From: Methanosarcina barkeri MS
GTDB taxonomy: Archaea > Halobacteriota > Methanosarcinia > Methanosarcinales > Methanosarcinaceae
Assembly: GCF_000970025.1 (NCBI RefSeq)
Contig: NZ_CP009528.1
Location: 979,168 to 1,043,167 of the forward strand
Length of the DNA: 64,000 nt
Reading direction: 5' to 3'
Numbering within the stretch: position 1 is the first letter of the stretch; each line of letters opens with the position of its first letter. The notes beneath the pieces are model-generated. The model saw only the letters and a program-made list of their open reading frames with translations, was not told the origin of the DNA and ran no database searches. Shown one piece after another: positions 1 to 64,000 of the stretch. The position numbers were made by a program, and so were the translations under genes.

Positions 1-639
1 AGACCTGGGCTTCCCGGTATGAATAAATCCGATTGCAGGCGAATAACCGGCTGCAAGAACTGCCGCTTCAGTAACTCCGTAAAGGCAGGAAGTGGCAGAG
101 CTCAAACATTTGTTTTGCAGATCTCCAGTATCCCAATCTGCGTAGTCATAGTAGCGTCCGTTCCACTTTATTCCGGCTCTTTTCGCTAAAACTTCATAAA
201 GTTTTTTTACCCTTGATCCCTCTATCCCCCTCATTTGTTCTACGCTGTAGCTCTCCGAGAGTTTTTCATTAAAACGCATTTCATACATTTTTCTAACAAC
301 TTTTCTTCGTGCCTCGTCATTTAAGGCAAGCTGTGCCTGGTAAAGCAAACGATCCGCCCTTGCCCCTCCCGGCTGTCCGGCAGAATAAAGCCTGACCCCA
401 GCTTCCCCAACCCATATCAGGAGGCAGCCTACCTGCGCTGCAAGAACTGCTGCTGCATGCGATACCCTGCTTCCCGGTTCAAGCATCAGGCATGCAATTC
501 CCCCAACAGGAATCTGAGTTCGGACGCCGTTTTTGTCCACAAGGACAAAGGCTCCATCTATAACATCGAGCTCTCCTTTCTCAAGAAACAAAAGAGAAAA
601 TCTCTCTTTTATCGTAATAGGTTTCAGTTTTGGCAGCAT
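1..639 (-). CDS. cas1: Cas1 integrase, type I-E (partial, C-terminus outside window)
   Basis: Cas1 is the metal-dependent integrase that, with Cas2, inserts new spacers into CRISPR arrays. Reading the minus strand from the ATG at 639 gives MLPKLKPITIKERFSLLF and continues open to base 1 (213 codons). The Cas1 active-site region is visible as MRGIEGSRVKKLY (catalytic Glu) and, near the window edge, AIGFIHTG (the conserved His). An in-frame TGA just upstream fixes the ATG as the start. It lies 28 nt after the cas6e stop, in the usual I-E order; cas2 and an array would be expected to the left, outside the window. The last part of the protein is missing only because the window ends. Confidence 0.93.
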   Translation of the reverse strand, partial: MLPKLKPITIKERFSLLFLEKGELDVIDGAFVLVDKNGVRTQIPVGGIACLMLEPGSRVSHAAAVLAAQVGCLLIWVGEAGVRLYSAGQPGGARADRLLYQAQLALNDEARRKVVRKMYEMRFNEKLSESYSVEQMRGIEGSRVKKLYEVLAKRAGIKWNGRYYDYADWDTGDLQNKCLSSATSCLYGVTEAAVLAAGYSPAIGFIHTGKPRS

Positions 640-667
640 GCTGGTAAGTCCCCATCACAGTTAATTC

Positions 668-1386
668 TCATCTTGCAGGGCGGATAAGCATTAGTCCACA
701 TCCAAAACTTTTTGCTGGGCCAATCCCCTTGTAGAGTGCGTTTATTAGAGATTCAGGGTTTGTTACAGTTAATATCCCAGAAAAATCAATGGTACTTATA
801 TTTACACTGTGTTTCCCTTTTACCCCACGATTTTTATCTTTGGGCTTAAAGAACCTATTACATCGATAACCTGTAGCTATTACCTGCCCTTCCTCTACTT
901 CAAAACCATTGTTATCTCCTTTTTTTCTGAGCCATTCAAATCCCTCTTTCTGGACTATTTCGGGAACTTGAGGTCTCTTGTTTTTTGAAATAACTTCTTT
1001 TTCCATTCTGGTCTTTGCGTCCATCACAACATCATGTCGATGCTGATGAGGTTTCCCATTTTCATCCTCGTCCCATCTTGTTACAATAGGATTAGCTCTC
1101 AATGAAAAAACAAGCTTCTGACCTGTGGAAAGCAGAGGTTTGTATTCCTTTGATTCTATTTGCCATAAATCTACATTTGCTTCAGGTTCTTGCTCCGACA
1201 AAATATAAAATAAAGGAAAACCGTTTTTTTCATCCTGCCTGTACAAAAAATCCCTTTGTTTATCAGGGTTACTTGCAAATAGAGACCATATAATACGGTG
1301 AAATTATCTCCAAAATTCCAGGAGAGCTTCCAGAACTCTTTATTTGTCACAATATCAGGTTTTAAGTTTGCTTTACTTAGATACAT
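668..1386 (-). pseudogene. cas6e: Cas6e (CasE) crRNA endonuclease with a one-base frameshift
   Basis: Cas6e cleaves the pre-crRNA at repeat hairpins and stays on the Cascade head. The ATG at 1386 opens with MYLSKANLKPDIVTNKEFW, the family N-terminus. The same frame then runs off. The frame one base away continues as HRIIWSLFASNPDKQRDF and runs on into LRANPIVTRW and the Gly-rich C-terminal GIGPAKSFGCGLM. The two parts join at a run of three A (plus strand 1301-1303). One extra base would give GDNF followed directly by HRIIWSLF, the expected Cas6e sequence. The start lies 1 nt past the cas5e stop. Either the gene is broken or this is a homopolymer sequencing error; the rest of the protein shows no decay. 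Confidence 0.88.
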
Positions 1387-1387
1387 C

Positions 1388-2131
1388 TTATTCCCCCAAT
1401 TCCAGCATCGTATAGTGTTCTTTTCTATCAGCAAACTGCCACCTTTTTCGGCTCAGAGTAAGATCTCTGCGAGTAACCGTATGAACTGGTACAAGTCCGT
1501 CCTCTTCACCTTCCCAGTAAAGCCTTACTTGCCCTGATTTATTCAGTAATTTGAGAAATGCTTCACACTTAAACTCAGCTTTTTCGAGAGCTTCTTTTAG
1601 ACTTTCTCCACTAACTATTTGAGCTTCTACAGGCAGAGCTGGAGGACAGGACTTTCTTCCCAGATATAAGACAAACTCAGGCTCTTTTAATTTGTTTTCA
1701 ATCAGTTCCAAAGAATAGGGGCAACCTTCAGGACATTTTTCTTTTGCCCAGATAGCAATCGTATACAAAGAGTCGCTATAATAGTCTCTTGTAGAAAGAA
1801 CTGCTGTTAATTTCTCTTTCTCAACTGCAAGCTCATCTTTTCGGGAAAGAATATGTTTCTGCTTTTTTATCGAACTTGTCGAGGGGATCTGTGCTGTGTG
1901 ATAATCCCTTAAAAAAGTTCCCGGATAATTCACAAGCACGGCAAAGTTATAAGCTTCTGCAAGTTTCTTGTGTTTACCGTCTTCACTCCTTCTGATACCA
2001 ATTGCCGCTGCAAGAAGTCCCATCACTGACGATTTTGAAGGATGGTCATATGAAGGCCTATGTGTCCCTACAGCTATGTCTCCCCAGGAAGCAAGTGGTC
2101 CGTAAAGCCGAAAGAGAAGATATTTTTTCAT
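1388..2131 (-). CDS. cas5e: Cas5e (CasD), Cascade subunit
   Basis: 247 aa. Cas5e caps the 5' handle of the crRNA in the type I-E Cascade complex. The N-terminus MKKYLLFRLYGPLASWGD, followed by RPSYDHPSKSSVMGLLAAA, is the typical RAMP opening of the family, and the C-terminal VHTVTRRDLTLSRKRWQFADR also fits. It sits 21 nt downstream of cas7e and 1 nt upstream of the cas6e start, so it is probably translated with both. Full length for the family; no anomalies seen. Confidence 0.94.
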   Translation of the reverse strand: MKKYLLFRLYGPLASWGDIAVGTHRPSYDHPSKSSVMGLLAAAIGIRRSEDGKHKKLAEAYNFAVLVNYPGTFLRDYHTAQIPSTSSIKKQKHILSRKDELAVEKEKLTAVLSTRDYYSDSLYTIAIWAKEKCPEGCPYSLELIENKLKEPEFVLYLGRKSCPPALPVEAQIVSGESLKEALEKAEFKCEAFLKLLNKSGQVRLYWEGEEDGLVPVHTVTRRDLTLSRKRWQFADRKEHYTMLELGE

Positions 2132-2152
2132 AATTTCACCTTTCAGCTGGCT

Positions 2153-3241
2153 TTACTCTGCTACGAACTTCAAAACTTCTTGGAGTGATCCTTCCCCTGT
2201 GTAAGCGTTCATTTCAATTTTGTTTTCACAGCATTTTCCGTAAACGCTCTCAATTTTCTCATGAGTACTATTAAGTTCTTTTATGGCACTAGCAAGGAGA
2301 TCTTTTTCTTCTAGGGCTTTCAGGAATGCAACAGAAAGTGAACGTGGCTGCTGTTTTCCTTTTTCTGCCAATACGTACGAGGCATAAGCTCTTGAAGCAA
2401 AGCTATTTTGTTTTCCGGTAGGTGAGACTGTTAAAGCCGATTCTGTAAAAGCTTGGAGAGCTTTTTTAGTGAGTTCCCCATCTTCTCCCAGATTCTCTTT
2501 GAGTAAATCACGGTTTATGCATATATAAATATAAAACAGTCCTGCTGCGAACTCGGTTTCTCCTAAGTGTCCAGAACCCATGTCTTCTTCTCCATTATTG
2601 AGGTCGTCTACTGCCGTAAAGAAATCATCTTCGACTGCAACTTTATGGACTGTTATTGCATGGGAAACCTGCACCGCAGCTTCCACGTTATACTGAGTAT
2701 TAGCTGCAAGCATCCTTCCAAACATTGCAATATCAACGGCAGTATTATTCTTCCTCAAAATATTTTTATTTTCTTCCGTTAATTCCCTGCCGCTTTGTGC
2801 AAGATCTATAATTAACTTCTCAATAGTCCCTATTTCTTCAGGACTGAAGTGAGCAAGCTGTTCTATTTCAAATCCTTCTTTTTTCAATTTTCCAAAAACT
2901 GATGCAATCTGTTTTGAAATTTCTCCAGCTTTCTTTTCCTCCATTTTTGGATATGTAGTTGAAAACTCAGGTTTTCCTTCAAGAATATCAGTCAATTTTA
3001 CACCAGTTGTTAGGGCCTTGTACACAAAATTTCCCATTTCTTTTGTTCTGATACCTACATGACCTGAAAGCGCTTCTTTAAAAAGATCCGAAGCCCTCCA
3101 GGCTCTTTTCAAGCTTTGCGAAGAGATTCTCAGGCGCTGGGTCCCGCCCATTACTGCAGTCTTTGGCCTTCCGAGGTCGTCCCTGTTAAGGTTTGAAGGC
3201 GGGTACGATGTAAGTACATGCAACTGTATAAAGTCTGTCAA
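2153..3241 (-). CDS. cas7e: Cas7e (CasC), Cascade backbone
   Basis: 362 aa. Six copies of Cas7e form the crRNA-binding backbone of type I-E Cascade. The N-terminal HVLTSYPPSNLNRDDLGRPK and GGTQRLRISSQSLKRAWR are signature segments of the CasC family. The start is TTG at 3241, chosen because GGAGG lies about 8 nt upstream and the protein begins MTDFIQLHVL as in homologues. It lies 30 nt after cse2 and 21 nt before cas5e in one minus-strand operon. Confidence 0.94.
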   Translation of the reverse strand: MTDFIQLHVLTSYPPSNLNRDDLGRPKTAVMGGTQRLRISSQSLKRAWRASDLFKEALSGHVGIRTKEMGNFVYKALTTGVKLTDILEGKPEFSTTYPKMEEKKAGEISKQIASVFGKLKKEGFEIEQLAHFSPEEIGTIEKLIIDLAQSGRELTEENKNILRKNNTAVDIAMFGRMLAANTQYNVEAAVQVSHAITVHKVAVEDDFFTAVDDLNNGEEDMGSGHLGETEFAAGLFYIYICINRDLLKENLGEDGELTKKALQAFTESALTVSPTGKQNSFASRAYASYVLAEKGKQQPRSLSVAFLKALEEKDLLASAIKELNSTHEKIESVYGKCCENKIEMNAYTGEGSLQEVLKFVAE

Positions 3242-3271
3242 TTAATTTTCCTCCTTATATTTTTGAATAAT

Positions 3272-3778
3272 TTACTTTTTCTTTTCAACAGGTATATTTT
3301 CATAATATTTGTAAGCCAATCGCTTCTTTGTGCGCTTATTCCAGAAGTAAATGCTTTTTGCAAGATCGAAAATATTTACACGTTCATCTAAAAGCCGGAC
3401 TATGCGTATCATTGTTATAAACAGCTCATTTCTGTCTTCTATCGTGAGCAGTCTTCTAAATCGGAGGTCGCTTACAGCAGCTTTCTTACTTCCGAGTTTA
3501 GGTGTCGCCATTTGGGCTGGAAGACTTGAATTCGTATCATTGCTTTTTACATGAGAGAGAACACCAGCTATTGCAGCTAATGCTTCTTGGTTTATTCTGA
3601 ATCGGCTTAGCTTTATTCTCAGACTATGAAAAGAAGGAGTAAATGCAACTTCATTAATATTATGACAGTGTCTTAACTCTGCTCTCTTACCCCGACTTTC
3701 ATCAAGATTTTCCCACCACTCAAAAAATATCTGGCGGATTTCGGGGTCGGAAAAGGATATCGTGTTCTTATTTCCCAA
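3272..3778 (-). CDS. cse2: Cse2 (CasB), small Cascade subunit
   Basis: 168 aa, all-helical, of the usual Cse2 length. Two copies stabilise the crRNA-target DNA hybrid in type I-E Cascade. Recognised by position between cas8e and cas7e, by FFEWWENLDESRGKRAELRH near the N-terminus (residues about 18-37), and by the basic C-terminus. The start is TTG at 3778, with AGGTGA about 10 nt upstream; no better start exists. Lies 19 nt after cas8e. Confidence 0.88.
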   Translation of the reverse strand: MGNKNTISFSDPEIRQIFFEWWENLDESRGKRAELRHCHNINEVAFTPSFHSLRIKLSRFRINQEALAAIAGVLSHVKSNDTNSSLPAQMATPKLGSKKAAVSDLRFRRLLTIEDRNELFITMIRIVRLLDERVNIFDLAKSIYFWNKRTKKRLAYKYYENIPVEKKK

Positions 3779-3797
3779 TCTGGATCACCTGTATTTA

Positions 3798-5393
3798 TCA
3801 TTTTGTTGGATTCTTAAGAGGCAAATCTAAAATCTCCTTTACTTTTTTTCCGTTTTTAGAATTGTATTTGAGAAGGTCTCTACGGGCATCTGCTATGCGC
3901 TTAGGGTTTGCAATTCCTATGAAATCTGACTGGGAATATTCATCAAACAAATCCACAGCTTTCCTTGACAGATAATTCAACCATTTCAGCTTTGTTTCAG
4001 CTTTATTTTCTCCATTAAGTATTACTGTATGCAATTCATAGAGAATGTTATAAAATTCGGGTTCTGTATCTTTCCAGAATCGACTTTCTATGAAAGAAAA
4101 GCTTCCAGTTACTTTATGATCTGGGTCAAAGATTGCAAGTTTTATGCAACTTTTTATATTATTCAAAATATATTCAGAGATTTTTACCAGTTGTATTGTT
4201 GTTTGCTCGTAATCTAGTTTAAAATTCTCTTCTACCGTAATTAAGGGCATTTGCCCTTCATACCAACATCTTGTAAGAATATTATTGTGAATATCGTACC
4301 CGAAAAACCAAATTCGAGGTTCATGTTTAAAAAAAGAGTCTACATATGAAAGTTTTAATCTTCTTTCATGGAATTTGTGAATTGTTAAGGCATTTTCCCC
4401 TATTTCACTGCTGTTAAAAACAAATCCAGGCCAGTATTTGTAGGTTATTCCTCCTTCATTCATATGATAGGGAAATTTTCTATCTTTATTGTTGTAATAA
4501 GGAGTAAGTGGGTGCCTCCACAATTCTCCATATGCCTCTCCATAGGATTTGGTAAAATAACTGCTTATCGGATTTTTTATTTTAGACCCACAAACATCAC
4601 ATACGCAGTCTTTTTCATCTGGGGGATAGTCGACTACTATTCTTCGAGGCATAGCCCAGAAAATCCGTGCAGGATTTACATTGGAAAGGGAAACCTCTCT
4701 GCCATTTTCACTTGTACGGGTTGGTGCCATCCAGGGAAAAATATCGGTATCATTAATTTTCATGGCGTTTCCGTGTTTTTCATTATTAAATTCTTCACTT
4801 TCAATAATATTTAACCAGATAGTTTGCCAGAGATATTTTCCTCCAACTATTGTTGTTAGTGGTCCACTTCCTCTTAATGATGTACGATGCCCACGCCCTC
4901 CTTGAGGTGCATTTGTCTGTAATGTGAATAGAGCCATGGCAAGGCAGGGTCTACAAATCTGTTTTACGGTCCCACTTTTTATAAATAGATCTCTTCCCTG
5001 GCTCTCAAGCAAGAGCATTTCAATAGGAAGTTCATCTTTTTTCTTAAAATCTTCAACCTTAAGCTCATAATCCTGCATAAAACGTGCTCCATTTCCATCA
5101 AGATCAAAAGCATGAGCCACTTTTTCAAAGGCATTTTTCAAGACTTTTGGAGACGGTGGATTCATCAACACATTTTTCCAGGCTCTTTCATCCGTTGGAG
5201 GCATTGTTGTTTGCACAAGGCCTATAAGAAACTGTATAAGTGCTCCATTAAAATCGGGACGAGAAAATGCCAATTCCACAATTTGGTTTTCTAATTCGAG
5301 GTCTTCAGTAAGCTGCCAGGGTGCAATGGTTTCTTTTGTTCCATCCTTTTTTTGGACTGGTATCCACTTTTCGTGAATCAGATTAAATGCGAT
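3798..5393 (-). CDS. cas8e: Cas8e (Cse1/CasA), Cascade large subunit; apparent ATC start
   Basis: About 531 aa. Cse1 recognises the PAM and recruits Cas3. The conserved N-terminus reads AFNLIHEKWIPVQKKDG, and the middle carries a zinc-type pair of CxxC motifs around DCVCDVCGSKI. The first canonical start in frame is a GTG at 5279, which would remove about 38 conserved residues. The frame is open upstream to the cas3 stop with no ATG, GTG or TTG. An ATC codon at 5391-5393 lies 6 nt after a perfect GGAGG, exactly where the start should be, so I place the start there. It may be a non-canonical start, a mutated start or a sequence error. The spacing to the cas3 stop is 15 nt. Confidence 0.9.
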   Translation of the reverse strand: MAFNLIHEKWIPVQKKDGTKETIAPWQLTEDLELENQIVELAFSRPDFNGALIQFLIGLVQTTMPPTDERAWKNVLMNPPSPKVLKNAFEKVAHAFDLDGNGARFMQDYELKVEDFKKKDELPIEMLLLESQGRDLFIKSGTVKQICRPCLAMALFTLQTNAPQGGRGHRTSLRGSGPLTTIVGGKYLWQTIWLNIIESEEFNNEKHGNAMKINDTDIFPWMAPTRTSENGREVSLSNVNPARIFWAMPRRIVVDYPPDEKDCVCDVCGSKIKNPISSYFTKSYGEAYGELWRHPLTPYYNNKDRKFPYHMNEGGITYKYWPGFVFNSSEIGENALTIHKFHERRLKLSYVDSFFKHEPRIWFFGYDIHNNILTRCWYEGQMPLITVEENFKLDYEQTTIQLVKISEYILNNIKSCIKLAIFDPDHKVTGSFSFIESRFWKDTEPEFYNILYELHTVILNGENKAETKLKWLNYLSRKAVDLFDEYSQSDFIGIANPKRIADARRDLLKYNSKNGKKVKEILDLPLKNPTK

Positions 5394-5408
5394 GTTTTTC
5401 CCTCCTTC

Positions 5409-8165
5409 TTACTTTTCTACACTTAAGCCCATTTTCTGTTTATAGCGTACATGTACTTCGTTATTGTATTCATCTACAGCAATACCTGTCCATTCATTGT
5501 CGCTCGCTGGGGACATTGGGACAAGTATAGACCACTTTCCTTTGTCCGGCATTGAATCCAATGCTTTTTTGACTTCAACTTTCAGTGTTTTTTCATAGGT
5601 TCTAGATTTTTTAATCTTGCTTTTTCTTACACTTACTTGGCTTAGTTCCCAGGAATAGCGCTTATCTTTAAAAAAAGGAGTAAGATGTTTTCCATTCCAC
5701 TTTGCAAGTCTAACTAATAGCGTTTCTTCACCAAGTCGGGTTGGCGTTATTAGATCATCAACCCATTGAGTAAGTGTCCTTTTGTATTCTTCCTGAAAAT
5801 TCAATGAATTCAGATTAGCCGCATCAATTTTTGCCCTTGATTCTCCTTCCGCTTTATCTTCCCATATCCTTAAATTTGGAGCAACTGTTTCTATTGAATG
5901 TTCTCCAAAAACACCCTCAATTAGAAAACGCAAATCTTCAGGGACAGTAAATTGTCCTCTTTCCGCTAGCAGACGAGCTGTAAGCCAGAGTTTACCATGG
6001 TTAGGGTATACGAAGGCAGCTTTAGGGAAAAAGTCAGCATACCAGTTTTCCGGTGGATTTTCGGTAAGCTCTGGAGAAAAAATGCCAAATACGGGCACTC
6101 TCTGGCTACCATGTTTCGAGTGCCGCTGGAGTCTTCCTACCCTTTGAATTAGCAGATCGATGGGTGCAAGATCACTTATCATATAATCAAAATCAAGATC
6201 CAATGATTGTTCTATTACCTGAGTTGCGATCAGGACTCTTCCTTTGCGTGTAGATTCATTGGATTCTTTTCCAAAAGTCTTCAAAACTCGATTCTCGATT
6301 TCTAAGCGCTCGCCCATGACAAAACGAGCATGGAAAAGATCTACTTTTTCTTCTCCCAGTATGTTTACGAGTTTTTCATAAGCATCAACTGCATCATCGA
6401 CAGTATTTCTTATCCAGCAAACACACTTGCCTTCTTTTGAGGTACTAACAATCTTTTCTTCGACTGAAACCTGTTCATTAAAAAATTCTACATAGATTGT
6501 TCTTCCAGTTCCTTCGCGAGTGCCAATTTGAATTTCTTCTGTATCCATCTCACTTACATGAGTCAGGAGCGGATAAGCTGTTTCTTTTAGACTTCCGCAG
6601 GCTACTCCTAATCCTTTGCAAAAGCTATCTGTCAATCTCTGTCTGAGTTTTGCAGGAATAGTTGCAGAGAGCAAAATTGCGCTGCCCCCTAGAGAGGCAT
6701 GAAGTTCAAGTAATTTACATAATAAAGTGTTCATGTATGAATCATAGGCATGAACTTCATCAACTATCAGTACACTGCGAGTCAAACCAAGTATTCGAAG
6801 GGACTGGTGGTATGTAGGAAGAACTGCCATTATAGCCTGGTCTACAGTTCCTACTCCTACATCAGCTAATAGCGCCTTTTTTCGGCTGTCTGCAATCCAT
6901 CTGCTGCACTGGGCAGAGATCGTTTCATCTTCTGTGGTTCCAATCCTGCTGTATTGTTTAAGCTCTTCTACTTCGCTAAAACCTATTGAAGTCCGAAATT
7001 CATCAGAAAGATAGTTCCCGCTGTGAGCTAACACTAGCGAAGGGTCTGAATTTTCCTGGTAAAAATTTCTGTAGGTCCTTACCAGCCTTTCATACATCGC
7101 ATTGGATGTTGCCATAGTTGGTAGTGCAATAAATATACCATTAGCAAGCCCCACTGACATCAGTCTGTGTGCAAGAGTTAATGAAGCTTCAGTTTTTCCA
7201 TTTCCTGTTGCTTCTTCGATTATGAAGAGTTGAGGAATCTTTTCTATGGGACACGAAGATACATGTAACTGCAGTGGACTTGGAGTCTTAATATTAGGGA
7301 ACAGAACTTCCATTCCTGTATTCAAGGAAACTGTAGAAGGCAAAACTCCAGAGTCATATAGAGCTTCCTTGGCGTTTTTAAGTGCATGCCGGTTCCAGTA
7401 TTCCTCAAGTGGCATCGGCTCAGAAATATATTTGAAATAATTGTTATTGGACCCTATCCAGTCACACAATACAGTAAGACCTGCAAGTAACCAGGACGAC
7501 TTTTTGAATTTTAATATCAGATTTTCAAAAGGATCTCCACTGTCGTCATCTCTTATTGCAGCATTGAAGTCTGTACCTGAAAACAACTGGAGTACACTTT
7601 TTACGAAAATATAAGCAATCTCAGTATCTTCTTCCGTGAAAAGTTCTTTGCAGTTTACAGGAACGCCGTGAATTTCATATTCCGGAGGTTTTCCATGATG
7701 GCCAGCAACTGCTTTTATCAATGGTTCAATCGCTAGATCCCAATCATAGATGTCATAATCCAGATTATTTAAATTAAGACAATTTTCATCCCACAATCTC
7801 TTCCATATGGAATTCCATAAGAAAAATCCCATACTATCATGCCGCAATATATAGGCCCTGTTACTCTCATGATGGCGGAGTTCTTTTAACAGTTCTGGCT
7901 TAAGGTTCTGAAACCTTTCTGAAAATTTTCCTAAGTCATGAACAGTTAGAATAAAAGGGATTAGAGATAGAGTTTCTTCCTTGTTGAAGCCTGTTAATTC
8001 TGTAATTTTTTTTGCTAAAAGCTTATCTTTTTCTAATAATACAGTCCCAACAGCTGCAACATCCAGACAGTGATATACAAGTAAGTGATAATTAGTTTCT
8101 TTGTCTTCAATAGAGCAGGATTTTCCCCAATTATTAAGCATTAAATTATTGCATAAGTTGTTCAT
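5409..8165 (-). CDS. cas3: Cas3, HD nuclease-helicase of type I-E
   Basis: 918 aa. Cas3 is recruited by Cascade to unwind and degrade target DNA. The HD nuclease domain is N-terminal: His32/Asp35 in YHCLDVAA and His76-Asp77 in TVHDLGKFSERF. The SF2 helicase follows, with Walker A EEATGNGKTEAS (about 317-328), Walker B DEVH (469-472), SAT in LLSATIPAK, and motif VI IQRVGRLQRHSK. All key residues are present. It is the first gene of the operon; the ATG at 8165 faces the csa3 gene across a 175-nt AT-rich gap. Confidence 0.96.
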   Translation of the reverse strand: MNNLCNNLMLNNWGKSCSIEDKETNYHLLVYHCLDVAAVGTVLLEKDKLLAKKITELTGFNKEETLSLIPFILTVHDLGKFSERFQNLKPELLKELRHHESNRAYILRHDSMGFFLWNSIWKRLWDENCLNLNNLDYDIYDWDLAIEPLIKAVAGHHGKPPEYEIHGVPVNCKELFTEEDTEIAYIFVKSVLQLFSGTDFNAAIRDDDSGDPFENLILKFKKSSWLLAGLTVLCDWIGSNNNYFKYISEPMPLEEYWNRHALKNAKEALYDSGVLPSTVSLNTGMEVLFPNIKTPSPLQLHVSSCPIEKIPQLFIIEEATGNGKTEASLTLAHRLMSVGLANGIFIALPTMATSNAMYERLVRTYRNFYQENSDPSLVLAHSGNYLSDEFRTSIGFSEVEELKQYSRIGTTEDETISAQCSRWIADSRKKALLADVGVGTVDQAIMAVLPTYHQSLRILGLTRSVLIVDEVHAYDSYMNTLLCKLLELHASLGGSAILLSATIPAKLRQRLTDSFCKGLGVACGSLKETAYPLLTHVSEMDTEEIQIGTREGTGRTIYVEFFNEQVSVEEKIVSTSKEGKCVCWIRNTVDDAVDAYEKLVNILGEEKVDLFHARFVMGERLEIENRVLKTFGKESNESTRKGRVLIATQVIEQSLDLDFDYMISDLAPIDLLIQRVGRLQRHSKHGSQRVPVFGIFSPELTENPPENWYADFFPKAAFVYPNHGKLWLTARLLAERGQFTVPEDLRFLIEGVFGEHSIETVAPNLRIWEDKAEGESRAKIDAANLNSLNFQEEYKRTLTQWVDDLITPTRLGEETLLVRLAKWNGKHLTPFFKDKRYSWELSQVSVRKSKIKKSRTYEKTLKVEVKKALDSMPDKGKWSILVPMSPASDNEWTGIAVDEYNNEVHVRYKQKMGLSVEK

Positions 8166-8340
8166 GTTATCATCAAATTTTTCAAGTAAAATATATACTC
8201 ATAAATATTAAACATTTATTAATTACATTATATATATACATTTCTAAAATTTATTGATCTGTTTAATATATAAAGTCAACAAATAATTCATAAAATATAT
8301 CGTAAAACATTTAACCCAACCCAGCAATACTAAACATCTA
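8166..8340. promoter_or_regulatory. Divergent promoter region between cas3 and csa3
   Basis: This 175-nt gap is extremely AT-rich and holds TATA-like boxes for both directions. The alternating TATATATA near 8231-8240 could serve the cas operon. TTTAATATATAAAG near 8263-8276 lies about 65-75 nt before the csa3 ATG. A Csa3-type regulator would be expected to act here, but I could not define an operator palindrome. Confidence 0.4.
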
Positions 8341-8943
8341 ATGTCGAAGCTTACACTAATCTCCACAATTTATTCCCTAGAGCCTGTTATCATCTGTATG
8401 ACCAGGCTTTCCCCTTCAAAAATTATACTGCTGTCAGAGGAAGAGGCACCTGAAAAGAAGGTGCAGTCTGAAGAAATGATCGAAAAAACGTTTAAAAATG
8501 CTCTCGAAGTTGAGAAAAAGTATACGTCTGTTTATGACACTGTGCGCGTAGCAAAAGACGTTTCAGAATTGATTGAACAGGAACATGCCAGTGGCAATCA
8601 GGTAATTGTAAATGTGTCTGGCGGACGAAAGCCACAAGCTTTTGGAGCGCTTTTTGGGGCGTATGCAAGAAATGATATGGTACAAAGAGTTGTGTATGTT
8701 ACCGAGGAAGACAGTTTTATGATTGATTTTCCAGTGCTGAGTTTTAATCTATCGGAAACAAAAAAATTGATACTTGAAGAGATCCAGAAAGGAGTTTCTT
8801 CAGTTCCCCAAATAGCCGCAACTGCCGGAATTTCAAAAGGAATGACTTACAACCATCTTCGGGAACTAAAAGCAATGGGATATATAACAGATGGCGAAAA
8901 CGGGTACGTTATAACTGATGCTGGAAGAATTGCCTCAATTTGA
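8341..8943 (+). CDS. csa3: Csa3-type CARF-HTH transcription regulator
   Basis: 200 aa. An N-terminal CARF Rossmann-like domain (about residues 1-130, with the ligand-loop segment VNVSGGRKPQAFGAL) is joined to a C-terminal winged helix (about 140-200, IAATAGISKGMTYNHLRELK). Csa3 proteins regulate CRISPR adaptation or interference genes, some in response to cyclic oligoadenylate. It is divergent from cas3, so it probably controls this operon. Csa3 is best known from type I-A and related systems, so the pairing with type I-E is of interest. No clear SD precedes the ATG; a leaderless transcript is possible. Confidence 0.85.
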   Translation: MSKLTLISTIYSLEPVIICMTRLSPSKIILLSEEEAPEKKVQSEEMIEKTFKNALEVEKKYTSVYDTVRVAKDVSELIEQEHASGNQVIVNVSGGRKPQAFGALFGAYARNDMVQRVVYVTEEDSFMIDFPVLSFNLSETKKLILEEIQKGVSSVPQIAATAGISKGMTYNHLRELKAMGYITDGENGYVITDAGRIASI

Positions 8944-9066
8944 TTTGGAAAGTCCGGCGTGAAAATTTATAGTGCGCTCACGAGTTAATTACACTTTTTA
9001 AACATTCTCCTATACAATGGGAACAATTAACTTACTTTGCTCACCTGTTTCAAACTTTAAATTTAC

Positions 9067-11082
9067 CTATTTTTCCGGATAATTACAGGAACGACCTTCT
9101 TTTTTCTCAAGGGCCTGCAGGTATTCGAGGACTGCGAGGACGTAGGTTGAGTGGGACCAGGCCAGGGGGAGAACGGATACAGGGTTACCTATGTCATCGA
9201 TCTGTTCGGATAAGAGGCCGGTGGGGTGGGCGTGAGCTGCGCACCATTTTAGGAGTTCGAGAGCTCGGTCAAGGTTGCCAACTGCGGAATGCCACTGTGA
9301 GAGCCAGAGAGTGCAGAGAATCCAGCTGTTCATATAGCCAAAATAAGTATCGTGAAGGTACCTGGCGATCCCGCCTGAGGGGCGCTTAAGGTCGCATTCG
9401 ATTGCTTCCATTGTCCGGACGACCCTGGGGTCATCGGGTGGGAGAATTCCGAAGTACCAGACTGCAAAGATTGAGGAATCAAGAGTAGGGTCGTCAAGAG
9501 AACGGCGGAAACGTTTTAGTCGGTTGTCGTAAAGTTTCTCCAGAATAGACTTCCTAATGAGGTCTGCAGCTTCCTTCCAGATGTTTGCATTGTCATAATC
9601 ACCAAGAGAGCGGGAGAGTTCATAGGCTCCGTTGAGGCCGGCATAGACCGTACATGCGCTGTAGGTGTGTATGCCTTTTCGTTCTTCCCATAGGTCAAAA
9701 CTCGAAATTGGAAGACCTGTTTTCGTGTCAATGGCTTTTATAAGATAGTTAGCTGTGGGAATCACAAGCTTTCTGTAATACCTGCCTGTGGTCCAGACAC
9801 TCTTTGCAATTTCCCAGTTGTTATAAAGGGCATAGAGAGGAAGCCCTGTCTCGTCGATTTGAATCATAGGAACAGGATGCCATGTGCTCCCGAAGTCTCC
9901 GGCAGGTGTGTACTTGTGAAGGAAGTTTCCTCTTGGGGTAATGGTTTTTGAGAAAAATTCAAAAGTTTCAAAAGTCAGATGATGATACCGTGCCCTGTCG
10001 AGCGCAAGGCAGATCCAGGCTGCATCTCTTGGCCAGCAGTAGGTATAAAGGTCTGCCCCGAATTGCTTTATATCCGAATCGCAGGATGCAATTATCGAGC
10101 CCGTGATGTCCATGTGGGCGACAACTGTAAGGAGGCTTCTGTAAAAGCACTTTAAGACACTCTGTGGGAGTTGAGGCATTCGAGAAAATTCCGGAAGGAC
10201 GGATACTCTCTCAATAAAAGATGTCCAGAAATTGAAGCTGTGATAGAAAAGGGTTTTTCTTCCGGCTTCTTTTTCCTGTTTATGAATCTGAAGTACGCTG
10301 CAGTACTTTTTTCCGAGAACTATCCAGTAGTGTAACCTTGTCGATTCTCCTGGCTTCAGTTCGGGAAGAGTCCAGCCGAGTGTGGAATCTACCGAACCGT
10401 GCGCTACAGGATTCCCACTAAGAGAGGCATCACTTTCCATATCTCTCCATGTGCCTTCAAGTCCTCTCCATTCAGCAGTTCCAACTGCATACTGGTCAAA
10501 CGCAGGGTCACTTGCGTGCAGAAAATAACGATCGCGCTTGTAATGGATAAGCGTATGTTTATCGATTACAGCCGTTTCTCCGATTTTGGTCTCAAGAATT
10601 CGATAATTCTGGTTTGAGAAAAGGCGCAAATGTTTGGGTTTATTGGATGTATTGGTGACCTTAAAAGTCCTATAAAATATATTTACCGAGGGGTGAACAG
10701 CTTCCCATACAGTGATTCGGAGTCCGATTTCTGGATTTTCGAATACTGTTTCCCCTATATTGGAGACTACTCCCATACAGGCTTCAGGGATTTTCTGGTT
10801 GCCTTCCAGAATCTCGGTTTTCCTTCTTACGCTTTCCCTGTTCTCTCCTGAGGTTTCAAGGATACGCTTACAGAACTCTTCCTTAAATTCGGATTTATAT
10901 CTCTGTCGAATATTCCAGTTTTCAAGCCAGCTGCAATAAAGAGAATCAAGATCGCATATGCCAACTTTTATAGAGTTTCCGTGATTCTCAAGTCCTACAT
11001 ATGGAAAATAGATATCCTTTATAGTTCCTTTTTCGTCTTCACAGATCAGGATTCTTCCATTTCCGAAAATTAGCGGCCTAAT
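9067..11082 (-). CDS. GH15 glucoamylase-like glycoside hydrolase; apparent ATT start
   Basis: About 671 aa, full length for archaeal GH15. It probably hydrolyses terminal alpha-linked glucose, for example from glycogen or a disaccharide. The (alpha/alpha)6 barrel shows CWPRDAAWICLAL, QIDETGLPLYALYN (general acid Glu) and LLSEQIDDIGNP with PLAWSHSTYV (catalytic base Glu region). The N-terminal beta-sandwich begins RPLIFGNGRILICEDEKG and continues with DIYFPYVGLENHG. The conserved N-terminus is in frame but no ATG/GTG/TTG precedes it after the TAG near 11106. An ATT at 11080-11082 occupies the expected start, about 8 nt after a GGGGG run. The first ATG (10776) would remove about 100 conserved residues. 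Confidence 0.85.
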   Translation of the reverse strand: MRPLIFGNGRILICEDEKGTIKDIYFPYVGLENHGNSIKVGICDLDSLYCSWLENWNIRQRYKSEFKEEFCKRILETSGENRESVRRKTEILEGNQKIPEACMGVVSNIGETVFENPEIGLRITVWEAVHPSVNIFYRTFKVTNTSNKPKHLRLFSNQNYRILETKIGETAVIDKHTLIHYKRDRYFLHASDPAFDQYAVGTAEWRGLEGTWRDMESDASLSGNPVAHGSVDSTLGWTLPELKPGESTRLHYWIVLGKKYCSVLQIHKQEKEAGRKTLFYHSFNFWTSFIERVSVLPEFSRMPQLPQSVLKCFYRSLLTVVAHMDITGSIIASCDSDIKQFGADLYTYCWPRDAAWICLALDRARYHHLTFETFEFFSKTITPRGNFLHKYTPAGDFGSTWHPVPMIQIDETGLPLYALYNNWEIAKSVWTTGRYYRKLVIPTANYLIKAIDTKTGLPISSFDLWEERKGIHTYSACTVYAGLNGAYELSRSLGDYDNANIWKEAADLIRKSILEKLYDNRLKRFRRSLDDPTLDSSIFAVWYFGILPPDDPRVVRTMEAIECDLKRPSGGIARYLHDTYFGYMNSWILCTLWLSQWHSAVGNLDRALELLKWCAAHAHPTGLLSEQIDDIGNPVSVLPLAWSHSTYVLAVLEYLQALEKKEGRSCNYPEK

Positions 11083-11947
11083 CCCAGATACCCCCTGTTT
11101 TTTTAAATTTTTATGACCCTACAAATACTACAACTCAGACATTTAAGCTTCAACTTTAAGCTTCGACTCAGTTTCCCAAAATATAGTGACCTAATCTGGT
11201 TGAATTACCTTTTTTTGAATATAACCCACTATAAAAAATGAATGTATTACCTCAAATAGTTTAGTACAGAATATTTTAATAAGAACCGGATTTTGGCTTT
11301 ATATTTTGCTCATTTAGCCTTAAAATGTCCTGCTCATTTGCAATTCTAAATTTTAGGATAATACCGAAAAAATATGTTGTCAAAAATACTTCTTCCTGGT
11401 CTTTTTGCCGGCCGTAAGTACTAAATTTAGTTTCTAATAAACTGCCATAATATGGGTCGGTGAAAGATTTACTTTTATGAAATTATATTATTTTTTATTG
11501 AGTAACTTGCTTAAGTTTTTACAGGGTTGTAGAGGCCTTTGAATTAATCATTTAAAATAAGGATGGATTTTGTTTATTTTATTAATAAATATATATTTAA
11601 AGTTTTTCTCTCAAAATTACACTTTTAAAGTTTCATATTTAGAAGAGTAGTCTCAATTAAGCTTTAAAATAAAATTTGAAGAAATTTAAAGTTTTATATA
11701 TTTAATTTATTTTTTTTGAAATTGTGGTTCTTGATAATGTTTTTTTTTTCGTACTAAGATCGGTGTTAAAATATGAGGTAACATGACTCTAAATTAAAAT
11801 TAAACTCTCATTAATCTATTTAATAGTCAATAAATTAATTTTCTCCTTTATTTTAATTGAAAAATCTACACTAATAAACTAATTTATTTAATAAGGCTAA
11901 ATACCCCCTAAAAAATAAATTCTTATTTTAGAAATATAAAAAATAGC
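11083..11947. other. AT-rich intergenic region without recognised genes
   Basis: About 0.86 kb, strongly AT-rich, with homopolymer runs and stop codons in all frames. I see no coding trace, RNA gene or long repeat; only a short direct repeat (TTTAAGCTTC, twice near 11142-11165). Confidence 0.5.
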
Positions 11948-12143
11948 TTTATATACAAGTCTGTCGATTTTGTGACTGTCAAACGGCGGATAGCCGGCAG
12001 ACAATCAAAAAAAATAGGACTTAAGCAACTGAGCTAAAAATAGCGGTATAAATCTTCAAGCTGCATGAACCCTAATGTTCAGGGTAACTTTGCTCTTGCT
12101 TTATTCTGCACATCAAGTGCATTGGTCCTGAGGAGAACTCGAC
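11948..12143 (+). promoter_or_regulatory. TATA box and structured 5' leader of the PKD protein gene
   Basis: TTTATATA at 11948-11955 fits an archaeal TATA box and predicts a start near 11978, giving a leader of about 165 nt. The leader carries three short inverted repeats: TGTC/GACA with CGG/CCG (11977-12003), ACCCT/AGGGT (12069-12085) and TGCAC/GTGCA (12107-12121). It ends in GAGGAG about 9 nt before the ATG. Whether these hairpins regulate translation is unknown. Confidence 0.4.
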
Positions 12144-13376
12144 ATGAAAAAAATTTTCTTGCCTATGGTTTTATTAGTGCTGGTTATACTTCTAATGCCT
12201 ACAGCCCTAGCAGCAGGCAATGTAACAGTTAATGATTTTTCCTCTAACGTTACAAGTGGAAATGTTACTTTATATACAAGGTTTACGGGTGACGTCACTG
12301 GTAATGTCACTAACTGGAAATGGATATTTGAAAACGTAGAAACGGGAAATACTACTTACAGCAGTTTAGGAACATCAACCCATCATAATATTAAAAAGCC
12401 TGGCGTTTATAATGTTACGCTATTAGTATGGGGGCCTGAAGGAAATGACTCACTTACGAAAATAGCCTATGTAATTGCCAACAGGGACGGTTCAAACTTA
12501 CCAGTTGCTGATTTCTCTGCATCTCCCACCTCTGGAAATTCTCCCTTGAATGTATCATTTACTGACAACAGTACGAATGCTACTTCCTGGTACTGGAAGT
12601 TTGGAGACGGAAATATTTCAAAAGAGACGAATCCAACTCACAATTACTCTGCAGACGGAGACTATACTGCTCTCCTGGTGGTAGAAAATAAGAATGGCTG
12701 GAGCACAAAAACTCAAGAAATATCTGTACACAATGGTCTTCCTATAGTTGATTTTAGTGCAGATAATTCCAGTGGCTCTGTGAAGTTTACAGATCTATCT
12801 CAAAATGCAACCGAATGGAACTGGGACTTTGGAGACGGGGACACTTCAGAAGATGAGAGCCCAACACACACTTATTCCGAAGCAGGAAACTATACAGTAA
12901 CACTCACGGCAAGCAACGAAGCTGGATCTCTCTCAAAAGTTGATGTAGTAAACGTAACGGATGAAGCTATTGCCAACGAAGAGAGCAGCAGTAGCAGTAG
13001 TAGTAGTAGCAGCCACCATCACCACCACAGCAGCATTGTCGCTAGCAGTAACGTCAGTACTTCTAATGCAGTAATAAGTGTGAATGGTACAGAGTCTGAA
13101 TCTACTGATATTGAGCAAAATGATAGTACAGCAACAAACTTTAGCGATAACGTAAGTGCGTCTCCTGAACTTCAAAGTAATGTAACAGAAACTGTGAATG
13201 AAACACAGTCCGAACCTGATACTCAGGGTCTCGAACAGGATAATGAAAGTGCAGCAGATTCTGAACAGACACAAAGTTCAAATGCTTCTGAAAGTGGAAG
13301 CGCAAAGTCGCCTGGATTCGAAGTGATTTATGGAGTAATCGGACTTCTTGGAGTGTCACTCTTTAGAAGAAGATAA
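12144..13376 (+). CDS. PKD-repeat surface glycoprotein with PGF-CTERM anchor
   Basis: 410 aa, predicted to be exported and anchored to the envelope. Residues 1-24 form a signal peptide. A first degenerate beta-sandwich (about 27-113) is followed by two PKD domains (about 121-195 and 201-271), each with the W-x-FGDG core (WKFGDG, WNWDFGDG). A low-complexity linker with ten Ser and five His (281-295) and an Asn/Ser/Thr-rich stretch with many N-x-S/T sites come next. The end is PGF (390-392), a hydrophobic helix and RRR, the PGF-CTERM signal processed by archaeosortase A. SD GAGGAG precedes the ATG. It probably contributes to the cell surface, perhaps as an adhesin. Confidence 0.88.
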   Translation: MKKIFLPMVLLVLVILLMPTALAAGNVTVNDFSSNVTSGNVTLYTRFTGDVTGNVTNWKWIFENVETGNTTYSSLGTSTHHNIKKPGVYNVTLLVWGPEGNDSLTKIAYVIANRDGSNLPVADFSASPTSGNSPLNVSFTDNSTNATSWYWKFGDGNISKETNPTHNYSADGDYTALLVVENKNGWSTKTQEISVHNGLPIVDFSADNSSGSVKFTDLSQNATEWNWDFGDGDTSEDESPTHTYSEAGNYTVTLTASNEAGSLSKVDVVNVTDEAIANEESSSSSSSSSSHHHHHSSIVASSNVSTSNAVISVNGTESESTDIEQNDSTATNFSDNVSASPELQSNVTETVNETQSEPDTQGLEQDNESAADSEQTQSSNASESGSAKSPGFEVIYGVIGLLGVSLFRRR

Positions 13377-13554
13377 AACATAGTCAATTGTAGCCAAATA
13401 CGGAAATGATATAGTTATATCAAGTAAAGGCTTACATAAAAATTTAAGTAAGGAATTAACACAAGTTCGAGCAAGGAAAAACAAAACGAAGAGGATATAT
13501 TCCTACTAAAAACCTATATTTCTGGTTCTTTCCATAAACCAAGTATAAATATTT

Positions 13555-13839
13555 ATGGTAGAACAGAACCAAATCTGGCAAAAAGAGAATAGTTGCTTTA
13601 TTTTGTCAGATTTGAAGGTTATTTTTTTCTTATTTTCAGGAACTTCTTTAGCTTCTATGGTTTTGGTGGGCTGGCCTAAAATTATTGCATACGGCTCTGA
13701 TTATCTGTCATTTGCAATCTTCAGTTTATTTCTTGGTGCAAAATTTATTATTTTTGATTATAAAGATTATTTCATTTTAAGACAGCCTATGACTGAAAAT
13801 TGTCTTCTTCATATACTGATTTTGATAAAGATCTTTTAA
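13555..13839 (+). CDS. Small hypothetical membrane protein
   Basis: 94-aa ORF starting MVEQNQIWQKENSCF, with two hydrophobic segments (about 22-43 and 50-65). No family recognised. There is no SD, and a TATA-like TATAAATATTT ends right at the ATG, too close for normal transcription from that box. It could be real or a chance ORF in AT-rich DNA. Confidence 0.3.
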   Translation: MVEQNQIWQKENSCFILSDLKVIFFLFSGTSLASMVLVGWPKIIAYGSDYLSFAIFSLFLGAKFIIFDYKDYFILRQPMTENCLLHILILIKIF

Positions 13840-13983
13840 TCCGTCCAGTAATACAATTTTAATTTCTTATTAAATATATATATACACTCGATAAGAAAGT
13901 TTATATTTTATTGCGCTGTCTTAGTAAATACCTTAAAAACGAATATTAAAAAAATCACTCACTACTGAGAATGCGTGTTTACA

Positions 13984-14139
13984 ATGTCTTACGTAAAAAA
14001 AACATGCCCTGTTTGTGGGAAAGAATTCTTTGTTCTTAAAAAGGCAGAGGAAAAAGCAACTTACTGTACTCTGGAGTGTCTGATAAAAGCTCAGGGTAAA
14101 GTGGAATCCAGAGGTATAACTTTCCCGAGTCTTGGTTGA
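13984..14139 (+). CDS. Small zinc-ribbon protein (51 aa)
   Basis: The ORF begins MSYVKKTCPVCGKEFFV and continues to YCTLECLIKAQGKVE. One CxxC and one CxxxC spaced by about 18 residues look like a single treble-clef or zinc-ribbon site. Such small zinc proteins are common in methanogens and often of unknown function. It stands alone, convergent with wrbA. Confidence 0.7.
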   Translation: MSYVKKTCPVCGKEFFVLKKAEEKATYCTLECLIKAQGKVESRGITFPSLG

Positions 14140-14225
14140 GTATTTGTAAGGTGAAAAAATTAAAAATGCGGAGAACATTCCTAAAAGGTATATGTTTTCC
14201 AATCTTTTTATTTTTACGTTTTCTT

Positions 14226-14855
14226 TTATTTCCTAGTGAGTTTTTTTGCAATCTGGGTTACATGTCTCCCCTGATAGCGGGCCATTGCAAGTTCGTTTTC
14301 TGAAGGCTGGCGGTTTTCTTCTGCTCCTGCAATCGTTGAGGCTCCATATGGACTACCTCCTGTAATTTCATCCATCCGTCTTTGACGGTTTTCTGAATAC
14401 GGAAGCCCGACAATGATCATTCCAAGATGAAGAAGGGTAACATGTGTTGTGAGGATTGTAGATTCCTGGCCTCCATGCTGTGTTCCACTTGAAGTAAAGA
14501 CACTTCCTACCTTTCCAACAAGAGCGTCTCTACTCCATAGTCCTCCAAGGCCATCAAAAACTGTACGCATCTGGGCTGACATATTTCCATAACGTGTAGG
14601 TGTCCCAAAAATTAGGGCATCTGCTCCTGCGAATACATCTTCATACATGCTCCTGGTCACAACAGGAATATGAGCAAAAAGATTTTTTGTTTCAATTGCC
14701 CCCATTTTTTCCAGAACTTCGTAAGGCAGGGTTTCAGGCACCTGATAAATTCCCACTTCAGCTCCTTCTACTTCTCTAGCTCCTTCAGCTATAGCTTCTG
14801 CCATTTTGTAAGTGTGACCATGAATACTATGGAATATCACGTTTACCTTAACCAT
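14226..14855 (-). CDS. wrbA: NAD(P)H:quinone oxidoreductase, WrbA-type flavoprotein
   Basis: 209 aa, the usual WrbA length. A flavodoxin-like FMN enzyme that reduces quinones by two electrons in oxidative-stress defence. Visible are the N-terminal FMN phosphate loop IFHSIHGHTYKMAEA, the PTRYGNMSAQMRTVFDGLG segment and the family loop FTSSGTQHGGQEST. The start is the ATG at 14855, preceded by AAGGGGA at a good distance; an upstream in-frame ATG at 14912 would add unrelated residues. A stand-alone gene. Confidence 0.93.
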   Translation of the reverse strand: MVKVNVIFHSIHGHTYKMAEAIAEGAREVEGAEVGIYQVPETLPYEVLEKMGAIETKNLFAHIPVVTRSMYEDVFAGADALIFGTPTRYGNMSAQMRTVFDGLGGLWSRDALVGKVGSVFTSSGTQHGGQESTILTTHVTLLHLGMIIVGLPYSENRQRRMDEITGGSPYGASTIAGAEENRQPSENELAMARYQGRHVTQIAKKLTRK

Positions 14856-15138
14856 TTGAATTCCCCTTAAAACTAATTGAAATGTAAGTAAAGCGGTTCC
14901 AATTATACACAAAATGGATTAATGATCCACGGAAAATCGGGTCCCTTCTTAAAAATAGTTTTCTGATGCCTTATATAACTTGTTAGCAAGAGTTGAGTTT
15001 TTCTCTCTGGCTCTGTACTCGTGATCTCCTGATCCTATTCTCTGTTTTATTTTTTGTCCTGTTGGGAGTACTTTGAGAATTAAAGAGGACTACAAATTCC
15101 TGAAAGATATGATCTATCAAAATAGTTATTAGGATATA

Positions 15139-16287
15139 ATGCTTTATAAGCTGGACATGCCCTCTCTTTCTATTGTAATGCCTTCCATGAATGAAGAAGA
15201 AACCATCCGAATTTGCATAGAGAAAGCTCAGTCTATATTCAAAAAATATAGTATAGAAGGGGAGATAATAATTGCTGACAACTCGTCAGACAGGACTGCA
15301 GAGATTGCAGCGTCAATGGGTGCAAAGGTAATAGGCCCGATAAAAGGTTACGGAAATGCTTATCTCAAAGGGCTGGCTGAAGCAAAAGGAGACTATATTG
15401 CTATTGCTGATGCCGATAATACCTATGACCTGCTTGAGCTTGATAAGTTCCTGGATCCTCTTATGGCAGGAGACGCGGATTTTATAATGGGTACCAGGCT
15501 TAAAGGCGATATCAAAAAAGGAGCTATGCCCTGGTTGCATCAATATATAGGTAACCCTTTCCTGACAGGAATGCTGAATCTTCTTTTTGGGACGAAAATT
15601 TCGGACGCCCATTGTGGGATGCGAGCTTTCACAAAAGAAGCCCTTGAGAAAATGGACCTTAAAACTCACGGCATGGAACTTGCATCCGAGATGATAATTG
15701 AAGCCGCAAAATGCGGGTTGAGAATAAAAGAAGTCCCCATAACGTATTACTCTCGCCGGACTCCCTCCAAACTTCGTTCATTTCAGGACGGTTGGCGGCA
15801 TATAAGGTTTATGATGCTATATCGCCCTTTACCTTTTCTTTTTCTACCTGGAGCTGTGGTTTTCGTCCTTGGAGCCCTGATAACCGGTTCTCTCCTTCTT
15901 ACCGGAAATGTGGCAGAAAACAGGCTTCATTCCTTCATTTTAGGCTGTATGCTTTTGATCCTCGGAGGACAGATGATCTCTACTGGCGGTTATTTGAAAA
16001 CATATGGCCTTATCCGCGGCATGTATCCTAATGATAAGGGAAACACTGCAAAATGGTTGAATTACCATTCTCTTGAAAAAGAACTGTTTGCAGGTTCAAT
16101 TATACTTATTGCAGGCATCCTGCTCGGGCTAAAAGTAGTATACACATGGATCAGCTCAGGATACGGTTCTCTCTCGGAAGTGAAAAGTGCAGTTATTTCA
16201 ATGGTATTTGCCTTTATCGGCCTTCAGATGATTTTTTCGGCAATTGTCCTGAGCGTAATGCTCCTTGAAGTTGACACAGACTGGTAA
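15139..16287 (+). CDS. GT2 dolichyl-phosphate-sugar synthase-like glycosyltransferase, membrane-anchored
   Basis: 382 aa. An N-terminal GT-A domain (about 7-230) shows SIVMPSMNEEETI, the nucleotide-binding ADNSSDRTAE and the DxD-type DAD (91-93). Four C-terminal hydrophobic helices (about 235-375) anchor it. Enzymes of this kind transfer a sugar from a nucleotide donor to dolichyl phosphate at the cytoplasmic face. AGGA lies just before the ATG; MPSLS at 15157 is an alternative start. The stop is 8 nt before the next glycosyltransferase, so the two form an operon. Confidence 0.88.
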   Translation: MLYKLDMPSLSIVMPSMNEEETIRICIEKAQSIFKKYSIEGEIIIADNSSDRTAEIAASMGAKVIGPIKGYGNAYLKGLAEAKGDYIAIADADNTYDLLELDKFLDPLMAGDADFIMGTRLKGDIKKGAMPWLHQYIGNPFLTGMLNLLFGTKISDAHCGMRAFTKEALEKMDLKTHGMELASEMIIEAAKCGLRIKEVPITYYSRRTPSKLRSFQDGWRHIRFMMLYRPLPFLFLPGAVVFVLGALITGSLLLTGNVAENRLHSFILGCMLLILGGQMISTGGYLKTYGLIRGMYPNDKGNTAKWLNYHSLEKELFAGSIILIAGILLGLKVVYTWISSGYGSLSEVKSAVISMVFAFIGLQMIFSAIVLSVMLLEVDTDW

Positions 16288-16295
16288 GTGGTTCA

Positions 16296-17465
16296 ATGAA
16301 AATCGCTTTTGTGTACGATGCTGTTTATCCATGGGTCAAGGGCGGCGCAGAAATGCGCATACATGAACTGGGAAAGCGGCTCTCGTCCAGGGGACACGAA
16401 GTACACATTTTCGGAGTCAAATGGTGGGAAGGAGAAGATACTTTTGAGTATGAAGGCATGACTCTTCACGGCGTCTGTAAAGCTCGAAACCTGTATGTTA
16501 ATGGTAGACGCTCGATTTCTGAGGCAATAATCTTCGCTGTGAAATTGTTCCCTGAGCTCAGGAAAGAAAATTTTGACCTTATAGATGTGAGTGTCTTTCC
16601 CTATTTTTCCTGTTTTCCCGTAAAAGCGGTTTCAATCCTGAAAAAAGTACCTTCAGTACTTACCTGGCACGAGGTATGGGATGATTACTGGTATGAATAT
16701 TTAGGAAGGGCAGGAATTTTTGGATTGCTGATTGAGAAGGCTGTTTCGAAGTTATCAGAAAATAATATTGCGGTCTCGAAATGGACAAAGGATAGACTTG
16801 AGGGACTCGGTGTGCCTGGAGAAAAGATCGCGTTTATTCCTAACGGGATTGATCTTAAAAGAATCTCCGAGATTGAGCCTAACTGGGAAAAATTCTCTGT
16901 TGGCCCTGAAAATAAGGCTTATGATATTATTTTTGCAGGCCGGCTTATAAAGGAAAAAAACGTTGATTTGCTGATTAAAGCTGTAGCTCTTCTTAAAGCC
17001 GATTTTCCAGCTCTCAGGTGCTGCATTGTTGGGGATGGACCTGAAAGGGCAGCACTAGTGAAACTTGCAAAGAGAAGTGGGGTTTGCGAGAATGTCGAGT
17101 TTGCAGGTTTTCAGGAGTATGGGGCATTGATCGGAAAAATCAAGGCTTCAAAAGTGCTTGTGCTGCCTTCAAGCCGGGAAGGGTTTGGGATGGTGGTTAT
17201 CGAAGCTTTTGCCTGTGGAGTTCCTGTGGTGACGGTTAGAGCAAAGTATAATGCTGCACAGGGGCTTGTTGAAGATGGGGTTGATGGGTTTATTGTGGGG
17301 CTTGAGGAAAGGGAGATTGCAAAAGCTGTGATAAAAATTATTGGAAATACCTCAAGGAACAAAAAAGCTTCAGAAGCCGCATTGCGGAAAGCTGAAAACT
17401 ATGACTGGGAAGAAATAGTTAAAAATGTTCAATTAATGTTTGAAGATTGTATTAAAAGAAATTAA
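16296..17465 (+). CDS. GT4-family glycosyltransferase
   Basis: 389 aa, cytoplasmic GT-B fold retaining glycosyltransferase. The N-terminal domain starts KIAFVYDAVYPWVKGGAEMR, the acceptor-side Gly loop of GT4. The C-terminal domain shows DIIFAGRLIKEKNVDLLIKA and the E-x7-E donor motif in SSREGFGMVVIEAFACGVPV. Eight nt after the upstream GT2 gene; the pair likely assembles a lipid-linked glycan. Sugar specificity cannot be told from sequence. Confidence 0.9.
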   Translation: MKIAFVYDAVYPWVKGGAEMRIHELGKRLSSRGHEVHIFGVKWWEGEDTFEYEGMTLHGVCKARNLYVNGRRSISEAIIFAVKLFPELRKENFDLIDVSVFPYFSCFPVKAVSILKKVPSVLTWHEVWDDYWYEYLGRAGIFGLLIEKAVSKLSENNIAVSKWTKDRLEGLGVPGEKIAFIPNGIDLKRISEIEPNWEKFSVGPENKAYDIIFAGRLIKEKNVDLLIKAVALLKADFPALRCCIVGDGPERAALVKLAKRSGVCENVEFAGFQEYGALIGKIKASKVLVLPSSREGFGMVVIEAFACGVPVVTVRAKYNAAQGLVEDGVDGFIVGLEEREIAKAVIKIIGNTSRNKKASEAALRKAENYDWEEIVKNVQLMFEDCIKRN

Positions 17466-17531
17466 CGCTTAGTTTATCTGCATAAAAAGATTGGATATTC
17501 TCTGTTTTAAGTGTAGGCATGAGTGTTTTCT

Positions 17532-17594
17532 ATTCAGGCACTTCTCTATTCAGGTACTTCTCTATTCAGGCACTTCTCAATTCAGGTACTTCTA
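17532..17594. repeat. 16-bp tandem repeat, four copies
   Basis: ATTCAGGCACTTCTCT and its C/T variant alternate four times immediately after the GT4 gene. The rest of the gap to 17967 is AT-rich with no coding trace. Confidence 0.85.
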
Positions 17595-17967
17595 ACACGG
17601 GCGAGTTGCTAAAAGAAACTTAGTCTATTTCTATTTCAAAACATTTCTATCTTAATATATTTATATCCTAACTTCTTTACATTTTAAAATATTTATATTT
17701 TAGGATATATTCGTTCTCTAAACTACATTTACAATAAATTAATAGTACTTTACTTTTTAGATACGGTTTTTTAAGAACTCCGATAAGTTTTAATTTTGCT
17801 TTTTAAGGTTTACTCCGAATTTAAATGTATAATAAAGCTTCTTTCTTAAAATTATTCTCTTTAATCTCTTTATCGTGAGAAGTAAGCTTATATTTAAGCC
17901 AGCTAATTTCAAGGTTGTCAGCAGGTTGATAGCCTGCAAGAAAAATGGAACAATAAATAAGTCAAGA

Positions 17968-18912
17968 ATGGATGAGAATATGAAGATGACAAAATCACTA
18001 AAATCAATTTCCCGTTTTGCAACGGTACTAATGGTGTTATGTATTCTCCCTTCAGGAGCCTATGCTGCAGAAAACAGTCAGAAATTTGTTCCTGCACAAA
18101 ACATAACTGAAGAAAATTTCACCGACGTTCAGGCCGATATACTTGATTCTACCAGTGAACAAATTGCTAACCTTCAAAGTTTCTATACTAATGTAAGTGA
18201 AACATCCAACGCCTCAGAGCTTCAGAAAGTTCTGCTCAATCAGGCACAAGCGAACGGATGCGGACCGGATGGGAAGCACAGAGGACCTGAGGGAATGAAT
18301 CAGGGACCCTGTGGAATGCCTGGATTATTTAATCTTGATCAGGTTGCAAATGTAACTGATGACAATTACACTGATGTCCAGACCGATATTGTCAGTTCAA
18401 TCGGAAATATGACTGAGATGCTCAACAAGCAGCTGGAAAACAATACTGATGAAAACAGGACTGAGATGATCAATGAACAGATAACTGAGCTTGAAGATTT
18501 ATCCACTAATGTGAGTGCAGCTTCAAGTGCAACAGAACTGCAAGAAGTTGTATTAACTCATATGAAGACTCAGGCTGTTGACTCAATTGAAAAAGAAATT
18601 GAACACATTCAAGCTAAAGTGAGCGAGAGTGAAAACATAACCGATGATAGCGGTGAGAATGTCACAGAACTCAACGACAAAATCACGGAACTCACCACTC
18701 TAATGGACAATATCAATGCAACTGAGTCCCTTGAAGATCTTAAAGAGATTATGTCCTCTTCACAGGGAATGCCGGGAATGGGTCATGGAATGGATCACGG
18801 AATGGATCACGGAATGTGTCCCGACCAAAATCCTATGCAGCGCGGAGGTAACTTCTCAATGTGCCCCGGAAGAATTACTGAAAACAGTACCGATAACAGC
18901 ACCGAAGCTTAA
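17968..18912 (+). CDS. Secreted two-repeat protein with Met/His-rich tail
   Basis: About 314 aa. From the ATG at 17968 (MDENMKMTKS), or the ATG at 17980, a signal peptide runs to about AYAAENS. Two homologous helical modules follow, each opening with N-(I/V)-T-x-(E/D)-N-(F/Y)-T-D-V-Q and ending in S-A-x-E-L-Q-x-V-(L/V)-L. They are rich in N-x-S/T sites. The end is Met/His/Gly-rich (GMGHGMDHGMDHGMCPD), suggesting a copper- or other metal-binding tail. No family is recognised with certainty. The frame is open further 5' to a GTG at 17875, but that extension is basic and not signal-like. Confidence 0.7.
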   Translation: MDENMKMTKSLKSISRFATVLMVLCILPSGAYAAENSQKFVPAQNITEENFTDVQADILDSTSEQIANLQSFYTNVSETSNASELQKVLLNQAQANGCGPDGKHRGPEGMNQGPCGMPGLFNLDQVANVTDDNYTDVQTDIVSSIGNMTEMLNKQLENNTDENRTEMINEQITELEDLSTNVSAASSATELQEVVLTHMKTQAVDSIEKEIEHIQAKVSESENITDDSGENVTELNDKITELTTLMDNINATESLEDLKEIMSSSQGMPGMGHGMDHGMDHGMCPDQNPMQRGGNFSMCPGRITENSTDNSTEA

Positions 18913-19039
18913 GCTTTGAATTTAAAGCTTGATTAAAGTGAGATGGGAAATTAACAAGGAAAGGAGACAGGAAGTTAAAAAAGGATTATATTAAAAATCA
19001 TCTTTCTATCTTTTTTCCAGATATCTTTAAAAACGAATA

Positions 19040-19262
19040 CTAAACCAAAACAATACTAAACCAAAATGTACCTTAAACCAAACCAAAACTTACTTTAAAC
19101 CAAACCAAAAACGTACTTTAAACCAAACCAAAATACACCTTCAAACCAAACCAAAACTTACTTTAAACCAAACCAAAACACACCTTTAAACCAAACAAAA
19201 CTTACTTTAAACCAAACCAAAACACATCTTCAAACCAAACCAAAACACACCTTCAAACAAAA
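19040..19262. repeat. Minisatellite of about 24-25-bp units rich in AAACCAAACCAAAA
   Basis: About nine degenerate units of the form CTTTAAACCAAACCAAAAC plus a variable ACTTA/ACACA piece. There are no distinct spacers, so it is a tandem repeat rather than a CRISPR array. It fills most of the gap 18913-19468. Confidence 0.85.
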
Positions 19263-19468
19263 ATCCATCTTCTAAAAAATAGACACTTAGATTGTATAGC
19301 ATCTGTTGAATGTCAAATTACCTCCGTTACAGGTTCAGTCAAATACGTGGACACTTTCTCTATGGACTATTAAAAATCCATGATGGCTGAACCACCTAAC
19401 AAATTTAAATTTCACAATAAGTTCTACCTCCATCTTATCTATATCTTTGGAGAACAGGAGATTACTAA

Positions 19469-19606
19469 ATGTTATTGAAAAAATGTCCAAAGTGTAACTC
19501 CAAGCTCGAAAATGATACATTCAGGGATTTTCAGTATTGTTCTGTGTGCGGGTACTGGACAAGGAAAGATACTGTAAGGCTTGAACCATTAATAATCCTG
19601 GGGTAA
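19469..19606 (+). CDS. Small zinc-ribbon protein (45 aa)
   Basis: MLLKKCPKCNSKLEND and YCSVCGYWTRKD give two CxxC knuckles, a classic zinc ribbon. ACAGGAG lies 8-9 nt before the ATG. Followed closely by a second zinc-ribbon gene at 19642, so the two are probably co-transcribed. Function unknown. Confidence 0.65.
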   Translation: MLLKKCPKCNSKLENDTFRDFQYCSVCGYWTRKDTVRLEPLIILG

Positions 19607-19665
19607 TAATATGTTCGAATTCTCTTTGGAGTGACAATAATATGTTTGAATTTTCTTTGAAGTGT
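19604..19665 (+). repeat. 31-bp tandem duplication of a gene start
   Basis: Two adjacent copies of the translation-start region (ATGTTCGAATTCTCTTTGGA and ATGTTTGAATTTTCTTTGAA). The first copy (ATG 19611) ends at TGA after seven codons; the second (ATG 19642) opens the full zinc-ribbon gene. Confidence 0.85.
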
Positions 19666-19833
19666 ACCCGTTGTGGTACATTTCTCAAAAAGCAGGTAGT
19701 TGGTTCAAATGAATTTTACTACTGCAGAAAGTGTGGATCTATATCTTCAGCCGCGTCTATGAGAGTGCCTACCCAATCTGCGAATCAGCAGATTAATGTT
19801 GAGCTGACCAAAAAACAAAAGTTGTTTCTGTGA
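19642..19833 (+). CDS. Small zinc-ribbon protein (63 aa)
   Basis: MFEFSLKCTRCGTFLKKQ and FYYCRKCGSISSAAS provide two CxxC knuckles (about residues 8-11 and 28-31); the tail is polar. The start is the second copy of a duplicated start region (see the 31-bp repeat). It is paired with the zinc-ribbon gene at 19469. Function unknown. Confidence 0.6.
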   Translation: MFEFSLKCTRCGTFLKKQVVGSNEFYYCRKCGSISSAASMRVPTQSANQQINVELTKKQKLFL

Positions 19834-19880
19834 ATTTTGTGTTATGAACAACAGTAAAGTTTCTGATCCTGAAAAATGAT

Positions 19881-20460
19881 TCTGATATGATTTTAAAAAT
19901 CTTACTGATATGATTCTTAAAATCTTGCAAGTGATAATCAAATAGGTTTTGAGTGAGAATCAAATTGGTTTTTGCATCAATTCAAAGTAAAAAATATAAT
20001 GAACAGTAGAAATTCTGAAAATTAAACCGAGTTGAGTCTTTTTAAGTAGCCCTTCAAGATGATCTCTAAAAGGTTATTTTGGCATCTTCTAATATATGTA
20101 ATATTTGAATATTTTGTCTGGAAATAATGCTCAAGACCAATGTTTATCTATTTAGGGTTCTCACCTTTCAACTGGGCAATTATTTTCAACCAAAATAAAA
20201 CAATTAAGAAAAACTACGAAGAGTCAGAAAAGTAGTTAAATTCCTATTTACATTATTTAGTGGGGGTAGGTCAAAATGGGTTACAGTTATGGCTCATATC
20301 TTAGTCTGAGTACTGACAGTTTGGACTGTTTTGCAGTTAAACTCTTATTCACATTATTTAGTAGGGATATGTAAGAATGGGTTAAGTTGTAGCCTCTTTC
20401 TCTGTAGCTTGAGTAACCTATGGTTTGGACTATTTTGACATCTGGTTAGAATGACTGGAC
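19881..20460. repeat. Repeat-rich intergenic region with a 101-bp tandem duplication
   Basis: Short duplications near 19881-19926 (CTGATATGATT..AAAATCTT, two copies) are followed by a diverged tandem duplication of about 101 bp: 20234-20334 and 20335-20437. Each copy starts AGTTAAA and shares ACATTATTTAGT and AATGGGTTA, ending with TTTGGACT(G/A)TTTTG. No coding trace seen. Confidence 0.7.
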
Positions 20461-20679
20461 AGTACTCCCCAGCAAATAATATACAGTAGTACACATAGTT
20501 GTGTTTTTATGAAAATTAACATTTAAATGAATATTTATATAAACCTTAAATATATACATCTCAAAAAATCAATTCAAAAATCGAAAGATTATACGGCAGA
20601 AGCAGTTGGCAGAAGCATTTTATATAGCCCGTACTCCGGCGTATTTTCCAGAGTGTACCGTTCGTTCCAGAGGATATGC

Positions 20680-21630
20680 ATGTCTAGTAAACCCAATCTA
20701 TCAATTATAATTCCAGTCCATAATGAAGAGGAAAATATACTGGAATTATATGAGAAACTCTACAATACCCTTTCACTACCTCACCTAATTGTAAATACAT
20801 ATGAAATAATTTTTATTGATGATGGGTCTACAGATAGTACTTTTGAAGAAATAAAAAAAATAAAAAACTCTACAGTTAAGGTTGTAAGATTTCAGAGAAA
20901 TTATGGAAAGGCTGCAGCTCTGTCTTGCGGATTCAAAAGGTCAAAAGGAGATATTGTCATCACACTGGATGGGGATCTGCAGGACGATCCAAAAGAAATC
21001 CCCAGGTTCATAGAAAAACTAAAAAAGTATGATATGGTTTCCGGCTGGAAAAACAAAAGACAGGATCCTATTTCGAAAACTCTGCCTTCAAAAGTCTTTA
21101 ATTGGTTAACTCGATCCATAACCGGGGTTAAAATTCATGACTTCAACTGTGGGTATAAAGCATACAATAGCTATGTTGTAAAAAACATAAATGTGTATGG
21201 AGAGCTTCATCGTTACATTCCGGCTCTTGTTTACTGGAAAGGTTATACCGTAGGAGAAATTGAAGTTGAACATCACCCGAGAATACATGGAGACTCAAAG
21301 TATGGGGTCGAAAGGCTATTGAAAGGATTTCTGGACCTTATAACAGTTACATTTCTGATGATATACAAAAAGAGGCCTCTACACGTTTTCGGAGGTATAG
21401 GAATTCTTCTCGGGTTATCCGGGGTAATTATGTCCATATATTTAATGGTTTTATGGGCAACAGGACTAAAAATAGGGGATAGACCTCTTCTTATGCTCGG
21501 AATCTTGCTTACAGTCACTGGAGCTCAGTTTATTTCCCTTGGCCTGATAGGAGAACTGATTACAAACTTGAGAAATAACGATGATTATATTATAAAATAC
21601 GATAGCTATGAGATGGAAAATGGCAGGTAA
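20680..21630 (+). CDS. GT2 glycosyltransferase, dolichol/undecaprenyl-phosphate sugar synthase type
   Basis: 316 aa. The GT-A domain opens LSIIIPVHNEEENILELYEK and has the DxD in TLDGDLQDDPKEIPRF and the QRNYGKAAALSCGFKRSKG segment. Two C-terminal membrane helices (about 235-300) match the DPM1/GtrB-like group that charges a lipid phosphate with a sugar. The ATG at 20680 is preceded by AGAGGA; the frame is open 51 codons further upstream but without family similarity. No close partner gene. Confidence 0.9.
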   Translation: MSSKPNLSIIIPVHNEEENILELYEKLYNTLSLPHLIVNTYEIIFIDDGSTDSTFEEIKKIKNSTVKVVRFQRNYGKAAALSCGFKRSKGDIVITLDGDLQDDPKEIPRFIEKLKKYDMVSGWKNKRQDPISKTLPSKVFNWLTRSITGVKIHDFNCGYKAYNSYVVKNINVYGELHRYIPALVYWKGYTVGEIEVEHHPRIHGDSKYGVERLLKGFLDLITVTFLMIYKKRPLHVFGGIGILLGLSGVIMSIYLMVLWATGLKIGDRPLLMLGILLTVTGAQFISLGLIGELITNLRNNDDYIIKYDSYEMENGR

Positions 21631-22139
21631 AATTACTTTATTTCGGGTTTAATGTTTTATCAGCTCAGAAACCCTATCCAGATCAGTTCCAAAAGGTTGA
21701 AATAATGAATACGGATTATGCCAGAATATGCCAGCTATTCACTTCAAACTAATGGATACATTGTTTCAGAAAGTTTTCTACATAGCCGGAGAAATAACCA
21801 GCAAAAATAGCAAATTTACCACAAAAAGATAGAGAGTTACTTATGACTCTCATCAGAATCCGGGTCACTGACGGGTCACTGACTCAACAATTCTTCCAAA
21901 ATTCTATACAAATCAGGCTTAAAAATCAGGATTTAAAATCAGGCTTAATAAAGAAAATTAAAAAAGAAAAATTAAAAAAGAAAATTAAAAAAGAAAAATT
22001 AAAAAATACTAAGAATAATTAATAATATCCAAAAACACCTACAATTAATTAATCAAGTAGTGGATTAGAGACTGATCCCAAATAAACTTTAAAAATAACC
22101 GAATAAACTGGTAATCAAGTTTTACCCATGAGAGGTACA
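21631..22139. other. Intergenic, low-complexity A-rich region
   Basis: Contains a short A-rich tandem array (GAAAAATTAAAAAA units, about 21950-22010). No gene or RNA recognised. Confidence 0.5.
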
Positions 22140-24353
22140 ATGACATCGGGTACACAGAAATGGCTAAAAAAACACTTAGTTGATAGCCAGATATTGAGTT
22201 TTCAGAAAAAAAGTTTGAAAGAACACACCAGTGTTTTAATACTTTATACTCTAATAACTTTTATACTCACTTATCCTGTAGTTTTCAAGATACGCAATTA
22301 TATTCCGGGAAGTGGAGACGCATTTCAGTGGATAAGAATACTCTGGTATACGCCAGTAGCCATATTCAACCCTAACCTAACGACATTAACACACGACTAT
22401 TTAATATTTTATCCGGATGGAATCCCGGCTTCACCCTTTCAGTCGGCTTTTAATCAAATCCTTTCATACGTGTTATCCAATATAATGGAAATTCACGTAG
22501 TATACACCATACTATGGTTATTATCATTTATTTTTGGGGCATACGGCACATATTTGCTTGTAAGATATCTGACCGGTGACAGGACTTCTTCTTTCATAGC
22601 TGGAATTGTATTTGCTTTTTCACCTTATCATTTTGTACATTCACTTGGCCATTTTGGGGCAACAAGTATTGAGTGGATACCTTTCTGCGCTCTGTACTTG
22701 ATGAAAATGTTTAAAGAAGGCGGAGTTCGAAACAGTTTTTTTGCAGGAATCTTCTTTATTCTCGTAGCCATGAGCGACCTTCAATATATGGTGTTTATGG
22801 GAATTTTTGTAATGTTACTGTTTGTATATGAAATATACGTTTTTTTAAGAACAGAGAACAGAGGTTATAAAGAAAAGAACAGAGGTTATAAAGAAATACT
22901 GAAAAAAATCTTTTACAAGTATGCCATATTTGGATTCGTCTCATTTATAGGTATAATACCTCTCACCCTGGAAAACATTCTAACAGCAACATCCGGTGAT
23001 AATTTTTTAAAATTAAGCCCCTCTGAAACGGTTATGTATTCAGCGGATTTACTGAGTTTTTTTATTCCTTCGGTTTTGCATCCCGTTTTTGGAAATATTA
23101 CGACAGAGATTTATAACAATTTTTCAGGAAATACCAGTGAAAACACGATGTTTATCGGATACACCGTGATTTTACTCTCTTTACTTGCAGTTTATAGACT
23201 GAAAGGAAACAAATATGTAAAATTCTGGCTGATAGCTGCCCTGTCTTTTTCGATAATCAGTCTTGGTCCACTTCTTCATGTAAACGGTAAGACCTCATTT
23301 ACAGAATTCAATACTACTGTTCCTCTTCCGTATTTAGTTTTGTATTATTTGATCCCATTTCTGGACAATTGCCGGACAACCGGCAGATTTTTTGTAATTG
23401 CTTCGCTTTCATTCGCAGTTTTGATGGGTTATGGGGCCTCAGAACTGCTAAAATCTAACAGGATTAATAAAACGGCGACTGCAATTGTAATAACCGGTTT
23501 GATAATTTTCGAATATCTGGCAGTTCCTGTATCTATATCACCTGTCGATGAACCCTCATTTTATAAAGAGATTTCACAGGATAAAGGTAATTACGCATTG
23601 CTTGAAATCCCTGCAACTAAAGATTATGTAGCAGGGTCAACCATCATTTATTACCAGACAATACATGGAAAACCTGTCATAGGTAACTGGGCTGCCAGAT
23701 ATCCATCCAATGCAAGAGATTTTGAATTAAATACACCTGTGGTAAGGGAATTAACCTATTTGCAATCTACTGGTGATATCCTGGACCAGGATATAGATCA
23801 AGTCGGAACATCAATTTTAAATTATTATAATATATCATATATTATTTTACATACAAATTATATGAATGACAGAGAGATTGACTTTGCCGAAAAACTAATC
23901 CAAATGAATCTTAATGCGGAACGAAAAATCTATGAACAGGACTCTCTAATTGTGTATCACGTCAAAAAAGAGCCTCTGAAATCATTTATGGCTTTAAAAG
24001 ACGGATGGAATTCACTGGAAAAATTAAATGTAGAACCCACTCGATGGATGTCAAATAATGCTACAATATTAGTTTATTCAAATAGCTCCAGAAATGCTAC
24101 ACTCAGTTTTAACGCACGCAGTTTCCACAGTCCAAAAACTCTGGAGGTTTACAATGGCAAAACTCTTCAAGATAGACAAACTATCAGTACAGTTTTTTCC
24201 AGTATATCTATTCCGATCAGCTTAAAGAAAGGCGAAAATCTCATTCTTCTGCATGTGCCAGAAGGGCCTGAAATTCCATGTGAGATTCCAGAGCTAAATA
24301 GTAAAGACAGCAGGGAGCTGAGCATAGCAGTTCAAGAGATTCAATTAACCTGA
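22140..24353 (+). CDS. Large polytopic membrane protein, GT-C/YfhO-like
   Basis: About 737 aa: roughly ten to twelve membrane helices in the first 450 residues and a soluble C-terminal part. The first extracytoplasmic loop has PGSGDAFQWIRILWYTP, an acidic-loop arrangement as in GT-C enzymes that use lipid-linked sugars; AFSPYHFVHSLGHFG follows. It may be a glycosyltransferase or a glycan-modifying protein of the outer face, but the family is not certain. The ATG at 22140 is preferred over 22128 because AGAGG lies just before it. Internal short duplication ENRGYKEKNRGYKE at a cytoplasmic loop. Confidence 0.7.
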   Translation: MTSGTQKWLKKHLVDSQILSFQKKSLKEHTSVLILYTLITFILTYPVVFKIRNYIPGSGDAFQWIRILWYTPVAIFNPNLTTLTHDYLIFYPDGIPASPFQSAFNQILSYVLSNIMEIHVVYTILWLLSFIFGAYGTYLLVRYLTGDRTSSFIAGIVFAFSPYHFVHSLGHFGATSIEWIPFCALYLMKMFKEGGVRNSFFAGIFFILVAMSDLQYMVFMGIFVMLLFVYEIYVFLRTENRGYKEKNRGYKEILKKIFYKYAIFGFVSFIGIIPLTLENILTATSGDNFLKLSPSETVMYSADLLSFFIPSVLHPVFGNITTEIYNNFSGNTSENTMFIGYTVILLSLLAVYRLKGNKYVKFWLIAALSFSIISLGPLLHVNGKTSFTEFNTTVPLPYLVLYYLIPFLDNCRTTGRFFVIASLSFAVLMGYGASELLKSNRINKTATAIVITGLIIFEYLAVPVSISPVDEPSFYKEISQDKGNYALLEIPATKDYVAGSTIIYYQTIHGKPVIGNWAARYPSNARDFELNTPVVRELTYLQSTGDILDQDIDQVGTSILNYYNISYIILHTNYMNDREIDFAEKLIQMNLNAERKIYEQDSLIVYHVKKEPLKSFMALKDGWNSLEKLNVEPTRWMSNNATILVYSNSSRNATLSFNARSFHSPKTLEVYNGKTLQDRQTISTVFSSISIPISLKKGENLILLHVPEGPEIPCEIPELNSKDSRELSIAVQEIQLT

Positions 24354-24390
24354 CCATAGCAGCGTAAAGTGAACGGAAGCGCCAGATTAA

Positions 24391-24441
24391 AAGAAGAATA
24401 AGTAGAAAAGAAGAATAAGTAGAAAAGAAGAATAAGTAGAA
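24391..24441. repeat. 17-bp perfect tandem repeat, three copies
   Basis: AAGAAGAATAAGTAGAA repeated three times without mismatch just after the stop of the polytopic protein gene. Confidence 0.9.
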
Positions 24442-24520
24442 GGCCAAAAAGAAGGTTAAAAGCAAGACCAAAAATAATACTAAAAAGAGGACAAAAAAGC
24501 TGAAATGTAGTGAAGACTTA

Positions 24521-24960
24521 TCAAGGCAGCCTGTAACAGGGCTTATCAGGTGATTTATTTTCTTCTATTACCTTTTTTACAGCATAACAAGAATAATGTT
24601 CATCAGAGCATGTTTCCAGAATTAAGTCTGCTATCAAGGGTTTCTTTACTTCATTGATGGTTGCAGTAACTCTTGAGATTAAAAAAGTGTTGGTTCCTAT
24701 CTTTCTTTGATATTATCTTCAGTATAAAATTCGCTGTCTGCAACATGACATACTCTCTGATCAAGATTCATGTTCTGTGTTAGTTCTTTATGTTTTTGAT
24801 AACTTTCTTATCGGAGCTGTTGCCATCGAGTGCTCTCACAAAAAGAGGAATTCCTTTCTGGTCAGTAACCGTGAAAATAGAAAAACGAGGTAAATCGACT
24901 CTCCTGTCTTTAGGATGGCCGTAAGTAATGTTGATAAAAACGGCATCGTGAAAAATATTT
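24521..24960 (-). pseudogene. Remnant of an IS1634/IS4-type transposase
   Basis: On the minus strand three frames together spell a DDE transposase fragment: NITYGHPKDRRVDLPRFSI, then VTDQKGIPLFVRALDGNSSD, then (after a frameshift) LDQRVCHVADSEFYTEDNIK, then (another frameshift) IGTNTFLISRVTATINEVKK. This order matches the catalytic core of IS1634-like transposases. Two frameshifts and missing ends show that it is dead. No terminal repeats found. Confidence 0.8.
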
Positions 24961-24995
24961 TAATTTTTATATCGACTTACCGAAATTCGGATCTA

Positions 24996-26033
24996 TTACT
25001 CAAATATCTGATTTAATTTTAATTTTTTACTTACTTTATATACATAGACACAGATAATCATTGCAAGGACTGTTACACCATATGGAGTGAAAAAGTAATT
25101 GATTTTGAGAATACTAATCATAAATTTGCTCAACACGGGTAAAATAATCGGCCAATGAAATAAATATATTTGGAATGAATATTTACCACACAGCATTAGT
25201 GATTCTTTTAAATATTTGCAATTTAGTAGTAATCTAGAAAATAACATCATAAATGGCGGGAATGTTATTCCATATAATAAAATAGCATATTTATATGCAA
25301 ACGATTGTGGATAAACTATGGAAATAGTAAATATTGCAACAAAAATTGTTGAACAAATATATGAAAGTGACAGTTTATTTTGTTCTAATTGCTTGTAGCC
25401 ATAGGCTATCCCAAAAATATAAGCTGGCATATACATCATGACATTAAACAAAATACTAGGGTACTGTTTTAAAGTATCCTTACAAATAACATCAAATACC
25501 AGTAGTGGAATCCCTAAATATAATAAAGTATCAATCTGAAAATAATATATAATTGTAAAACAAATAGTTGTTATTACAATTAGTAAAATTAGATACCCTA
25601 ATTGAAAAGAAACAATATTATTTCCAACCAGAGTTTTAAGTAAACCGTCTATGTTTAAATTATTCCAAAAATGTGTGATGCCTTCAAAGTTTAGGTTAAG
25701 ATAATTAATTGATATATAACTGACGCAATATAGAGGAACAAACGCCAGCAGTGTATACCCAATATACGCTTTATACAGCCGAGTGAATCTCTTTACAAAA
25801 TACCTACTTATAAATGATTTGTCATTGATTTCTGCAGAATGATTTACCCCCATTTTAAGTCCAGATGAGAATGTAAACAAAACTAGGCCAAATGTGGCAA
25901 GATATCTTATCAAAAATATGGCATCTGGTCGATTTATCCCACCTAACTCGTGAAAGAGTACAATAAAAATAATACTAATACCATCAATTAAAGTAATTTT
26001 ATCTTTTATTTCTGAATAGGACCGAGAGATCAT
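24996..26033 (-). CDS. Acyltransferase family 3 (OafA-like) membrane protein
   Basis: 345 aa with about ten membrane helices. Such enzymes O-acylate cell-surface glycans. The N-terminus IDGISIIFIVLFHELGG carries the family His in the first helix, and RYFVKRFTRLYKAYIGY is the conserved basic segment (S/R-F-x-R-x-Y). The C-terminus FQIYLFHWPIILP is also typical. Isolated and minus-strand, flanked by a dead transposase and MITE-like repeats, so it is probably an acquired decoration gene. Confidence 0.88.
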   Translation of the reverse strand: MISRSYSEIKDKITLIDGISIIFIVLFHELGGINRPDAIFLIRYLATFGLVLFTFSSGLKMGVNHSAEINDKSFISRYFVKRFTRLYKAYIGYTLLAFVPLYCVSYISINYLNLNFEGITHFWNNLNIDGLLKTLVGNNIVSFQLGYLILLIVITTICFTIIYYFQIDTLLYLGIPLLVFDVICKDTLKQYPSILFNVMMYMPAYIFGIAYGYKQLEQNKLSLSYICSTIFVAIFTISIVYPQSFAYKYAILLYGITFPPFMMLFSRLLLNCKYLKESLMLCGKYSFQIYLFHWPIILPVLSKFMISILKINYFFTPYGVTVLAMIICVYVYKVSKKLKLNQIFE

Positions 26034-26077
26034 AATCTAATCTCCAATTTTAGTAATAGGGTTATTTCAATCGAATA

Positions 26078-26098
26078 CCCCGCTAGCTTGCTGCGGGG
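26078..26098. repeat. GC-rich palindrome, possible IS200/IS605-type end
   Basis: CCCCGC and GCGGGG flank a nine-base loop just upstream of the acyltransferase start. Subterminal hairpins of this look occur in IS200/IS605-like elements; no transposase remains here, so this is a guess. Confidence 0.35.
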
Positions 26099-26140
26099 AT
26101 GGAAAACTTCCTCAGTAACCGTTGATGATAGTATAATTTC

Positions 26141-26539
26141 GGCTCTTCGCTGTTTTGTATGGGTTGAAAATAATTTCATACGTCTTCGGTTAAGTGATGA
26201 ATCGTGACAAATTGCGTCAATTTTCCTCACCATTTATTAAATTTTAATAAATTATGAGCTGGAACTTGGTATCGATTTCATGTAAATAGGCCAAAAGTTA
26301 AGGTCGGCTCCTAATGCAAAACCGATAGCTTTCAGGCAAGAAAATTCCTTAACCGATGACTAATGAAAATAATTTTGTAGTTGCATAGCTGCCCGACCAA
26401 AATGAAAAGCATCGAACTTGAATGTGGTTTTTAACAACAAACTTTTCTAAATATTAAATACGTCACTATCACATATAGGAAGTGGATAATCACATATAGG
26501 AAGTGGATATAAATTACCCACTCGAAACAGCGAAGAGCC
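26141..26539. mobile_element. MITE-like segment bounded by inverted repeats
   Basis: GGCTCTTCGCTGTTTTG (26141-26157) and its near-exact inverse CGAAACAGCGAAGAGCC (26523-26539; 16 of 17 match) bound 399 bp without an ORF. The similarity extends inward to a shared TGGGT. Inside lie a dispersed repeat (26188-26366) and a 21-bp direct repeat (CACATATAGGAAGTGGATA, near 26470-26508). Probably a non-autonomous element. Confidence 0.55.
26188..26366 (+). repeat. Dispersed repeat, copy 1
   Basis: Closely similar over about 180 bp to 30123-30303, in the same orientation. Shared blocks include TAATAAATTATGAGCTG, GGTATCGATTTCATGTAAAT and GATAGCTTTCAGGCAAGAAA. It starts GGTTAAGTGATGAAT and ends AATTCCTTAACC, an imperfect inverted pair. 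Confidence 0.85.
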
Positions 26540-27274
26540 ATAGTCTTCCATTTTCGATTATTAACTTCTGCTCAAACTAAATTGTTTTGGGTTATTTTTC
26601 CTTTAACGGAATTTGGAGCTGTGGCGCGAACATACCCTTGTTGCTTGTAGCGGGTGTGCCAGCGCAACTTTGATTAAGTTATTTTTAATAATTCTCGTTC
26701 AAAGAGTCTCTTTTCTATATACTTTATTTATCATAGTCGGAAAAGAAATGTTTTGCCAGGTGTAACCTCGTTAGACAAATTATAACTTTTTTTGGATTTG
26801 TTTCTTTTTAGTCTCTTTATGGGTCGGTCAATTTTCTCAAGAGAGGGCTTCTGGCTAATATGATAGATTCCAGTTTTTCCTTATTTATAAAAAATTTACT
26901 TGATATAAACAGTTTGTGGGAAGACTCAAGTTCAAAGGTAAACAGTCAGACATTAATAACTCTTATTTTGCCTTTAAAATAGTAATCTTAGTGTAATTTG
27001 GGAAAGTTTTTTTATGTATAACAGGATTTATTTAAAAATTATATTGCAGAAGAGTTCATATAAATAACTAATATAAAAATAAAAACAGAACTTGAAATCA
27101 AGCGAAAAAAATCCGAAATAGCCTGAAGACTAAGGCATAAATGTGAATCAAAGAAATTAAATAACTATAATGTGTTTTTCTATAAAAATAAACATGAAAT
27201 TCTTCGAATAAGAGGCACAAAGGAATGAAAGCACCTTTCAAACCACGGTACTTTCATGCCAAATTAATAGGGAT
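26540..27274. other. AT-rich intergenic region
   Basis: No ORF of note, RNA gene or long repeat recognised between the MITE-like segment and the wecB leader remnant. Confidence 0.45.
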
Positions 27275-27370
27275 AATGAGATTTTTCGGCTCAGACAAGG
27301 TAAAAATATGAAGCTTGCAATTATTCTCGGCACAAGATCAGATACAATACGAGATTTAGTTAGAAAATAA
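27275..27370 (+). pseudogene. Remnant of a wecB 5' end and leader
   Basis: The ATG at 27308 reads MKLAIILGTRSDTIRDLVRK and stops, closely matching the start of the intact wecB at 50032 (MKIAIILGTRPEIIK). The 30 nt upstream are also alike (GATTTTTCGGCTCAGACAAG versus GATTTTCCGGCGCAGGCAAG). A cognate remnant lies at 46325-46412. It stands 34 nt before the dehydrogenase gene. Confidence 0.8.
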
Positions 27371-27404
27371 TCAGTTGGATTGAAAGTTTTCGGAGAGATA
27401 AGTG

Positions 27405-29144
27405 ATGTCTTCTCAAATAAAAAATTATTCGGCTGTTCATGAAAGCCTTCAAGGTGAAAAGAGTGGGTCCGTTGACCTTACTTCTAATACTATAAATTAT
27501 TCGGTTAGTCCGGAAGGAGAAGAATTTCCAATACCTGAGCCTGAAGAATACAAAGAAGAGTTTAACAGAGTTAAAGGTCTTGTGGACAAAGCCCGTGAGG
27601 AAGGGAAAGAGATTGTCGTTGTGATGGGTGTCGGGTTTGTTGGAGCTGTAATGGCTGCGATTATTGCGGATACTAAAGACGAAAACGGGAATTATAGCAA
27701 ATTTGTAATCGGTTGTCAGAGACCAAGTACGCGCAGTTACTGGAAAATACCACTGATCAACAGAGGACAATCTCCTGTAAAATCAGAAGATAAAGAAGTA
27801 GATGAGATTATAAAACGCTGTGTTCTTGAAACAAAAACGCTTGTAGCTACATACACAAATGAATGTCTGAAACTTGCTGATGTTGTTGTGGTAGATATCC
27901 AGTGCGATTATGTAAAGTGTGAACTTGGAAATGTTAGAACCGGCGAAGCCGATATGGCAGCACTTGAAGCTTCCATGAAAATAATTGGAGAAAACATCTG
28001 CCCTGATTGCCTTGTGCTAATAGAAACAACTGTTGCCCCAGGGACTACCGAATTTGTTGCACTTCCTCTCCTGAAAAAAGCATTCCAGAAGCGTGGAATT
28101 GATTCAACTCCTTTACTCGCACATAGTTTTGAACGTGTTATGCCTGGGAAAGATTATGTGGCAAGTGTACGCGATTTCTGGAGAGTCTGTGCAGGTTGTA
28201 CTGACAAAGCAAGAGCAAAGGTTGAAAAGTTCCTCAGTGAAGTAATAAACACCAAAGATTACCCTCTGACCATAATGGATAGACCCATCGAATCTGAAAC
28301 TGCAAAAATCGTTGAGAACTCCTACCGTGCAACAATACTTGCTTTCCTTAATGAATGGAGTCTTTTTTCTGAAAAAAATGGTGTTGACCTCATAAAAGTT
28401 ATTAATGCAATCAAAATGCGCCCAACTCACAGTAACATAATTTTCCCAGGGCCAGGGATTGGAGGCTATTGCCTTCCAAAAGATGGAGGTCTGGGTTACT
28501 GGGCTTATAAGCATATTCTGGGCTTTGAGGATGGAGATGAGATCTTCAAGATCACCCCCACAGCAATTGATATAAACGACACAAGAGCCCTTCATGTAGC
28601 CGAACTTACGCGAGATGCTCTTCGAAATATGGGCCACTATATAGCCGGAGCAGATGTCCTCATTTGCGGGGCCAGTTACAGGCAGGATGTAGGTGATACA
28701 AGATACAGTGGAAGTGAAATTGTAGTCCGGAAACTGACTGAAATGGGCGCTGAGATGCGTGTTCATGACCCATACGTTGATCACTGGTATGAAATGGAAA
28801 ACCAGGACACATATCCGTCTTCCGGCCATTCACGGAAACGTTTCTTCAGAAACCAGGAAGGTCTGGCAAAGCTAAAAATCGAAAGTGACTTTTCAGTAGC
28901 AATTAAAGATATAGAAGCCCTGATCCTTGCAGTTCCACATAAGGAATATCTTAACTTTGAGCCGGATACTATCGTAAAGATGGCTGGCGGACCTATCGCA
29001 GTTATTGACTGTTTTGGAATATTATCGGATAAGGATATCAGAAGATATTTCGAACTTGGCTGCGAAGTTAAAGCCCTTGGAAGAGGACATATTCAGCAAA
29101 TTAAAAAAGAGGTCCAGAAACGAAAACTACAACGACTTTCATAA
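27405..29144 (+). CDS. Nucleotide-sugar 6-dehydrogenase (UDP-Glc/GDP-Man dehydrogenase family), long form
   Basis: 579 aa, clearly longer than the usual 420-450 because of an N-terminal extension of about 65 residues and loop insertions. It oxidises a UDP-hexose or UDP-N-acetylhexosamine to the uronic acid with NAD+. Visible: Rossmann GVGFVG (75-80), ETTVAPGTTE (about 207-216), and the catalytic Cys356 in GPGIGGYCLPKDGG. The C-terminal domain follows (GASYRQDVGDTRYSGS). GGAGAG precedes the ATG; the epimerase gene follows after 32 nt. Together they could supply an acidic sugar, for example for a methanochondroitin-like polymer (inference). Confidence 0.88.
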   Translation: MSSQIKNYSAVHESLQGEKSGSVDLTSNTINYSVSPEGEEFPIPEPEEYKEEFNRVKGLVDKAREEGKEIVVVMGVGFVGAVMAAIIADTKDENGNYSKFVIGCQRPSTRSYWKIPLINRGQSPVKSEDKEVDEIIKRCVLETKTLVATYTNECLKLADVVVVDIQCDYVKCELGNVRTGEADMAALEASMKIIGENICPDCLVLIETTVAPGTTEFVALPLLKKAFQKRGIDSTPLLAHSFERVMPGKDYVASVRDFWRVCAGCTDKARAKVEKFLSEVINTKDYPLTIMDRPIESETAKIVENSYRATILAFLNEWSLFSEKNGVDLIKVINAIKMRPTHSNIIFPGPGIGGYCLPKDGGLGYWAYKHILGFEDGDEIFKITPTAIDINDTRALHVAELTRDALRNMGHYIAGADVLICGASYRQDVGDTRYSGSEIVVRKLTEMGAEMRVHDPYVDHWYEMENQDTYPSSGHSRKRFFRNQEGLAKLKIESDFSVAIKDIEALILAVPHKEYLNFEPDTIVKMAGGPIAVIDCFGILSDKDIRRYFELGCEVKALGRGHIQQIKKEVQKRKLQRLS

Positions 29145-29176
29145 TTATATAATCATAGTTTCTCAGGAGGGATTAT

Positions 29177-30103
29177 TTGAAAAATAAAAATGTAGTAGTC
29201 ACAGGTGGAATGGGTTTCATCGGTTCCCATCTTACTGAGAGGCTACTTGAGGATAACGAAGTAACAGTTATTGATAACGAATCTACAGGTACGATTGAAA
29301 ATATAAGGCATCTACTGGGCCACAAAAATCTAACTGTAATACAAGGCAGTATAGTAGACTTGAATTTAACAGAAATATTCAAAGACAAAGATTACGTTTT
29401 TCATCTAGCTGCAATTCCCAGTGTTCCAAGAAGTGTGAAAGATCCTTTTAGTTCAAACAACTCTAATGTCACAGGAACACTGAATGTTCTGATAGCTGCA
29501 AAAGATGCTGGAATTAAGAAAGTAATCTTTTCTTCGTCCTCTTCGGTGTATGGCGATACGCCAACTCTCCCGAAAAGAGAAGATATGCCAATAAATCCGA
29601 TGTCTCCATATGCAATTACAAAAGCAACCGGAGAAATGTACTGCAGGGTTTTTCAGGATCTTTATGACCTTCCAACAGTCAGCTTAAGATATTTCAATGT
29701 TTTTGGCCCAAGGCAGGACCCCAATTCTCAATATGCAGCTGTGATTCCAAAATTTATAACTGCAATTTTGAATGATGAAAGTCCTGTGATATATGGAGAC
29801 GGAGAACAAAGCAGAGATTTCACTTTTGTCAAAAATGTTGTTGATGCGAATATTCTTTCCTGTGAGTCTAAGAAAACTGGAGTTTTCAATATAGCATGTG
29901 GTCGAAGAATTACAATTAATCAATTAGTTGATTACATTAATGAAATTCTGGGAAAAAAAATAAAATCAGTACATGCGGAACCAAGACCAGGGGATATTAA
30001 GCACTCATTAGCAGATATCTCAAAAGCTAAAGAATTTGGATATAACCCAATTGATAATTTTAAGAAAGAACTTGAAAAAGTAGTACAGTGGTTCACAAAA
30101 TAA
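29177..30103 (+). CDS. NAD-dependent nucleotide-sugar epimerase, WbpP/GalE-like SDR
   Basis: 308 aa. It probably interconverts UDP-GlcNAc/UDP-GalNAc or UDP-Glc/UDP-Gal forms at C4. The extended-SDR features are GGMGFIGSH (residues about 9-17), SSSSSVYGD and the catalytic [11 protein letters not shown] (YxxxK). [19 protein letters not shown] matches the C4-epimerase group. The start is TTG at 29177 with AGGAGGG 8 nt upstream. Downstream of the dehydrogenase in the same transcription unit. Confidence 0.88.
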
Positions 30104-30122
30104 GTTAAGTTCATGTGTTTTT

Positions 30123-30303
30123 GGTTAAGTGAGGAATCGGGGCAAATTGCGTCGATTTCCTTAACATTTGTCAAATATTTTAATAAATTATGAGCTGAAA
30201 CAAGGTATCGATTTCATGTAAATAGGCCAAAATTTAATGTCGGATTCTAATGCAAAATCGATAGCTTTCAGGCAAGAAAATTCCTTAACCGATGACCAAT
30301 GAA
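30123..30303 (+). repeat. Dispersed repeat, copy 2
   Basis: Second copy of the repeat at 26188-26366. Its left end can form a stem (GTTAAG..GGAATCG with CGATTTCC..TTAAC), and its termini GGTTAAG/CTTAACC are inverted. It sits between the epimerase and murA genes. The rest of the gap to 30572 shows no gene. Confidence 0.85.
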
Positions 30304-30572
30304 GTTAAGTTAAACTGTTAGAGAGATTTACTGATCAAATCTGAAAAGGTGGGTGTATTTTCTATGTTCAATAGATTTAATATTTATTCCTTAATTTGTG
30401 ATTTTTCAGCAACTTTCACAATTCTAAATATCCTAATAAATATAAATGCTCAAAAGGACCCAACTGCATAAATATTGCAGATTAGTTGAAATTAACATAT
30501 TATCTGATATTTATGAGCAGACAAATATTAGACATTACATTTGAGTTTAAAGATTCATGAGAAGGAATGTGA

Positions 30573-31829
30573 ATGAATCAAGATAACTATGAATATATTA
30601 TTCAGCCATCCCATCTTAAAGGAAAAGTAAAGATAAGTGGAGCAAAAAATAGTGCTTTGAAACTTCTTACTGCTTCGATACTAACAGAAGAAAAAATAGA
30701 TCTAATGAATTATCCTGCAAAATTACTTGACGCTCAAATTCATGTCGGCATGTTAGAAGCTCTAGGGAAGAAATGCATTATAAATGACGAAAAAATAGTT
30801 ATTTCTGAAAAAGAAGTTCCTTCACCAATTTTAGATTGGAGTAAACGTTCAATTCGTAATACCCTGCTTATATTAGGTGCATTAGTAAGCCGTATAGGCG
30901 AAGCGAAAGTCCCCCTTCCCGGAGGGTGTGATCTCGGAGAAAGAAAATTTGATTTACACGAAATGATTCTCACGAACATGGGGGCAAAAGTTTGGGTTGA
31001 AAATGATATGCTTTGTGCCAAAGCAGAAGATGGGCTAAAAGGTACCGATATATTTTTACCTATTCGTTCAACAGGTGCTACTGAAAATGCAATAATATGT
31101 GGATGTTTGGCTGAAGGTATAACTAAAGTTTGGAACCCTCATATTCGTCCTGAAATTTTAGATTTAATTAATTTTCTTAATAAGATGGGTGCAAAAATCC
31201 AGGTATTTGGACAGGAACATATAGAAATTACAGGGGTAGAAAAATTATATGGAGTTAAATATTCTGTAATTCCTGATAATATGGAAGCGATTACTTGGTT
31301 GATTGCTGCAGTAATTACAGGTGGAGATATTGAAATTATTAATTTTCCTTTCCGAGATCTTGAAGTTCCATTAATACATCTTCGTGAAAGTGGAGCAAAG
31401 TACTATATTGGTGACAATAGTCTGATCGTAAGAGGGGGAACCCCCTATCCAATAGAGATTAGCACCGGCCCTTATCCGGGAATTAATTCGGATATGCAAC
31501 CTTTATTTGCTGTTTATGGCGCCTGTGCAAAAGGTAGTTCCAAAATTATTGATTTACGTTTCCCTGGTAGATATTGTTATGCAAGTGAACTGGCCAAAAT
31601 GGGCTTGCAATATAATATCAACGGTAATATACTGGAAATCATCGGTGGGAATCCCCTTAATGGTGCTCAAGTAAGAGCTCTTGACCTCAGAGCTGGTATC
31701 GCATTAGTGTTAGCTGGGCTGGTGGCAAAAGGTGAGACCCGGATCTTAGATGCCTGGCAGATTGAAAGAGGATACGACAATTTTATAGAAAAATTAATTT
31801 CACTGGGGGGAAATGTAAGATATGGATAA
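30573..31829 (+). CDS. murA: MurA: UDP-GlcNAc 1-carboxyvinyltransferase
   Basis: 418 aa, full MurA length. MurA transfers enolpyruvate from PEP to the 3'-OH of UDP-GlcNAc. The two-domain inside-out barrel is complete. Lys25-Asn26 in ISGAKNSALKLL, the catalytic Cys119 with Arg124 in PLPGGCDLGERKFDLH, Asp307 in NSDMQPLF, Arg333 in GRYCYASEL and Arg399 in ERGYDNFIEKL match the bacterial active site. GAAGGA precedes the ATG. It overlaps murB by 8 nt. The host type has no murein, so the product should feed another lactyl-sugar polymer. The pair may have come from bacteria; the AT-rich composition is like its neighbours. MurA rather than AroA is indicated by the Cys motif. Confidence 0.92.
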   Translation: MNQDNYEYIIQPSHLKGKVKISGAKNSALKLLTASILTEEKIDLMNYPAKLLDAQIHVGMLEALGKKCIINDEKIVISEKEVPSPILDWSKRSIRNTLLILGALVSRIGEAKVPLPGGCDLGERKFDLHEMILTNMGAKVWVENDMLCAKAEDGLKGTDIFLPIRSTGATENAIICGCLAEGITKVWNPHIRPEILDLINFLNKMGAKIQVFGQEHIEITGVEKLYGVKYSVIPDNMEAITWLIAAVITGGDIEIINFPFRDLEVPLIHLRESGAKYYIGDNSLIVRGGTPYPIEISTGPYPGINSDMQPLFAVYGACAKGSSKIIDLRFPGRYCYASELAKMGLQYNINGNILEIIGGNPLNGAQVRALDLRAGIALVLAGLVAKGETRILDAWQIERGYDNFIEKLISLGGNVRYG

Positions 31830-32778
31830 AATAAATAATTTGATTAATAAAAATCTAGGAGACATTTGTTTAAAAGAGCCTCTTTCAAAGCACAGTAGCT
31901 GGCGGATTGGTGGTCCTGCAGATGTTTTAATTGAACCTTATACTATCGAACAGATACTCGAAATAATACAATATGCCAACTTAATGAAAATTCCTACAAT
32001 GGTTATAGGGAATGGAACAAATTTACTTTTTTCTGATGAAGGTTTTCGTGGAATTATAATAAAAATGGGTAAAAACTTTTCTAAGTATACTATTAGGGGT
32101 AAAAAGGCTTGCGCAGAGGCAGGTATCTGGACTCCAAAATTTGCAAAAATATTATCAGATAGTGGTTTATCAGGTCTTGAACATACCATTGGAATTCCAG
32201 GCACCCTTGGTGGACTTATTTTTATGAATGGAGGGAGCGGTGGAAAATGCATAGGAAACGTTGTCAAAAAAGTATGGGCTATTGACAAGAATTATGACTT
32301 AATATCTTTATCCCAAAAAGAATGTGATTTTTCTTACAGAAAATCAGTATTTCAGGATTCAGATTATATTATTTGTAAAATTGAGCTAGAATGTGAATTT
32401 GGAGAAAAAGAAAGAATAAAGTCTGAAATGAGAAAAATACTGGATAATCGTAAAAACAAGTTTCCACTTAATTATCCCAATTGTGGATCTGTTTTTTTAA
32501 GTAATCCTATTGTGAACGATATTTTTGCACCTCCCGGAAAGTTAATTGAAGAAGCAGGTTTAAAAGGTTATCAAATAGGTGGTGCTCAAATCTCGGAAAA
32601 ACATGCCAATTTTATAGTAAATCTGGGGAATGCCACTGCTAAAGATGTGATTTCTATTTTCCAATATATCCGAAAAGTTGTATATCAACGTTATGGACTT
32701 TGTTTAGAAAGCGAAGTGAGGTATGTAGGAGAGCTGGGAAGTCTCAGATCGTTGCATGAGGTTGGAAAAATTGAATAA
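31822..32778 (+). CDS. murB: MurB: UDP-N-acetylenolpyruvoylglucosamine reductase
   Basis: 318 aa. The FAD enzyme reduces the MurA product with NADPH to UDP-N-acetylmuramate. The FAD-binding part shows SSWRIGGPADVLIEP, VIGNGTNLLFSDEGFRG and GLEHTIGIPGTLGGLIFMNG. The substrate domain has the catalytic Ser223 in NCGSVFLSNP, then PGKLIEEAGLKGYQIGGAQ, and the catalytic Glu in LESEVRYVG near 298. It overlaps murA by 8 nt and the next gene by 23 nt, so the three are translationally coupled. Length and the short C-domain suggest type II MurB. Confidence 0.92.
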   Translation: MDKINNLINKNLGDICLKEPLSKHSSWRIGGPADVLIEPYTIEQILEIIQYANLMKIPTMVIGNGTNLLFSDEGFRGIIIKMGKNFSKYTIRGKKACAEAGIWTPKFAKILSDSGLSGLEHTIGIPGTLGGLIFMNGGSGGKCIGNVVKKVWAIDKNYDLISLSQKECDFSYRKSVFQDSDYIICKIELECEFGEKERIKSEMRKILDNRKNKFPLNYPNCGSVFLSNPIVNDIFAPPGKLIEEAGLKGYQIGGAQISEKHANFIVNLGNATAKDVISIFQYIRKVVYQRYGLCLESEVRYVGELGSLRSLHEVGKIE

Positions 32779-33319
32779 AGATGACCTCAAATATAGTTTA
32801 AAAAACTGCTTGAAAGATATAAATCAAGATTTAGTTTTCTACGGTGGCAAAAACTTATTGAGTAAGGTTACGATCTTTTTTTTGAATATTTCTTTTAAAC
32901 TGATATTTTGGTATCGTATTTCTAGATATTGTTATTTAAAATCGAAAATGACCCGTAGAGCTCTCGTTTTTATTAAATATCGACAATATCTTCTTGGCGG
33001 CAATGAAATCGATTATAGAGCTAAGTTAGGTAAAGAAATAAAATTTGCTCATCCTTCAGGTGTAATTATTGGAGCGGGAGTGGTTATTGAAGATAAAGTT
33101 ACAATTTTTCAACAAACTACATTTGGAAGCCATGGGCATAAAGATGAACCCAAGTCCTATCCCACAATAAAACAAGGAGCAATAATTTATTCTGGGGCAA
33201 AAGTTATAGGTGGAATAACTGTTCATGAAAATGCTGTAATTGGTGCAAATTCAGTTGTACTGATCGATGTACCTAAAAACTCAACTGCAGTAGGAATTCC
33301 TGCAAAAATAATTGAATAA
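32756..33319 (+). CDS. LbH serine acetyltransferase-like acyltransferase
   Basis: 187 aa. A helical N-terminal part (about 1-75) precedes a left-handed beta-helix with hexapeptide repeats (HPSGVIIGAGVVIEDKVTIF, then VIGANSVVLIDVPKNSTAVG). It resembles serine acetyltransferases, but in this context it more likely O- or N-acetylates a sugar or lipid-linked intermediate. It overlaps murB by 23 nt and is followed by a flippase 13 nt after its stop. Confidence 0.82.
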   Translation: MRLEKLNKDDLKYSLKNCLKDINQDLVFYGGKNLLSKVTIFFLNISFKLIFWYRISRYCYLKSKMTRRALVFIKYRQYLLGGNEIDYRAKLGKEIKFAHPSGVIIGAGVVIEDKVTIFQQTTFGSHGHKDEPKSYPTIKQGAIIYSGAKVIGGITVHENAVIGANSVVLIDVPKNSTAVGIPAKIIE

Positions 33320-33332
33320 CGTAGGGTATAAA

Positions 33333-34640
33333 ATGGTAAAGAACTACAGTTTGGCAAAAGATGGCATATCTGTTTTTGGCACTCAGATGTTGACATTAAT
33401 TATAAGTTTCGTATCGGGAGTACTACTTGCGAGATGGCTTGGACCTGCGGGAAGAGGGGCCTTTACGGCTCTTTTAGTTTATCCTGCAATCTTGATTAGC
33501 CTTTTAAGTCTGGGAATGCGCCAGGCAACTGTTTATTATCTTGGTAAACAAAAGTATTCAGAGTCAGACATTGTAGGTGTAACATTATTATTACTTATTT
33601 CATCGAGCATAATTGGAGTTTTAACTTCAGTTGCAATAATTTCGTACACTAAAAATCCAGATTATAACCTAATGTTAATATTACTTGCGTCACTAACAAT
33701 CCCTGCAGATCTGACTATAAATTACTTTACTGGGATTTTAATCGGCAAACAACAAATAAATAAATTTAACAAAGTAATGTATTTGGTACCTATAATTAAT
33801 TTTGTACTCATTACTTTTTTAGTATTTTTTATCAAATTAGATATATTAGGCGCAGTTTTAGCCACACTGATTGCCAAAATTGTGCTTGCTATATACGCCT
33901 TGTTATCGATTAATAGTGAATATTCTTTAAAGATATGCTGGAAATCCGAAATAATTACAAAAATGGTTTCTATAGGATTTATTTATGCTTTTTCATTGTT
34001 TATCTTGAATCTTAATTATAGAGTAGACATAATCATACTTGAACGCTTAAGTAATGTTACAGAAATAGGTCAATATACAATAGGAGTTGGTTTTGCTGAA
34101 TTATTATGGCAGCTGCCGACGGCTTTTGGACTAGTTATTTTTGCATATAGTGCAAACTCAAAAAATTCAAATAAATTTTCTCAAGATATTGCAAAAATGG
34201 TAAGAATCATTTTCCCTGTTGTCCTTATCGGGTCAGTGTTCTTATATTTTGCAAGTGGATATATAATTCCTTTTTTGTATGGAGAAGAATATATTCCAAG
34301 TATCAGAATGCTAAAAATATTGTTACCTGGAATAGTTATGATGAGTTTTTTTAAAATTATTAATATGGATCTGGCTGGTCGAGGGAAACCTGATATTACT
34401 ATAAAACTATTTTTACCAGCTGTTTTAATCAATATTGTGCTTAATATAATTTTAATACCAGATTTTGGAGGCTGCGGTGCTGCTTTTGCTTCAACCATTA
34501 GTTATACGCTTGCATCAGTATCTATTTTGTATTACTATATGAAAATTACTCAATTAAGTTTAAGTGATATATTTATTTGTAAAAAAAGTGATATCAATTT
34601 TATTTTAGGATTGATTCACGTGTCACCGATTAAACGTTAG
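33333..34640 (+). CDS. Oligosaccharide flippase, PST/MATE family (Wzx-like)
   Basis: 435 aa with about 12-14 membrane helices. Such proteins move lipid-linked oligosaccharide across the membrane. The N-terminus reads NYSLAKDGISVFGTQML and then FVSGVLLARWLGPAGRGAF, a hallmark of the family. ATG at 33333 after TAGGG is preferred to the TTG at 33312. Last gene of the murA-murB operon, which suggests that the lactyl-sugar product is exported on a lipid carrier. Confidence 0.88.
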   Translation: MVKNYSLAKDGISVFGTQMLTLIISFVSGVLLARWLGPAGRGAFTALLVYPAILISLLSLGMRQATVYYLGKQKYSESDIVGVTLLLLISSSIIGVLTSVAIISYTKNPDYNLMLILLASLTIPADLTINYFTGILIGKQQINKFNKVMYLVPIINFVLITFLVFFIKLDILGAVLATLIAKIVLAIYALLSINSEYSLKICWKSEIITKMVSIGFIYAFSLFILNLNYRVDIIILERLSNVTEIGQYTIGVGFAELLWQLPTAFGLVIFAYSANSKNSNKFSQDIAKMVRIIFPVVLIGSVFLYFASGYIIPFLYGEEYIPSIRMLKILLPGIVMMSFFKIINMDLAGRGKPDITIKLFLPAVLINIVLNIILIPDFGGCGAAFASTISYTLASVSILYYYMKITQLSLSDIFICKKSDINFILGLIHVSPIKR

Positions 34641-34936
34641 AGAATCACCTCAATTTGCGTGTTTGAAACCGATTCTAGTAATTTGTCTACAAATATACCA
34701 TGTCATGCGGTCTTAAAACTCGATCCATGTCTACAATTGGATAATTGGAATTGTTGGCTTTTCTAAATCGGAAATTATCCCGAAATCTAAGGTATTTGCC
34801 TTGAATTATAGCATATTGTTCCAAATGTAAAGTCAAATGCAGTTTTGAGACTGCCTTATATAGTTGCTTTTGTCTTATGGATAAAAGCTCAGTAGATCTT
34901 GGTTTGATTGAAGATCGATTCTTGAACAGGCTTTAA

Positions 34937-36115
34937 TCAAGTAGTTTTAAGTTTTGGGATTAGTTTATTGCAATAAACCATTCTGAAATATTGAGTTAAT
35001 ATGTCGAATATACTAAGATGCATTTTATATTTTGCTTCGTTATAAATCTTGCAATATCTGTTGAGCTGACTGCTGATTTCAAAATTTTTACTTGAAACTC
35101 GTTTTATAAAACTAGTAATATTATTTGCATATTCTTCATTGACTAACGCTTGAAAAATTTGTTTATAATTATCATCTGGATCAAAATTATCAATAGTTAA
35201 TCTACTTGAAAAGTTTTGATCAAAAGCACTTTGAAAATTTTCTTCTGTAATTAATAACGGATAATTTGAATTCTTTAAGGGGCATAGCATAATCTTCCCC
35301 TTCAATGCAGCCTCCATAAAGCTTCTTCCGCCACCAATAACAAAGTCTGCAACATCAATTAGCTGACTCGCGTTAATTGTGTACTCGTCATCTGTGAACA
35401 GGTAAATATTATTATCCATATTCTTTTTTATTTCTTTACCAACATTTACATCTTGGAGAGCTCCAATAATAATTAACTTAGTTTTTATCCCATCATAGTT
35501 TAATTTTTTTACAAGATCTATTGCCTGTAGTATGTCGTTCTTTTTGTATTCTTCAAGCCTGGAAATTATTAGAAATACTTTTGATTCATTGCAATCTGCT
35601 GATAACTTTATGTTTTTTATTCTTGAAAAATCTGAAGGAATTTCCCTGATTCTATTTGGAATAAAAAATAGATTTGTTTTTTTAAATCTTCTTGAAGACT
35701 GATAAAACCTAACGTCTTCTTGAGAAAACAATATTAAGTTATTCACTTTTGGAAAAGCTATCCTTGAATTTGGACCTCCACATTTCGTATGAATATATGG
35801 TTTTTTTGAAATATTACTGATTAAACTTCCAAAAAAGAAAGTATCTTCATCAAAACTGTGAATAACTTGAGGACACTCAATATCAATAATGTTTTTCAGA
35901 TCTTTCATTACTTTAATAACACTTATTTTTTCATAGATCAAATTATATACCTTTACTTTTGACTGATTTATAACCGGCGACTCTCTTTTTCCGATAACAA
36001 CTATAGCACAATCCAATTTTTTACTAATTTCTTCAGCAGTAGTTCTTAAACTATAATAATGCCCTCCCCTTCCCGAGTGAGGATCCATTGTCGAGATTAA
36101 GTATAACACTTTCAT
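34937..36115 (-). CDS. GT4-like glycosyltransferase
   Basis: 392 aa. GT-B fold protein opening KVLYLISTMDPHSGRGGHYY with the Gly-rich acceptor loop; the C-domain has FLIISRLEEYKKNDILQAIDL. The usual E-x7-E donor motif is weak here (GGGRSFMEAALKGKIMLCPL), so donor binding may differ. The first of a minus-strand block that runs to 43.7 kb; convergent with the flippase gene. Confidence 0.8.
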   Translation of the reverse strand: MKVLYLISTMDPHSGRGGHYYSLRTTAEEISKKLDCAIVVIGKRESPVINQSKVKVYNLIYEKISVIKVMKDLKNIIDIECPQVIHSFDEDTFFFGSLISNISKKPYIHTKCGGPNSRIAFPKVNNLILFSQEDVRFYQSSRRFKKTNLFFIPNRIREIPSDFSRIKNIKLSADCNESKVFLIISRLEEYKKNDILQAIDLVKKLNYDGIKTKLIIIGALQDVNVGKEIKKNMDNNIYLFTDDEYTINASQLIDVADFVIGGGRSFMEAALKGKIMLCPLKNSNYPLLITEENFQSAFDQNFSSRLTIDNFDPDDNYKQIFQALVNEEYANNITSFIKRVSSKNFEISSQLNRYCKIYNEAKYKMHLSIFDILTQYFRMVYCNKLIPKLKTT

Positions 36116-36214
36116 AGAGATTCCTTTTAATCGGATAACTGCTTGAATATTACTTTTTATAAAACTTAAATTTTATATATTTTATATTTAGATATATCAT
36201 ACGATCAAATTAAA

Positions 36215-38011
36215 TTAAGGTTTGATAATATAAATGTCTGTGAATTTATCGGAGTAAAATTTAACAACTCCAGCGTCATTATCTAAGTGCACAAAGTCAC
36301 TATAATTAAAACTCCATCTGTCTTCAAATTTTGGCAATATTTCTTGATCCTGGTTTCTACCAATATAATTAATCATTAGGTATGATTTGTTATAAGAGTC
36401 ACTTAACGAAGAATTGTTATCGTATCCAAAATGCTTGATAACTAGATCGTCATGAAGAATATCTTTTTTCTTAGTGCCTGATACTCCATAAATTGCATTA
36501 TGAACCCTATGGTTTACTGTTCCACGTTCCAATACAGGATAATCATTTTTTACCTCATAAAATGTTTTCATTGCAGAAAACTCGCTCTCTGGGGTCTGTT
36601 GATCTGTTTTTAAAATTGCAGGTGACAAAAATAAACTATATGTGGATAAACTCGTGATAAGTATCAAAAATAAAGATATTACTACCAATACTTTCAAGTT
36701 ACTTTTATTTTTATTCGAAGGTCTTCTCAGAAACATACTTATTGAAAAAGATATCAAGATAATAGAGAAAAATATTGAATAACTATAAACTCTTATGAAA
36801 CCAAATTGATCATTAAAGAAAAATAATAACACTGAGACACATATCAGTAATATCCACCCTAATATTGAAAGTTTATGATAATAATTCATTTTCATATTAT
36901 ATTTTTTCCAAAAAGTAAGTATGTATATTATGCAGATGACAGAAAGCATGGATAATAAGACGTAGGAACCGTATATACTTAGTACTAGTCCGACAATTTT
37001 CAGAATAGATATATCGACAGAACTAACAGAAGTTTGATATCTCCCAAATTCAGAGCCGCCTCCGTCACTGGATATTAATGTAAACACTATATTTTCTATA
37101 CTGTATGCAAGAATATGTAAATATGAAGACCATACAAGAAAGGAACATATCATAATTGATAATAAATTAGTTGATTTTTTTATTTTAACTTCAGAATTTT
37201 TGGTACTATTAAAATACATAGTAATATCAGATAATAGAATCGTTACTGTAAGCAAAATTGTGACTAAAGGATGAGAAAATATTATAAAAAAACTAAGTAG
37301 AATTAACAGAATCGAATATGATGCAGCGTTCTTTGGTAATCTCGATTTAAAAAAGATATAAAGAAATAAAGGGACAAAAAGAATTGCTTGCCCATTAGGG
37401 CTAAGCATAACATTTTTACTGCCAAGTAATAGTATCGAAGAAAATGCTAACATTATATATAGATCACGTTTATTTTTAAATATATATTTCCCAAGAATAT
37501 ACCATGAAAATATATATAATAATGAATAAAATATAGGTAAAAACATAGTAATATCGTTATAACTTAAACCAGAGAAGGATTTTAGTGTAAAACCTATTAT
37601 GTGAAGCATGGGATAAGGGTTAGAAATAATATTATGTTTATTCTCAATATCAACCATATAACCAATATGAGTTAAAACATCTTCCCTGCCATGTATGAAA
37701 TATCCTCTGATAATCGGCATACACAATAAAATTAGATTTGAAATAATTATCATTAAAAAACCAATTAGCCAACTATTATTCTCATACTTGGAAACTGCGT
37801 TATATATTAATATCATCTGACCTATGAAAATAGCTATAACAATAAGGATCCAAAAATATTCCGGATACATTTTGTATATTGAAAAACCATATGCACTAGG
37901 GGTATGATTGTTAATTATAATAGCTAAGGCTGATAATATTATTATAAACCCAAATATTGATGCTAATTTTATGTATCTAGGGGTATTAATGTACTTATCT
38001 TTGGAGCGCAC
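36215..38011 (-). CDS. Polytopic membrane protein, GT-C-like or polymerase
   Basis: 598 aa with about a dozen membrane helices and a soluble C-terminal tail. The first large loop has RGYFIHGREDVLTHIGYM, an acidic Arg-Glu-Asp motif that suits a GT-C-type active site; PNGQAILFVPLFLYIFF follows. It may transfer sugars from lipid carriers or polymerise repeat units; the family is not certain. Start GTG at 38011, with AAGGA about 7 nt upstream. Followed downstream by a GT4-like gene. Confidence 0.65.
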   Translation of the reverse strand: MRSKDKYINTPRYIKLASIFGFIIILSALAIIINNHTPSAYGFSIYKMYPEYFWILIVIAIFIGQMILIYNAVSKYENNSWLIGFLMIIISNLILLCMPIIRGYFIHGREDVLTHIGYMVDIENKHNIISNPYPMLHIIGFTLKSFSGLSYNDITMFLPIFYSLLYIFSWYILGKYIFKNKRDLYIMLAFSSILLLGSKNVMLSPNGQAILFVPLFLYIFFKSRLPKNAASYSILLILLSFFIIFSHPLVTILLTVTILLSDITMYFNSTKNSEVKIKKSTNLLSIMICSFLVWSSYLHILAYSIENIVFTLISSDGGGSEFGRYQTSVSSVDISILKIVGLVLSIYGSYVLLSMLSVICIIYILTFWKKYNMKMNYYHKLSILGWILLICVSVLLFFFNDQFGFIRVYSYSIFFSIILISFSISMFLRRPSNKNKSNLKVLVVISLFLILITSLSTYSLFLSPAILKTDQQTPESEFSAMKTFYEVKNDYPVLERGTVNHRVHNAIYGVSGTKKKDILHDDLVIKHFGYDNNSSLSDSYNKSYLMINYIGRNQDQEILPKFEDRWSFNYSDFVHLDNDAGVVKFYSDKFTDIYIIKP

Positions 38012-38143
38012 TTTTATCCTTCCACTAAACTATTCAATATATCCTTTTGAAACCATTTAAATAGTTATTGATAAAAATTTTTAAAGATATATTAAGTATA
38101 TATTTATAAATTTTTTTAAAATTTCTGTGAGATCACCCTAAAT

Positions 38144-38318
38144 TAAAGCTAATGTAAAAGCTATGTTAAAGCTAATGTAAGCTATGTTAAAGCTAATGTA
38201 AAAGCTATGTTAAAGCTAATGTAAAAGCTATGTTAAAGCTAATGTAAAAGCTAATTGTAAAAGCTATGTTAAAGCTAATGTAAAAGCTATGTTAAAGCTA
38301 TGTTAAAGCTAATGTAAC
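38144..38318. repeat. Minisatellite of 11-12-bp units
   Basis: TTAAAGCTAATG-TAAAAGCTATG alternates about 15 times with small length variants, in the gap between two minus-strand glycan genes. No ORF. Confidence 0.9.
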
Positions 38319-38364
38319 AATCCATTCAAGTCATAAAGTTTTTATAAATAACGGATTTGTAAAT

Positions 38365-39501
38365 TTATTGAATATTGCTAAGTATTTCTGAATATCTTTC
38401 CACTGTTTTTTTGTAAGTAAAGTTATCTTTTACAAAAATAATAGAGTTCTCTATAATATTTTCAAGATTTGGGTGTTCCATAGCGCGGAAAATGTTTTTT
38501 GCAATGCATTCCGGAGAATTATTTTCCATAATAAAGCCAGTTTTTTCATCATTTATGATATCAGGAATTGCTCCCACTCCTGTAGCAAGTACAGGTGTAC
38601 CGCAAGCCATTCCTTCTAACATAATATTAGGAAGACCTTCCGTATAAGAAGGAATGACTAGCAATTTTAATGAATTTAAATATTTGGGAAGATCCTCATG
38701 AGAACTCCATCCAACAAGTTTTACATTGTTTTCAAGTCCATTTTGAGAAAGATACTTATTAACGTTACTTTTTAAATCTCCATCACCTATTATCAAAATA
38801 TTCAGATATGGCTTTTGTTTTAAAATAAGAGGAATTGACTCTATAAAATTTATAATACCCTTCTCTTCAGATAAACGACCTACGTACCCGATGAAATCAT
38901 TCCTTTGACTAAACTCAACATTTAATTTAAAATTAGAAAAATTCAAAAAATGCCGGGGAGCTATCAATATTTTATGGGAATATTTTTCAAAGTTCCATTC
39001 ATTTATGAGACGTGGAGAATATAATATTATCTTGTCTACCAGATTAAAGTTTATAGTACATAATTTTGTAACTATTTTCGATAGAATATCTTTCTCGTAT
39101 TTTATTGAATATCCAGAAAGCATAGTAATTGTTTTCTTTTTAAATAACTTTGCGGGTATCAGCGATAAAACTAACATTTCCCCCCCCAGGAAAAAAATAC
39201 ATATGTCAACCTTATTAATTATCTTTAATAGTAAACAAGCGATTTTAAATTGAGTACAAATATAGTTTTTAATCCTGTTAACTGAACTGTTACCTGTTGA
39301 ATGGAATATACCATACAAATGAATATTTTTATTATCAGTAAAATGATAATAACCAGCATTTCCAGTGATTAGATATACCTCGTCAGAAGAAGATGTTAAA
39401 ATATCAATAAGATTTGATAATGGAGTGAGCCCTGCTTTCAGGGGTGGGAAAGTGATTACACAAACTCTGTTTTTTTGAATTGTATCTTTTTTAAGTGACA
39501 T
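38365..39501 (-). CDS. GT4-family glycosyltransferase
   Basis: 378 aa. GT-B fold, with the N-domain TFPPLKAGLTPLSNLIDIL and the C-domain DFIGYVGRLSEEKGIINFIE, ILIIGDGDLKSNVNKYL and the donor motif PSYTEGLPNIMLEGMACGTP (E-x7-E). A cytoplasmic enzyme of surface-glycan assembly. It lies after the minisatellite in the minus-strand block; sugar specificity unknown. Confidence 0.9.
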   Translation of the reverse strand: MSLKKDTIQKNRVCVITFPPLKAGLTPLSNLIDILTSSSDEVYLITGNAGYYHFTDNKNIHLYGIFHSTGNSSVNRIKNYICTQFKIACLLLKIINKVDICIFFLGGEMLVLSLIPAKLFKKKTITMLSGYSIKYEKDILSKIVTKLCTINFNLVDKIILYSPRLINEWNFEKYSHKILIAPRHFLNFSNFKLNVEFSQRNDFIGYVGRLSEEKGIINFIESIPLILKQKPYLNILIIGDGDLKSNVNKYLSQNGLENNVKLVGWSSHEDLPKYLNSLKLLVIPSYTEGLPNIMLEGMACGTPVLATGVGAIPDIINDEKTGFIMENNSPECIAKNIFRAMEHPNLENIIENSIIFVKDNFTYKKTVERYSEILSNIQ

Positions 39502-39680
39502 ATATATTCCTTTGCTTGTTTAATATCAAAGAAGGACGAGATCTCGTTCTTTTCTGCTTTGGGTGTAACTTATGCATTCAATCCCAAAAGAAGGAAATGC
39601 TGTGCGATTAAATAAGAAATTGGAAATTTCACTATCCTGAGAACAGAGAAAATTGTAATAGATTGTCGCAGATTCATATT

Positions 39681-40859
39681 TTATGTTTTGTAAATACAAT
39701 TCTCATAAAGGGCCTCGATTTTTTTACAAATTAATGGCCAGGTTAAATTATTTGTAATATATTTTTGTCCATTCTCAACAAATTTATTTCCAAGATCAGG
39801 ATTTTCAAGAATTAACTTCATTTTGTTTTTCAAATCAGTTACGTCTCCATATTTTACTAAGCACCCGCAAGAAGCTTTTTTTATAAGTTCACCACACCCA
39901 CAATCATCAGTAACTATTACAGGACTTCCGCACATTATAGCCTCGAATGGCACGAGCCCGAATATTTCAAGAATCGAAGGGTATACCAGGACATCACAAT
40001 CTACATAAGCTGCTAATTTATCAAATGTATCAATATAACCAGTAATTATCACATTATTCTTCAAATTAAATTTATCAATTAGTAACTCTGTTTTGTCCTG
40101 ATAGCCATCGTCTGAACCTGCTAAAACCAGTACAACATCATTTTTTTCTTTTATCAAATCTGCATATGCTTTAATCAGAAAATCTATTCCCTTCCTTTCA
40201 TGAAGCCTACCTAAAAATAAAACAATTTTATTTTCATTGATATTGTATTTTTTTCTAAATGTTCCTTTCGCAGGTAATTTACAAAAAGAATTGGTATCCA
40301 TGCCATTAGGGATAGTATATATTTTTTCTGAAGGTATTTTCATTTGTAAATATTGATCAACTTCTGTATCGGATACTGAAATCAGCTTAGATGCATCCTT
40401 TAATATTTCATTTCCCCATATAGCATCAAATATATTTTTTTGCTTCTGTTTCCCAATCGTGTTTGGAAGTGTTCCATGAGCTTGTAGTACATATGGAATA
40501 TTGTACTTTTTTGAATAATAGTGAACGATTACTGCAAGCAATGTCCGATGCTCATGGATATGGATCACATCAAAATCCTGAATTTTTCTTCTAGCTATAA
40601 AAGGTAAATAATAAGGGATGACAATATTGCGTTTTGTTAAATAATTAGACAGATTTCGAAAATAATAGGTATTTATCCCATCGACATCAACAGGCTTGTT
40701 CTTAATTATTTTTAACCTCGATTTAAATCCATCTGTAGTAAAAACTGTTACTTCGTGACCTTCTTTTACTAAATTTTTTGAAATTTCATAGGCGACTCTT
40801 GCAATTCCACCTGCTTCCCAAGAGGGTTTGAAAAAATTAGTTACATGTAATATTTTCAT
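39681..40859 (-). CDS. GT4-family glycosyltransferase
   Basis: 392 aa. Starts MKILHVTNFFKPSWEAGGIA, the classic GT4 N-terminus, and carries VLFLGRLHERKGIDFLIKAY and the donor motif YPSILEIFGLVPFEAIMCGS. The ATG at 40859 is chosen because GGAGAG lies just before it and homologues begin there; an upstream ATG (40901) adds 14 unrelated residues. Its first 23 nt overlap the end of the acetyltransferase gene. Confidence 0.9.
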   Translation of the reverse strand: MKILHVTNFFKPSWEAGGIARVAYEISKNLVKEGHEVTVFTTDGFKSRLKIIKNKPVDVDGINTYYFRNLSNYLTKRNIVIPYYLPFIARRKIQDFDVIHIHEHRTLLAVIVHYYSKKYNIPYVLQAHGTLPNTIGKQKQKNIFDAIWGNEILKDASKLISVSDTEVDQYLQMKIPSEKIYTIPNGMDTNSFCKLPAKGTFRKKYNINENKIVLFLGRLHERKGIDFLIKAYADLIKEKNDVVLVLAGSDDGYQDKTELLIDKFNLKNNVIITGYIDTFDKLAAYVDCDVLVYPSILEIFGLVPFEAIMCGSPVIVTDDCGCGELIKKASCGCLVKYGDVTDLKNKMKLILENPDLGNKFVENGQKYITNNLTWPLICKKIEALYENCIYKT

Positions 40860-41511
40860 TTGAACTCTCCATAGTTCTAATTTTGTTAGCAGGGACTCCA
40901 CATATTACTGAATTTGCCACCGCGTTTTTTGTTACTACAGCTCCTGCTCCAACAATCGCTTTTCTACCAATTTCAATTCCAGGCAAAATGATAGCATTGT
41001 TGCCAATAAAAGCATTTGATCTTATCTTTATAGGGGACGCTTTCATTTCAAGACCATAGGCCTGCCTGTAAGAGCCGTCATGAGTTGAAATCATAGCACA
41101 TCCACCAATAGTTACATCGTCTTCAATAAGTATTGGGGAATAGGAACATTCTATAAATGTTCGGTTGCTGATATTGCATCTGGACCCAATTTTGAGGGAC
41201 TCCCCTACCATTAAACACTGATACCCAAGATGTGAATTTTCTCCAACTGTAAACTTATTTACATTTATTAACGCACCTGGAGCCACAAAAACATTGTCTT
41301 CAATATGAACACTATTGTAATCGTTGGAAAGAACAAGAGATCCAGGACCAAAATACACATTTTTGCCAATATGTGCACCCAGCAATTTCAACACTGCTTT
41401 TTTGAATCCAGATGAGGGGATGTACATTGAGAGACCTAGCAAGATTTTCCTAGCAAAGCTAATATTTTTTAACTTTTGACGATCATCTCTTTTGTTTTGT
41501 CTCTCAGTCAT
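40837..41511 (-). CDS. LbH (hexapeptide) O-acetyltransferase, WcaF-like
   Basis: 224 aa from the ATG at 41511 (MTERQNKRDD); 41547 is an alternative. A left-handed beta-helix runs over about residues 45-210 with repeats such as NVFVAPGALINVNKF and VTIGGCAMISTHDGSY (the His of the acetyl-transfer site). CGVPANKIRTM ends the fold. It probably acetylates a sugar of the glycan built by the flanking glycosyltransferases, whose genes it abuts or overlaps. Confidence 0.85.
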   Translation of the reverse strand: MTERQNKRDDRQKLKNISFARKILLGLSMYIPSSGFKKAVLKLLGAHIGKNVYFGPGSLVLSNDYNSVHIEDNVFVAPGALINVNKFTVGENSHLGYQCLMVGESLKIGSRCNISNRTFIECSYSPILIEDDVTIGGCAMISTHDGSYRQAYGLEMKASPIKIRSNAFIGNNAIILPGIEIGRKAIVGAGAVVTKNAVANSVICGVPANKIRTMESSNENITCN

Positions 41512-41521
41512 ATAAATCACA

Positions 41522-42688
41522 TCAGTTACACGATTTGCACACTTCAATAATCTTTTTAGCCCTATGCCTGTATGTGTGTTCCTTCAGAATCCTCTGCCTT
41601 GCCCTTTCACCTATTTTCAGCCTTTCTTCATCAGAGGACAATAACCATTCATAGGTTTCTACAGCTTCATCTTCATTATTGACAACAATAATCTCTTTTC
41701 CAACTTCAAACCACTCTTCTATCCCTTTGTAAGGCTGGGAAACTATGCAGGCTCCGTAAGCTGCAAGTTCAAACGGCCTGGCTGTAGCAGAGGCATATAT
41801 ATTTGTATGAGACCATCTGGTGATATTCAGGTTGATCTTACTTTTGCAGCAGAATTCGCGGAATGCGCTGTAGGGAACTGGACCAATAAGCTTTGCATTC
41901 CCCATGTCAATTCCGAAGTTACCACCCCCTACTGAGAAATTTACATCAGGCAGCCTTTTACTAGGATTTGTAATCATATTTGTCATCCATTCTTCCCTTA
42001 ATTCACTTCCGTGACCATAGAATGAGACATCAATAGTCTGTTCAACATTTACAGGGGCAAAAAGATCTGCGTCTGCTGCATAATACAATGGAGTAACGTT
42101 TTTTGCACCGGCTTCCTTGAGGTCTTCTATAACTCCTTTTGAATTGACAAAAAAAGCATCATACTCTGAAAGGTCCGAATTCACATAGTAGTCAAACTTA
42201 AATCCACGTGACATCGCATACTTGGGAAGGATTGTAGGCATATCCCCATCATAATAAAGGCATGGAATCCCGAATTCTGTTTTTAACTCAGAAGGAATTC
42301 CTGTGATATGGTTAAGTGGAATATTCATAAAAAGAATAAAATCAAGATCTTTTTCTTTAGTTATAATGTCCGTGAGTTGTTTTTTGATCTTAGGCTTGAT
42401 ATCAAGATTGATTAAGTTTTTAGTTATGGTAGAAAGAAACTTATTGGGTTTTGAAGGATCAGCAACTTTCTTCTGGGATTTCAGGAAGTTATTATAAAGA
42501 ATACTCTCAAGTTTACATGAATTCTCATATGTTCTCCACCAGAGACTTTCCACTGCTCCTCCGAGGTAAGGGACTACTATAACTTCGTTTCCTGTCTCAT
42601 GGAGAGCCTTCAGTAACTGCCACCATGAGGGTGTACACCCAAGTTTGTATTTTAAGTCGATAGTAGAAACAAACGCCAATAGTTTCAT
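41522..42688 (-). CDS. CgeB-like glycosyltransferase
   Basis: 388 aa. The C-terminal half (about 270-385) matches the glycosyltransferase domain of CgeB/DUF3880-type proteins: RPFELAAYGACIVSQPYKGI, then EEWFEVGKEIIVVNNEDEA and the helical end REHTYRHRAKKI-like segment. The N-terminal half shows YYDGDMPTILPKYAMSRGF. It lies 10 nt upstream of the acetyltransferase gene in one operon. Donor and acceptor unknown. Confidence 0.8.
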   Translation of the reverse strand: MKLLAFVSTIDLKYKLGCTPSWWQLLKALHETGNEVIVVPYLGGAVESLWWRTYENSCKLESILYNNFLKSQKKVADPSKPNKFLSTITKNLINLDIKPKIKKQLTDIITKEKDLDFILFMNIPLNHITGIPSELKTEFGIPCLYYDGDMPTILPKYAMSRGFKFDYYVNSDLSEYDAFFVNSKGVIEDLKEAGAKNVTPLYYAADADLFAPVNVEQTIDVSFYGHGSELREEWMTNMITNPSKRLPDVNFSVGGGNFGIDMGNAKLIGPVPYSAFREFCCKSKINLNITRWSHTNIYASATARPFELAAYGACIVSQPYKGIEEWFEVGKEIIVVNNEDEAVETYEWLLSSDEERLKIGERARQRILKEHTYRHRAKKIIEVCKSCN

Positions 42689-42762
42689 TGAATTACCTAC
42701 TATAAAGACAATAATAAATAAAGAGTTAGTCTAAATGTTTTTAAGAAACAATTCCTCACAGT

Positions 42763-43731
42763 TTAAAATGCCTTCGCATCCTCCAAAATGGCAGATATCG
42801 AATGCAGCAGGATGCCTGTCAAAGCCATGAAACTCCCTATGATAATAAACAGAATCATGAGCATGGTAGGCCCGAAATACAAACTTTTTCCCATCGTGAA
42901 ATCCTGTATGAAAAAAGTGCCCATAACAAGACCGCTTATTCCAAGAACCAGTCCCGGGATTGTAAGGTAGTAAAGAGGTTTGTTAAACTCTATATCTTTT
43001 AAAATCATAAAAAGAACTCCAAAGCCGTGTTTTATCGGGTTTACGGTTGAACAGTCAACGTCGTATCGGACTCCAATTTCAACTTCGGCTATACGAAGGC
43101 CAGATTTTCCTGCGTCTGCAAGCATTTCGCTTTCTATAGCCATTCCCTTAGCTTTGAATCGGAAAACATCTTTCGTTGACGCTGAAAAAGCGCGAAAGCC
43201 GCTCTGGGAATCAGTAATCTGAATCCCAGAGTTTAGCTTGGTGACTCCGTCAAGAATAGTCTGGCCGATACGGCGATAGGAGGGAGTATTCTGATCCAGA
43301 CCATTTAAGTACCTGTTGCCGTTTACCATGTCGGCTTCACCTTTTATGATAGGCTCGACAAGCTTCGGTATCTCGGCAGGGTTATGCTGACCATCGGAGT
43401 CCATGGTAACTATTATATCCGCACCCAGGTCATCTGCGGCTTCAAATCCGGTCTTGAGGGCTGCACCTTTCCCTTTATTTACCTCATGAATAATTACCTC
43501 AGCTCCTGCTTTTCTTGCGATCTCGGCCGTTCGGTCTGAGCTGCCATCGTCGACCACAATAACGTTGTCGGCATAGTGTCTGGTAAGCAGAACTATACTG
43601 CCGATGGAAATTTCTTCATTAAAGGCAGGAAGGATCACTGTGACATTCTGCGGGGCTGTGCTTTTTACACACTCACTTTGTTTTTGGATTGTGTGCTGTG
43701 CACTCTTATCCACTATTTTTCCTGAGCTCAA
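42763..43731 (-). CDS. GT2 dolichyl-phosphate-mannose/glucose synthase-like protein
   Basis: 322 aa. The GT-A domain has VTVILPAFNEEISIGSIVLL, VVDDGSSDRTAEIARKAGA, and the DxD in VTMDSDGQHNPAEIPKLVEP. Two hydrophobic C-terminal helices (about 252-318) anchor it. It should make a polyprenyl-phosphate sugar donor for GT-C enzymes such as the polytopic proteins nearby. First gene of the minus-strand block. Confidence 0.9.
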   Translation of the reverse strand: MSSGKIVDKSAQHTIQKQSECVKSTAPQNVTVILPAFNEEISIGSIVLLTRHYADNVIVVDDGSSDRTAEIARKAGAEVIIHEVNKGKGAALKTGFEAADDLGADIIVTMDSDGQHNPAEIPKLVEPIIKGEADMVNGNRYLNGLDQNTPSYRRIGQTILDGVTKLNSGIQITDSQSGFRAFSASTKDVFRFKAKGMAIESEMLADAGKSGLRIAEVEIGVRYDVDCSTVNPIKHGFGVLFMILKDIEFNKPLYYLTIPGLVLGISGLVMGTFFIQDFTMGKSLYFGPTMLMILFIIIGSFMALTGILLHSISAILEDAKAF

Positions 43732-44413
43732 TTTGGATGACCCCTGATATTGTACAGTTTTAAGTGAATTTGCGTATGAGCCTGAAAGGCCGTTTAATTC
43801 CGATAATATTATAACCGTGTAATATATACTATAATATTAGCTTTTTGGAGACTAATATGAAAAACTATCATATAAATTTACTGCACTAATTCTGAAGAAT
43901 GTCAATAATTATGGGAAATAATGTTATTGGTTACCCTTTTTGTGTAATTGAATATAAGGTTAAGTGATTTTAATAAAAGTCTGAAAATATAGCTTCATAA
44001 ATCTAAATTACTATTATAAGATTTCTCGTAAAGTATAAATTGAGATTCCAAAAAAGTTATTCTGCAAACCTTACGGCATCTTCTCATGTATTTTATGAAT
44101 GTATTCTGCGTTTGAATGAGTATTTTCCAAAATATCTACAATCCAAATCCACTTGCGGCAATCTCTAACTAAAAAACGAAAAATCGGAGGAAAAAACAGT
44201 GATTGGTCAGGCATCTTCGGTCGGGATTACAGCCTTTTTGCTGCATATTTATCAGGCCTGCTATCAAATGCAATAAAACTTCTTTCAAATCGATAAAAGT
44301 CTCGGCTAGAGTAAGCCAGATTGTCAAAAAGGTAGGCCCGAGATTAAAGCTTCTGTCAGAATGTCAGTACAATTAAACTACTGTTAGCCCGGTTGGTAAT
44401 TGACCAATTTGTT

Positions 44414-45550
44414 AGGAGTTACGCAGTTGGCTCCTAGCATATTGTTTTTTCCAAACTTTCAAATATTTGAATTAATTTAACGTGTATTGGGGATTCCTTA
44501 AGTATTCTGTCACTGCCACTCTTCTAATTTTCATAGCACTTTCAAACCAGGATATTCCACTTTTGATTCTTTGTAATTCCAGTCTAAGAAAAGCTCTTAA
44601 TGAGAACATTATATGTGCTCTTTGTGATTCTTCCTTTCTTGCCTGACATTTTTCGACACCACAGAACTGTTTTATTCCCCTATGATATTCCTCAATTTTC
44701 CATGACTTCTTTGCCAAATCTTCACGTTTTGCTTCATCCATCTCTTGCACATCTGTAACCCAGTGTTGCGTGTCTCCATTTTTTGAAACTATCCTAAACA
44801 CCTTTACAAATCCATATGCTTTGAGGTGAACCACACGTCCTTTTGGAGGAATATCTACTGTTTCAAGTGGCACATTTCCCTTGTTGTCAGGATTTACCAA
44901 ACGATTATTTTTCAATCTTGTAAGGAAATGCCACTCTTTCTGTCTAATGGCTTTAAGGTTTTTCACACTTGCATACCATGTATCAAATAAAACGAATTTG
45001 GGATTAAAACCACGTTCTTCGGCCTTGTCAAGCATATCACGGAAATGGTCATTCTTTGTTTTGTCGTCTACATCGATGTTATAAATTCGAAAATCGATAG
45101 GTATAACGGTTGTACCGTCAGTCCAAACTAAGGTAACCAGGCCTATTCCCTTTACAGTACGATGATGTTTTCCACTCCACATACGACGAACAAAAGCAAT
45201 TTCTTCTGCGTATGGTTTATCTAATGTTGAATCATCAACAATTAGGTATCCTCCCTTAAGCTTGACATAACTTTTTACTTCCTCCCATAGTGCTTCCGTG
45301 TCTGGAGGTTGCCTTTGAAGGCAACGAGTAAAAGCATCATGAGAAGGAGCATTAGCTATGTCTGGATAACATCTAGCAGCTTCAGTACAGCTAAAAACGT
45401 TAGAAGCCGCAATGAGAAAATTAATGTAGTCAATGTCGGTACACTTAGGTGGATTTATGTCCATAACTCCGTACGTTTTTAGAGAAACACTAAGCCATAA
45501 GTATATTTATAAAGATATCAAGTTTTCGGCATTTTAACTGCGTAAGTCCT
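44414..45550 (-). mobile_element. 1137-bp DDE insertion sequence (IS4/IS701-like)
   Basis: Terminal inverted repeats AGGAGTTACGCAGTT (44414-44428) and AACTGCGTAAGTCCT (45536-45550) match at 14 of 15 positions. A 7-bp target duplication ATTTGTT flanks it (44407-44413 and 45551-45557). The paralogous empty site, with a single ATTTGTT, is at 49324-49330. One transposase gene fills it. It looks complete and recent. Confidence 0.92.
44472..45464 (-). CDS. DDE transposase of the IS at 44414-45550
   Basis: 330 aa. Catalytic Asp candidates are in GGYLIVDDSTLDKPYAEE and KFVLFDTWYASVKNLK; the Glu is in KKSWKIEEYHRGIKQFCGVE. This arrangement fits the IS4/IS701 superfamily. The reading frame is intact and the element has clean ends, so it may still be active. 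The ATG lies about 70 nt inside the right inverted repeat. Confidence 0.88.
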   Translation of the reverse strand: MDINPPKCTDIDYINFLIAASNVFSCTEAARCYPDIANAPSHDAFTRCLQRQPPDTEALWEEVKSYVKLKGGYLIVDDSTLDKPYAEEIAFVRRMWSGKHHRTVKGIGLVTLVWTDGTTVIPIDFRIYNIDVDDKTKNDHFRDMLDKAEERGFNPKFVLFDTWYASVKNLKAIRQKEWHFLTRLKNNRLVNPDNKGNVPLETVDIPPKGRVVHLKAYGFVKVFRIVSKNGDTQHWVTDVQEMDEAKREDLAKKSWKIEEYHRGIKQFCGVEKCQARKEESQRAHIMFSLRAFLRLELQRIKSGISWFESAMKIRRVAVTEYLRNPQYTLN

Positions 45551-46324
45551 ATTTGTTTCTTAATTCTTTTTTGATTTTCCCCGGTTGTTTCTAACAAGTT
45601 TAACTACATTTATTGAGAAAGCTTCAACGGATTTGTCTCTCTAAAGCGAGAATTCAAACTGAATCGACATACATAATGTTAAAAATAATTAAATTTACTA
45701 CTTAAATCTTTTAATTTACTACAAAAATTTACAAAAAAGATTAAAATTCTGCACTTATACGATTTAATAGGCAGTGTGCCAATTTTTCTGTAAAATCACA
45801 AATCTCAATAAGTTATTGGGTAGAAAATTACATATCGGCAGATCAATTTTTTCCATACTATGCAAAAATTTGACCTCAAATTTACAGCAAATTTAAGACA
45901 TTGCCATTTAGTCAAATTGATGAACTTATATATCTTAAAAAGAATTATTGTACAGTTTGGTGTGAACGAAAACCAATCCTGGTTGCTCTATCTAAAGAAA
46001 CCAAACAATGCTGTCTGAACTACTATTGTCAAGATATATACAGACAGCAATTTAGAAATTCATATCATAAATAATAAGTATCAAATCTCCTGAAAGTTCT
46101 TCTATTTTCTAATAAGTAGTCTTATAATTTGCATTTAAAATCCAACTTTTCAGCAAAATTTCAGAAACGTTTTTGTTTTTAATGGAATTTATCTAAACAA
46201 TTATATTGAGTGGTTATTTATACAACTATAAATAATAATTAAGAACAGGTAGTCAGAAAAATCTAGAAGCAGATGTAATACATGCAAACCAATGTATTTA
46301 AATAATTAATAAATGTAATTTATT

Positions 46325-46412
46325 TAAAATTAAGAGGTAAAATTGATTTTCCGATGCAGATAAGATGAAATTATAATGAGTGAAATTATTCCCGGCACGA
46401 GATTAGATATTT
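46325..46412 (+). pseudogene. Remnant of a wecB leader and 5' end (second remnant)
   Basis: AAAATTAAGAGGTAAAAT, GATTTTCCGATGCAGATAAG and GAAATTATTCCCGGCACGAG align with the start region of wecB at 49983-50060. The reading frame is lost. It lies about 45 nt before gmd, the same relation as the remnant before the dehydrogenase at 27.3 kb. Confidence 0.7.
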
Positions 46413-46457
46413 AATAAATTAATCCTTATGATTTTTAACAAAGTTGAGGAAAATAGC

Positions 46458-47579
46458 TTGTCCAAAGTTGCGTTAATAACTGGAATTACAGGTCAAGATG
46501 GCGCTTATCTTGCTGAATTTTTACTTGAAAAAGGATACATTGTGCATGGAATCAAGCGGCGATCTTCTTCTTTTAACACGGCAAGAATTGATCATCTTTA
46601 CAAAGATCCCCATGAGAGAAATGTTAATTTTTTCATGCATTATGGGGATTTGACAGATTCTACCAATCTAATTCGCATAATTCAGGAAGTTCAACCTGAT
46701 GAAATATACAATCTTGCAGCCCAGAGCCACGTTCAGGTATCTTTTGAGACTCCAGAGTATACGGCAAATTCTGATGCCATAGGAACTCTCAGGATACTGG
46801 AGGCTATACGCATTCTGGGTTTTGAAAAGAAAACAAAATTTTACCAGGCTTCTACCAGTGAACTCTATGGAAAAGTTCGGGAAATCCCTCAGAAAGAAAC
46901 TACTCCTTTTTGCCCAAGAAGCCCGTATGCAGTAGCTAAACTGTACGCATACTGGATTACGGTCAACTACCGGGAAGCCTATGGTATTTTTGCATGTAAT
47001 GGAATTCTTTTCAACCACGAATCTCCAATCCGTGGTGAAACTTTTGTGACACGAAAAATCACAATGGCGGCTACAAGGATAAAATACGGCATGCAGGATA
47101 GGCTTTACCTCGGAAACCTTGATTCAAAAAGAGATTGGGGCTTTGCAAAAGATTACGTCGAAGCCATGTGGCTGATGCTCCAGCAAGAAGGGCCCGACGA
47201 TTACGTTATAGCAACGGGCGAAACTCACTCTGTCCGGGAATTTATTGAACTTACATTCAAAGAACTCGGAATCGAGATAATCTGGCAAGGAAAAGGAGAA
47301 GAAGAAGTCGGAATCGATGCCATTACAAACAAAGTCTTAGTTGAAGTAGATCCTGAGTATTATAGACCCACTGAAGTAGAAGTTTTGATTGGTGATTCAT
47401 CAAAAGCCAGAAGAAAACTTGGCTGGAAACCAAAAGTCAGACTGGAAGAACTGGTAAAGATGATGGTAAAGTCCGATGAAGAAGAAGTCCTGAAAAGTTA
47501 TCCTGCAGAGAAATTAGCTTCCAGCCCGGAAACTGAGGAAGATTCAATAAAATCAGAATTAGATATTAGGAGTTTATAA
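46458..47579 (+). CDS. gmd: GDP-mannose 4,6-dehydratase
   Basis: 373 aa from a TTG at 46458 ([20 protein letters not shown]), preferred because TGAGGA lies 8 nt before it; an ATG at 46428 would add 10 residues and lacks an SD. Makes GDP-4-keto-6-deoxymannose. NADP-binding [10 protein letters not shown], the TSELYGKV loop and the catalytic [12 protein letters not shown] are present, as is [17 protein letters not shown], which is diagnostic for Gmd. The next gene is fcl, 53 nt downstream, so the pair makes GDP-fucose. The C-terminal tail is somewhat longer than usual. Confidence 0.93.
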
Positions 47580-47632
47580 ATTTCAGAACAGTACCGTAAA
47601 AGGTAAAATTCTTTTTAAATAAAGGCGATAGA

Positions 47633-48571
47633 ATGGAAAAAGAATCAAAAATTTATGTAGCCGGACATAGGGGCCTTGTAGGTTCAGCCCTTAAAAGAAA
47701 ACTTGAATCAAAAGGCTACACCAACCTTATTTTTCGTACCCATAAAGAACTAGATCTTATAAACCAGCAAGCTGTAAATGAATTCTTTGAACAGGAAAAG
47801 CCTGAATATGTCTTCTTAGCCGCAGCAAAAGTGGGTGGAATTCTTGCCAACAGCACCTATCCTGCCGAATTTATCTACGAAAACCTGATGATTGAATCAA
47901 ATATTATCCACGCTGCCTACAAATGTGGTGTGAAAAAGTTGCTTTTCCTTGGCTCTTCCTGTATTTACCCAAAACTTGCACCTCAGCCTCTTAAAGAAGA
48001 ATATCTATTGACTGGCTCTCTTGAAGAGACAAATGAAGCCTATGCAATATCTAAGATTGCCGGAATCAGGCTCTGCAAACATTACAATCAGCAGTATGGA
48101 ACTAATTTCATTTCTGTGATGCCGACAAACCTCTACGGACCTAATGATAATTTTGATCTTGAAACTTCCCATGTGATGCCTGCACTGATCAGGAAATTCC
48201 ATGAGGCGAAGGTAAATAACAAACCTGAAGTTGTTGTGTGGGGTACAGGCAAGCCTCTTAGGGAGTTCATGCATGTGGATGATATGGCTGATGCATGTGT
48301 GTTTTTGATGGAAAACTATGATTTTTCTGAGGTTGGAGAGTTTGTAAATATAGGGGTTGGAGAGGATGTTACAATCAGCGAACTTGTAGAATTAATAAAA
48401 AAGATTGTAGGGTTTGAAGGGAAGATTAATTATGATACTTCAAAGCCTGATGGGACTCCAAGGAAGTTGATGGATGTTTCGAGGTTGAATGGATTGGGGT
48501 GGAAAGCCAAAATTTCACTTGAAGATGGAATTAAAGAAACTTATGAGTGGTATCAAAATCAAATCAAGTGA
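47633..48571 (+). CDS. fcl: GDP-L-fucose synthase
   Basis: 312 aa. Epimerises and reduces the Gmd product to GDP-L-fucose with NADPH. Visible: [18 protein letters not shown] (dinucleotide loop), [18 protein letters not shown] (active-site Ser/Cys), [13 protein letters not shown] (YxxxK) and [18 protein letters not shown]. Full length. Follows gmd in the same unit. Fucose or a derived 6-deoxyhexose is therefore expected in the envelope glycan. Confidence 0.95.
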
Positions 48572-48804
48572 AAGGTTTTGATTGTATATAAATGAGGAAT
48601 CGAACAGAATAAAATCCACAAAAAAGAAAAATGGTATCCTCTTTAAATTTTATGGGTAAGAATAAATTTCACGTATTTGCAGAAAATTTAAGAATTTAAT
48701 CAAGTCTGAGAAACAACCTCAAGCTATTAATTCAACTTTATAACTGTGTGATGAAATTGATGCATATTTCTCAGGTTGGAAAATTCTCCATTGAATTGAA
48801 GAGG

Positions 48805-49555
48805 ATACTATAAATTTACTGAAATTATTCTGAAGGATGCCAATAGTTGAGGAATAATGTTATAGGTCACCCTTTTCGTAAAAATGAACATAAACTTAAG
48901 TGATTTTGCTAAAGGCCTGAAAATATAGCTTCATAAATATAAATTTCCATGAAGAATGTCTCGCAAAGTATAACTTGAGACTCCAAAAAATTTATCCTGC
49001 AAACCTTACGGCATCTTCTCACATATTTTATATATGATATTCGCATTTGAAAAAGTAATTTCCAAAATATCCACAATCCAAGACTACTCGCGGCAACTTC
49101 TAACTAAATTATGAAAAACCGGAGGAAAACAGCAAGGATTGATCGGCAGCTTTAATCGGGAATTACGGCTTTTTTACGGCATATTTATCAGGCCTGCTTT
49201 AAATGCAATAAAACTTCTGTAAAAGCCATAAAGTCAAGGTTAGAGTATATAGAATAATCAAAAGAGTATCTGGGATTAAAGCTTCTGCTGAAATATTAGC
49301 ATAACTTGGTAAGTAATTGACTGATTTGTTCCTTAATTCTCTTTTGATTTTACTCATGTCATTTCTAACAAGTTTACCTACTTTTGTTGAGAAATCTTCA
49401 ACAGATTTGTCTCTCTAAATCGAAATTTCAAACTGAATCGGCATATATATAAAGTTAAAAAATAATTAAGTTTACTACTGAAATCTTTAAATTTGCTACA
49501 AAAATTTGCAAAAAATTAAAAACTTTGCACTTCTACAATTTAATAAATTGTGTAA
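48805..49555. repeat. Long duplicated intergenic region, copy B (uninterrupted)
   Basis: Partner of 43865-45775. It keeps the uninterrupted target ATTTGTT at 49324-49330 and so serves as the empty-site reference for the IS in copy A. No intact gene in it. Confidence 0.8.
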
Positions 49556-50031
49556 GATAACTATGAGCAAAAAATTCAGGGGACTACTACCTGAGTAGCA
49601 AAAATAACGATCTAAATGAGAGGTATCTAACAGGGGTTTTGTAAGGAGTTAAGCAAAAATGGGTCTGCATATATTTACTATTATTTTATTGTATTTGCTA
49701 TGATGGCTGGTGTACTGATCGCAGATCTACTTAATTTGGACATAGATCGGAAACCAAACGGAAAATTTGTATTAGGTATGGGTCTTTATATAGTCTCTCT
49801 AAATAACTGTCACAAAATAAATTATACATATTGTTTATAACATTTATTTTTCAGTTGGTGATAACGATCTGAAAAATCAAGGCATTCAATTGAAGTCTGT
49901 GCATAATTTGTTCTGCGACGACCCTAAGTCAGAGAAAAAGAATATTTTAGTTATTTTTATGTAAGTATTGTTACTATTCTATGAAAATTAAAGAGAAAAT
50001 GGGATTTTCCGGCGCAGGCAAGGTAAAAACT
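49556..50031 (+). other. Intergenic region before wecB with a possible small membrane ORF
   Basis: A 46-codon frame at 49700-49840 (MMAGVLIADLLNLDIDRKPN) continues open upstream as hydrophobic codons and looks like the tail of a membrane protein or a short gene. No family recognised. The last 50 nt (from 49981) are the wecB leader that recurs at 27.3 and 46.3 kb. Confidence 0.35.
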
Positions 50032-51159
50032 ATGAAGATTGCAATCATTCTTGGCACAAGGCCTGAGATTATAAAAATGAGCCCCATTATAAGGCAATGT
50101 GAAAAACAGGGCATTGACTATTATATTCTCCACACAGGTCAGCATTACAGCTACGAAATGGACAAAATCTTTTTTGAGCAGTTAAAACTCCCGCAGGCGA
50201 AGTACAATCTTGATGTAGGCTCCGGCAAGCATGGAGAACAAACAGGAAAAATGCTTGTAGCCATCGAAGAAATACTGATTAAAGACAGACCGGATATTGT
50301 GCTTGTCCAGGGAGATACAAATACTGTCCTTGCCGGGGCTCTTGCAGCTTCCAAACTTCAAATCAAAATCGGGCACGTGGAAGCAGGCTTGAGATCTTTT
50401 GATTGTACTATGCCCGAAGAAACAAACAGGATCATTGCAGACCATATTTCAGATTACCTCTTTGCCCCTACCGAGACTTCAAGAAAGTACCTGCTAAACG
50501 AAGGGATTCCCAATGAAAAAATCTTTGTTACAGGAAATACGGTCGTTGATGCAGCCTATCAGAACCTTGAGATTTCTAAGAACGGAGTAGATATCCTTAA
50601 AGAGCTCGGCTTAAAGGAAAAAGAATATTTTGCAGCCACAGCCCACCGTGCTGAAAACGTGGACAACACAGAACGCCTAGGGAGAATCCTTTCCGGTTTT
50701 TCGCAGATTTACAAAGAATTCGGCCTTCCTATAATTTTCCCAGCCCATCCAAGAACTGTGAAAATGATCAAGGAATTTGGTTTTGAAATTCCTGAAGGAA
50801 CAAGGTTGATTGAACCTCTTGGATATCTGGAATTTTTACAGATTGAAAGCGGGGCAAGAATGATCCTGACCGATAGTGGAGGCGTGCAGGAAGAAAGCTG
50901 TATACTAAAAGTCCCTTGCGTGACGCTTCGAGACAATACAGAAAGGCCTGAGACGGTGGATGTAGGTGCAAATATTGTTGCTGAAAGTGGAGAAAACATC
51001 ATTGAATGCACAAAAAAAATGCTTGAATCCAATCTTGAGTGGGAAAATCCATATGGAGAAGGAAATGCTGCAGAACTAACTCTTCAGAATACAGTGACTG
51101 GTTACGGCATTGAATTCCGTAAAATTAAGAATTCTGAACAAATTCAATACTGGAGATAA
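50032..51159 (+). CDS. wecB: UDP-N-acetylglucosamine 2-epimerase (non-hydrolysing)
   Basis: 375 aa. Converts UDP-GlcNAc to UDP-ManNAc. Typical motifs: KIAIILGTRPEIIKMSPIIR, HTGQHYSYEMDKIFFEQL, VQGDTNTVLAGALAA, HVEAGLRSFDCTMPEETNR, and LTDSGGVQEESCILKVPCVT. The ATG at 50032 gives the family N-terminus; 49981 adds a 17-residue basic leader. A wecC tail remnant follows at 51269, so an original wecB-wecC pair (ManNAc uronate) has been broken here. Confidence 0.94.
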   Translation: MKIAIILGTRPEIIKMSPIIRQCEKQGIDYYILHTGQHYSYEMDKIFFEQLKLPQAKYNLDVGSGKHGEQTGKMLVAIEEILIKDRPDIVLVQGDTNTVLAGALAASKLQIKIGHVEAGLRSFDCTMPEETNRIIADHISDYLFAPTETSRKYLLNEGIPNEKIFVTGNTVVDAAYQNLEISKNGVDILKELGLKEKEYFAATAHRAENVDNTERLGRILSGFSQIYKEFGLPIIFPAHPRTVKMIKEFGFEIPEGTRLIEPLGYLEFLQIESGARMILTDSGGVQEESCILKVPCVTLRDNTERPETVDVGANIVAESGENIIECTKKMLESNLEWENPYGEGNAAELTLQNTVTGYGIEFRKIKNSEQIQYWR

Positions 51160-51268
51160 CAAGATAGAAATAATAAATGCTATTTTTAAAAGGTGGAAAA
51201 AGGAATATTAAAAATCTACGAGGCGGATGCTGTGGTGATTTTTACGAAACAGTGCATACTTTTATTTG

Positions 51269-51399
51269 AAGGCTGAGTGGCTTAAAGAGCTTACTGGAAA
51301 AGAGAGTCTAGTTATTCTGGATGGAATATAGTTGAACCGAATGAGTTTATTGAAAATGGTTTTGTTTATACGAAAATTGTGAGAGTAGATCAAAACTAA
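51269..51399 (+). pseudogene. C-terminal remnant of UDP-ManNAc dehydrogenase (wecC-like)
   Basis: KAEWLKELTGKESLVILDG in one frame, then (one-base shift) VEPNEFIENGFVYTKIVRVD in another, ends at TAA 51397-51399. The order matches the extreme C-terminus of nucleotide-sugar dehydrogenases. The rest of the gene is missing. The gap 51160-51468 has no other feature. Confidence 0.72.
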
Positions 51400-51468
51400 A
51401 ATGAGATCGTTTGAGTAGGGAATCACAATTTTAGAAGTAAGTTTAGTTTTATAAAATCCTGAAAAAGG

Positions 51469-52524
51469 ATGAACACAATGTATAAGAAATTAAAAGAAAA
51501 CAAGGAACTTTGGGATCTCTTTACCAGAAAGGAAGAATACGATCTGACCTTTCGTGATATGTATGAGAGATTTCCGTACTATCTAGGCAGCCAAAGAAAT
51601 ATTTTTGAACCCAGTGTTTCCAAATTTCTGTTAGAAAATGGGCTGAGACCGCAGTATCCGGACAGAAAACAGTTTGCTGTTTGCCTTACACACGACATTG
51701 ACATTGTTCATCCAGGTAGATTGTACCCAATATTTGGAGCCGCAAGATCTTTTGTTAAAGGAAATTTAACAGATGCTATAAAAATCCCCTTTTCTATACT
51801 TGACAAAAAACGAAATCCTTTCTGGAACTTTAAGGAAATAATGGAGCTAGAAGCAAAATATGATGCAAAATCCAGCTTTTATTTTTTAACTCTGGAATCC
51901 GGAGAGAGCGACTACAGCTATAATATAGAGGATATCGAAGATGAATTAAAGACTATATCAGAAAATGGATGGGAAGTTGGTCTCCACGGAGGACATGAAT
52001 CTTACAACAGTTTTGAGGACGTCAAGAAAAAAAAGCAAAAGCTTGAGAAGGTTCTCGGCAAAGAAGTAATTGGATACAGAAATCACTACTTAAGATTTAA
52101 GGTACCGAATACTTGGGAATTATTGAGTAAAGCAGGCTTCAAATACGACTCTACATTTGGATACGCTGATTGTGCAGGATTTAGGAATGGAATGTGCCAT
52201 CCGTTCAAACCTATTAATGTGAATACTGGACAACAGATCGACATTCTTGAGATCCCTCTGACAATCATGGATTGTACTTTATTTAAAGATTACATGCGAC
52301 TTGATTTTAAAAAGGCATGGGAATTCACAAAAAGTCTGATTGATACTGTTGAGCAGTGTAATGGTGTAATTACAATCTTATGGCATAATACATACATGCA
52401 GGAGGAGAATTTGAAATTTTATGAGAAAATTTTGGAATACTGTTCAGAGAAAAGAGCTTGGATGACGAGTGGTGAAGAAATTGCATTTTGTAAAAACAAT
52501 ATATTTTGTAAAAACAATATATAA
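51469..52524 (+). CDS. NodB-like polysaccharide deacetylase
   Basis: 351 aa (348 if the ATG at 51478, better spaced from AAGG, is used). The deacetylase core shows FAVCLTHDIDIVHPGR (the Asp and metal site), GWEVGLHGGHESYN (metal His residues), IGYRNHYLRF and TILWHNTYMQEENL. Such proteins remove N-acetyl groups from surface amino sugars, or act as paralogues near ATP-grasp genes. No signal peptide, so it acts in the cytoplasm. The C-terminus has a tandem duplication of FCKNNI. 45 nt before the ATP-grasp gene. Confidence 0.85.
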   Translation: MNTMYKKLKENKELWDLFTRKEEYDLTFRDMYERFPYYLGSQRNIFEPSVSKFLLENGLRPQYPDRKQFAVCLTHDIDIVHPGRLYPIFGAARSFVKGNLTDAIKIPFSILDKKRNPFWNFKEIMELEAKYDAKSSFYFLTLESGESDYSYNIEDIEDELKTISENGWEVGLHGGHESYNSFEDVKKKKQKLEKVLGKEVIGYRNHYLRFKVPNTWELLSKAGFKYDSTFGYADCAGFRNGMCHPFKPINVNTGQQIDILEIPLTIMDCTLFKDYMRLDFKKAWEFTKSLIDTVEQCNGVITILWHNTYMQEENLKFYEKILEYCSEKRAWMTSGEEIAFCKNNIFCKNNI

Positions 52525-52569
52525 TGTCAAGAATTTTACTAATTCACACATGAATAGTTGGTGTAATTA

Positions 52570-53754
52570 ATGAAAGTGTTAATTACTGATGGAGAGTTTA
52601 AACATAGTCTTGCAGCTGTTAGAGCTCTTGGAAAACAGGGAATTGAAGTCATATCTTCATCAATGTATGAACGAAATATGTCTTTTTATTCGAAATATTG
52701 TAATAAACAGTATTTATATTCAGATCAAATTAATGAAAAAGTGTTTATCTCAAACCTTATAGACATAATTAAACAAGAAAGTTGCGATGTATTGTTGCCC
52801 ATTGGATTTAAAAGTTGTATGAAGATTTCAAAATATCAGCAAACTTTGGAACAATACGTAAAAGTCCCACTTCCAAATTATGAATTTATGCTCATAGCAT
52901 CTGATAAAAATAAAACGATTAAATTTGCGATGGAAATGGGTATTCCCACACCAAAAACAATATTTCCTATGTCAATAGAAGAGGTAAAAAAAATTTCAAA
53001 TGATCTTCAATATCCTGTCGTAATTAAAGCACCGGAAGAATCAGGATCTGTAAAGTATGCAAATAATGAAAAGGAATTAATGATATTATATACACAAGTA
53101 TGTATTTCCCATCCACAACAAATAGAATCCGGAAAGTTTCCACAAATTCAAGAATATATTCCTGGTGAAGGATACGGTTTTTTTGCACTTTTCAATCATG
53201 GTGAACCTAGAGCAATTTTTGCGCATAAGAGACTTCATGAATATCCACCTACTGGTGGACCAAGTACAATGGCGCAAAGCATTTATGATCCAGATCTAAA
53301 TGCAATTGGTTTAAGACTTCTAAAATCTCTCTCTTGGCATGGGGTGGCAATGGTAGAGTTTAAAAAAGATATCAGAGATAACACATTTAAATTAATAGAA
53401 ATTAACCCAAAATTTTGGGGTTCCTTAGATCTTGCAATTGCATCTGGAGTTAATTTTCCATATCTTGCAGTTAAGATGTGTATAGATGGAGATATTAAAC
53501 CCGTTTTTGAATATAATAATAATTTGATATTTAAATGGATGTTCCCAGATTTCGTATATTCCATCGCAAATAATTGTTTAGGAAATTATTTCGTTAATTT
53601 ATTTAATAAAAATATCACAAATGACTTGGATTATAACGATATAAAACCAAATTTATTTCAATTTATTGATACAGTCTCGGAAATATATTTAAGAATAAAA
53701 AAGAAAAACTTAAGATATCCACATGGCAAACCGGAGATTGAACATGATCATTGA
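52570..53754 (+). CDS. ATP-grasp carboligase (COG3919-like)
   Basis: 394 aa. An N-terminal pre-grasp domain starts KVLITDGEFKHSLAAVRALG. The ATP-grasp core contains YPVVIKAPEESGSVKYANN, FPQIQEYIPGEGYGFFALFN and the metal-binding IEINPKFWGSLDLAI. Such enzymes join a carboxylate to an amine through an acyl-phosphate. Here it could amidate a uronic or muramic acid with an amino acid or amino sugar (inference). The last 11 nt overlap the PHP gene start. Confidence 0.85.
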   Translation: MKVLITDGEFKHSLAAVRALGKQGIEVISSSMYERNMSFYSKYCNKQYLYSDQINEKVFISNLIDIIKQESCDVLLPIGFKSCMKISKYQQTLEQYVKVPLPNYEFMLIASDKNKTIKFAMEMGIPTPKTIFPMSIEEVKKISNDLQYPVVIKAPEESGSVKYANNEKELMILYTQVCISHPQQIESGKFPQIQEYIPGEGYGFFALFNHGEPRAIFAHKRLHEYPPTGGPSTMAQSIYDPDLNAIGLRLLKSLSWHGVAMVEFKKDIRDNTFKLIEINPKFWGSLDLAIASGVNFPYLAVKMCIDGDIKPVFEYNNNLIFKWMFPDFVYSIANNCLGNYFVNLFNKNITNDLDYNDIKPNLFQFIDTVSEIYLRIKKKNLRYPHGKPEIEHDH

Positions 53755-54428
53755 TTTACATATACATTCAAAGTATTCTTTTGATTCAATACAGTCTCCT
53801 TCTAAGATAATAAAAATTGCAAAAAAAAAACCTAGATGGAATTGCGATAACTGATCACGGTACAATAAAAGGAGGACTTGAAGCTAAAAAGATAAACAAA
53901 GATCCTAATTTAATAGTAATAGTTGGATGTGAGATAAATACAGAGATTGGGGATATTATAGGTCTTTTTTTGAATAAAGAAATAAATTCAAGAAATAGCA
54001 TGGAAGTAATAAGAGAAATTAAAGCACAAGATGGAATTGTAGTACTTCCTCATCCCTACAGAGGTCATAAATTAAATGAAGAGTTATTAAACTCTGTTGA
54101 TGCCATTGAAGGATTTAACGCCAGAAGTACTATAGAAGAAAATGAAAAAGGGATGGAATTAGCCAAAAAGTACAATAAACCAATTGTTGCGGGAAGTGAT
54201 GCCCATTTCACTTCAGAAATTGGGAATGCTAAATGCTGCATTAATGAAGAGATTGGAGATTTAAAACTCGCTTTGTTATCTCATAAGAAAATATATTGTA
54301 ATCCAAGTCCTCAGCATTATAAAGAGATCAGCCAAATTATAAAATCATTTAAAATGAGAAAAATAAAAAAAATTCCGTTTCAAATCATATATTTAGCACA
54401 CAACTTGATAAAGAGAGAATTTATATGA
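53744..54428 (+). pseudogene. PHP-domain phosphoesterase, frameshifted in an A10 tract
   Basis: The ATG at 53744 (GGAGA 6-7 nt upstream) starts MIIDLHIHSKYSFDSIQSPS, with the PHP metal motif HxH. The frame breaks at ten A (53821-53830); with nine A it would continue as KKNLDGIAITDHGTIKGGLE. Later motifs VLPHPYRGHK and VAGSDAHFTSEIG are intact. Such proteins hydrolyse phosphate esters and often sit in polysaccharide clusters. The start overlaps the ATP-grasp gene by 11 nt, and the stop overlaps the pyruvyltransferase start (ATGA, 54425-54428). The break may be a sequencing error, slippage-based phase variation or a true mutation. Confidence 0.85.
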
Positions 54429-55720
54429 TAAACAAAACCATAGGACTTTTAGGTGCAATAGGGTATGACGACATGGGCGATGATGCATTGCTATTGGCGA
54501 ATCTCGATGCTTTAAAATCAAGGGAATATAATATTCTTATTTTTTCATATAGTGTATCTAGAACCACAAATCTTTTGATATCATATGGATTTTTACCAGA
54601 GAATAGTCTCTCCGATACTATTAAGATTGTCGACTCTTTTGATTATCTTAATCAAAAGATTATGTATAAGTATATAGATGTAGTATTAAATCGTCTGTGT
54701 AGAAATTCATCTGATATTTTCCAAACAATTAATCATAATCGAACTTTAAAAAAAATCACTAATAACATTAAGACCGAAAATAAACAAATCCCACACTTTA
54801 TCGAATACCTGACTAACATCAAAGAGTGTTCTTTGCTACTCTTTATTGGGGGAGGGTATATGAATAGATATTGGGGATGTAAAATATATCAATTTATAAG
54901 CACTCTTTCAATTGCTCACGAAGTTGGAATTCCATGCATTGCATCAGGCCAAACTTTCGGACCGCTTGATGATATACAGAAAAAAATTGTAAAAAAACAT
55001 ATTAATAAATTGGATTATATCTCAACTCGGGACATCAACCGGTCAAAAAAAAGGTTATTGGAACTTGGATTTGACGAAAATAAGATTATAGAAGGACCTG
55101 ATGATGCCATTTTTTTAAGCAAAAATATGAATTACATAAATAGATATGATTCCTCTTTCGTTGTTACTGTAAATTTTGGACTATTTTTAAAATACAGTAA
55201 GTATCCACTTGAATATATATACACTATTTTTGCACAATTTTTTGACTACCTGGTGGACAGCAAAAATGCTATTATTTTGAACATTTCGATGACCATTAGC
55301 GGTAAGGATATTGAGCAGGGATTATCGATACAAAGTAAAATGAAACATAAGGATAAGTTTTATTTTGTGCCTTTATACACTGATTTGAAAACAATTAAAG
55401 CAATTATTTCGACTTCCGATCTTGTTGTGAGTAGTCGGTTGCATCCAATCGTATTTTCGATTAGTGAAAGAAGACCCTATATTGGCATCTCCGGTGGTGG
55501 AGAATACTACAACTCTAAATTAATGGGTATCTCGGAAATTTACAGTTATATATCCGATAATCATATAATTGAAGCTGATAATTTGTCTCTAGATAAATTA
55601 AAAAATTTGTTATCTTCAACATTAAATGAAGATTATAGATTGAATAATATTTACGAATTAAATGAAACTAAAAGAAACAACTTTTTAAAGAAGGTGGACT
55701 CTTATTTTTATAAAAGCTAA
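54425..55720 (+). CDS. Polysaccharide pyruvyl transferase family protein
   Basis: 431 aa. Opens IGLLGAIGYDDMGDDALLLA with the PF04230-type G-x-x-N/D-x-GD loop, has LLLFIGGGYMNRYWGCKIYQ, then ASGQTFGPLD, and ends with VVSSRLHPIVFSISERRPYI. These enzymes add ketal pyruvate from PEP to surface sugars, giving them a negative charge. Translationally coupled to the PHP gene. Forms the last gene of the deacetylase/ATP-grasp/PHP operon, just before the outer transposable element. Confidence 0.85.
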   Translation: MINKTIGLLGAIGYDDMGDDALLLANLDALKSREYNILIFSYSVSRTTNLLISYGFLPENSLSDTIKIVDSFDYLNQKIMYKYIDVVLNRLCRNSSDIFQTINHNRTLKKITNNIKTENKQIPHFIEYLTNIKECSLLLFIGGGYMNRYWGCKIYQFISTLSIAHEVGIPCIASGQTFGPLDDIQKKIVKKHINKLDYISTRDINRSKKRLLELGFDENKIIEGPDDAIFLSKNMNYINRYDSSFVVTVNFGLFLKYSKYPLEYIYTIFAQFFDYLVDSKNAIILNISMTISGKDIEQGLSIQSKMKHKDKFYFVPLYTDLKTIKAIISTSDLVVSSRLHPIVFSISERRPYIGISGGGEYYNSKLMGISEIYSYISDNHIIEADNLSLDKLKNLLSSTLNEDYRLNNIYELNETKRNNFLKKVDSYFYKS

Positions 55721-55819
55721 TTTTTTTAGCTCTGCAGAAATTACGGTGCTCCTACATTAATTAGTTGATATTTTAAAGGATCTGTAATTTAGGAACGTTT
55801 GAAATATAAGTTCAAGTTT

Positions 55820-56188
55820 TCATTTCTGGAATTGCTCTATAATTCCATTTTCCCAGATAATCATCAAATACAATTTCATATTTTCCTTGAAGTTTTCACT
55901 TACTTTTCTTGCTGTTGCATAAACTTTATCCTTAATCGTCGAAACCACTTTCAGTCCTGTTGATGTAGAAGTCTTATCAATAAGGCTTTTAACCACATCA
56001 AGACTGCTGAAAACGGCACCCTTACAGGCAGCCGTTACATGGCAGAATAACTTATGTTCAATTGGATTATATTTCGAAGTGTATGGTGGATAGTGAGCCA
56101 TTCGAATTTCAATTCCAATTTCATTTACCAGCTTTTGTAAGTCTTCCTTGAAAATATAATGTCTACTTGAGTTGCTTCCACCACCATC
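55820..56188 (-). pseudogene. Outer transposase, C-terminal part (ISAzo13-like)
   Basis: After the IS21 insertion site the frame reads GGGSNSSRHYIFKEDLQKLV, then MAHYPPYTSKYNPIEHKLFC and DKTSTSTGLKV. This is the C-terminal catalytic region of ISAzo13-type transposases. Joined in frame with 60803-61095 after excision of IS21 (one copy of the 5-bp target), giving LADGGGSNSSR. Confidence 0.8.
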
Positions 56189-56284
56189 TGTCAACGGCGG
56201 TTTACTTTTCCCCACTTTTGGCGGTTTAGAATTCCCCACCTATTGATATAAAGTTTACTCAATTTTTCATGAATTAACTCAAAA

Positions 56285-59200
56285 TCACTGGCACATATTT
56301 CCTGTTTTTATTCCCTGTTTTTTCCTCTCTTTCAGTCTGTAACTTTCTCCTTTGATATTAATTGTAGTACAATGATGGAGGTCAGCTAAGTAGGGGAGAT
56401 TACTCTCCCTTTCTCGCCTAAGAACTGTACGTGAGACTTTCACCTCATACAGCTCAAGCATCTTCTAACCCTTGTGTTGGGCAGCAGTTATTTGATTTGG
56501 AGTTAGTTGCGTGGTATTGTCTATGACAGTGTGCATGCAAATAGATTAAGTTGTATGTTCTGTTATCTTCGTGGCTTCCATTCTTGTGATGTAGAGGTCT
56601 TTCTACTGCATCAGTATTAATGTCAATTGGAAAATTGCAGATAGGACATATGCCTTCTTGGTTATCCCACACTTTCCTGAATTTTCCTGAAAGCTTTCTT
56701 AAGCCTTGATTGTATTTGCGTTCAGCATAGTATCCTTTGTCGAGGTAAGGGTTTATACCTAATGTTAGTTTGATGTGTCTAACTATCTTTTTATTTGATA
56801 AAAGCTTCAGTTGGTTTGTTTCAGTTGAAAATACCCAATGTCTTGCTCCCTTGGTATGCCAGTATTTCCGACTTATCCAGTGATGGGATCTACCTGGGTG
56901 TCTTCTCTTGGCCCACTTCCATGTCATACTCCAGATTCTTTTATCCATTTCAGAGAATATTTCTTTGGATACCACGCCTTGATGGTAATTAGACCATCCA
57001 GTTATGATTGGGTTAAGAGTTTGGATTAATTTTTCTTGTGTCCAAGGTTTGCCATTCTTGATGACATCACTGATTTTCTCAGTGACTTTCTGAATGGATT
57101 TTTTGGATGGTTTGATAAGAAGCTTTCCTTTGTATTTTCTGAAATTCCAGCCTAAAAAGTCAAAACCATCGTTAATATGGGTAATTAGTGTTTTTTCTTC
57201 CGATAATTCCAGACCTTTATCTTTTAGGAATATTTTAATCAGTTCTTTGGCTTCTTCCGCTATTTCCTCAGTTTTTGCAGTAACAATGAAGTCATCTGCA
57301 TACCTTACAAAATTTACGTTATGTTTATCACGTTGAAATTTTGTTATTCTTCCACTTTTTCCGCGATGATATTTATTTGCCAATATACCTTCAATCCCAT
57401 CTAAGGTCATATTGGCAAGAATTGGGGATATGATACCACCTTGCGGTGTACCTTTTTTGGTCGGAAAGAGGTTTTGTTTAAAAACGAAGCCTGCTTTAAG
57501 GAATTGTTTAAGAACTGATTTGTCCATTGGAATATTGTCAAGTAACCATTGGTGACTAATGTTATCGAAGCAACCTTTTATATCTCCTTCCAGTATCCAG
57601 GATGCAGAGAACTTTTGACATGTGCATCCAAATATTTGTTCGCATGCGTCATGTGTACTTCTGAATTTTCTAAATCCAAAAGAGTGTTTGTCTGCCGTAG
57701 CTTCTGAAATCGGGTTAAGTGCTAATGCATATAATGATTGCATAGCTCTGTCGTACATGGTTGGGATACCTAAAGGTCGTTTCTTTGACTTCCCATATTT
57801 TTCAATATGAACTCTTTTTAATGGTTTGGCTTTATATCTTCTGTTAGTTAGACTAAGGGAGGCTTTCATCTTGGCGTCGGGAGTTTTCCACAATTCACCA
57901 TCGATTCCTGCCGTTTTCTTACCTTTGTTCTGAATTACCTTTCTGACAGCTAACAATTTGGCGTAGAAAGAGTGGGTTAACAAATAGCTTAATCTTTTAA
58001 CTAAGTTCCATTTGCCTTTAAAAACCGCTTTCGTAATCCTGACTTGTAGCCTATTAACATGTGTTTCAACTGCTTTCCAATTGATATTGTTCCATCGAAA
58101 TTTCAGTTGTTTGTTAGTGAGCTTCTCGTTGATTGGTTCAGCTTGTTCACTATAACAGCCAGTCTCTCTGTTTGTTTTATTCCATAAGAGATTGACAGCA
58201 AGTGTTTCTGCTTTCTGAATCAGCGTATTTGAATGACTCCCTTTCATAGGACATACTTTCATTCTTACGTTTTGATACCATAGAGTAAGTCAGCATCCTT
58301 TCGGATTAGGGCAAATTTGGAACCCCTATACAATTGATTACAAATTGTCATTCGCTTGCTACTCCCTTCCTCTACCCTCTATGTCATTGTTATCCTTTGC
58401 AGGATTCCTACCCTAGGGAACATATAGGGCTTACCAAGTTCTATAACATGAATAATTATGAATACCTTAGAAGCCATCTCTAAGCCGAGAGTTCTTTGTC
58501 CATTTCCCATTACGTCGAATAAGCCATAATGGTCTGACTCTTCACCTTTTGGTTCAAGTGTATCAGTCTAATTTCACTTGTCACTTGTTACGACTCTTAC
58601 AATGGTTCACATTACGTTCTTCATAGTATTCTTATCCTAACAGATGATTTAGATTAGACTTCCAAATTTCTCCATATTGTCCTATGAGCTTCACACCTTG
58701 ACGTTATCATCAACGCATGTCATAGTAGGATTATCCCAAATGGAAGGGATAGCATTTCTGCAATTCATGCTTTAGCTTTCTTGTCGCACTATTCTATCAA
58801 GTACAGCAGCCGCTATTACATGGTCCTTGAATATCTCTCCCCATTCTCCATATGACTTATTCGACGTAAATATGGTTGAACTCTTTTCATAACGTCTGGA
58901 AATCAACTGAAACAAACAGTGAGCTCCTTCTTCATCAAATGGGAGATAACCCATTTCATCAATGATCAGCACTTTAAATTTCATCAAGCCTTTGAGCTTT
59001 TTCTCAAGTATTCCTTCCCGATTTGCTATTTTTAACCTCTCAATAAGGTTTCCTGTATTGGTAAAGTAAACCGAAATGCCTGCTTTTACTGCTTCAATCC
59101 CAAGAGCAATTGCAAGGTGAGACTTTCCAACTCCAGGAGGACCGAGCAAAACAACATTCTCTGCATTATGAGCAAATCTTAAGGTTGCAAGGTCTTCTAT

Positions 59201-59467
59201 GACTTTTTTATCAATAGATGACTGAAACTCAAAATCGAATTCTTCAAGTGTCTTTTTCACAGGAAAAACAGCACTTTTCATTCTCCTTTCCATTGCAGCA
59301 GATTCCCTGTGTTTCTTTTCCTGTTCAAAAAGATAATCAAGGACTTCCATTGTTGTCTTGCTGTCTCTTGCAGCAATCTCAAGGCAGTTGTCCAGAAGAT
59401 CTTCAATAGTATTCAGTTTTAGGTACTGCAAGTTAGTGTGAAGTCTCTCATAGCTGAAATTATTCAT
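56285..59467 (-). CDS. istB: istB ATPase, split by a group II intron
   Basis: IstB is the AAA+ helper ATPase of IS21 transposition. Exon 1 (58790-59467, 226 codons) has LLGPPGVGKSHLAIALGIEA (Walker A) and VLIIDEMGYLPFDEEG (Walker B), and ends AAAVLDRI. Exon 2 (56285-56380) begins LHHCTTINIKGESYRLKERK, exactly the missing IstB end. Splicing at the predicted ends joins codons without loss, giving 257 aa. Unspliced mRNA would stop after VRQES. The start overlaps the istA stop by 4 nt. Confidence 0.92.
56381..58789 (-). other. Group II intron (self-splicing retroelement), 2409 bp
   Basis: The 5' end GTGCGACAAG (58789 downward) fits the GUGYG consensus. The 3' end CTTAGCTGAC lies just before 56380 and ends in AY. 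Domain V is recognisable near 56403-56455 (GAGCTGTATGAGGTGAAAGT then a matching 3' arm with CACGTACAGTTC), and a domain VI-like hairpin with GGGAG/CTCCC follows. The reverse transcriptase ORF lies in domain IV. It occupies a codon boundary of istB. Confidence 0.92.
56454..58262 (-). CDS. ltrA: Group II intron-encoded reverse transcriptase/maturase with HNH domain
   Basis: 602 aa. RT motifs: KRPLGIPTMYDRAMQSLYA (about 161-179), EGDIKGCFDNISH, TPQGGIISPILANM and the catalytic YADD (321-324). The maturase X domain (about 390-480) and a C-terminal HNH endonuclease, CPICNFPIDI with RPLHHKNGSHEDN and LHAHCHRQYH, follow. It supports intron splicing and retrohoming. The protein is full length, so the intron may be mobile. 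The N-terminus MKVCPMKGSHSNTL is usual for this RT class. Confidence 0.95.
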   Translation of the reverse strand: MKVCPMKGSHSNTLIQKAETLAVNLLWNKTNRETGCYSEQAEPINEKLTNKQLKFRWNNINWKAVETHVNRLQVRITKAVFKGKWNLVKRLSYLLTHSFYAKLLAVRKVIQNKGKKTAGIDGELWKTPDAKMKASLSLTNRRYKAKPLKRVHIEKYGKSKKRPLGIPTMYDRAMQSLYALALNPISEATADKHSFGFRKFRSTHDACEQIFGCTCQKFSASWILEGDIKGCFDNISHQWLLDNIPMDKSVLKQFLKAGFVFKQNLFPTKKGTPQGGIISPILANMTLDGIEGILANKYHRGKSGRITKFQRDKHNVNFVRYADDFIVTAKTEEIAEEAKELIKIFLKDKGLELSEEKTLITHINDGFDFLGWNFRKYKGKLLIKPSKKSIQKVTEKISDVIKNGKPWTQEKLIQTLNPIITGWSNYHQGVVSKEIFSEMDKRIWSMTWKWAKRRHPGRSHHWISRKYWHTKGARHWVFSTETNQLKLLSNKKIVRHIKLTLGINPYLDKGYYAERKYNQGLRKLSGKFRKVWDNQEGICPICNFPIDINTDAVERPLHHKNGSHEDNRTYNLIYLHAHCHRQYHATNSKSNNCCPTQGLEDA

Positions 59468-60714
59468 TCTAAACCACCATCACTGAATGTTTCATAGACA
59501 TCGAGAGACCTCTTTTCAACTTCAAGACCTGAAAACTTCAACAGAATATGTGGACTCTTCTTACATTTTGAATTCTCGTTAAGAATCTCACTCAGAAGAC
59601 CCTTGAAATGTTCTTTTTTCCTGGTAACTCTGCAGTTACCTGGAAGAATTTCATGTTCACAGACCTTCTCATAATCAACATAGACCTCGAATTTTCCTTC
59701 AAAGATCTGAAGCTTTGCAGTTCTTCCTGCAAACTTGTAAGGAACAGAATACTTATTTCCAAGATAAGAAATATAACAGTCTCTTGAGATCTTTCTGGTT
59801 TCTGTCTTAACAACTTTGTATCTGGGAACTTGATTCAAAAGGTTCAGTTTCTCTTTTTCATTCTTAAAGCGCTCAAGAGGGATTTCATGAGTTGTTCCAT
59901 GTATACTTGAATTCACTCTCTTTAACCACTCAAGAGCCTGATTATTCAGGCTCTCAAGAGAGCTGAATTCTCTTCCAAGGAAAAAATCCCTCTTTACGTA
60001 TCCAATAGTGTTCTCAATTTTCCCTTTTGTCTGAGGTCTATATGGCCTGCATAAGCGAGGAATGAATCCATAATGCTTGAAGAAATCCTCATACTGTGAG
60101 TTCCATTCTGAATCTGAGGATTTCATTGCTCTCTTTATTACAACTTGTTTCATGTTGTCGTACAGAATTTCCTGTGTACATCCACCAAAGTATTGAAATG
60201 CATTCAAATGGCACTGAATTAATGTAAAAGTGTCAATGCTCAGTGTACATTCGACATATCGCATTCTTGAGTATCCAAGAATCATGCTAAAACAGAAAAG
60301 TTTTTTGAGTTTTCCATCGACTTCAACCGTTCCTAATTCTCCCCAGTCAACCTGAGCCTGAACACCTGGTTTTGTCTCATATCGGAGTACCGCAGGTACT
60401 CCCTGTTTAGGTCTGACTGTTCTCACAAAATCCTTAACGATGGTTTCTCCACCATCAAAACCCATTTTCTGTATTTCACGAAAGAGGCGAGCTGCAGTAT
60501 AGTGTTTTTCATTAATCTTTTCGAGTAAGTAAGGTTTATACGGATCAAGTTTGCTCGGTCTTGGCGGACGTTTCTGGGGTTCGGGTAAGGTTTTCAGCTG
60601 AAGATATTTTCTTACAGTTTTTCTGTCATAACCTGTTCTTTCAGAGATTTCGCTTATGTTCAAGCCTTGTGAATACAAATCTCGTATCAATAACCATTCC
60701 TCCATTTTCAGCAT
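59464..60714 (-). CDS. istA: istA transposase, IS21 family
   Basis: 416 aa from the ATG at 60714 (MLKMEEWLLIRDLYSQGLNI); an upstream ATG (60765) adds 17 residues. An N-terminal HTH (ISEISERTGYDRKTVRKYLQ) precedes the rve/DDE core with VQAQVDWGELGTVEV, then EILYDNMKQVV and CRPYRPQTKGKIENTIGYVK. The gene is intact and overlaps istB by 4 nt (ATGA). Confidence 0.93.
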   Translation of the reverse strand: MLKMEEWLLIRDLYSQGLNISEISERTGYDRKTVRKYLQLKTLPEPQKRPPRPSKLDPYKPYLLEKINEKHYTAARLFREIQKMGFDGGETIVKDFVRTVRPKQGVPAVLRYETKPGVQAQVDWGELGTVEVDGKLKKLFCFSMILGYSRMRYVECTLSIDTFTLIQCHLNAFQYFGGCTQEILYDNMKQVVIKRAMKSSDSEWNSQYEDFFKHYGFIPRLCRPYRPQTKGKIENTIGYVKRDFFLGREFSSLESLNNQALEWLKRVNSSIHGTTHEIPLERFKNEKEKLNLLNQVPRYKVVKTETRKISRDCYISYLGNKYSVPYKFAGRTAKLQIFEGKFEVYVDYEKVCEHEILPGNCRVTRKKEHFKGLLSEILNENSKCKKSPHILLKFSGLEVEKRSLDVYETFSDGGLE

Positions 60715-60802
60715 TATCCACAATCCTCGAACTTTTCTCAAGGATTGGGAATTGGGGAATTTCAAACCGCCGAAAATGAGGAATTCTTAACCGCCGTTGA
60801 CA

Positions 60803-61095
60803 CCATCTGCCAAAACTAAAATGCTGTTTGCCTTGAGGTAATTTATCTTGCCGTAATTTTCCCACCAGTATTTAATGCAGTCACAACAAAATTCACTCGT
60901 ATCCTTACTGGCTCCTAAAGTGATGTAGCCTTCATTACGTTTCATATCGTATATGCCATGTGGAATTACAACGCCATTTGAAAATGTATTGAAGTCGTGA
61001 TCATATACTTTTACCGTTCCAGTACAATAAAATTTACAATTTTGATTAGGACAGGAGACATCAGTGAATTTTGGTTTAGGTCCTCGTTTTCCCAT
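60803..61095 (-). pseudogene. Outer transposase, N-terminal part with zinc ribbon
   Basis: Begins MGKRGPKPKFTDVSCPNQNC with a partial zinc-knuckle and passes abruptly to NGVVIPHGIYDMKRNEGYIT, an ISAzo13-type middle region, then ILVLADG, where IS21 is inserted. The jump from a zinc-finger start to the middle of an ISAzo13 catalytic domain suggests an internal deletion or fusion of two transposases. Confidence 0.75.
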
Positions 61096-61203
61096 AAACT
61101 ACAATTATATTAGTTTTATTATATAATACCAACTAAATAATAAAGGAGCACCAATTTTTAAAATAATGCAATTATTTTTTGAAATGGAGCAAAATACAAA
61201 TTT

Positions 61204-62694
61204 TCATCTAAATAATACATAGTTAATTTTTTTGAAAAGCATATTTCTGATATTAATACAAAAGTCTTTTACTATATTTAAGTCATGTCTACTAATCCCT
61301 TTGATCAGAATCATTATCGTAAGATAAACGAATGCACCCATTAATACTGAGCCGAAAAGGCCCATAATATTAGAAGGATTTAAACAAGAAATAACTCCTA
61401 ACATAATTGAAGAGGCCATGACACTTCTCAAAATAAAACCAAAATTTAGATTGAATTCAATATATTTATAAGAAACAAGGATACAGATTATTACCATTAA
61501 TGTGTATGAAATTAAAGTGGCAATTGCTGCTCCAACAATGCCAATTGATGGAATCAACAAAAAATTAAAAACTATGTTTAACAAGGCAGCAAAGATATGG
61601 ATATACAAATTGAATTTTGTTTTTTTTACAAGATGTGTAATATTGATAACTATCTGAAAAATACCTGATAAAAGTCCTGATAAGGCAATAAAAGGAATAA
61701 CAATACTACCTGAAATGAATTCATGTGTTGTAAGAATTTCCAACATAGGCTTTGCAAGTGCAGATAATCCAAAAACAGCAGGAATCGCTATTAAAAGGAA
61801 ATATTTCATTGAATAACTTAAATAAACCTTCACTTCATCGATTTTCCCTTCATCAAATAAACGTGAAAGTTCTGGAAACAAGATGAATTGGAGAGGTGTA
61901 ATAAACAAAAGAATAAGATTTCCAATAGCATATGAAGCTGAATAAATTCCAACTTGGCTTAATCCTAGGAAATAACTGACCATATACCTATCACTTGAAT
62001 CGGTGATCCATCTGATGAGAGAATTTGGAGTCAATGGTGCAGAGTATTTTAAATACTCTTCAATCTGATTAAATTTGGGGATTCTAAAACCTATCTGTGA
62101 TACGATTTTGTAAATAGAGATTATGAACAATAATCCCTGAACAATTAGTACAGCTGATATAACTTCAAACAAGCCGAATCCCATTAAGAGAAATGATAAA
62201 ATCAAAGTTAGTTGCCCGAATGTCTGAAATAAAGTTAAAAAGGCAAATGTTTCGGTCTGTCGGGATACTCTAAAATAAAAAAGTGAAATTTGATTAATTG
62301 CACTTAAAAAAACCAAAAAAGCTCCCACTTTTATGAAATCTGAGGTACTTATATCTTTGAATATACTTGCAGCCAAGAAATCAGATAATAGAAATACCAC
62401 TATAGATACTAATAATCCGGTGAAAGCAACAAAAAACAGTACAGAAAAAAATCCTTCCCTTATTTTTTCGTTGTCTTTTTCCGAAGAGAGAAATCTTACA
62501 ACTCCCATAGATAGGCCCATAAGAGCGAGAGGAGATAAAAGAGACACAGTAATATTTATTTGTGCCCAAATCCCATAATCATAAGACCCCAGCGTTTTTG
62601 TGATTACTGGAAGCAAAAAGAAGCCACTCAGCCCTATTAAGGCCTGAGTAATTCCTATAAGCCCAACATCTTTTATAAATTTGGTATTTGCCAT
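61204..62694 (-). CDS. Oligosaccharide flippase (Wzx/PST-like), second copy
   Basis: 496 aa with about 14 membrane helices. The start MANTKFIKDVGLIGITQALI, then LPVITKTLGSYDYGIWAQI and the RFLSSEKDNEKIREGFFSV segment are typical of polysaccharide exporters. Not closely similar to the flippase at 33333, so a different lipid-linked glycan is likely. On the minus strand near wecB-2, divergent in context from the pyruvyltransferase operon. Confidence 0.88.
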   Translation of the reverse strand: MANTKFIKDVGLIGITQALIGLSGFFLLPVITKTLGSYDYGIWAQINITVSLLSPLALMGLSMGVVRFLSSEKDNEKIREGFFSVLFFVAFTGLLVSIVVFLLSDFLAASIFKDISTSDFIKVGAFLVFLSAINQISLFYFRVSRQTETFAFLTLFQTFGQLTLILSFLLMGFGLFEVISAVLIVQGLLFIISIYKIVSQIGFRIPKFNQIEEYLKYSAPLTPNSLIRWITDSSDRYMVSYFLGLSQVGIYSASYAIGNLILLFITPLQFILFPELSRLFDEGKIDEVKVYLSYSMKYFLLIAIPAVFGLSALAKPMLEILTTHEFISGSIVIPFIALSGLLSGIFQIVINITHLVKKTKFNLYIHIFAALLNIVFNFLLIPSIGIVGAAIATLISYTLMVIICILVSYKYIEFNLNFGFILRSVMASSIMLGVISCLNPSNIMGLFGSVLMGAFVYLTIMILIKGISRHDLNIVKDFCINIRNMLFKKINYVLFR

Positions 62695-62915
62695 AAAATC
62701 ACATTTTTAAAAGATACAATAAAAATAAAATAATTAGAGATTTTGGCAGTTCCATAATTCGTTTTTGGATATTCACGTATTAAAATTAGATCTCATCCCA
62801 AAACTAAAATTGCGTCTCAGAATCTTGGATTTATGTAATTAATCGAGCTTCGGATCAAGGAAATAACTCTGATAATTCTTATTGATGTGGAAAATTGGTT
62901 TCGGGATAAGCTCTT

Positions 62916-63980
62916 TCAAAAATGCTCATTTAGAATATCACAAATATCTTCACATGCATTTCCGGTTCCAAAAATATCATTTTTTATTTCAGCTCCTTCA
63001 AAAGTTAAAATGGCATTCTTGATTTTCTCATAATCAGCTCTAACAAGCACATTCCATCCATCCTTTACAGTCTCAACCCACTCGGTATTATCTCTCATAG
63101 TTATGCAGGGAACCCCAAGCATATACGCTTCTTTCTGCACCCCTCCTGAGTCTGTGAGGATTTTTCTAGAATGAGTCATGAGTTTTAACATTTCTAAATA
63201 TCCAAGGGGAGGAATGACCTTTACATTTTCACATAATTTATTCCATAGTCCGTATTGCTTCAGATATTTCTCAGTTCTTGGGTGCACCGGAAACACAATA
63301 GGAATATCAACATCACAAAAGGCATTAATTATAAATGAAAGATTCTTGAAACTGTCGGTATTCGAAGCTCGATGAACAGTTGCAACCAAATATTCTTTTG
63401 AGGTTAGTCCTAAATTTTCTAAAATCGCGGATTTTTCTTCTGCAATATTTATATTGTATTCCAGGGCATCAAGCATCACATCTCCAACACTATACACTCC
63501 AGATGTGATTCCCTCATTTTTGAGGTTTAAGACTGCCGTTTCTGTGGGGCAGAAGAGCAGGTTCGAGACATGGTCTGTGAGTACTCTGTTAATTTCTTCT
63601 GGCATAGACTGGTCAAAGGAACGAAGTCCAGCTTCCACATGGGCAACTTTGATGTGTAGTTTGGAGGCTGCAAGAGCTCCTGCAAGAGTGGAATTTGTAT
63701 CTCCGTATATCAGGACAAAGTCAGGTTTTTCTTTGAGAAGGATCTTTTCGATTTCAATAAGCATTTTTCCTGTTTGTTCGCCGTGACTACTTGAGCCTAC
63801 ACCCAGATTGTAGTCAGGTTCAGGGATCTGTAATTCTTTGAAGAATATGTCGGACATTTTGGGGTCATAGTGCTGGCCAGTGTGCACAAGGATTTCTGTG
63901 TGTTCTTTACGGATTGCGCGGGAGAGAGGGGCGCATTTGATAAATTGGGGGCGGGCGCCGATGACTGATAGGATTTTCAT
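62916..63980 (-). CDS. wecB: UDP-N-acetylglucosamine 2-epimerase, second copy
   Basis: 354 aa, the same enzyme type as at 50032 but clearly diverged. Motifs: KILSVIGARPQFIKCAPLSR, HTGQHYDPKMSDIFFKEL, IYGDTNSTLAGALAASKLHI, HVEAGLRSFDQSMPEEINR and LTDSGGVQKEAYMLGVPCIT. The ATG at 63980 follows an AGGCAG-type SD. It heads the minus-strand gene pair with the flippase. Like its partner it should supply UDP-ManNAc; two copies suggest two separate glycan modules. Confidence 0.93.
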   Translation of the reverse strand: MKILSVIGARPQFIKCAPLSRAIRKEHTEILVHTGQHYDPKMSDIFFKELQIPEPDYNLGVGSSSHGEQTGKMLIEIEKILLKEKPDFVLIYGDTNSTLAGALAASKLHIKVAHVEAGLRSFDQSMPEEINRVLTDHVSNLLFCPTETAVLNLKNEGITSGVYSVGDVMLDALEYNINIAEEKSAILENLGLTSKEYLVATVHRASNTDSFKNLSFIINAFCDVDIPIVFPVHPRTEKYLKQYGLWNKLCENVKVIPPLGYLEMLKLMTHSRKILTDSGGVQKEAYMLGVPCITMRDNTEWVETVKDGWNVLVRADYEKIKNAILTFEGAEIKNDIFGTGNACEDICDILNEHF

Positions 63981-64000
63981 GATACTGCCTCGTGTAATAA

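Follow-up and report, generated by a model that had tools for sequence, protein, structure and literature searches.

A pair of murA- and murB-like genes in Methanosarcina barkeri MS lies in a block that we consider likely to be a horizontally acquired surface-polysaccharide module, in which the acceptor of the MurA paralogue (MurA*) is probably not plain UDP-GlcNAc. The window, the whole stretch of 64,000 nucleotides that was analyzed, corresponds to positions 979168-1043167 on the main contig of a genome of 4.57 Mb (two contigs, 99.9% complete). The four ORFs of the original prediction (murA, murB, an acyltransferase and a flippase) were all found where it had placed them and are tightly packed (Table 1), with overlaps of 8 nt between murA and murB and of 23 nt between murB and the acyltransferase. 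The 13-nt gap predicted between the acyltransferase and the flippase exists if the latter starts at the ATG; the TTG start gives an 8-nt overlap in its place. Pfam and NCBIfam name the four products, in order, EPSP_synthase/MurA, MurB, an EpsC/CysE-like hexapeptide acetyltransferase and a Polysacc_synt flippase. The flippase is of the Wzx type, its match to MurJ being marginal. A Wzx flippase, glycosyltransferases and nucleotide-sugar genes, components of a Wzx/Wzy-type cluster, are all present at the locus.

Table 1. Genes of the murA-murB block and its flanks (window coordinates)
Feature	Coordinates	Strand	Remarks
nucleotide-sugar 6-dehydrogenase, 580 aa	27402..29144	+	nearest UDP-HexNAc dehydrogenases; syntenic, upstream
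SDR epimerase	29177..30103	+	nearest UDP-GlcNAcA C4-epimerase TviC; syntenic, upstream
murA-like enolpyruvyl transferase (MurA*), 418 aa	30573..31829	+	polysaccharide-cassette clade
murB, FAD-dependent enolpyruvyl reductase, 318 aa	31822..32778	+	R173, S223, E298 kept
left-handed beta-helix (hexapeptide) acetyltransferase, EpsC/CysE-like	32756..33319	+	also beside bacterial MurA*
Wzx-type polysaccharide flippase	33312..34640	+	TTG start 33312 or ATG 33333
glycosyltransferase, GT-B fold, GT4-like by structure (HepE, BshA, MshA)	34937..36115	-	recurrent in MurA* cassettes

The window MurA scores 400 bits against NF006873 (cut-off 297) and 383.9 bits against TIGR01072, just below the cut-off of 392.7; scores for TIGR01072 across the MurA* clade range from 344 to 396 bits, on both sides of that cut-off. 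MurB reaches 314 bits with NF010480 (cut-off 259) and 241 with TIGR00179 (cut-off 145), and it contains the FAD domain, the MurB_C domain and the catalytic Arg, Ser and Glu. All of these MurA and MurB family scores are well above anything expected by chance. The MurA residues named in the original prediction (Lys25-Asn26, Cys119, Arg124, Asp307, Arg333 and Arg399) are all present, together with R95, D371 and R373. Ser223 of MurB and a Glu of its ESEVR motif are likewise kept. The conserved Glu is the second one, E298, found in 27 of 27 aligned sequences; the first, E296, varies. The structure model of MurA* fits MurA, including MurA-UNAG complexes, with a TM score of 0.92, and no member of the MurA* clade was found among solved structures. 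A misannotated AroA is not the explanation, since AroA is encoded elsewhere in the genome and MurA* scores some 300 bits higher as MurA than as AroA.

The murA-murB pair occurs in 5 of the 31 genomes of the genus, namely the window genome and those of four other species, one of them M. spelaei. In these four, MurA is 83-92% identical and sits in the same block, and the order of sugar dehydrogenase, epimerase, murA, murB, mostly the acyltransferase, flippase and convergent glycosyltransferase is shared by all five. Judged by AroA, the window genome is most closely related to these four (92-95% identity); two draft genomes with an AroA identity of 92% are without the pair. Because the upstream sugar dehydrogenase is found in ten genomes of the genus, some of them without murAB, the pair is an accessory addition to it. 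The small contig of the assembly matches the M. barkeri 227 plasmid at 100% identity over 86% of a 20-kb query, and this match, with the synteny in four other Methanosarcina species, bears out the archaeal host that had been predicted. The four syntenic relatives, the two-contig genome and the native upstream genes rule out a contaminant contig. The patchy occurrence, with MurB in 5/31 genomes, might still be read as that of a silent or decaying bacterial import with no role. We regard this as very improbable, as the frames are open, the catalytic residues and operon overlaps are conserved in five species at the MurA identities given above, and the conserved neighbors fit one pathway.

Several further features of the carriers were observed. 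A hydrophobic ORF of 598 aa (36215-38011), conserved in all five, had no Pfam or NCBIfam match and might encode a polymerase or ligase that acts on the glycan. An extra SDR epimerase stands directly 5' of murA in two of the five (L017:11321-12256 and L020:6204-7172), as it does in several bacterial cassettes, and the window has a 469-bp gap at this place. The host plasmid (L164, G000:C1, 41.7 kb) encodes a polysaccharide biosynthesis protein, a glycosyltransferase and WecB (wecB), and these polysaccharide genes are related to plasmids of M. vacuolata and M. barkeri Wiesmoor.

The search of the host genome for a transpeptidase (PF00905) returned no match, and the only Mur-ligase domain was one weak Mur_ligase_M match of 28.9 bits. 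The full set of Mur ligases and the transpeptidases of a peptidoglycan pathway were thus not found there, and for these reasons the block is not one for peptidoglycan synthesis. The predicted setting is supported: a MurA/MurB operon of bacterial origin, linked with a flippase and a glycan cluster, in an archaeon without murein. MurA and MurB do catalyze the first two murein steps, but it is hardly credible that they are here a remnant or an early stage of a pathway to murein or pseudomurein. Apart from the missing transpeptidase and Mur ligases, MurA* groups with paralogues of polysaccharide cassettes and not with canonical MurA, and the makers of pseudomurein are said to be without MurA and MurB (PMC12996149). 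The same 2026 pseudomurein paper states that both proteins are absent in methanogens, a record that the intact murAB of M. barkeri corrects.

When 84,980 species genomes were scanned with the archaeal MurA as query, 28 loci at 58-89% identity were returned, in Bacteroidota, Pseudomonadota, Verrucomicrobiota, Actinomycetota, Spirochaetota, Thermodesulfobacteriota and Omnitrophota; the archaea among them were Natrinema pallidum and M. spelaei. The clade members in bacterial surface-polysaccharide clusters are 58-69% identical to the query. An independent tblastn search of plasmids gave seven replicons at 58-65% and then none above 40%, with an annotated murB beside MurA* on two of them (Qingshengfaniella and Agrobacterium). 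Each of the 20 bacterial genomes checked has a canonical MurA besides MurA*, and 18 of the 20 have two MurB; Natrinema has the MurA* paralogue and no canonical MurA. In the tree, a 100/100 branch separates the MurA* clade from canonical MurA. The five Methanosarcina sequences group together (100/99), with an Opitutales contig as their sister (99/96); that of Natrinema branches apart from them. MurA* was present in one of 125 Natrialbaceae, and a search of 393 genomes of the phylum with a clade profile found it in 4. The supported branches force at least two archaeal acquisitions, one in Methanosarcina and one in Natrinema. Since there are few archaeal sequences and these lie nested, we infer transfer from bacteria, with the root of the clade not fixed by the tree. 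The search of archaeal genomes and the trees proposed with the original prediction revealed the pair in other archaea and pointed to a bacterial origin, but the clade proved to be spread over many bacterial phyla that own canonical MurA and MurB, so that the pair is no archaeal peculiarity. By its sequences, MurA* is a distinct mobile clade, not the archaeal form of the enzyme that serves peptidoglycan synthesis.

The genes around MurA* were counted within 5 kb at 22 non-redundant loci. MurB was found at 17 of these, Wzx at 11, the GT4-like glycosyltransferase at 10 and the hexapeptide acyltransferase at 9; at 4 loci of the clade MurB was absent in the DNA examined. The MurB partners do not form one clade: that of Methanosarcina groups with 13 cassette MurB (100/99), those of Bacteroidota cassettes are another lineage (100/100), and that of Natrinema pairs with Opitutales (92/92). 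Thus, MurA* is the constant part of the cassette and MurB the part that has been swapped. The convergent glycosyltransferase of the window had no significant Pfam or NCBIfam match; it has invariant GGH, KxGG, PNR and GR..(M)E motifs, and its model (pLDDT 89.6) matches GT4 enzymes that use UDP-sugars. Where this GT4-like protein is missing, a GT2 enzyme is often found 3' of MurB. Other cassette variants include a sulfotransferase or a methyltransferase-like protein.

We then compared the acceptor pocket, as read from the alignment, in 32 members of the MurA* clade and in 21 canonical MurA from the same genomes (E. coli numbering). The residues K22, N23, R91, C115, R120, D305, R331, D369, R371 and R397 are present in 32/32 clade members. 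All 32 also have A92N, V161R, V163T, T304S, V327R, E329P and N330G, and 30 of them have E188R, the clade residue being R or Q; P303N and F332Y are further acceptor-side changes fixed in the clade. Canonical MurA has V163 in 21/21, E188 in 21/21 and E329 in 20/21. The canonical pocket (V163, E188, V/I/M327, E329) is accordingly replaced in MurA* by T, R/Q, R and P. The patterns used in the scan span window residues ~55-62 and ~184-191, and A185P, A186H and L56M were thus partly selected by the search; the pocket positions relied on here fall outside them. Positions 120-124, 160-163, 305 and 327 are given in UniProt as contacts of MurA with UDP-GlcNAc. Docking based on 1UAE has Glu188, Val161, Val163, Pro303, Asp305 and Val327 lining the pocket (PMC11628175). 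The gain of three arginines points to an acceptor that is more anionic.

Given a pocket changed throughout the clade, UDP-N-acetylmuramate is a possible but unproven product of MurA* and MurB. The view that the product is simply this compound, as first predicted, is not supported, given the many fixed differences and the canonical MurA and MurB owned by the bacterial hosts. Muramic acid is not known from the walls of M. barkeri. That the pair makes ordinary UDP-N-acetylmuramate for an exported glycan, with the pocket a product of drift or regulation, would agree with the retention of all catalytic residues, with the fit of the model to MurA-UNAG complexes, and with two bacterial precedents: the capsule of Vibrio vulnificus ATCC 27562, for which muramic acid amide-linked to serine and a transferred locus with archaeal-like proteins have been reported (PMC7247339), and the lipooligosaccharide (LOS) of Psychrobacter arcticus, which contains muramic acid (PMC4515632). 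We nevertheless find this rather doubtful. The pocket changes are fixed across at least six phyla and are clustered at acceptor-contact positions, and peptidoglycan has been reported absent from M. barkeri walls (Kandler and Hippe 1977, cited in PMC11111885). Furthermore, the bacterial hosts already make UDP-MurNAc by their canonical enzymes, and for this reason the cassette probably has a different product, or makes the same one under separate control. Some Gram-positive bacteria keep MurA1 and MurA2, both of which make UDP-MurNAc, and a second MurA copy does not, therefore, prove a new acceptor.

The reading that we favor is that MurA* and MurB build a lactyl-ether amino sugar on a UDP-sugar that is modified and perhaps acidic. 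From the genes and residues described we infer the following reactions. The acceptor of MurA* would be an anionic or otherwise modified UDP-HexNAc, and our guess is UDP-GlcNAcA or UDP-GalNAcA, either of which could be supplied by the two upstream genes for the dehydrogenase and the epimerase. Near MurA*, five bacterial sugar dehydrogenases are TviB-type UDP-GlcNAc dehydrogenases, three of them above the curated cut-off; some others resemble, by eye, ordinary UDP-glucose dehydrogenases, and this likeness makes the guess of a uronic-acid acceptor a weak one. A lipid-linked repeat unit would receive the lactyl-ether sugar from the GT4-like glycosyltransferase, might be decorated by the acyltransferase, and would be flipped outward by Wzx for a capsule-like glycan. 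The basic idea of the original prediction, a lactyl-ether sugar for an exported glycan, is retained, but recast as a mobile cassette with a probably changed acceptor. More specifically, and as a tentative proposal, MurA*/MurB* might make a nucleotide sugar not described before, in which an amino-uronic acid or another modified UDP-HexNAc bears a 3-O-lactyl ether; many bacteria would make it from a mobile cassette, and so would archaea after at least two transfers, with the sugar as part of their surface coat.

With the MurA and MurB of bacterial peptidoglycan (TIGR01072, TIGR00179) the archaeal pair shares the fold, the catalytic residues, the order of reactions and the NCBIfam matches. It differs in its ~38% identity, in the separate MurA* clade with an altered acceptor pocket, and in its location in a polysaccharide cluster of a host without the rest of murein synthesis. 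The V. vulnificus capsule and P. arcticus LOS are surface glycans other than murein that contain a lactyl-ether amino sugar, as proposed here, whereas the archaeal glycan is predicted from genes. Methanochondroitin is likewise an exported matrix of amino sugar and uronic acid in the same organism (Methanosarcina), but its published repeat has no lactyl sugar and murAB is limited to a subset of the genus. The genes of methanochondroitin have not been identified (PMC12369344). NikO of nikkomycin synthesis is another MurA-fold enolpyruvyl transferase recruited to a different acceptor (UMP), although it is more distant in sequence and lies outside polysaccharide loci; it was rejected as the nearest kin of MurA* (165 bits, versus 299-355 for MurA). 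Our literature search returned no described MurA paralogue of polysaccharide clusters and no report of murAB in M. barkeri. The MurA* clade and its presence in archaea thus appear to be undescribed in the searchable literature, and muramic acid in bacterial capsules is already known.

The analysis exposes a separate MurA clade whose members are annotated as belonging to peptidoglycan synthesis. Should the clade use a different acceptor, the annotation of many bacterial genes is wrong and acidic sugars of a new class are yet to be isolated. In soils and sediments, muramic acid commonly serves to mark bacteria, and an archaeal source would matter there too if true muramic acid is made. M. barkeri can be cultured, so the question is directly testable.

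Some related loci were seen in other archaea. A contig of a Methanosarcina draft (L022, G159:C167, 8987 bp) carries a MurA beside ORFs that are MurC- and MurD-like by eye; it is probably a bacterial contaminant, and the MurA tree places its MurA with canonical MurA. In a genome of the same order (G002, 56% complete, in which MurB was not found), a MurA-like gene with a canonical-type pocket (L023:7208-8500) shares its contig with genes that look archaeal (by eye, HisG, UMP kinase and replication factor C). Two haloarchaea, G453 and G466, have a divergent MurB homologue that adjoins a polysaccharide pyruvyl transferase (L025:8327-10481 and L026:8752-10831; PF04230 was confirmed for L025, and L026 was assigned by sequence likeness), with a Wzx-like flippase nearby and no MurA. 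This arrangement is a hint that a lactyl or pyruvyl sugar might also be made in a different way. Within the window itself, the minus-strand ORFs at 668-8165 resemble, by eye, a type I-E CRISPR cas operon.

Follow-up and report, generated by a model that had tools for sequence, protein, structure and literature searches.

The locus analysed here raises the question of which of four adjoining genes of Methanosarcina barkeri MS, for a deacetylase, an ATP-grasp enzyme, a PHP phosphoesterase and a polysaccharide pyruvyltransferase, belong together, and what they might make. They lie within a stretch of 64 kb, referred to as the window (Table 1). Three of the four recur together in archaea and bacteria more often than expected by chance. 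This trio of deacetylase, ATP-grasp and PHP genes probably deacetylates a sugar of the cell surface and attaches another acid in place of the acetyl group. One of its three genes, PHP, looks broken in this genome.

Table 1. Features of the locus, in window positions.
Feature	Position	Strand	Evidence
Remnant of a wbpA-like gene (UDP-sugar dehydrogenase), decayed 3' end	51214..51420 (right end approximate)	+	tblastn
VimE-like CE4 N-deacetylase, 351 aa	51469..52524	+	NF053580 match, CE4 fold model, tree
ATP-grasp enzyme, 394 aa	52570..53754	+	structure model, VIA, conserved residues
PHP gene, part before the early stop, 36 aa including HxH	53744..53854	+	translation
Run of ten A, site of the PHP frame change	53821..53830	+	sequence, translations
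PHP gene, main part, 203 aa, other frame	53817..54428	+	PHP_C, alignment
Polysaccharide pyruvyltransferase-family gene, 431 aa, outside the recurring trio	54425..55720	+	PF04230

The preliminary description regarded these as four joined genes. Their coordinates agree with this: a gap of 45 nt separates the deacetylase from the ATP-grasp gene, the ATG of PHP overlaps the ATP-grasp end by 11 nt, and an ATGA overlap (54425-54428) connects PHP to the pyruvyltransferase start. However, PHP is not one open frame. The G+C content is 0.35 in the deacetylase gene versus 0.30 in the other three, hence the four-gene set may be a chance join in this genome. A transposase remnant and a group II intron ORF are located downstream of the set.

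The order deacetylase-ATP-grasp-PHP was found at 15 of 89 sampled ATP-grasp loci, in archaea including Asgard and Altarchaeum as well as in Bacteroidetes; this count, like the other neighbourhood counts, is a lower bound, because the stretch ends within three genes of the ATP-grasp gene at 24 of the 89 loci, and within three genes of the deacetylase ORF in 7 of 38 cases. PHP accounted for 38 of 479 genes up to three genes away from the ATP-grasp gene versus 4 of 790 genes further away (Fisher p 6e-13). Where a VimE-like deacetylase was located within three genes of the ATP-grasp gene, PHP was likewise present in 20 of 21 cases. At two loci in Bacteroidetes (L111 and L122) the trio stands alone, flanked by genes on the opposite strand. 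Thus, the proposed gene order is conserved elsewhere, for three genes only; for these three, the refuting outcome named in the preliminary description, a lack of conservation, did not occur. At 28 of the 89 loci the ATP-grasp gene was accompanied by a NodB-type deacetylase gene, with PHP at just 4 of them, and at 12 by a short deacetylase gene, with PHP at 9; 22 loci had neither a deacetylase nor PHP. Hence, the ATP-grasp chemistry need not be tied to an amino-uronate sugar. At L062, L064, L097 and L121 the neighbourhood of the ATP-grasp cluster includes an exosortase-like gene (Pfam was run on L064 only).

The pyruvyltransferase, included as the fourth member in the preliminary description, does not, at the loci tested, belong to the set that recurs. 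It matched PS_pyruv_trans (PF04230) with an E-value of 2.1e-28 and 100.5 bits, above the cut-off of 25.3. This domain is common to it and CsaB, but the CsaB model TIGR03609 gave 66.2 bits, below its cut-off of 213.1. Of the 14 other trio loci, L081 and L120 end at PHP; the remaining 12 continue with a next gene, which was scanned with Pfam at all of them except L122. PF04230 was absent from all 11 scanned genes, which encoded a glycosyltransferase in four cases (L066, L080, L084, L087), a methyltransferase in three (L132, L142 and, on the opposite strand, L082), a TPP enzyme in one (L085) and no known family in three (L079, L111, L158). At L079, a PF04230 gene is located five genes from the ATP-grasp gene. 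A single-sequence pyruvyltransferase model hit one of the 89 loci and was too weak, missing the gene at L079, and an iterated model found just its three seeds; the non-recurrence applies to the next genes, and more distant pyruvyltransferases may exist elsewhere at these loci. The four-gene conserved unit was rejected within these limits, the pyruvyltransferase adjoining PHP at no other scanned trio locus.

The closest named family of the deacetylase is VimE (NF053580, UDP-2,3-diacetamido-2,3-dideoxy-alpha-D-glucuronate deacetylase), but the score of 151.5 bits (E 2.7e-44) is below the cut-off of 440, and the match covers model positions 141-421, leaving the first 140 of 431 unmatched. The Polysacc_deac_1 match was just 2.9e-4, below the Pfam cut-off. 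A CE4 fold is supported by the structure model (mean pLDDT 88), which aligned with 3rxz at a VIA Z of 22.9 (rmsd 3.2, 245 aligned), with ArnD at 19.2 and with WbmS at 15.4. A chromosomal copy with 72% identity to the window deacetylase is the last gene of a Wbp-type operon, preceded by genes for a hexapeptide acetyltransferase, a DegT aminotransferase, a UDP-GlcNAc 3-dehydrogenase (526 bits, cut-off 450) and a nucleotide-sugar dehydrogenase. Judged by its gene content, this operon likely makes the probable sugar substrate. The DNA from 51214 to 52481 can be aligned at 73% with the junction of the dehydrogenase and deacetylase genes in the chromosome, and in a tblastn search of this stretch alone the genome's own dehydrogenase matched in two frames with internal stops (E 2e-8 and 3e-8). 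In the tree, the window deacetylase is sister to wbpA-linked Methanosarcina copies; beside it there is no Wbp set, only the decayed dehydrogenase tail.

The ATP-grasp protein matched ATPgrasp_Ter (Pfam, E 5.7e-9). By its modelled fold (pLDDT 96) and by the conserved K113, K153, E277 and N279, which we take to be ATP/Mg-type residues, it is assigned to the ATP-grasp superfamily. VIA Z was 30.4 to 2pn1, 29.0 to the L-amino acid ligase BL00235 (3vot), 28.9 to PurK, 28.5 to biotin carboxylase and 27.6 to PylC (4ffr), and the first Foldseek match of the model was biotin carboxylase. These structures resemble the model over the whole fold at 10-20% identity; with PurK, biotin carboxylase and amino acid ligase tied by Z, the modelled fold does not separate a ligase from a carboxylase.

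The Wbp/Vim pathway of Porphyromonas gingivalis and Tannerella forsythia, consisting of WbpA/B/E/D, VimE, VimA and WbpS, provides the nearest published analogue (PMC7468200). VimE is proposed to remove the 2-N-acetyl group of UDP-diNAcGlcA, and the exposed amine is proposed to be aminoacylated by the FemAB-like VimA in Porphyromonas; this chemistry is described in oral members of the Bacteroidetes and in certain other bacteria, and an asparagine-synthase-type enzyme is the proposed kind of uronamide maker (PMC7468200). M. barkeri likewise has a VimE-like deacetylase, Wbp-type enzymes and a FemAB-like gene, and at the trio loci a deacetylase is paired with a putative acyl-transferring enzyme, at some of them beside an asparagine-synthase-type gene. 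In contrast to the known pathway, ATP-grasp and PHP rather than VimA/FemAB adjoin the window deacetylase, and the host is an archaeon in whose genome no exosortase was detected.

We favor, with a probability of about 0.5, a module that deacetylates and re-acylates an amino-uronate in a Wbp/Vim-like manner but with a different second enzyme. The conserved linkage, the kinship to the Wbp operon and the VimE-VimA analogue speak for this reading, while the low VimE score, the PHP frameshift and the absence of an exosortase (PF09721) match in the M. barkeri genome, compared with matches in 30 of the 59 genomes searched, weaken it. The chromosomal operon would supply UDP-2,3-diacetamido-glucuronate, from which the VimE-like deacetylase, as homology and linkage suggest, would take off one N-acetyl group and expose the amine. 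The ATP-grasp enzyme, standing in for VimA/FemAB, would then activate a carboxylic acid as acyl phosphate and couple it to the freed amine; amino and hydroxy acids are the most likely candidates. PHP might remove a phosphate needed only with the ATP-grasp enzyme, perhaps after coupling from a phosphorylated acyl donor (e.g. O-phosphoserine). Finally, a glycosyltransferase would add the sugar to a surface glycan, which the pyruvyltransferase, as an optional neighbor, may also decorate. The notion that the deacetylase frees an amine and the ATP-grasp enzyme links a carboxylate, already put forward in the preliminary description, fits the VimE-like homology, the ATP-grasp fold, the conserved linkage and the published analogue.

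O-phosphoserine is available in methanogens. In a more specific version, which we regard as a long shot, the trio would produce an aminoacylated amino-uronate across domains and independently of tRNA: the ATP-grasp enzyme would couple a phosphorylated amino acid such as O-phosphoserine to the amine freed by the VimE-type deacetylase, and PHP would dephosphorylate the product, giving a VimA-type seryl sugar. If true, archaea, and Bacteroidetes whose genomes carry type IX sorting domains, would in this way make a second sugar for anchoring or for the surface, alongside the VimA route. The favored deacetylation and re-acylation suggests archaeal forms of Wbp/Vim chemistry and a second way of re-acylating an exposed amine, and offers a function that can be tested for an ATP-grasp/PHP pair that is widespread but unnamed in the family libraries used. 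The broken PHP frame at the M. barkeri locus calls for caution. Searches of the open-licence literature retrieved nothing on clusters of ATP-grasp, PHP and polysaccharide deacetylase genes, VimE with ATP-grasp, ATP-grasp with uronic acid, AglU and threonine in Methanococcus maripaludis or a Methanosarcina UDP-GlcNAc 3-dehydrogenase, and, among the VimE papers listed, none on archaeal VimE by title.

Threonine-amide uronates occur in Methanococcus glycans. Alternatively, the ATP-grasp enzyme might form an amide at C-6 of the uronate, linking the carboxylate there to an amine (ammonia or that of an amino acid), while the deacetylase acts elsewhere on the sugar, which would agree with the carboxylate required by ATP-grasp ligases and with a uronate as the probable substrate. 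We consider this unlikely, since the pairing with deacetylases suggests the freed amine as acceptor, and an asparagine-synthase-type gene, the proposed type of uronamide maker, already adjoins the trio at 4 of 15 loci (Pfam was run on two of the four). Far less probable, and not supported here, is the earlier idea that lactyl carboxylates from MurA/MurB are the substrate. MurA- and MurB-like genes are present in the window, but about 19 kb away, and on a reading of the neighborhood tables none stood out next to the conserved trio at other loci.

The PHP gene bears on whether the module still works in this genome. Its ORF from the ATG comprises 36 residues including HIH before the stop, and the remaining domain, with the PHP_C match (Pfam, E 2.4e-11), continues in a different frame without further stop; the TTG given as start of this main part is a mechanical choice. 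The A10 run parts the HxH motif from the other PHP motifs, and the metal-ligand set is incomplete in either single frame, whereas it is complete in one protein in the relatives, which like other PHP phosphoesterases (CehA/McbA-type metallohydrolases; 3e0f, others) carry the metal-binding motifs. In all 42 other sampled PHP genes, 36 matched by pattern and six re-examined individually, the HxH (YxH in L138) and TDH parts share a frame, with a spacing of 35 residues in all 36 pattern-matched genes. In L062 and L085, PHP has no ATG, GTG or TTG start upstream of HxH. Barring slippage or sequencing error, the PHP step may thus be lost in this genome. Transcriptional or ribosomal slippage at the A10 run would yield an intact module. 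A/T runs of nine or more are rare, this being one of only 2 in the window, and conserved motifs are kept in both flanking frames; the frame is broken there in none of the 42 other genes, though, and L121 keeps an A10 run within an intact frame, so that slippage appears doubtful. We are similarly disinclined to see the whole set as a decaying, non-functional remnant, in which a duplicated wbpA-vimE end was joined, next to mobile elements, to genes for ATP-grasp, PHP and pyruvyltransferase that arrived by horizontal transfer. The frameshift, the decayed dehydrogenase tail upstream, the transposase remnant and intron ORF downstream and the G+C step would agree with such decay, but no further stop interrupts the main PHP frame, the ORFs of the remaining three genes are intact, and the same gene order persists in other genomes.

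The usual partners of VimE-like deacetylases were surveyed within three genes of 38 such ORFs outside the genus. FemAB is the commonest partner in archaea and ATP-grasp is rarer: FemAB was near 22 of the 38 (20 on the same strand), ATP-grasp near 6 (5 on the same strand) and both near 2, whereas 12 had neither close by. These partners made up 36 of 214 near genes versus 5 of 182 far genes (p 2e-6). The five trio-bearing Bacteroidetes each have a second, better-scoring VimE-like gene, directly followed by a FemAB-like gene in three and, in a fourth, by a cut-off ORF with a like start. Since a VimE/VimA-like pair is thus also present in most of them, the trio is not a simple VimA replacement in these five. 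A sister of the window deacetylase on a plasmid adjoins a different ATP-grasp gene, and another deacetylase copy of the M. barkeri genome (L182) has a FemAB-like gene three genes away.

The deacetylase, ATP-grasp and PHP genes form a conserved module whose proposed mechanism is plausible and testable, and which would be a variant of the Wbp/Vim pathway. P. gingivalis makes diacetamido-glucuronate by WbpA, WbpB, WbpE and WbpD; the acetyl group at C-2 is then proposed to be taken off by VimE, VimA decides between serine and glycine addition, and WbpS is the uronamide maker (PMC7468200). The same logic fits the trio, in which the ATP-grasp enzyme would take the part of VimA after a VimE-like deacetylation.

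Species genomes were scanned with a nine-row ATP-grasp alignment, and the 80 best of 530 confirmed loci were combined with the window and 11 loci from relatives. ATP-grasp genes were called in 89 of these 92 loci (all except L086, L090 and L152). The sample was picked by similarity to an alignment in which several such loci were already present, and 24 of the 89 were cut within three genes; the fractions therefore describe this sample only. The preliminary description had proposed an operon of four genes, ending with the pyruvyltransferase. The order of the first three on one strand recurred in 15 of the 89 loci, and none of the 11 other trio loci scanned with Pfam carried a PF04230 gene next. 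Besides the window, the 15 comprise L066 from the same genus (G020), L079 and L087 (Euryarchaeota MAGs), L080, L081, L082 and L084 (Methanoculleus and other Methanomicrobiales), L085 (Hermodarchaeum), L142 (Altarchaeum) and five Bacteroidetes (L111, L120, L122, L132, L158). Five further loci (L091, L099, L104, L115, L148) showed the order ATP-grasp, PHP, deacetylase. An asparagine-synthase-type gene adjoins the deacetylase in L111, L122, L142 and L158 (Pfam on L122 and L142).

The window pyruvyltransferase is a good PF04230 member by Pfam. In the archaeon G059 (locus L215), three consecutive genes are VimE-like (split in this genome), FemAB-like and of the PF04230 family, and in L079 a PF04230 gene lies five genes from the ATP-grasp gene. 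A loose link of the pyruvyltransferase to the same glycan is possible. The VimE-like gene of L215 contains two in-frame TAG codons, so it may be a pseudogene or be read through with pyrrolysine.

Within three genes of the ATP-grasp gene, PHP was found in 39 of the 89 loci, and 22 had neither PHP nor any VimE-like, short or NodB-type deacetylase (38 and 23, respectively, if one ATP-grasp per locus is taken). VimE-like deacetylases were this close in 21 loci, with PHP in 20 of them (exception L092), short deacetylases in 12 (PHP in 9) and NodB-type genes in 28 (PHP in 4). Because PHP thus accompanies VimE-like genes and is rare beside NodB pairs, its target probably belongs to the VimE-like deacetylase/ATP-grasp reaction; removal of phosphate from a phosphorylated acyl group is our guess. 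The Deltaproteobacteria loci L124, L130, L131, L145, L146 and L150, with ATP-grasp relatives and a NodB-type gene next in all but L145, are another cluster type. The genes beside them are of the radical-SAM/SPASM type (Pfam for L130 only), and some show RND-like and ketosynthase-like genes by eye.

A close PHP paralogue occurs in L063, L070, L071, L072 (two), L073, L074 and L075. In L070 it lies near genes for a UbiA prenyltransferase, an LPG-synthase-TM membrane protein and DUF362 (Pfam). By reading, UbiA-like genes were also found near it in L063, L071, L073, L074 and L075, LPG-like genes in L063, L071, L072 and L073, and DUF362-like genes in L063, L071, L072 and L074. These loci resemble a pathway for polyprenyl-phosphate sugars in which PHP would act as the phosphatase.

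Over almost the entire length, the predicted ATP-grasp model (pLDDT 96) aligns with 2pn1, PylC and an L-amino acid ligase. PurK and biotin carboxylases tie with these, and a biotin carboxylase is the first Foldseek match, so the fold alone is insufficient to fix the reaction.

A class-wide search for VimE-like genes was positive in 60 of 237 genomes, and all 38 matches outside the genus were taken (L189, L210-L245; 7 cut within three genes; L217 probably equals L079). Within three genes of these deacetylases, 22 had a FemAB-like gene and 6 an ATP-grasp gene (2 of these had both), and 12 had neither; same-strand neighbors were FemAB-like in 20 and ATP-grasp in 5. FemAB or ATP-grasp genes accounted for 36 of 214 near genes versus 5 of 182 far genes (p 2e-6). 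Each of the five trio-bearing Bacteroidetes encodes a second VimE-like gene scoring better against VimE. In three of them a FemAB-like gene comes immediately after it; in the fourth (L251) the following ORF, with a similar start, ends at the locus edge, and in the fifth (L250) no FemAB gene was called at this locus. Type IX sorting domains gave at least 150 scored matches in each of these five genomes.

The best named match of the window deacetylase is VimE (NF053580; E 2.7e-44, 151.5 bits, far below the cut-off of 440), and its predicted model (pLDDT 88) has a CE4 fold. Of 30 genomes in the genus, counting that of the window, 29 have VimE-like genes; the one without a match is G026. In the window's genome, the copy at C2:4396697, whose protein is 72% identical to that of the window, is preceded on the same strand by genes encoding an acetyltransferase of the hexapeptide type, a DegT aminotransferase, a UDP-GlcNAc 3-dehydrogenase (scoring above its cut-off) and a nucleotide-sugar dehydrogenase. 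The Wbp pathway uses enzymes of these kinds. A further copy adjoins a DUF354-like gene and lies three genes from a FemAB-like one. In the tree, which carries a warning of long branches elsewhere, the window copy groups with a copy on a G013 plasmid (support 100/99), and this pair joins the operon-linked copies (97/98). By these comparisons and the DNA alignment, the deacetylase of the window arose by duplication of a Wbp-linked copy and has since diverged; the two probably share a substrate.

The plasmid copy (L186) is the nearest relative found (84.5% DNA identity over 1029 bp) and adjoins an ATP-grasp gene from another branch. Also encoded on the plasmid is a protein that shares 85% identity with the flippase of the window. 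Parts of the locus may be mobile between plasmid and chromosome.

Features of the window and of the compared loci
Feature	Position	Strand	Remark
MurA-like and MurB-like genes	window 30573-32778		adjacent, bacterial type
DNA alignment	window 51214-52481		73%, spanning the end of the dehydrogenase gene and the deacetylase gene in the Wbp-like operon
Deacetylase gene	window 51469-52524	+	
Tandem duplication	window 52488-52521		small, FCKNNI FCKNNI, at deacetylase C-terminal end
ATP-grasp gene	window 52570-53754	+	
PHP gene	window 53744-54428	+	ATG at 53744; ORF-list start 53817
Ten-A run	window 53821-53830		meeting point of both PHP frames
Pyruvyltransferase gene	window 54425-55720	+	
Transposase remnant, group II intron-type ORF (Pfam); IS21-like pair (by eye)	window 55820-60765		just downstream of the operon
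Flippase gene	window 61204		
Wbp-linked deacetylase copy	G000 (window's genome) C2:4396697		protein 72% identical to window deacetylase
Plasmid deacetylase	L186 (G013:C1)		58,133 bp plasmid
VimE-like gene with TAG codons	L215:7529-8299		
PHP gene with no ATG, GTG or TTG ahead of HxH	L062:14455-14500		
PHP gene with no ATG, GTG or TTG ahead of HxH	L085:11170-11240		

The window corresponds to G000:C2:979168-1043167. The genome's other contig contains a 20-kb stretch that is 100% identical, over 86% of its length, to a plasmid of Methanosarcina barkeri 227, which places the organism in M. barkeri or close to it. The sequence and the ORF list bear out the three long ORFs and the two overlaps (11 nt and ATGA) of the preliminary description. 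The PHP gene is not intact, the domain being split over two frames. Translation from the ATG gives 36 residues, among them the HIH motif, before a stop; the remaining domain is open in a different frame, with no further stop in its main part. The ORF-list start is mechanical and would lose the HxH motif. Among the 42 other PHP genes of the sample, 36 matched a spacing pattern, all spanning 35 residues from HxH to one residue past TDH, and the remaining six carry HxH (YxH in L138) in frame with the rest; hence none of the 42 is broken at this point. The break may reflect decay, a sequencing error or slippage. Unless the frame is restored in some way or was misread, the module is probably impaired in the window's genome. 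The PHP genes of L062 and L085 have an in-frame HxH and no ATG, GTG or TTG ahead in that frame, which may reflect an unusual start codon or an assembly error.

Methanogens are not known to make murein. The MurA-like gene of the window scored 400 bits against a subfamily cut-off of 297 but fell short of the equivalog cut-off (384 versus 393), and the MurB-like gene scored above its cut-off.
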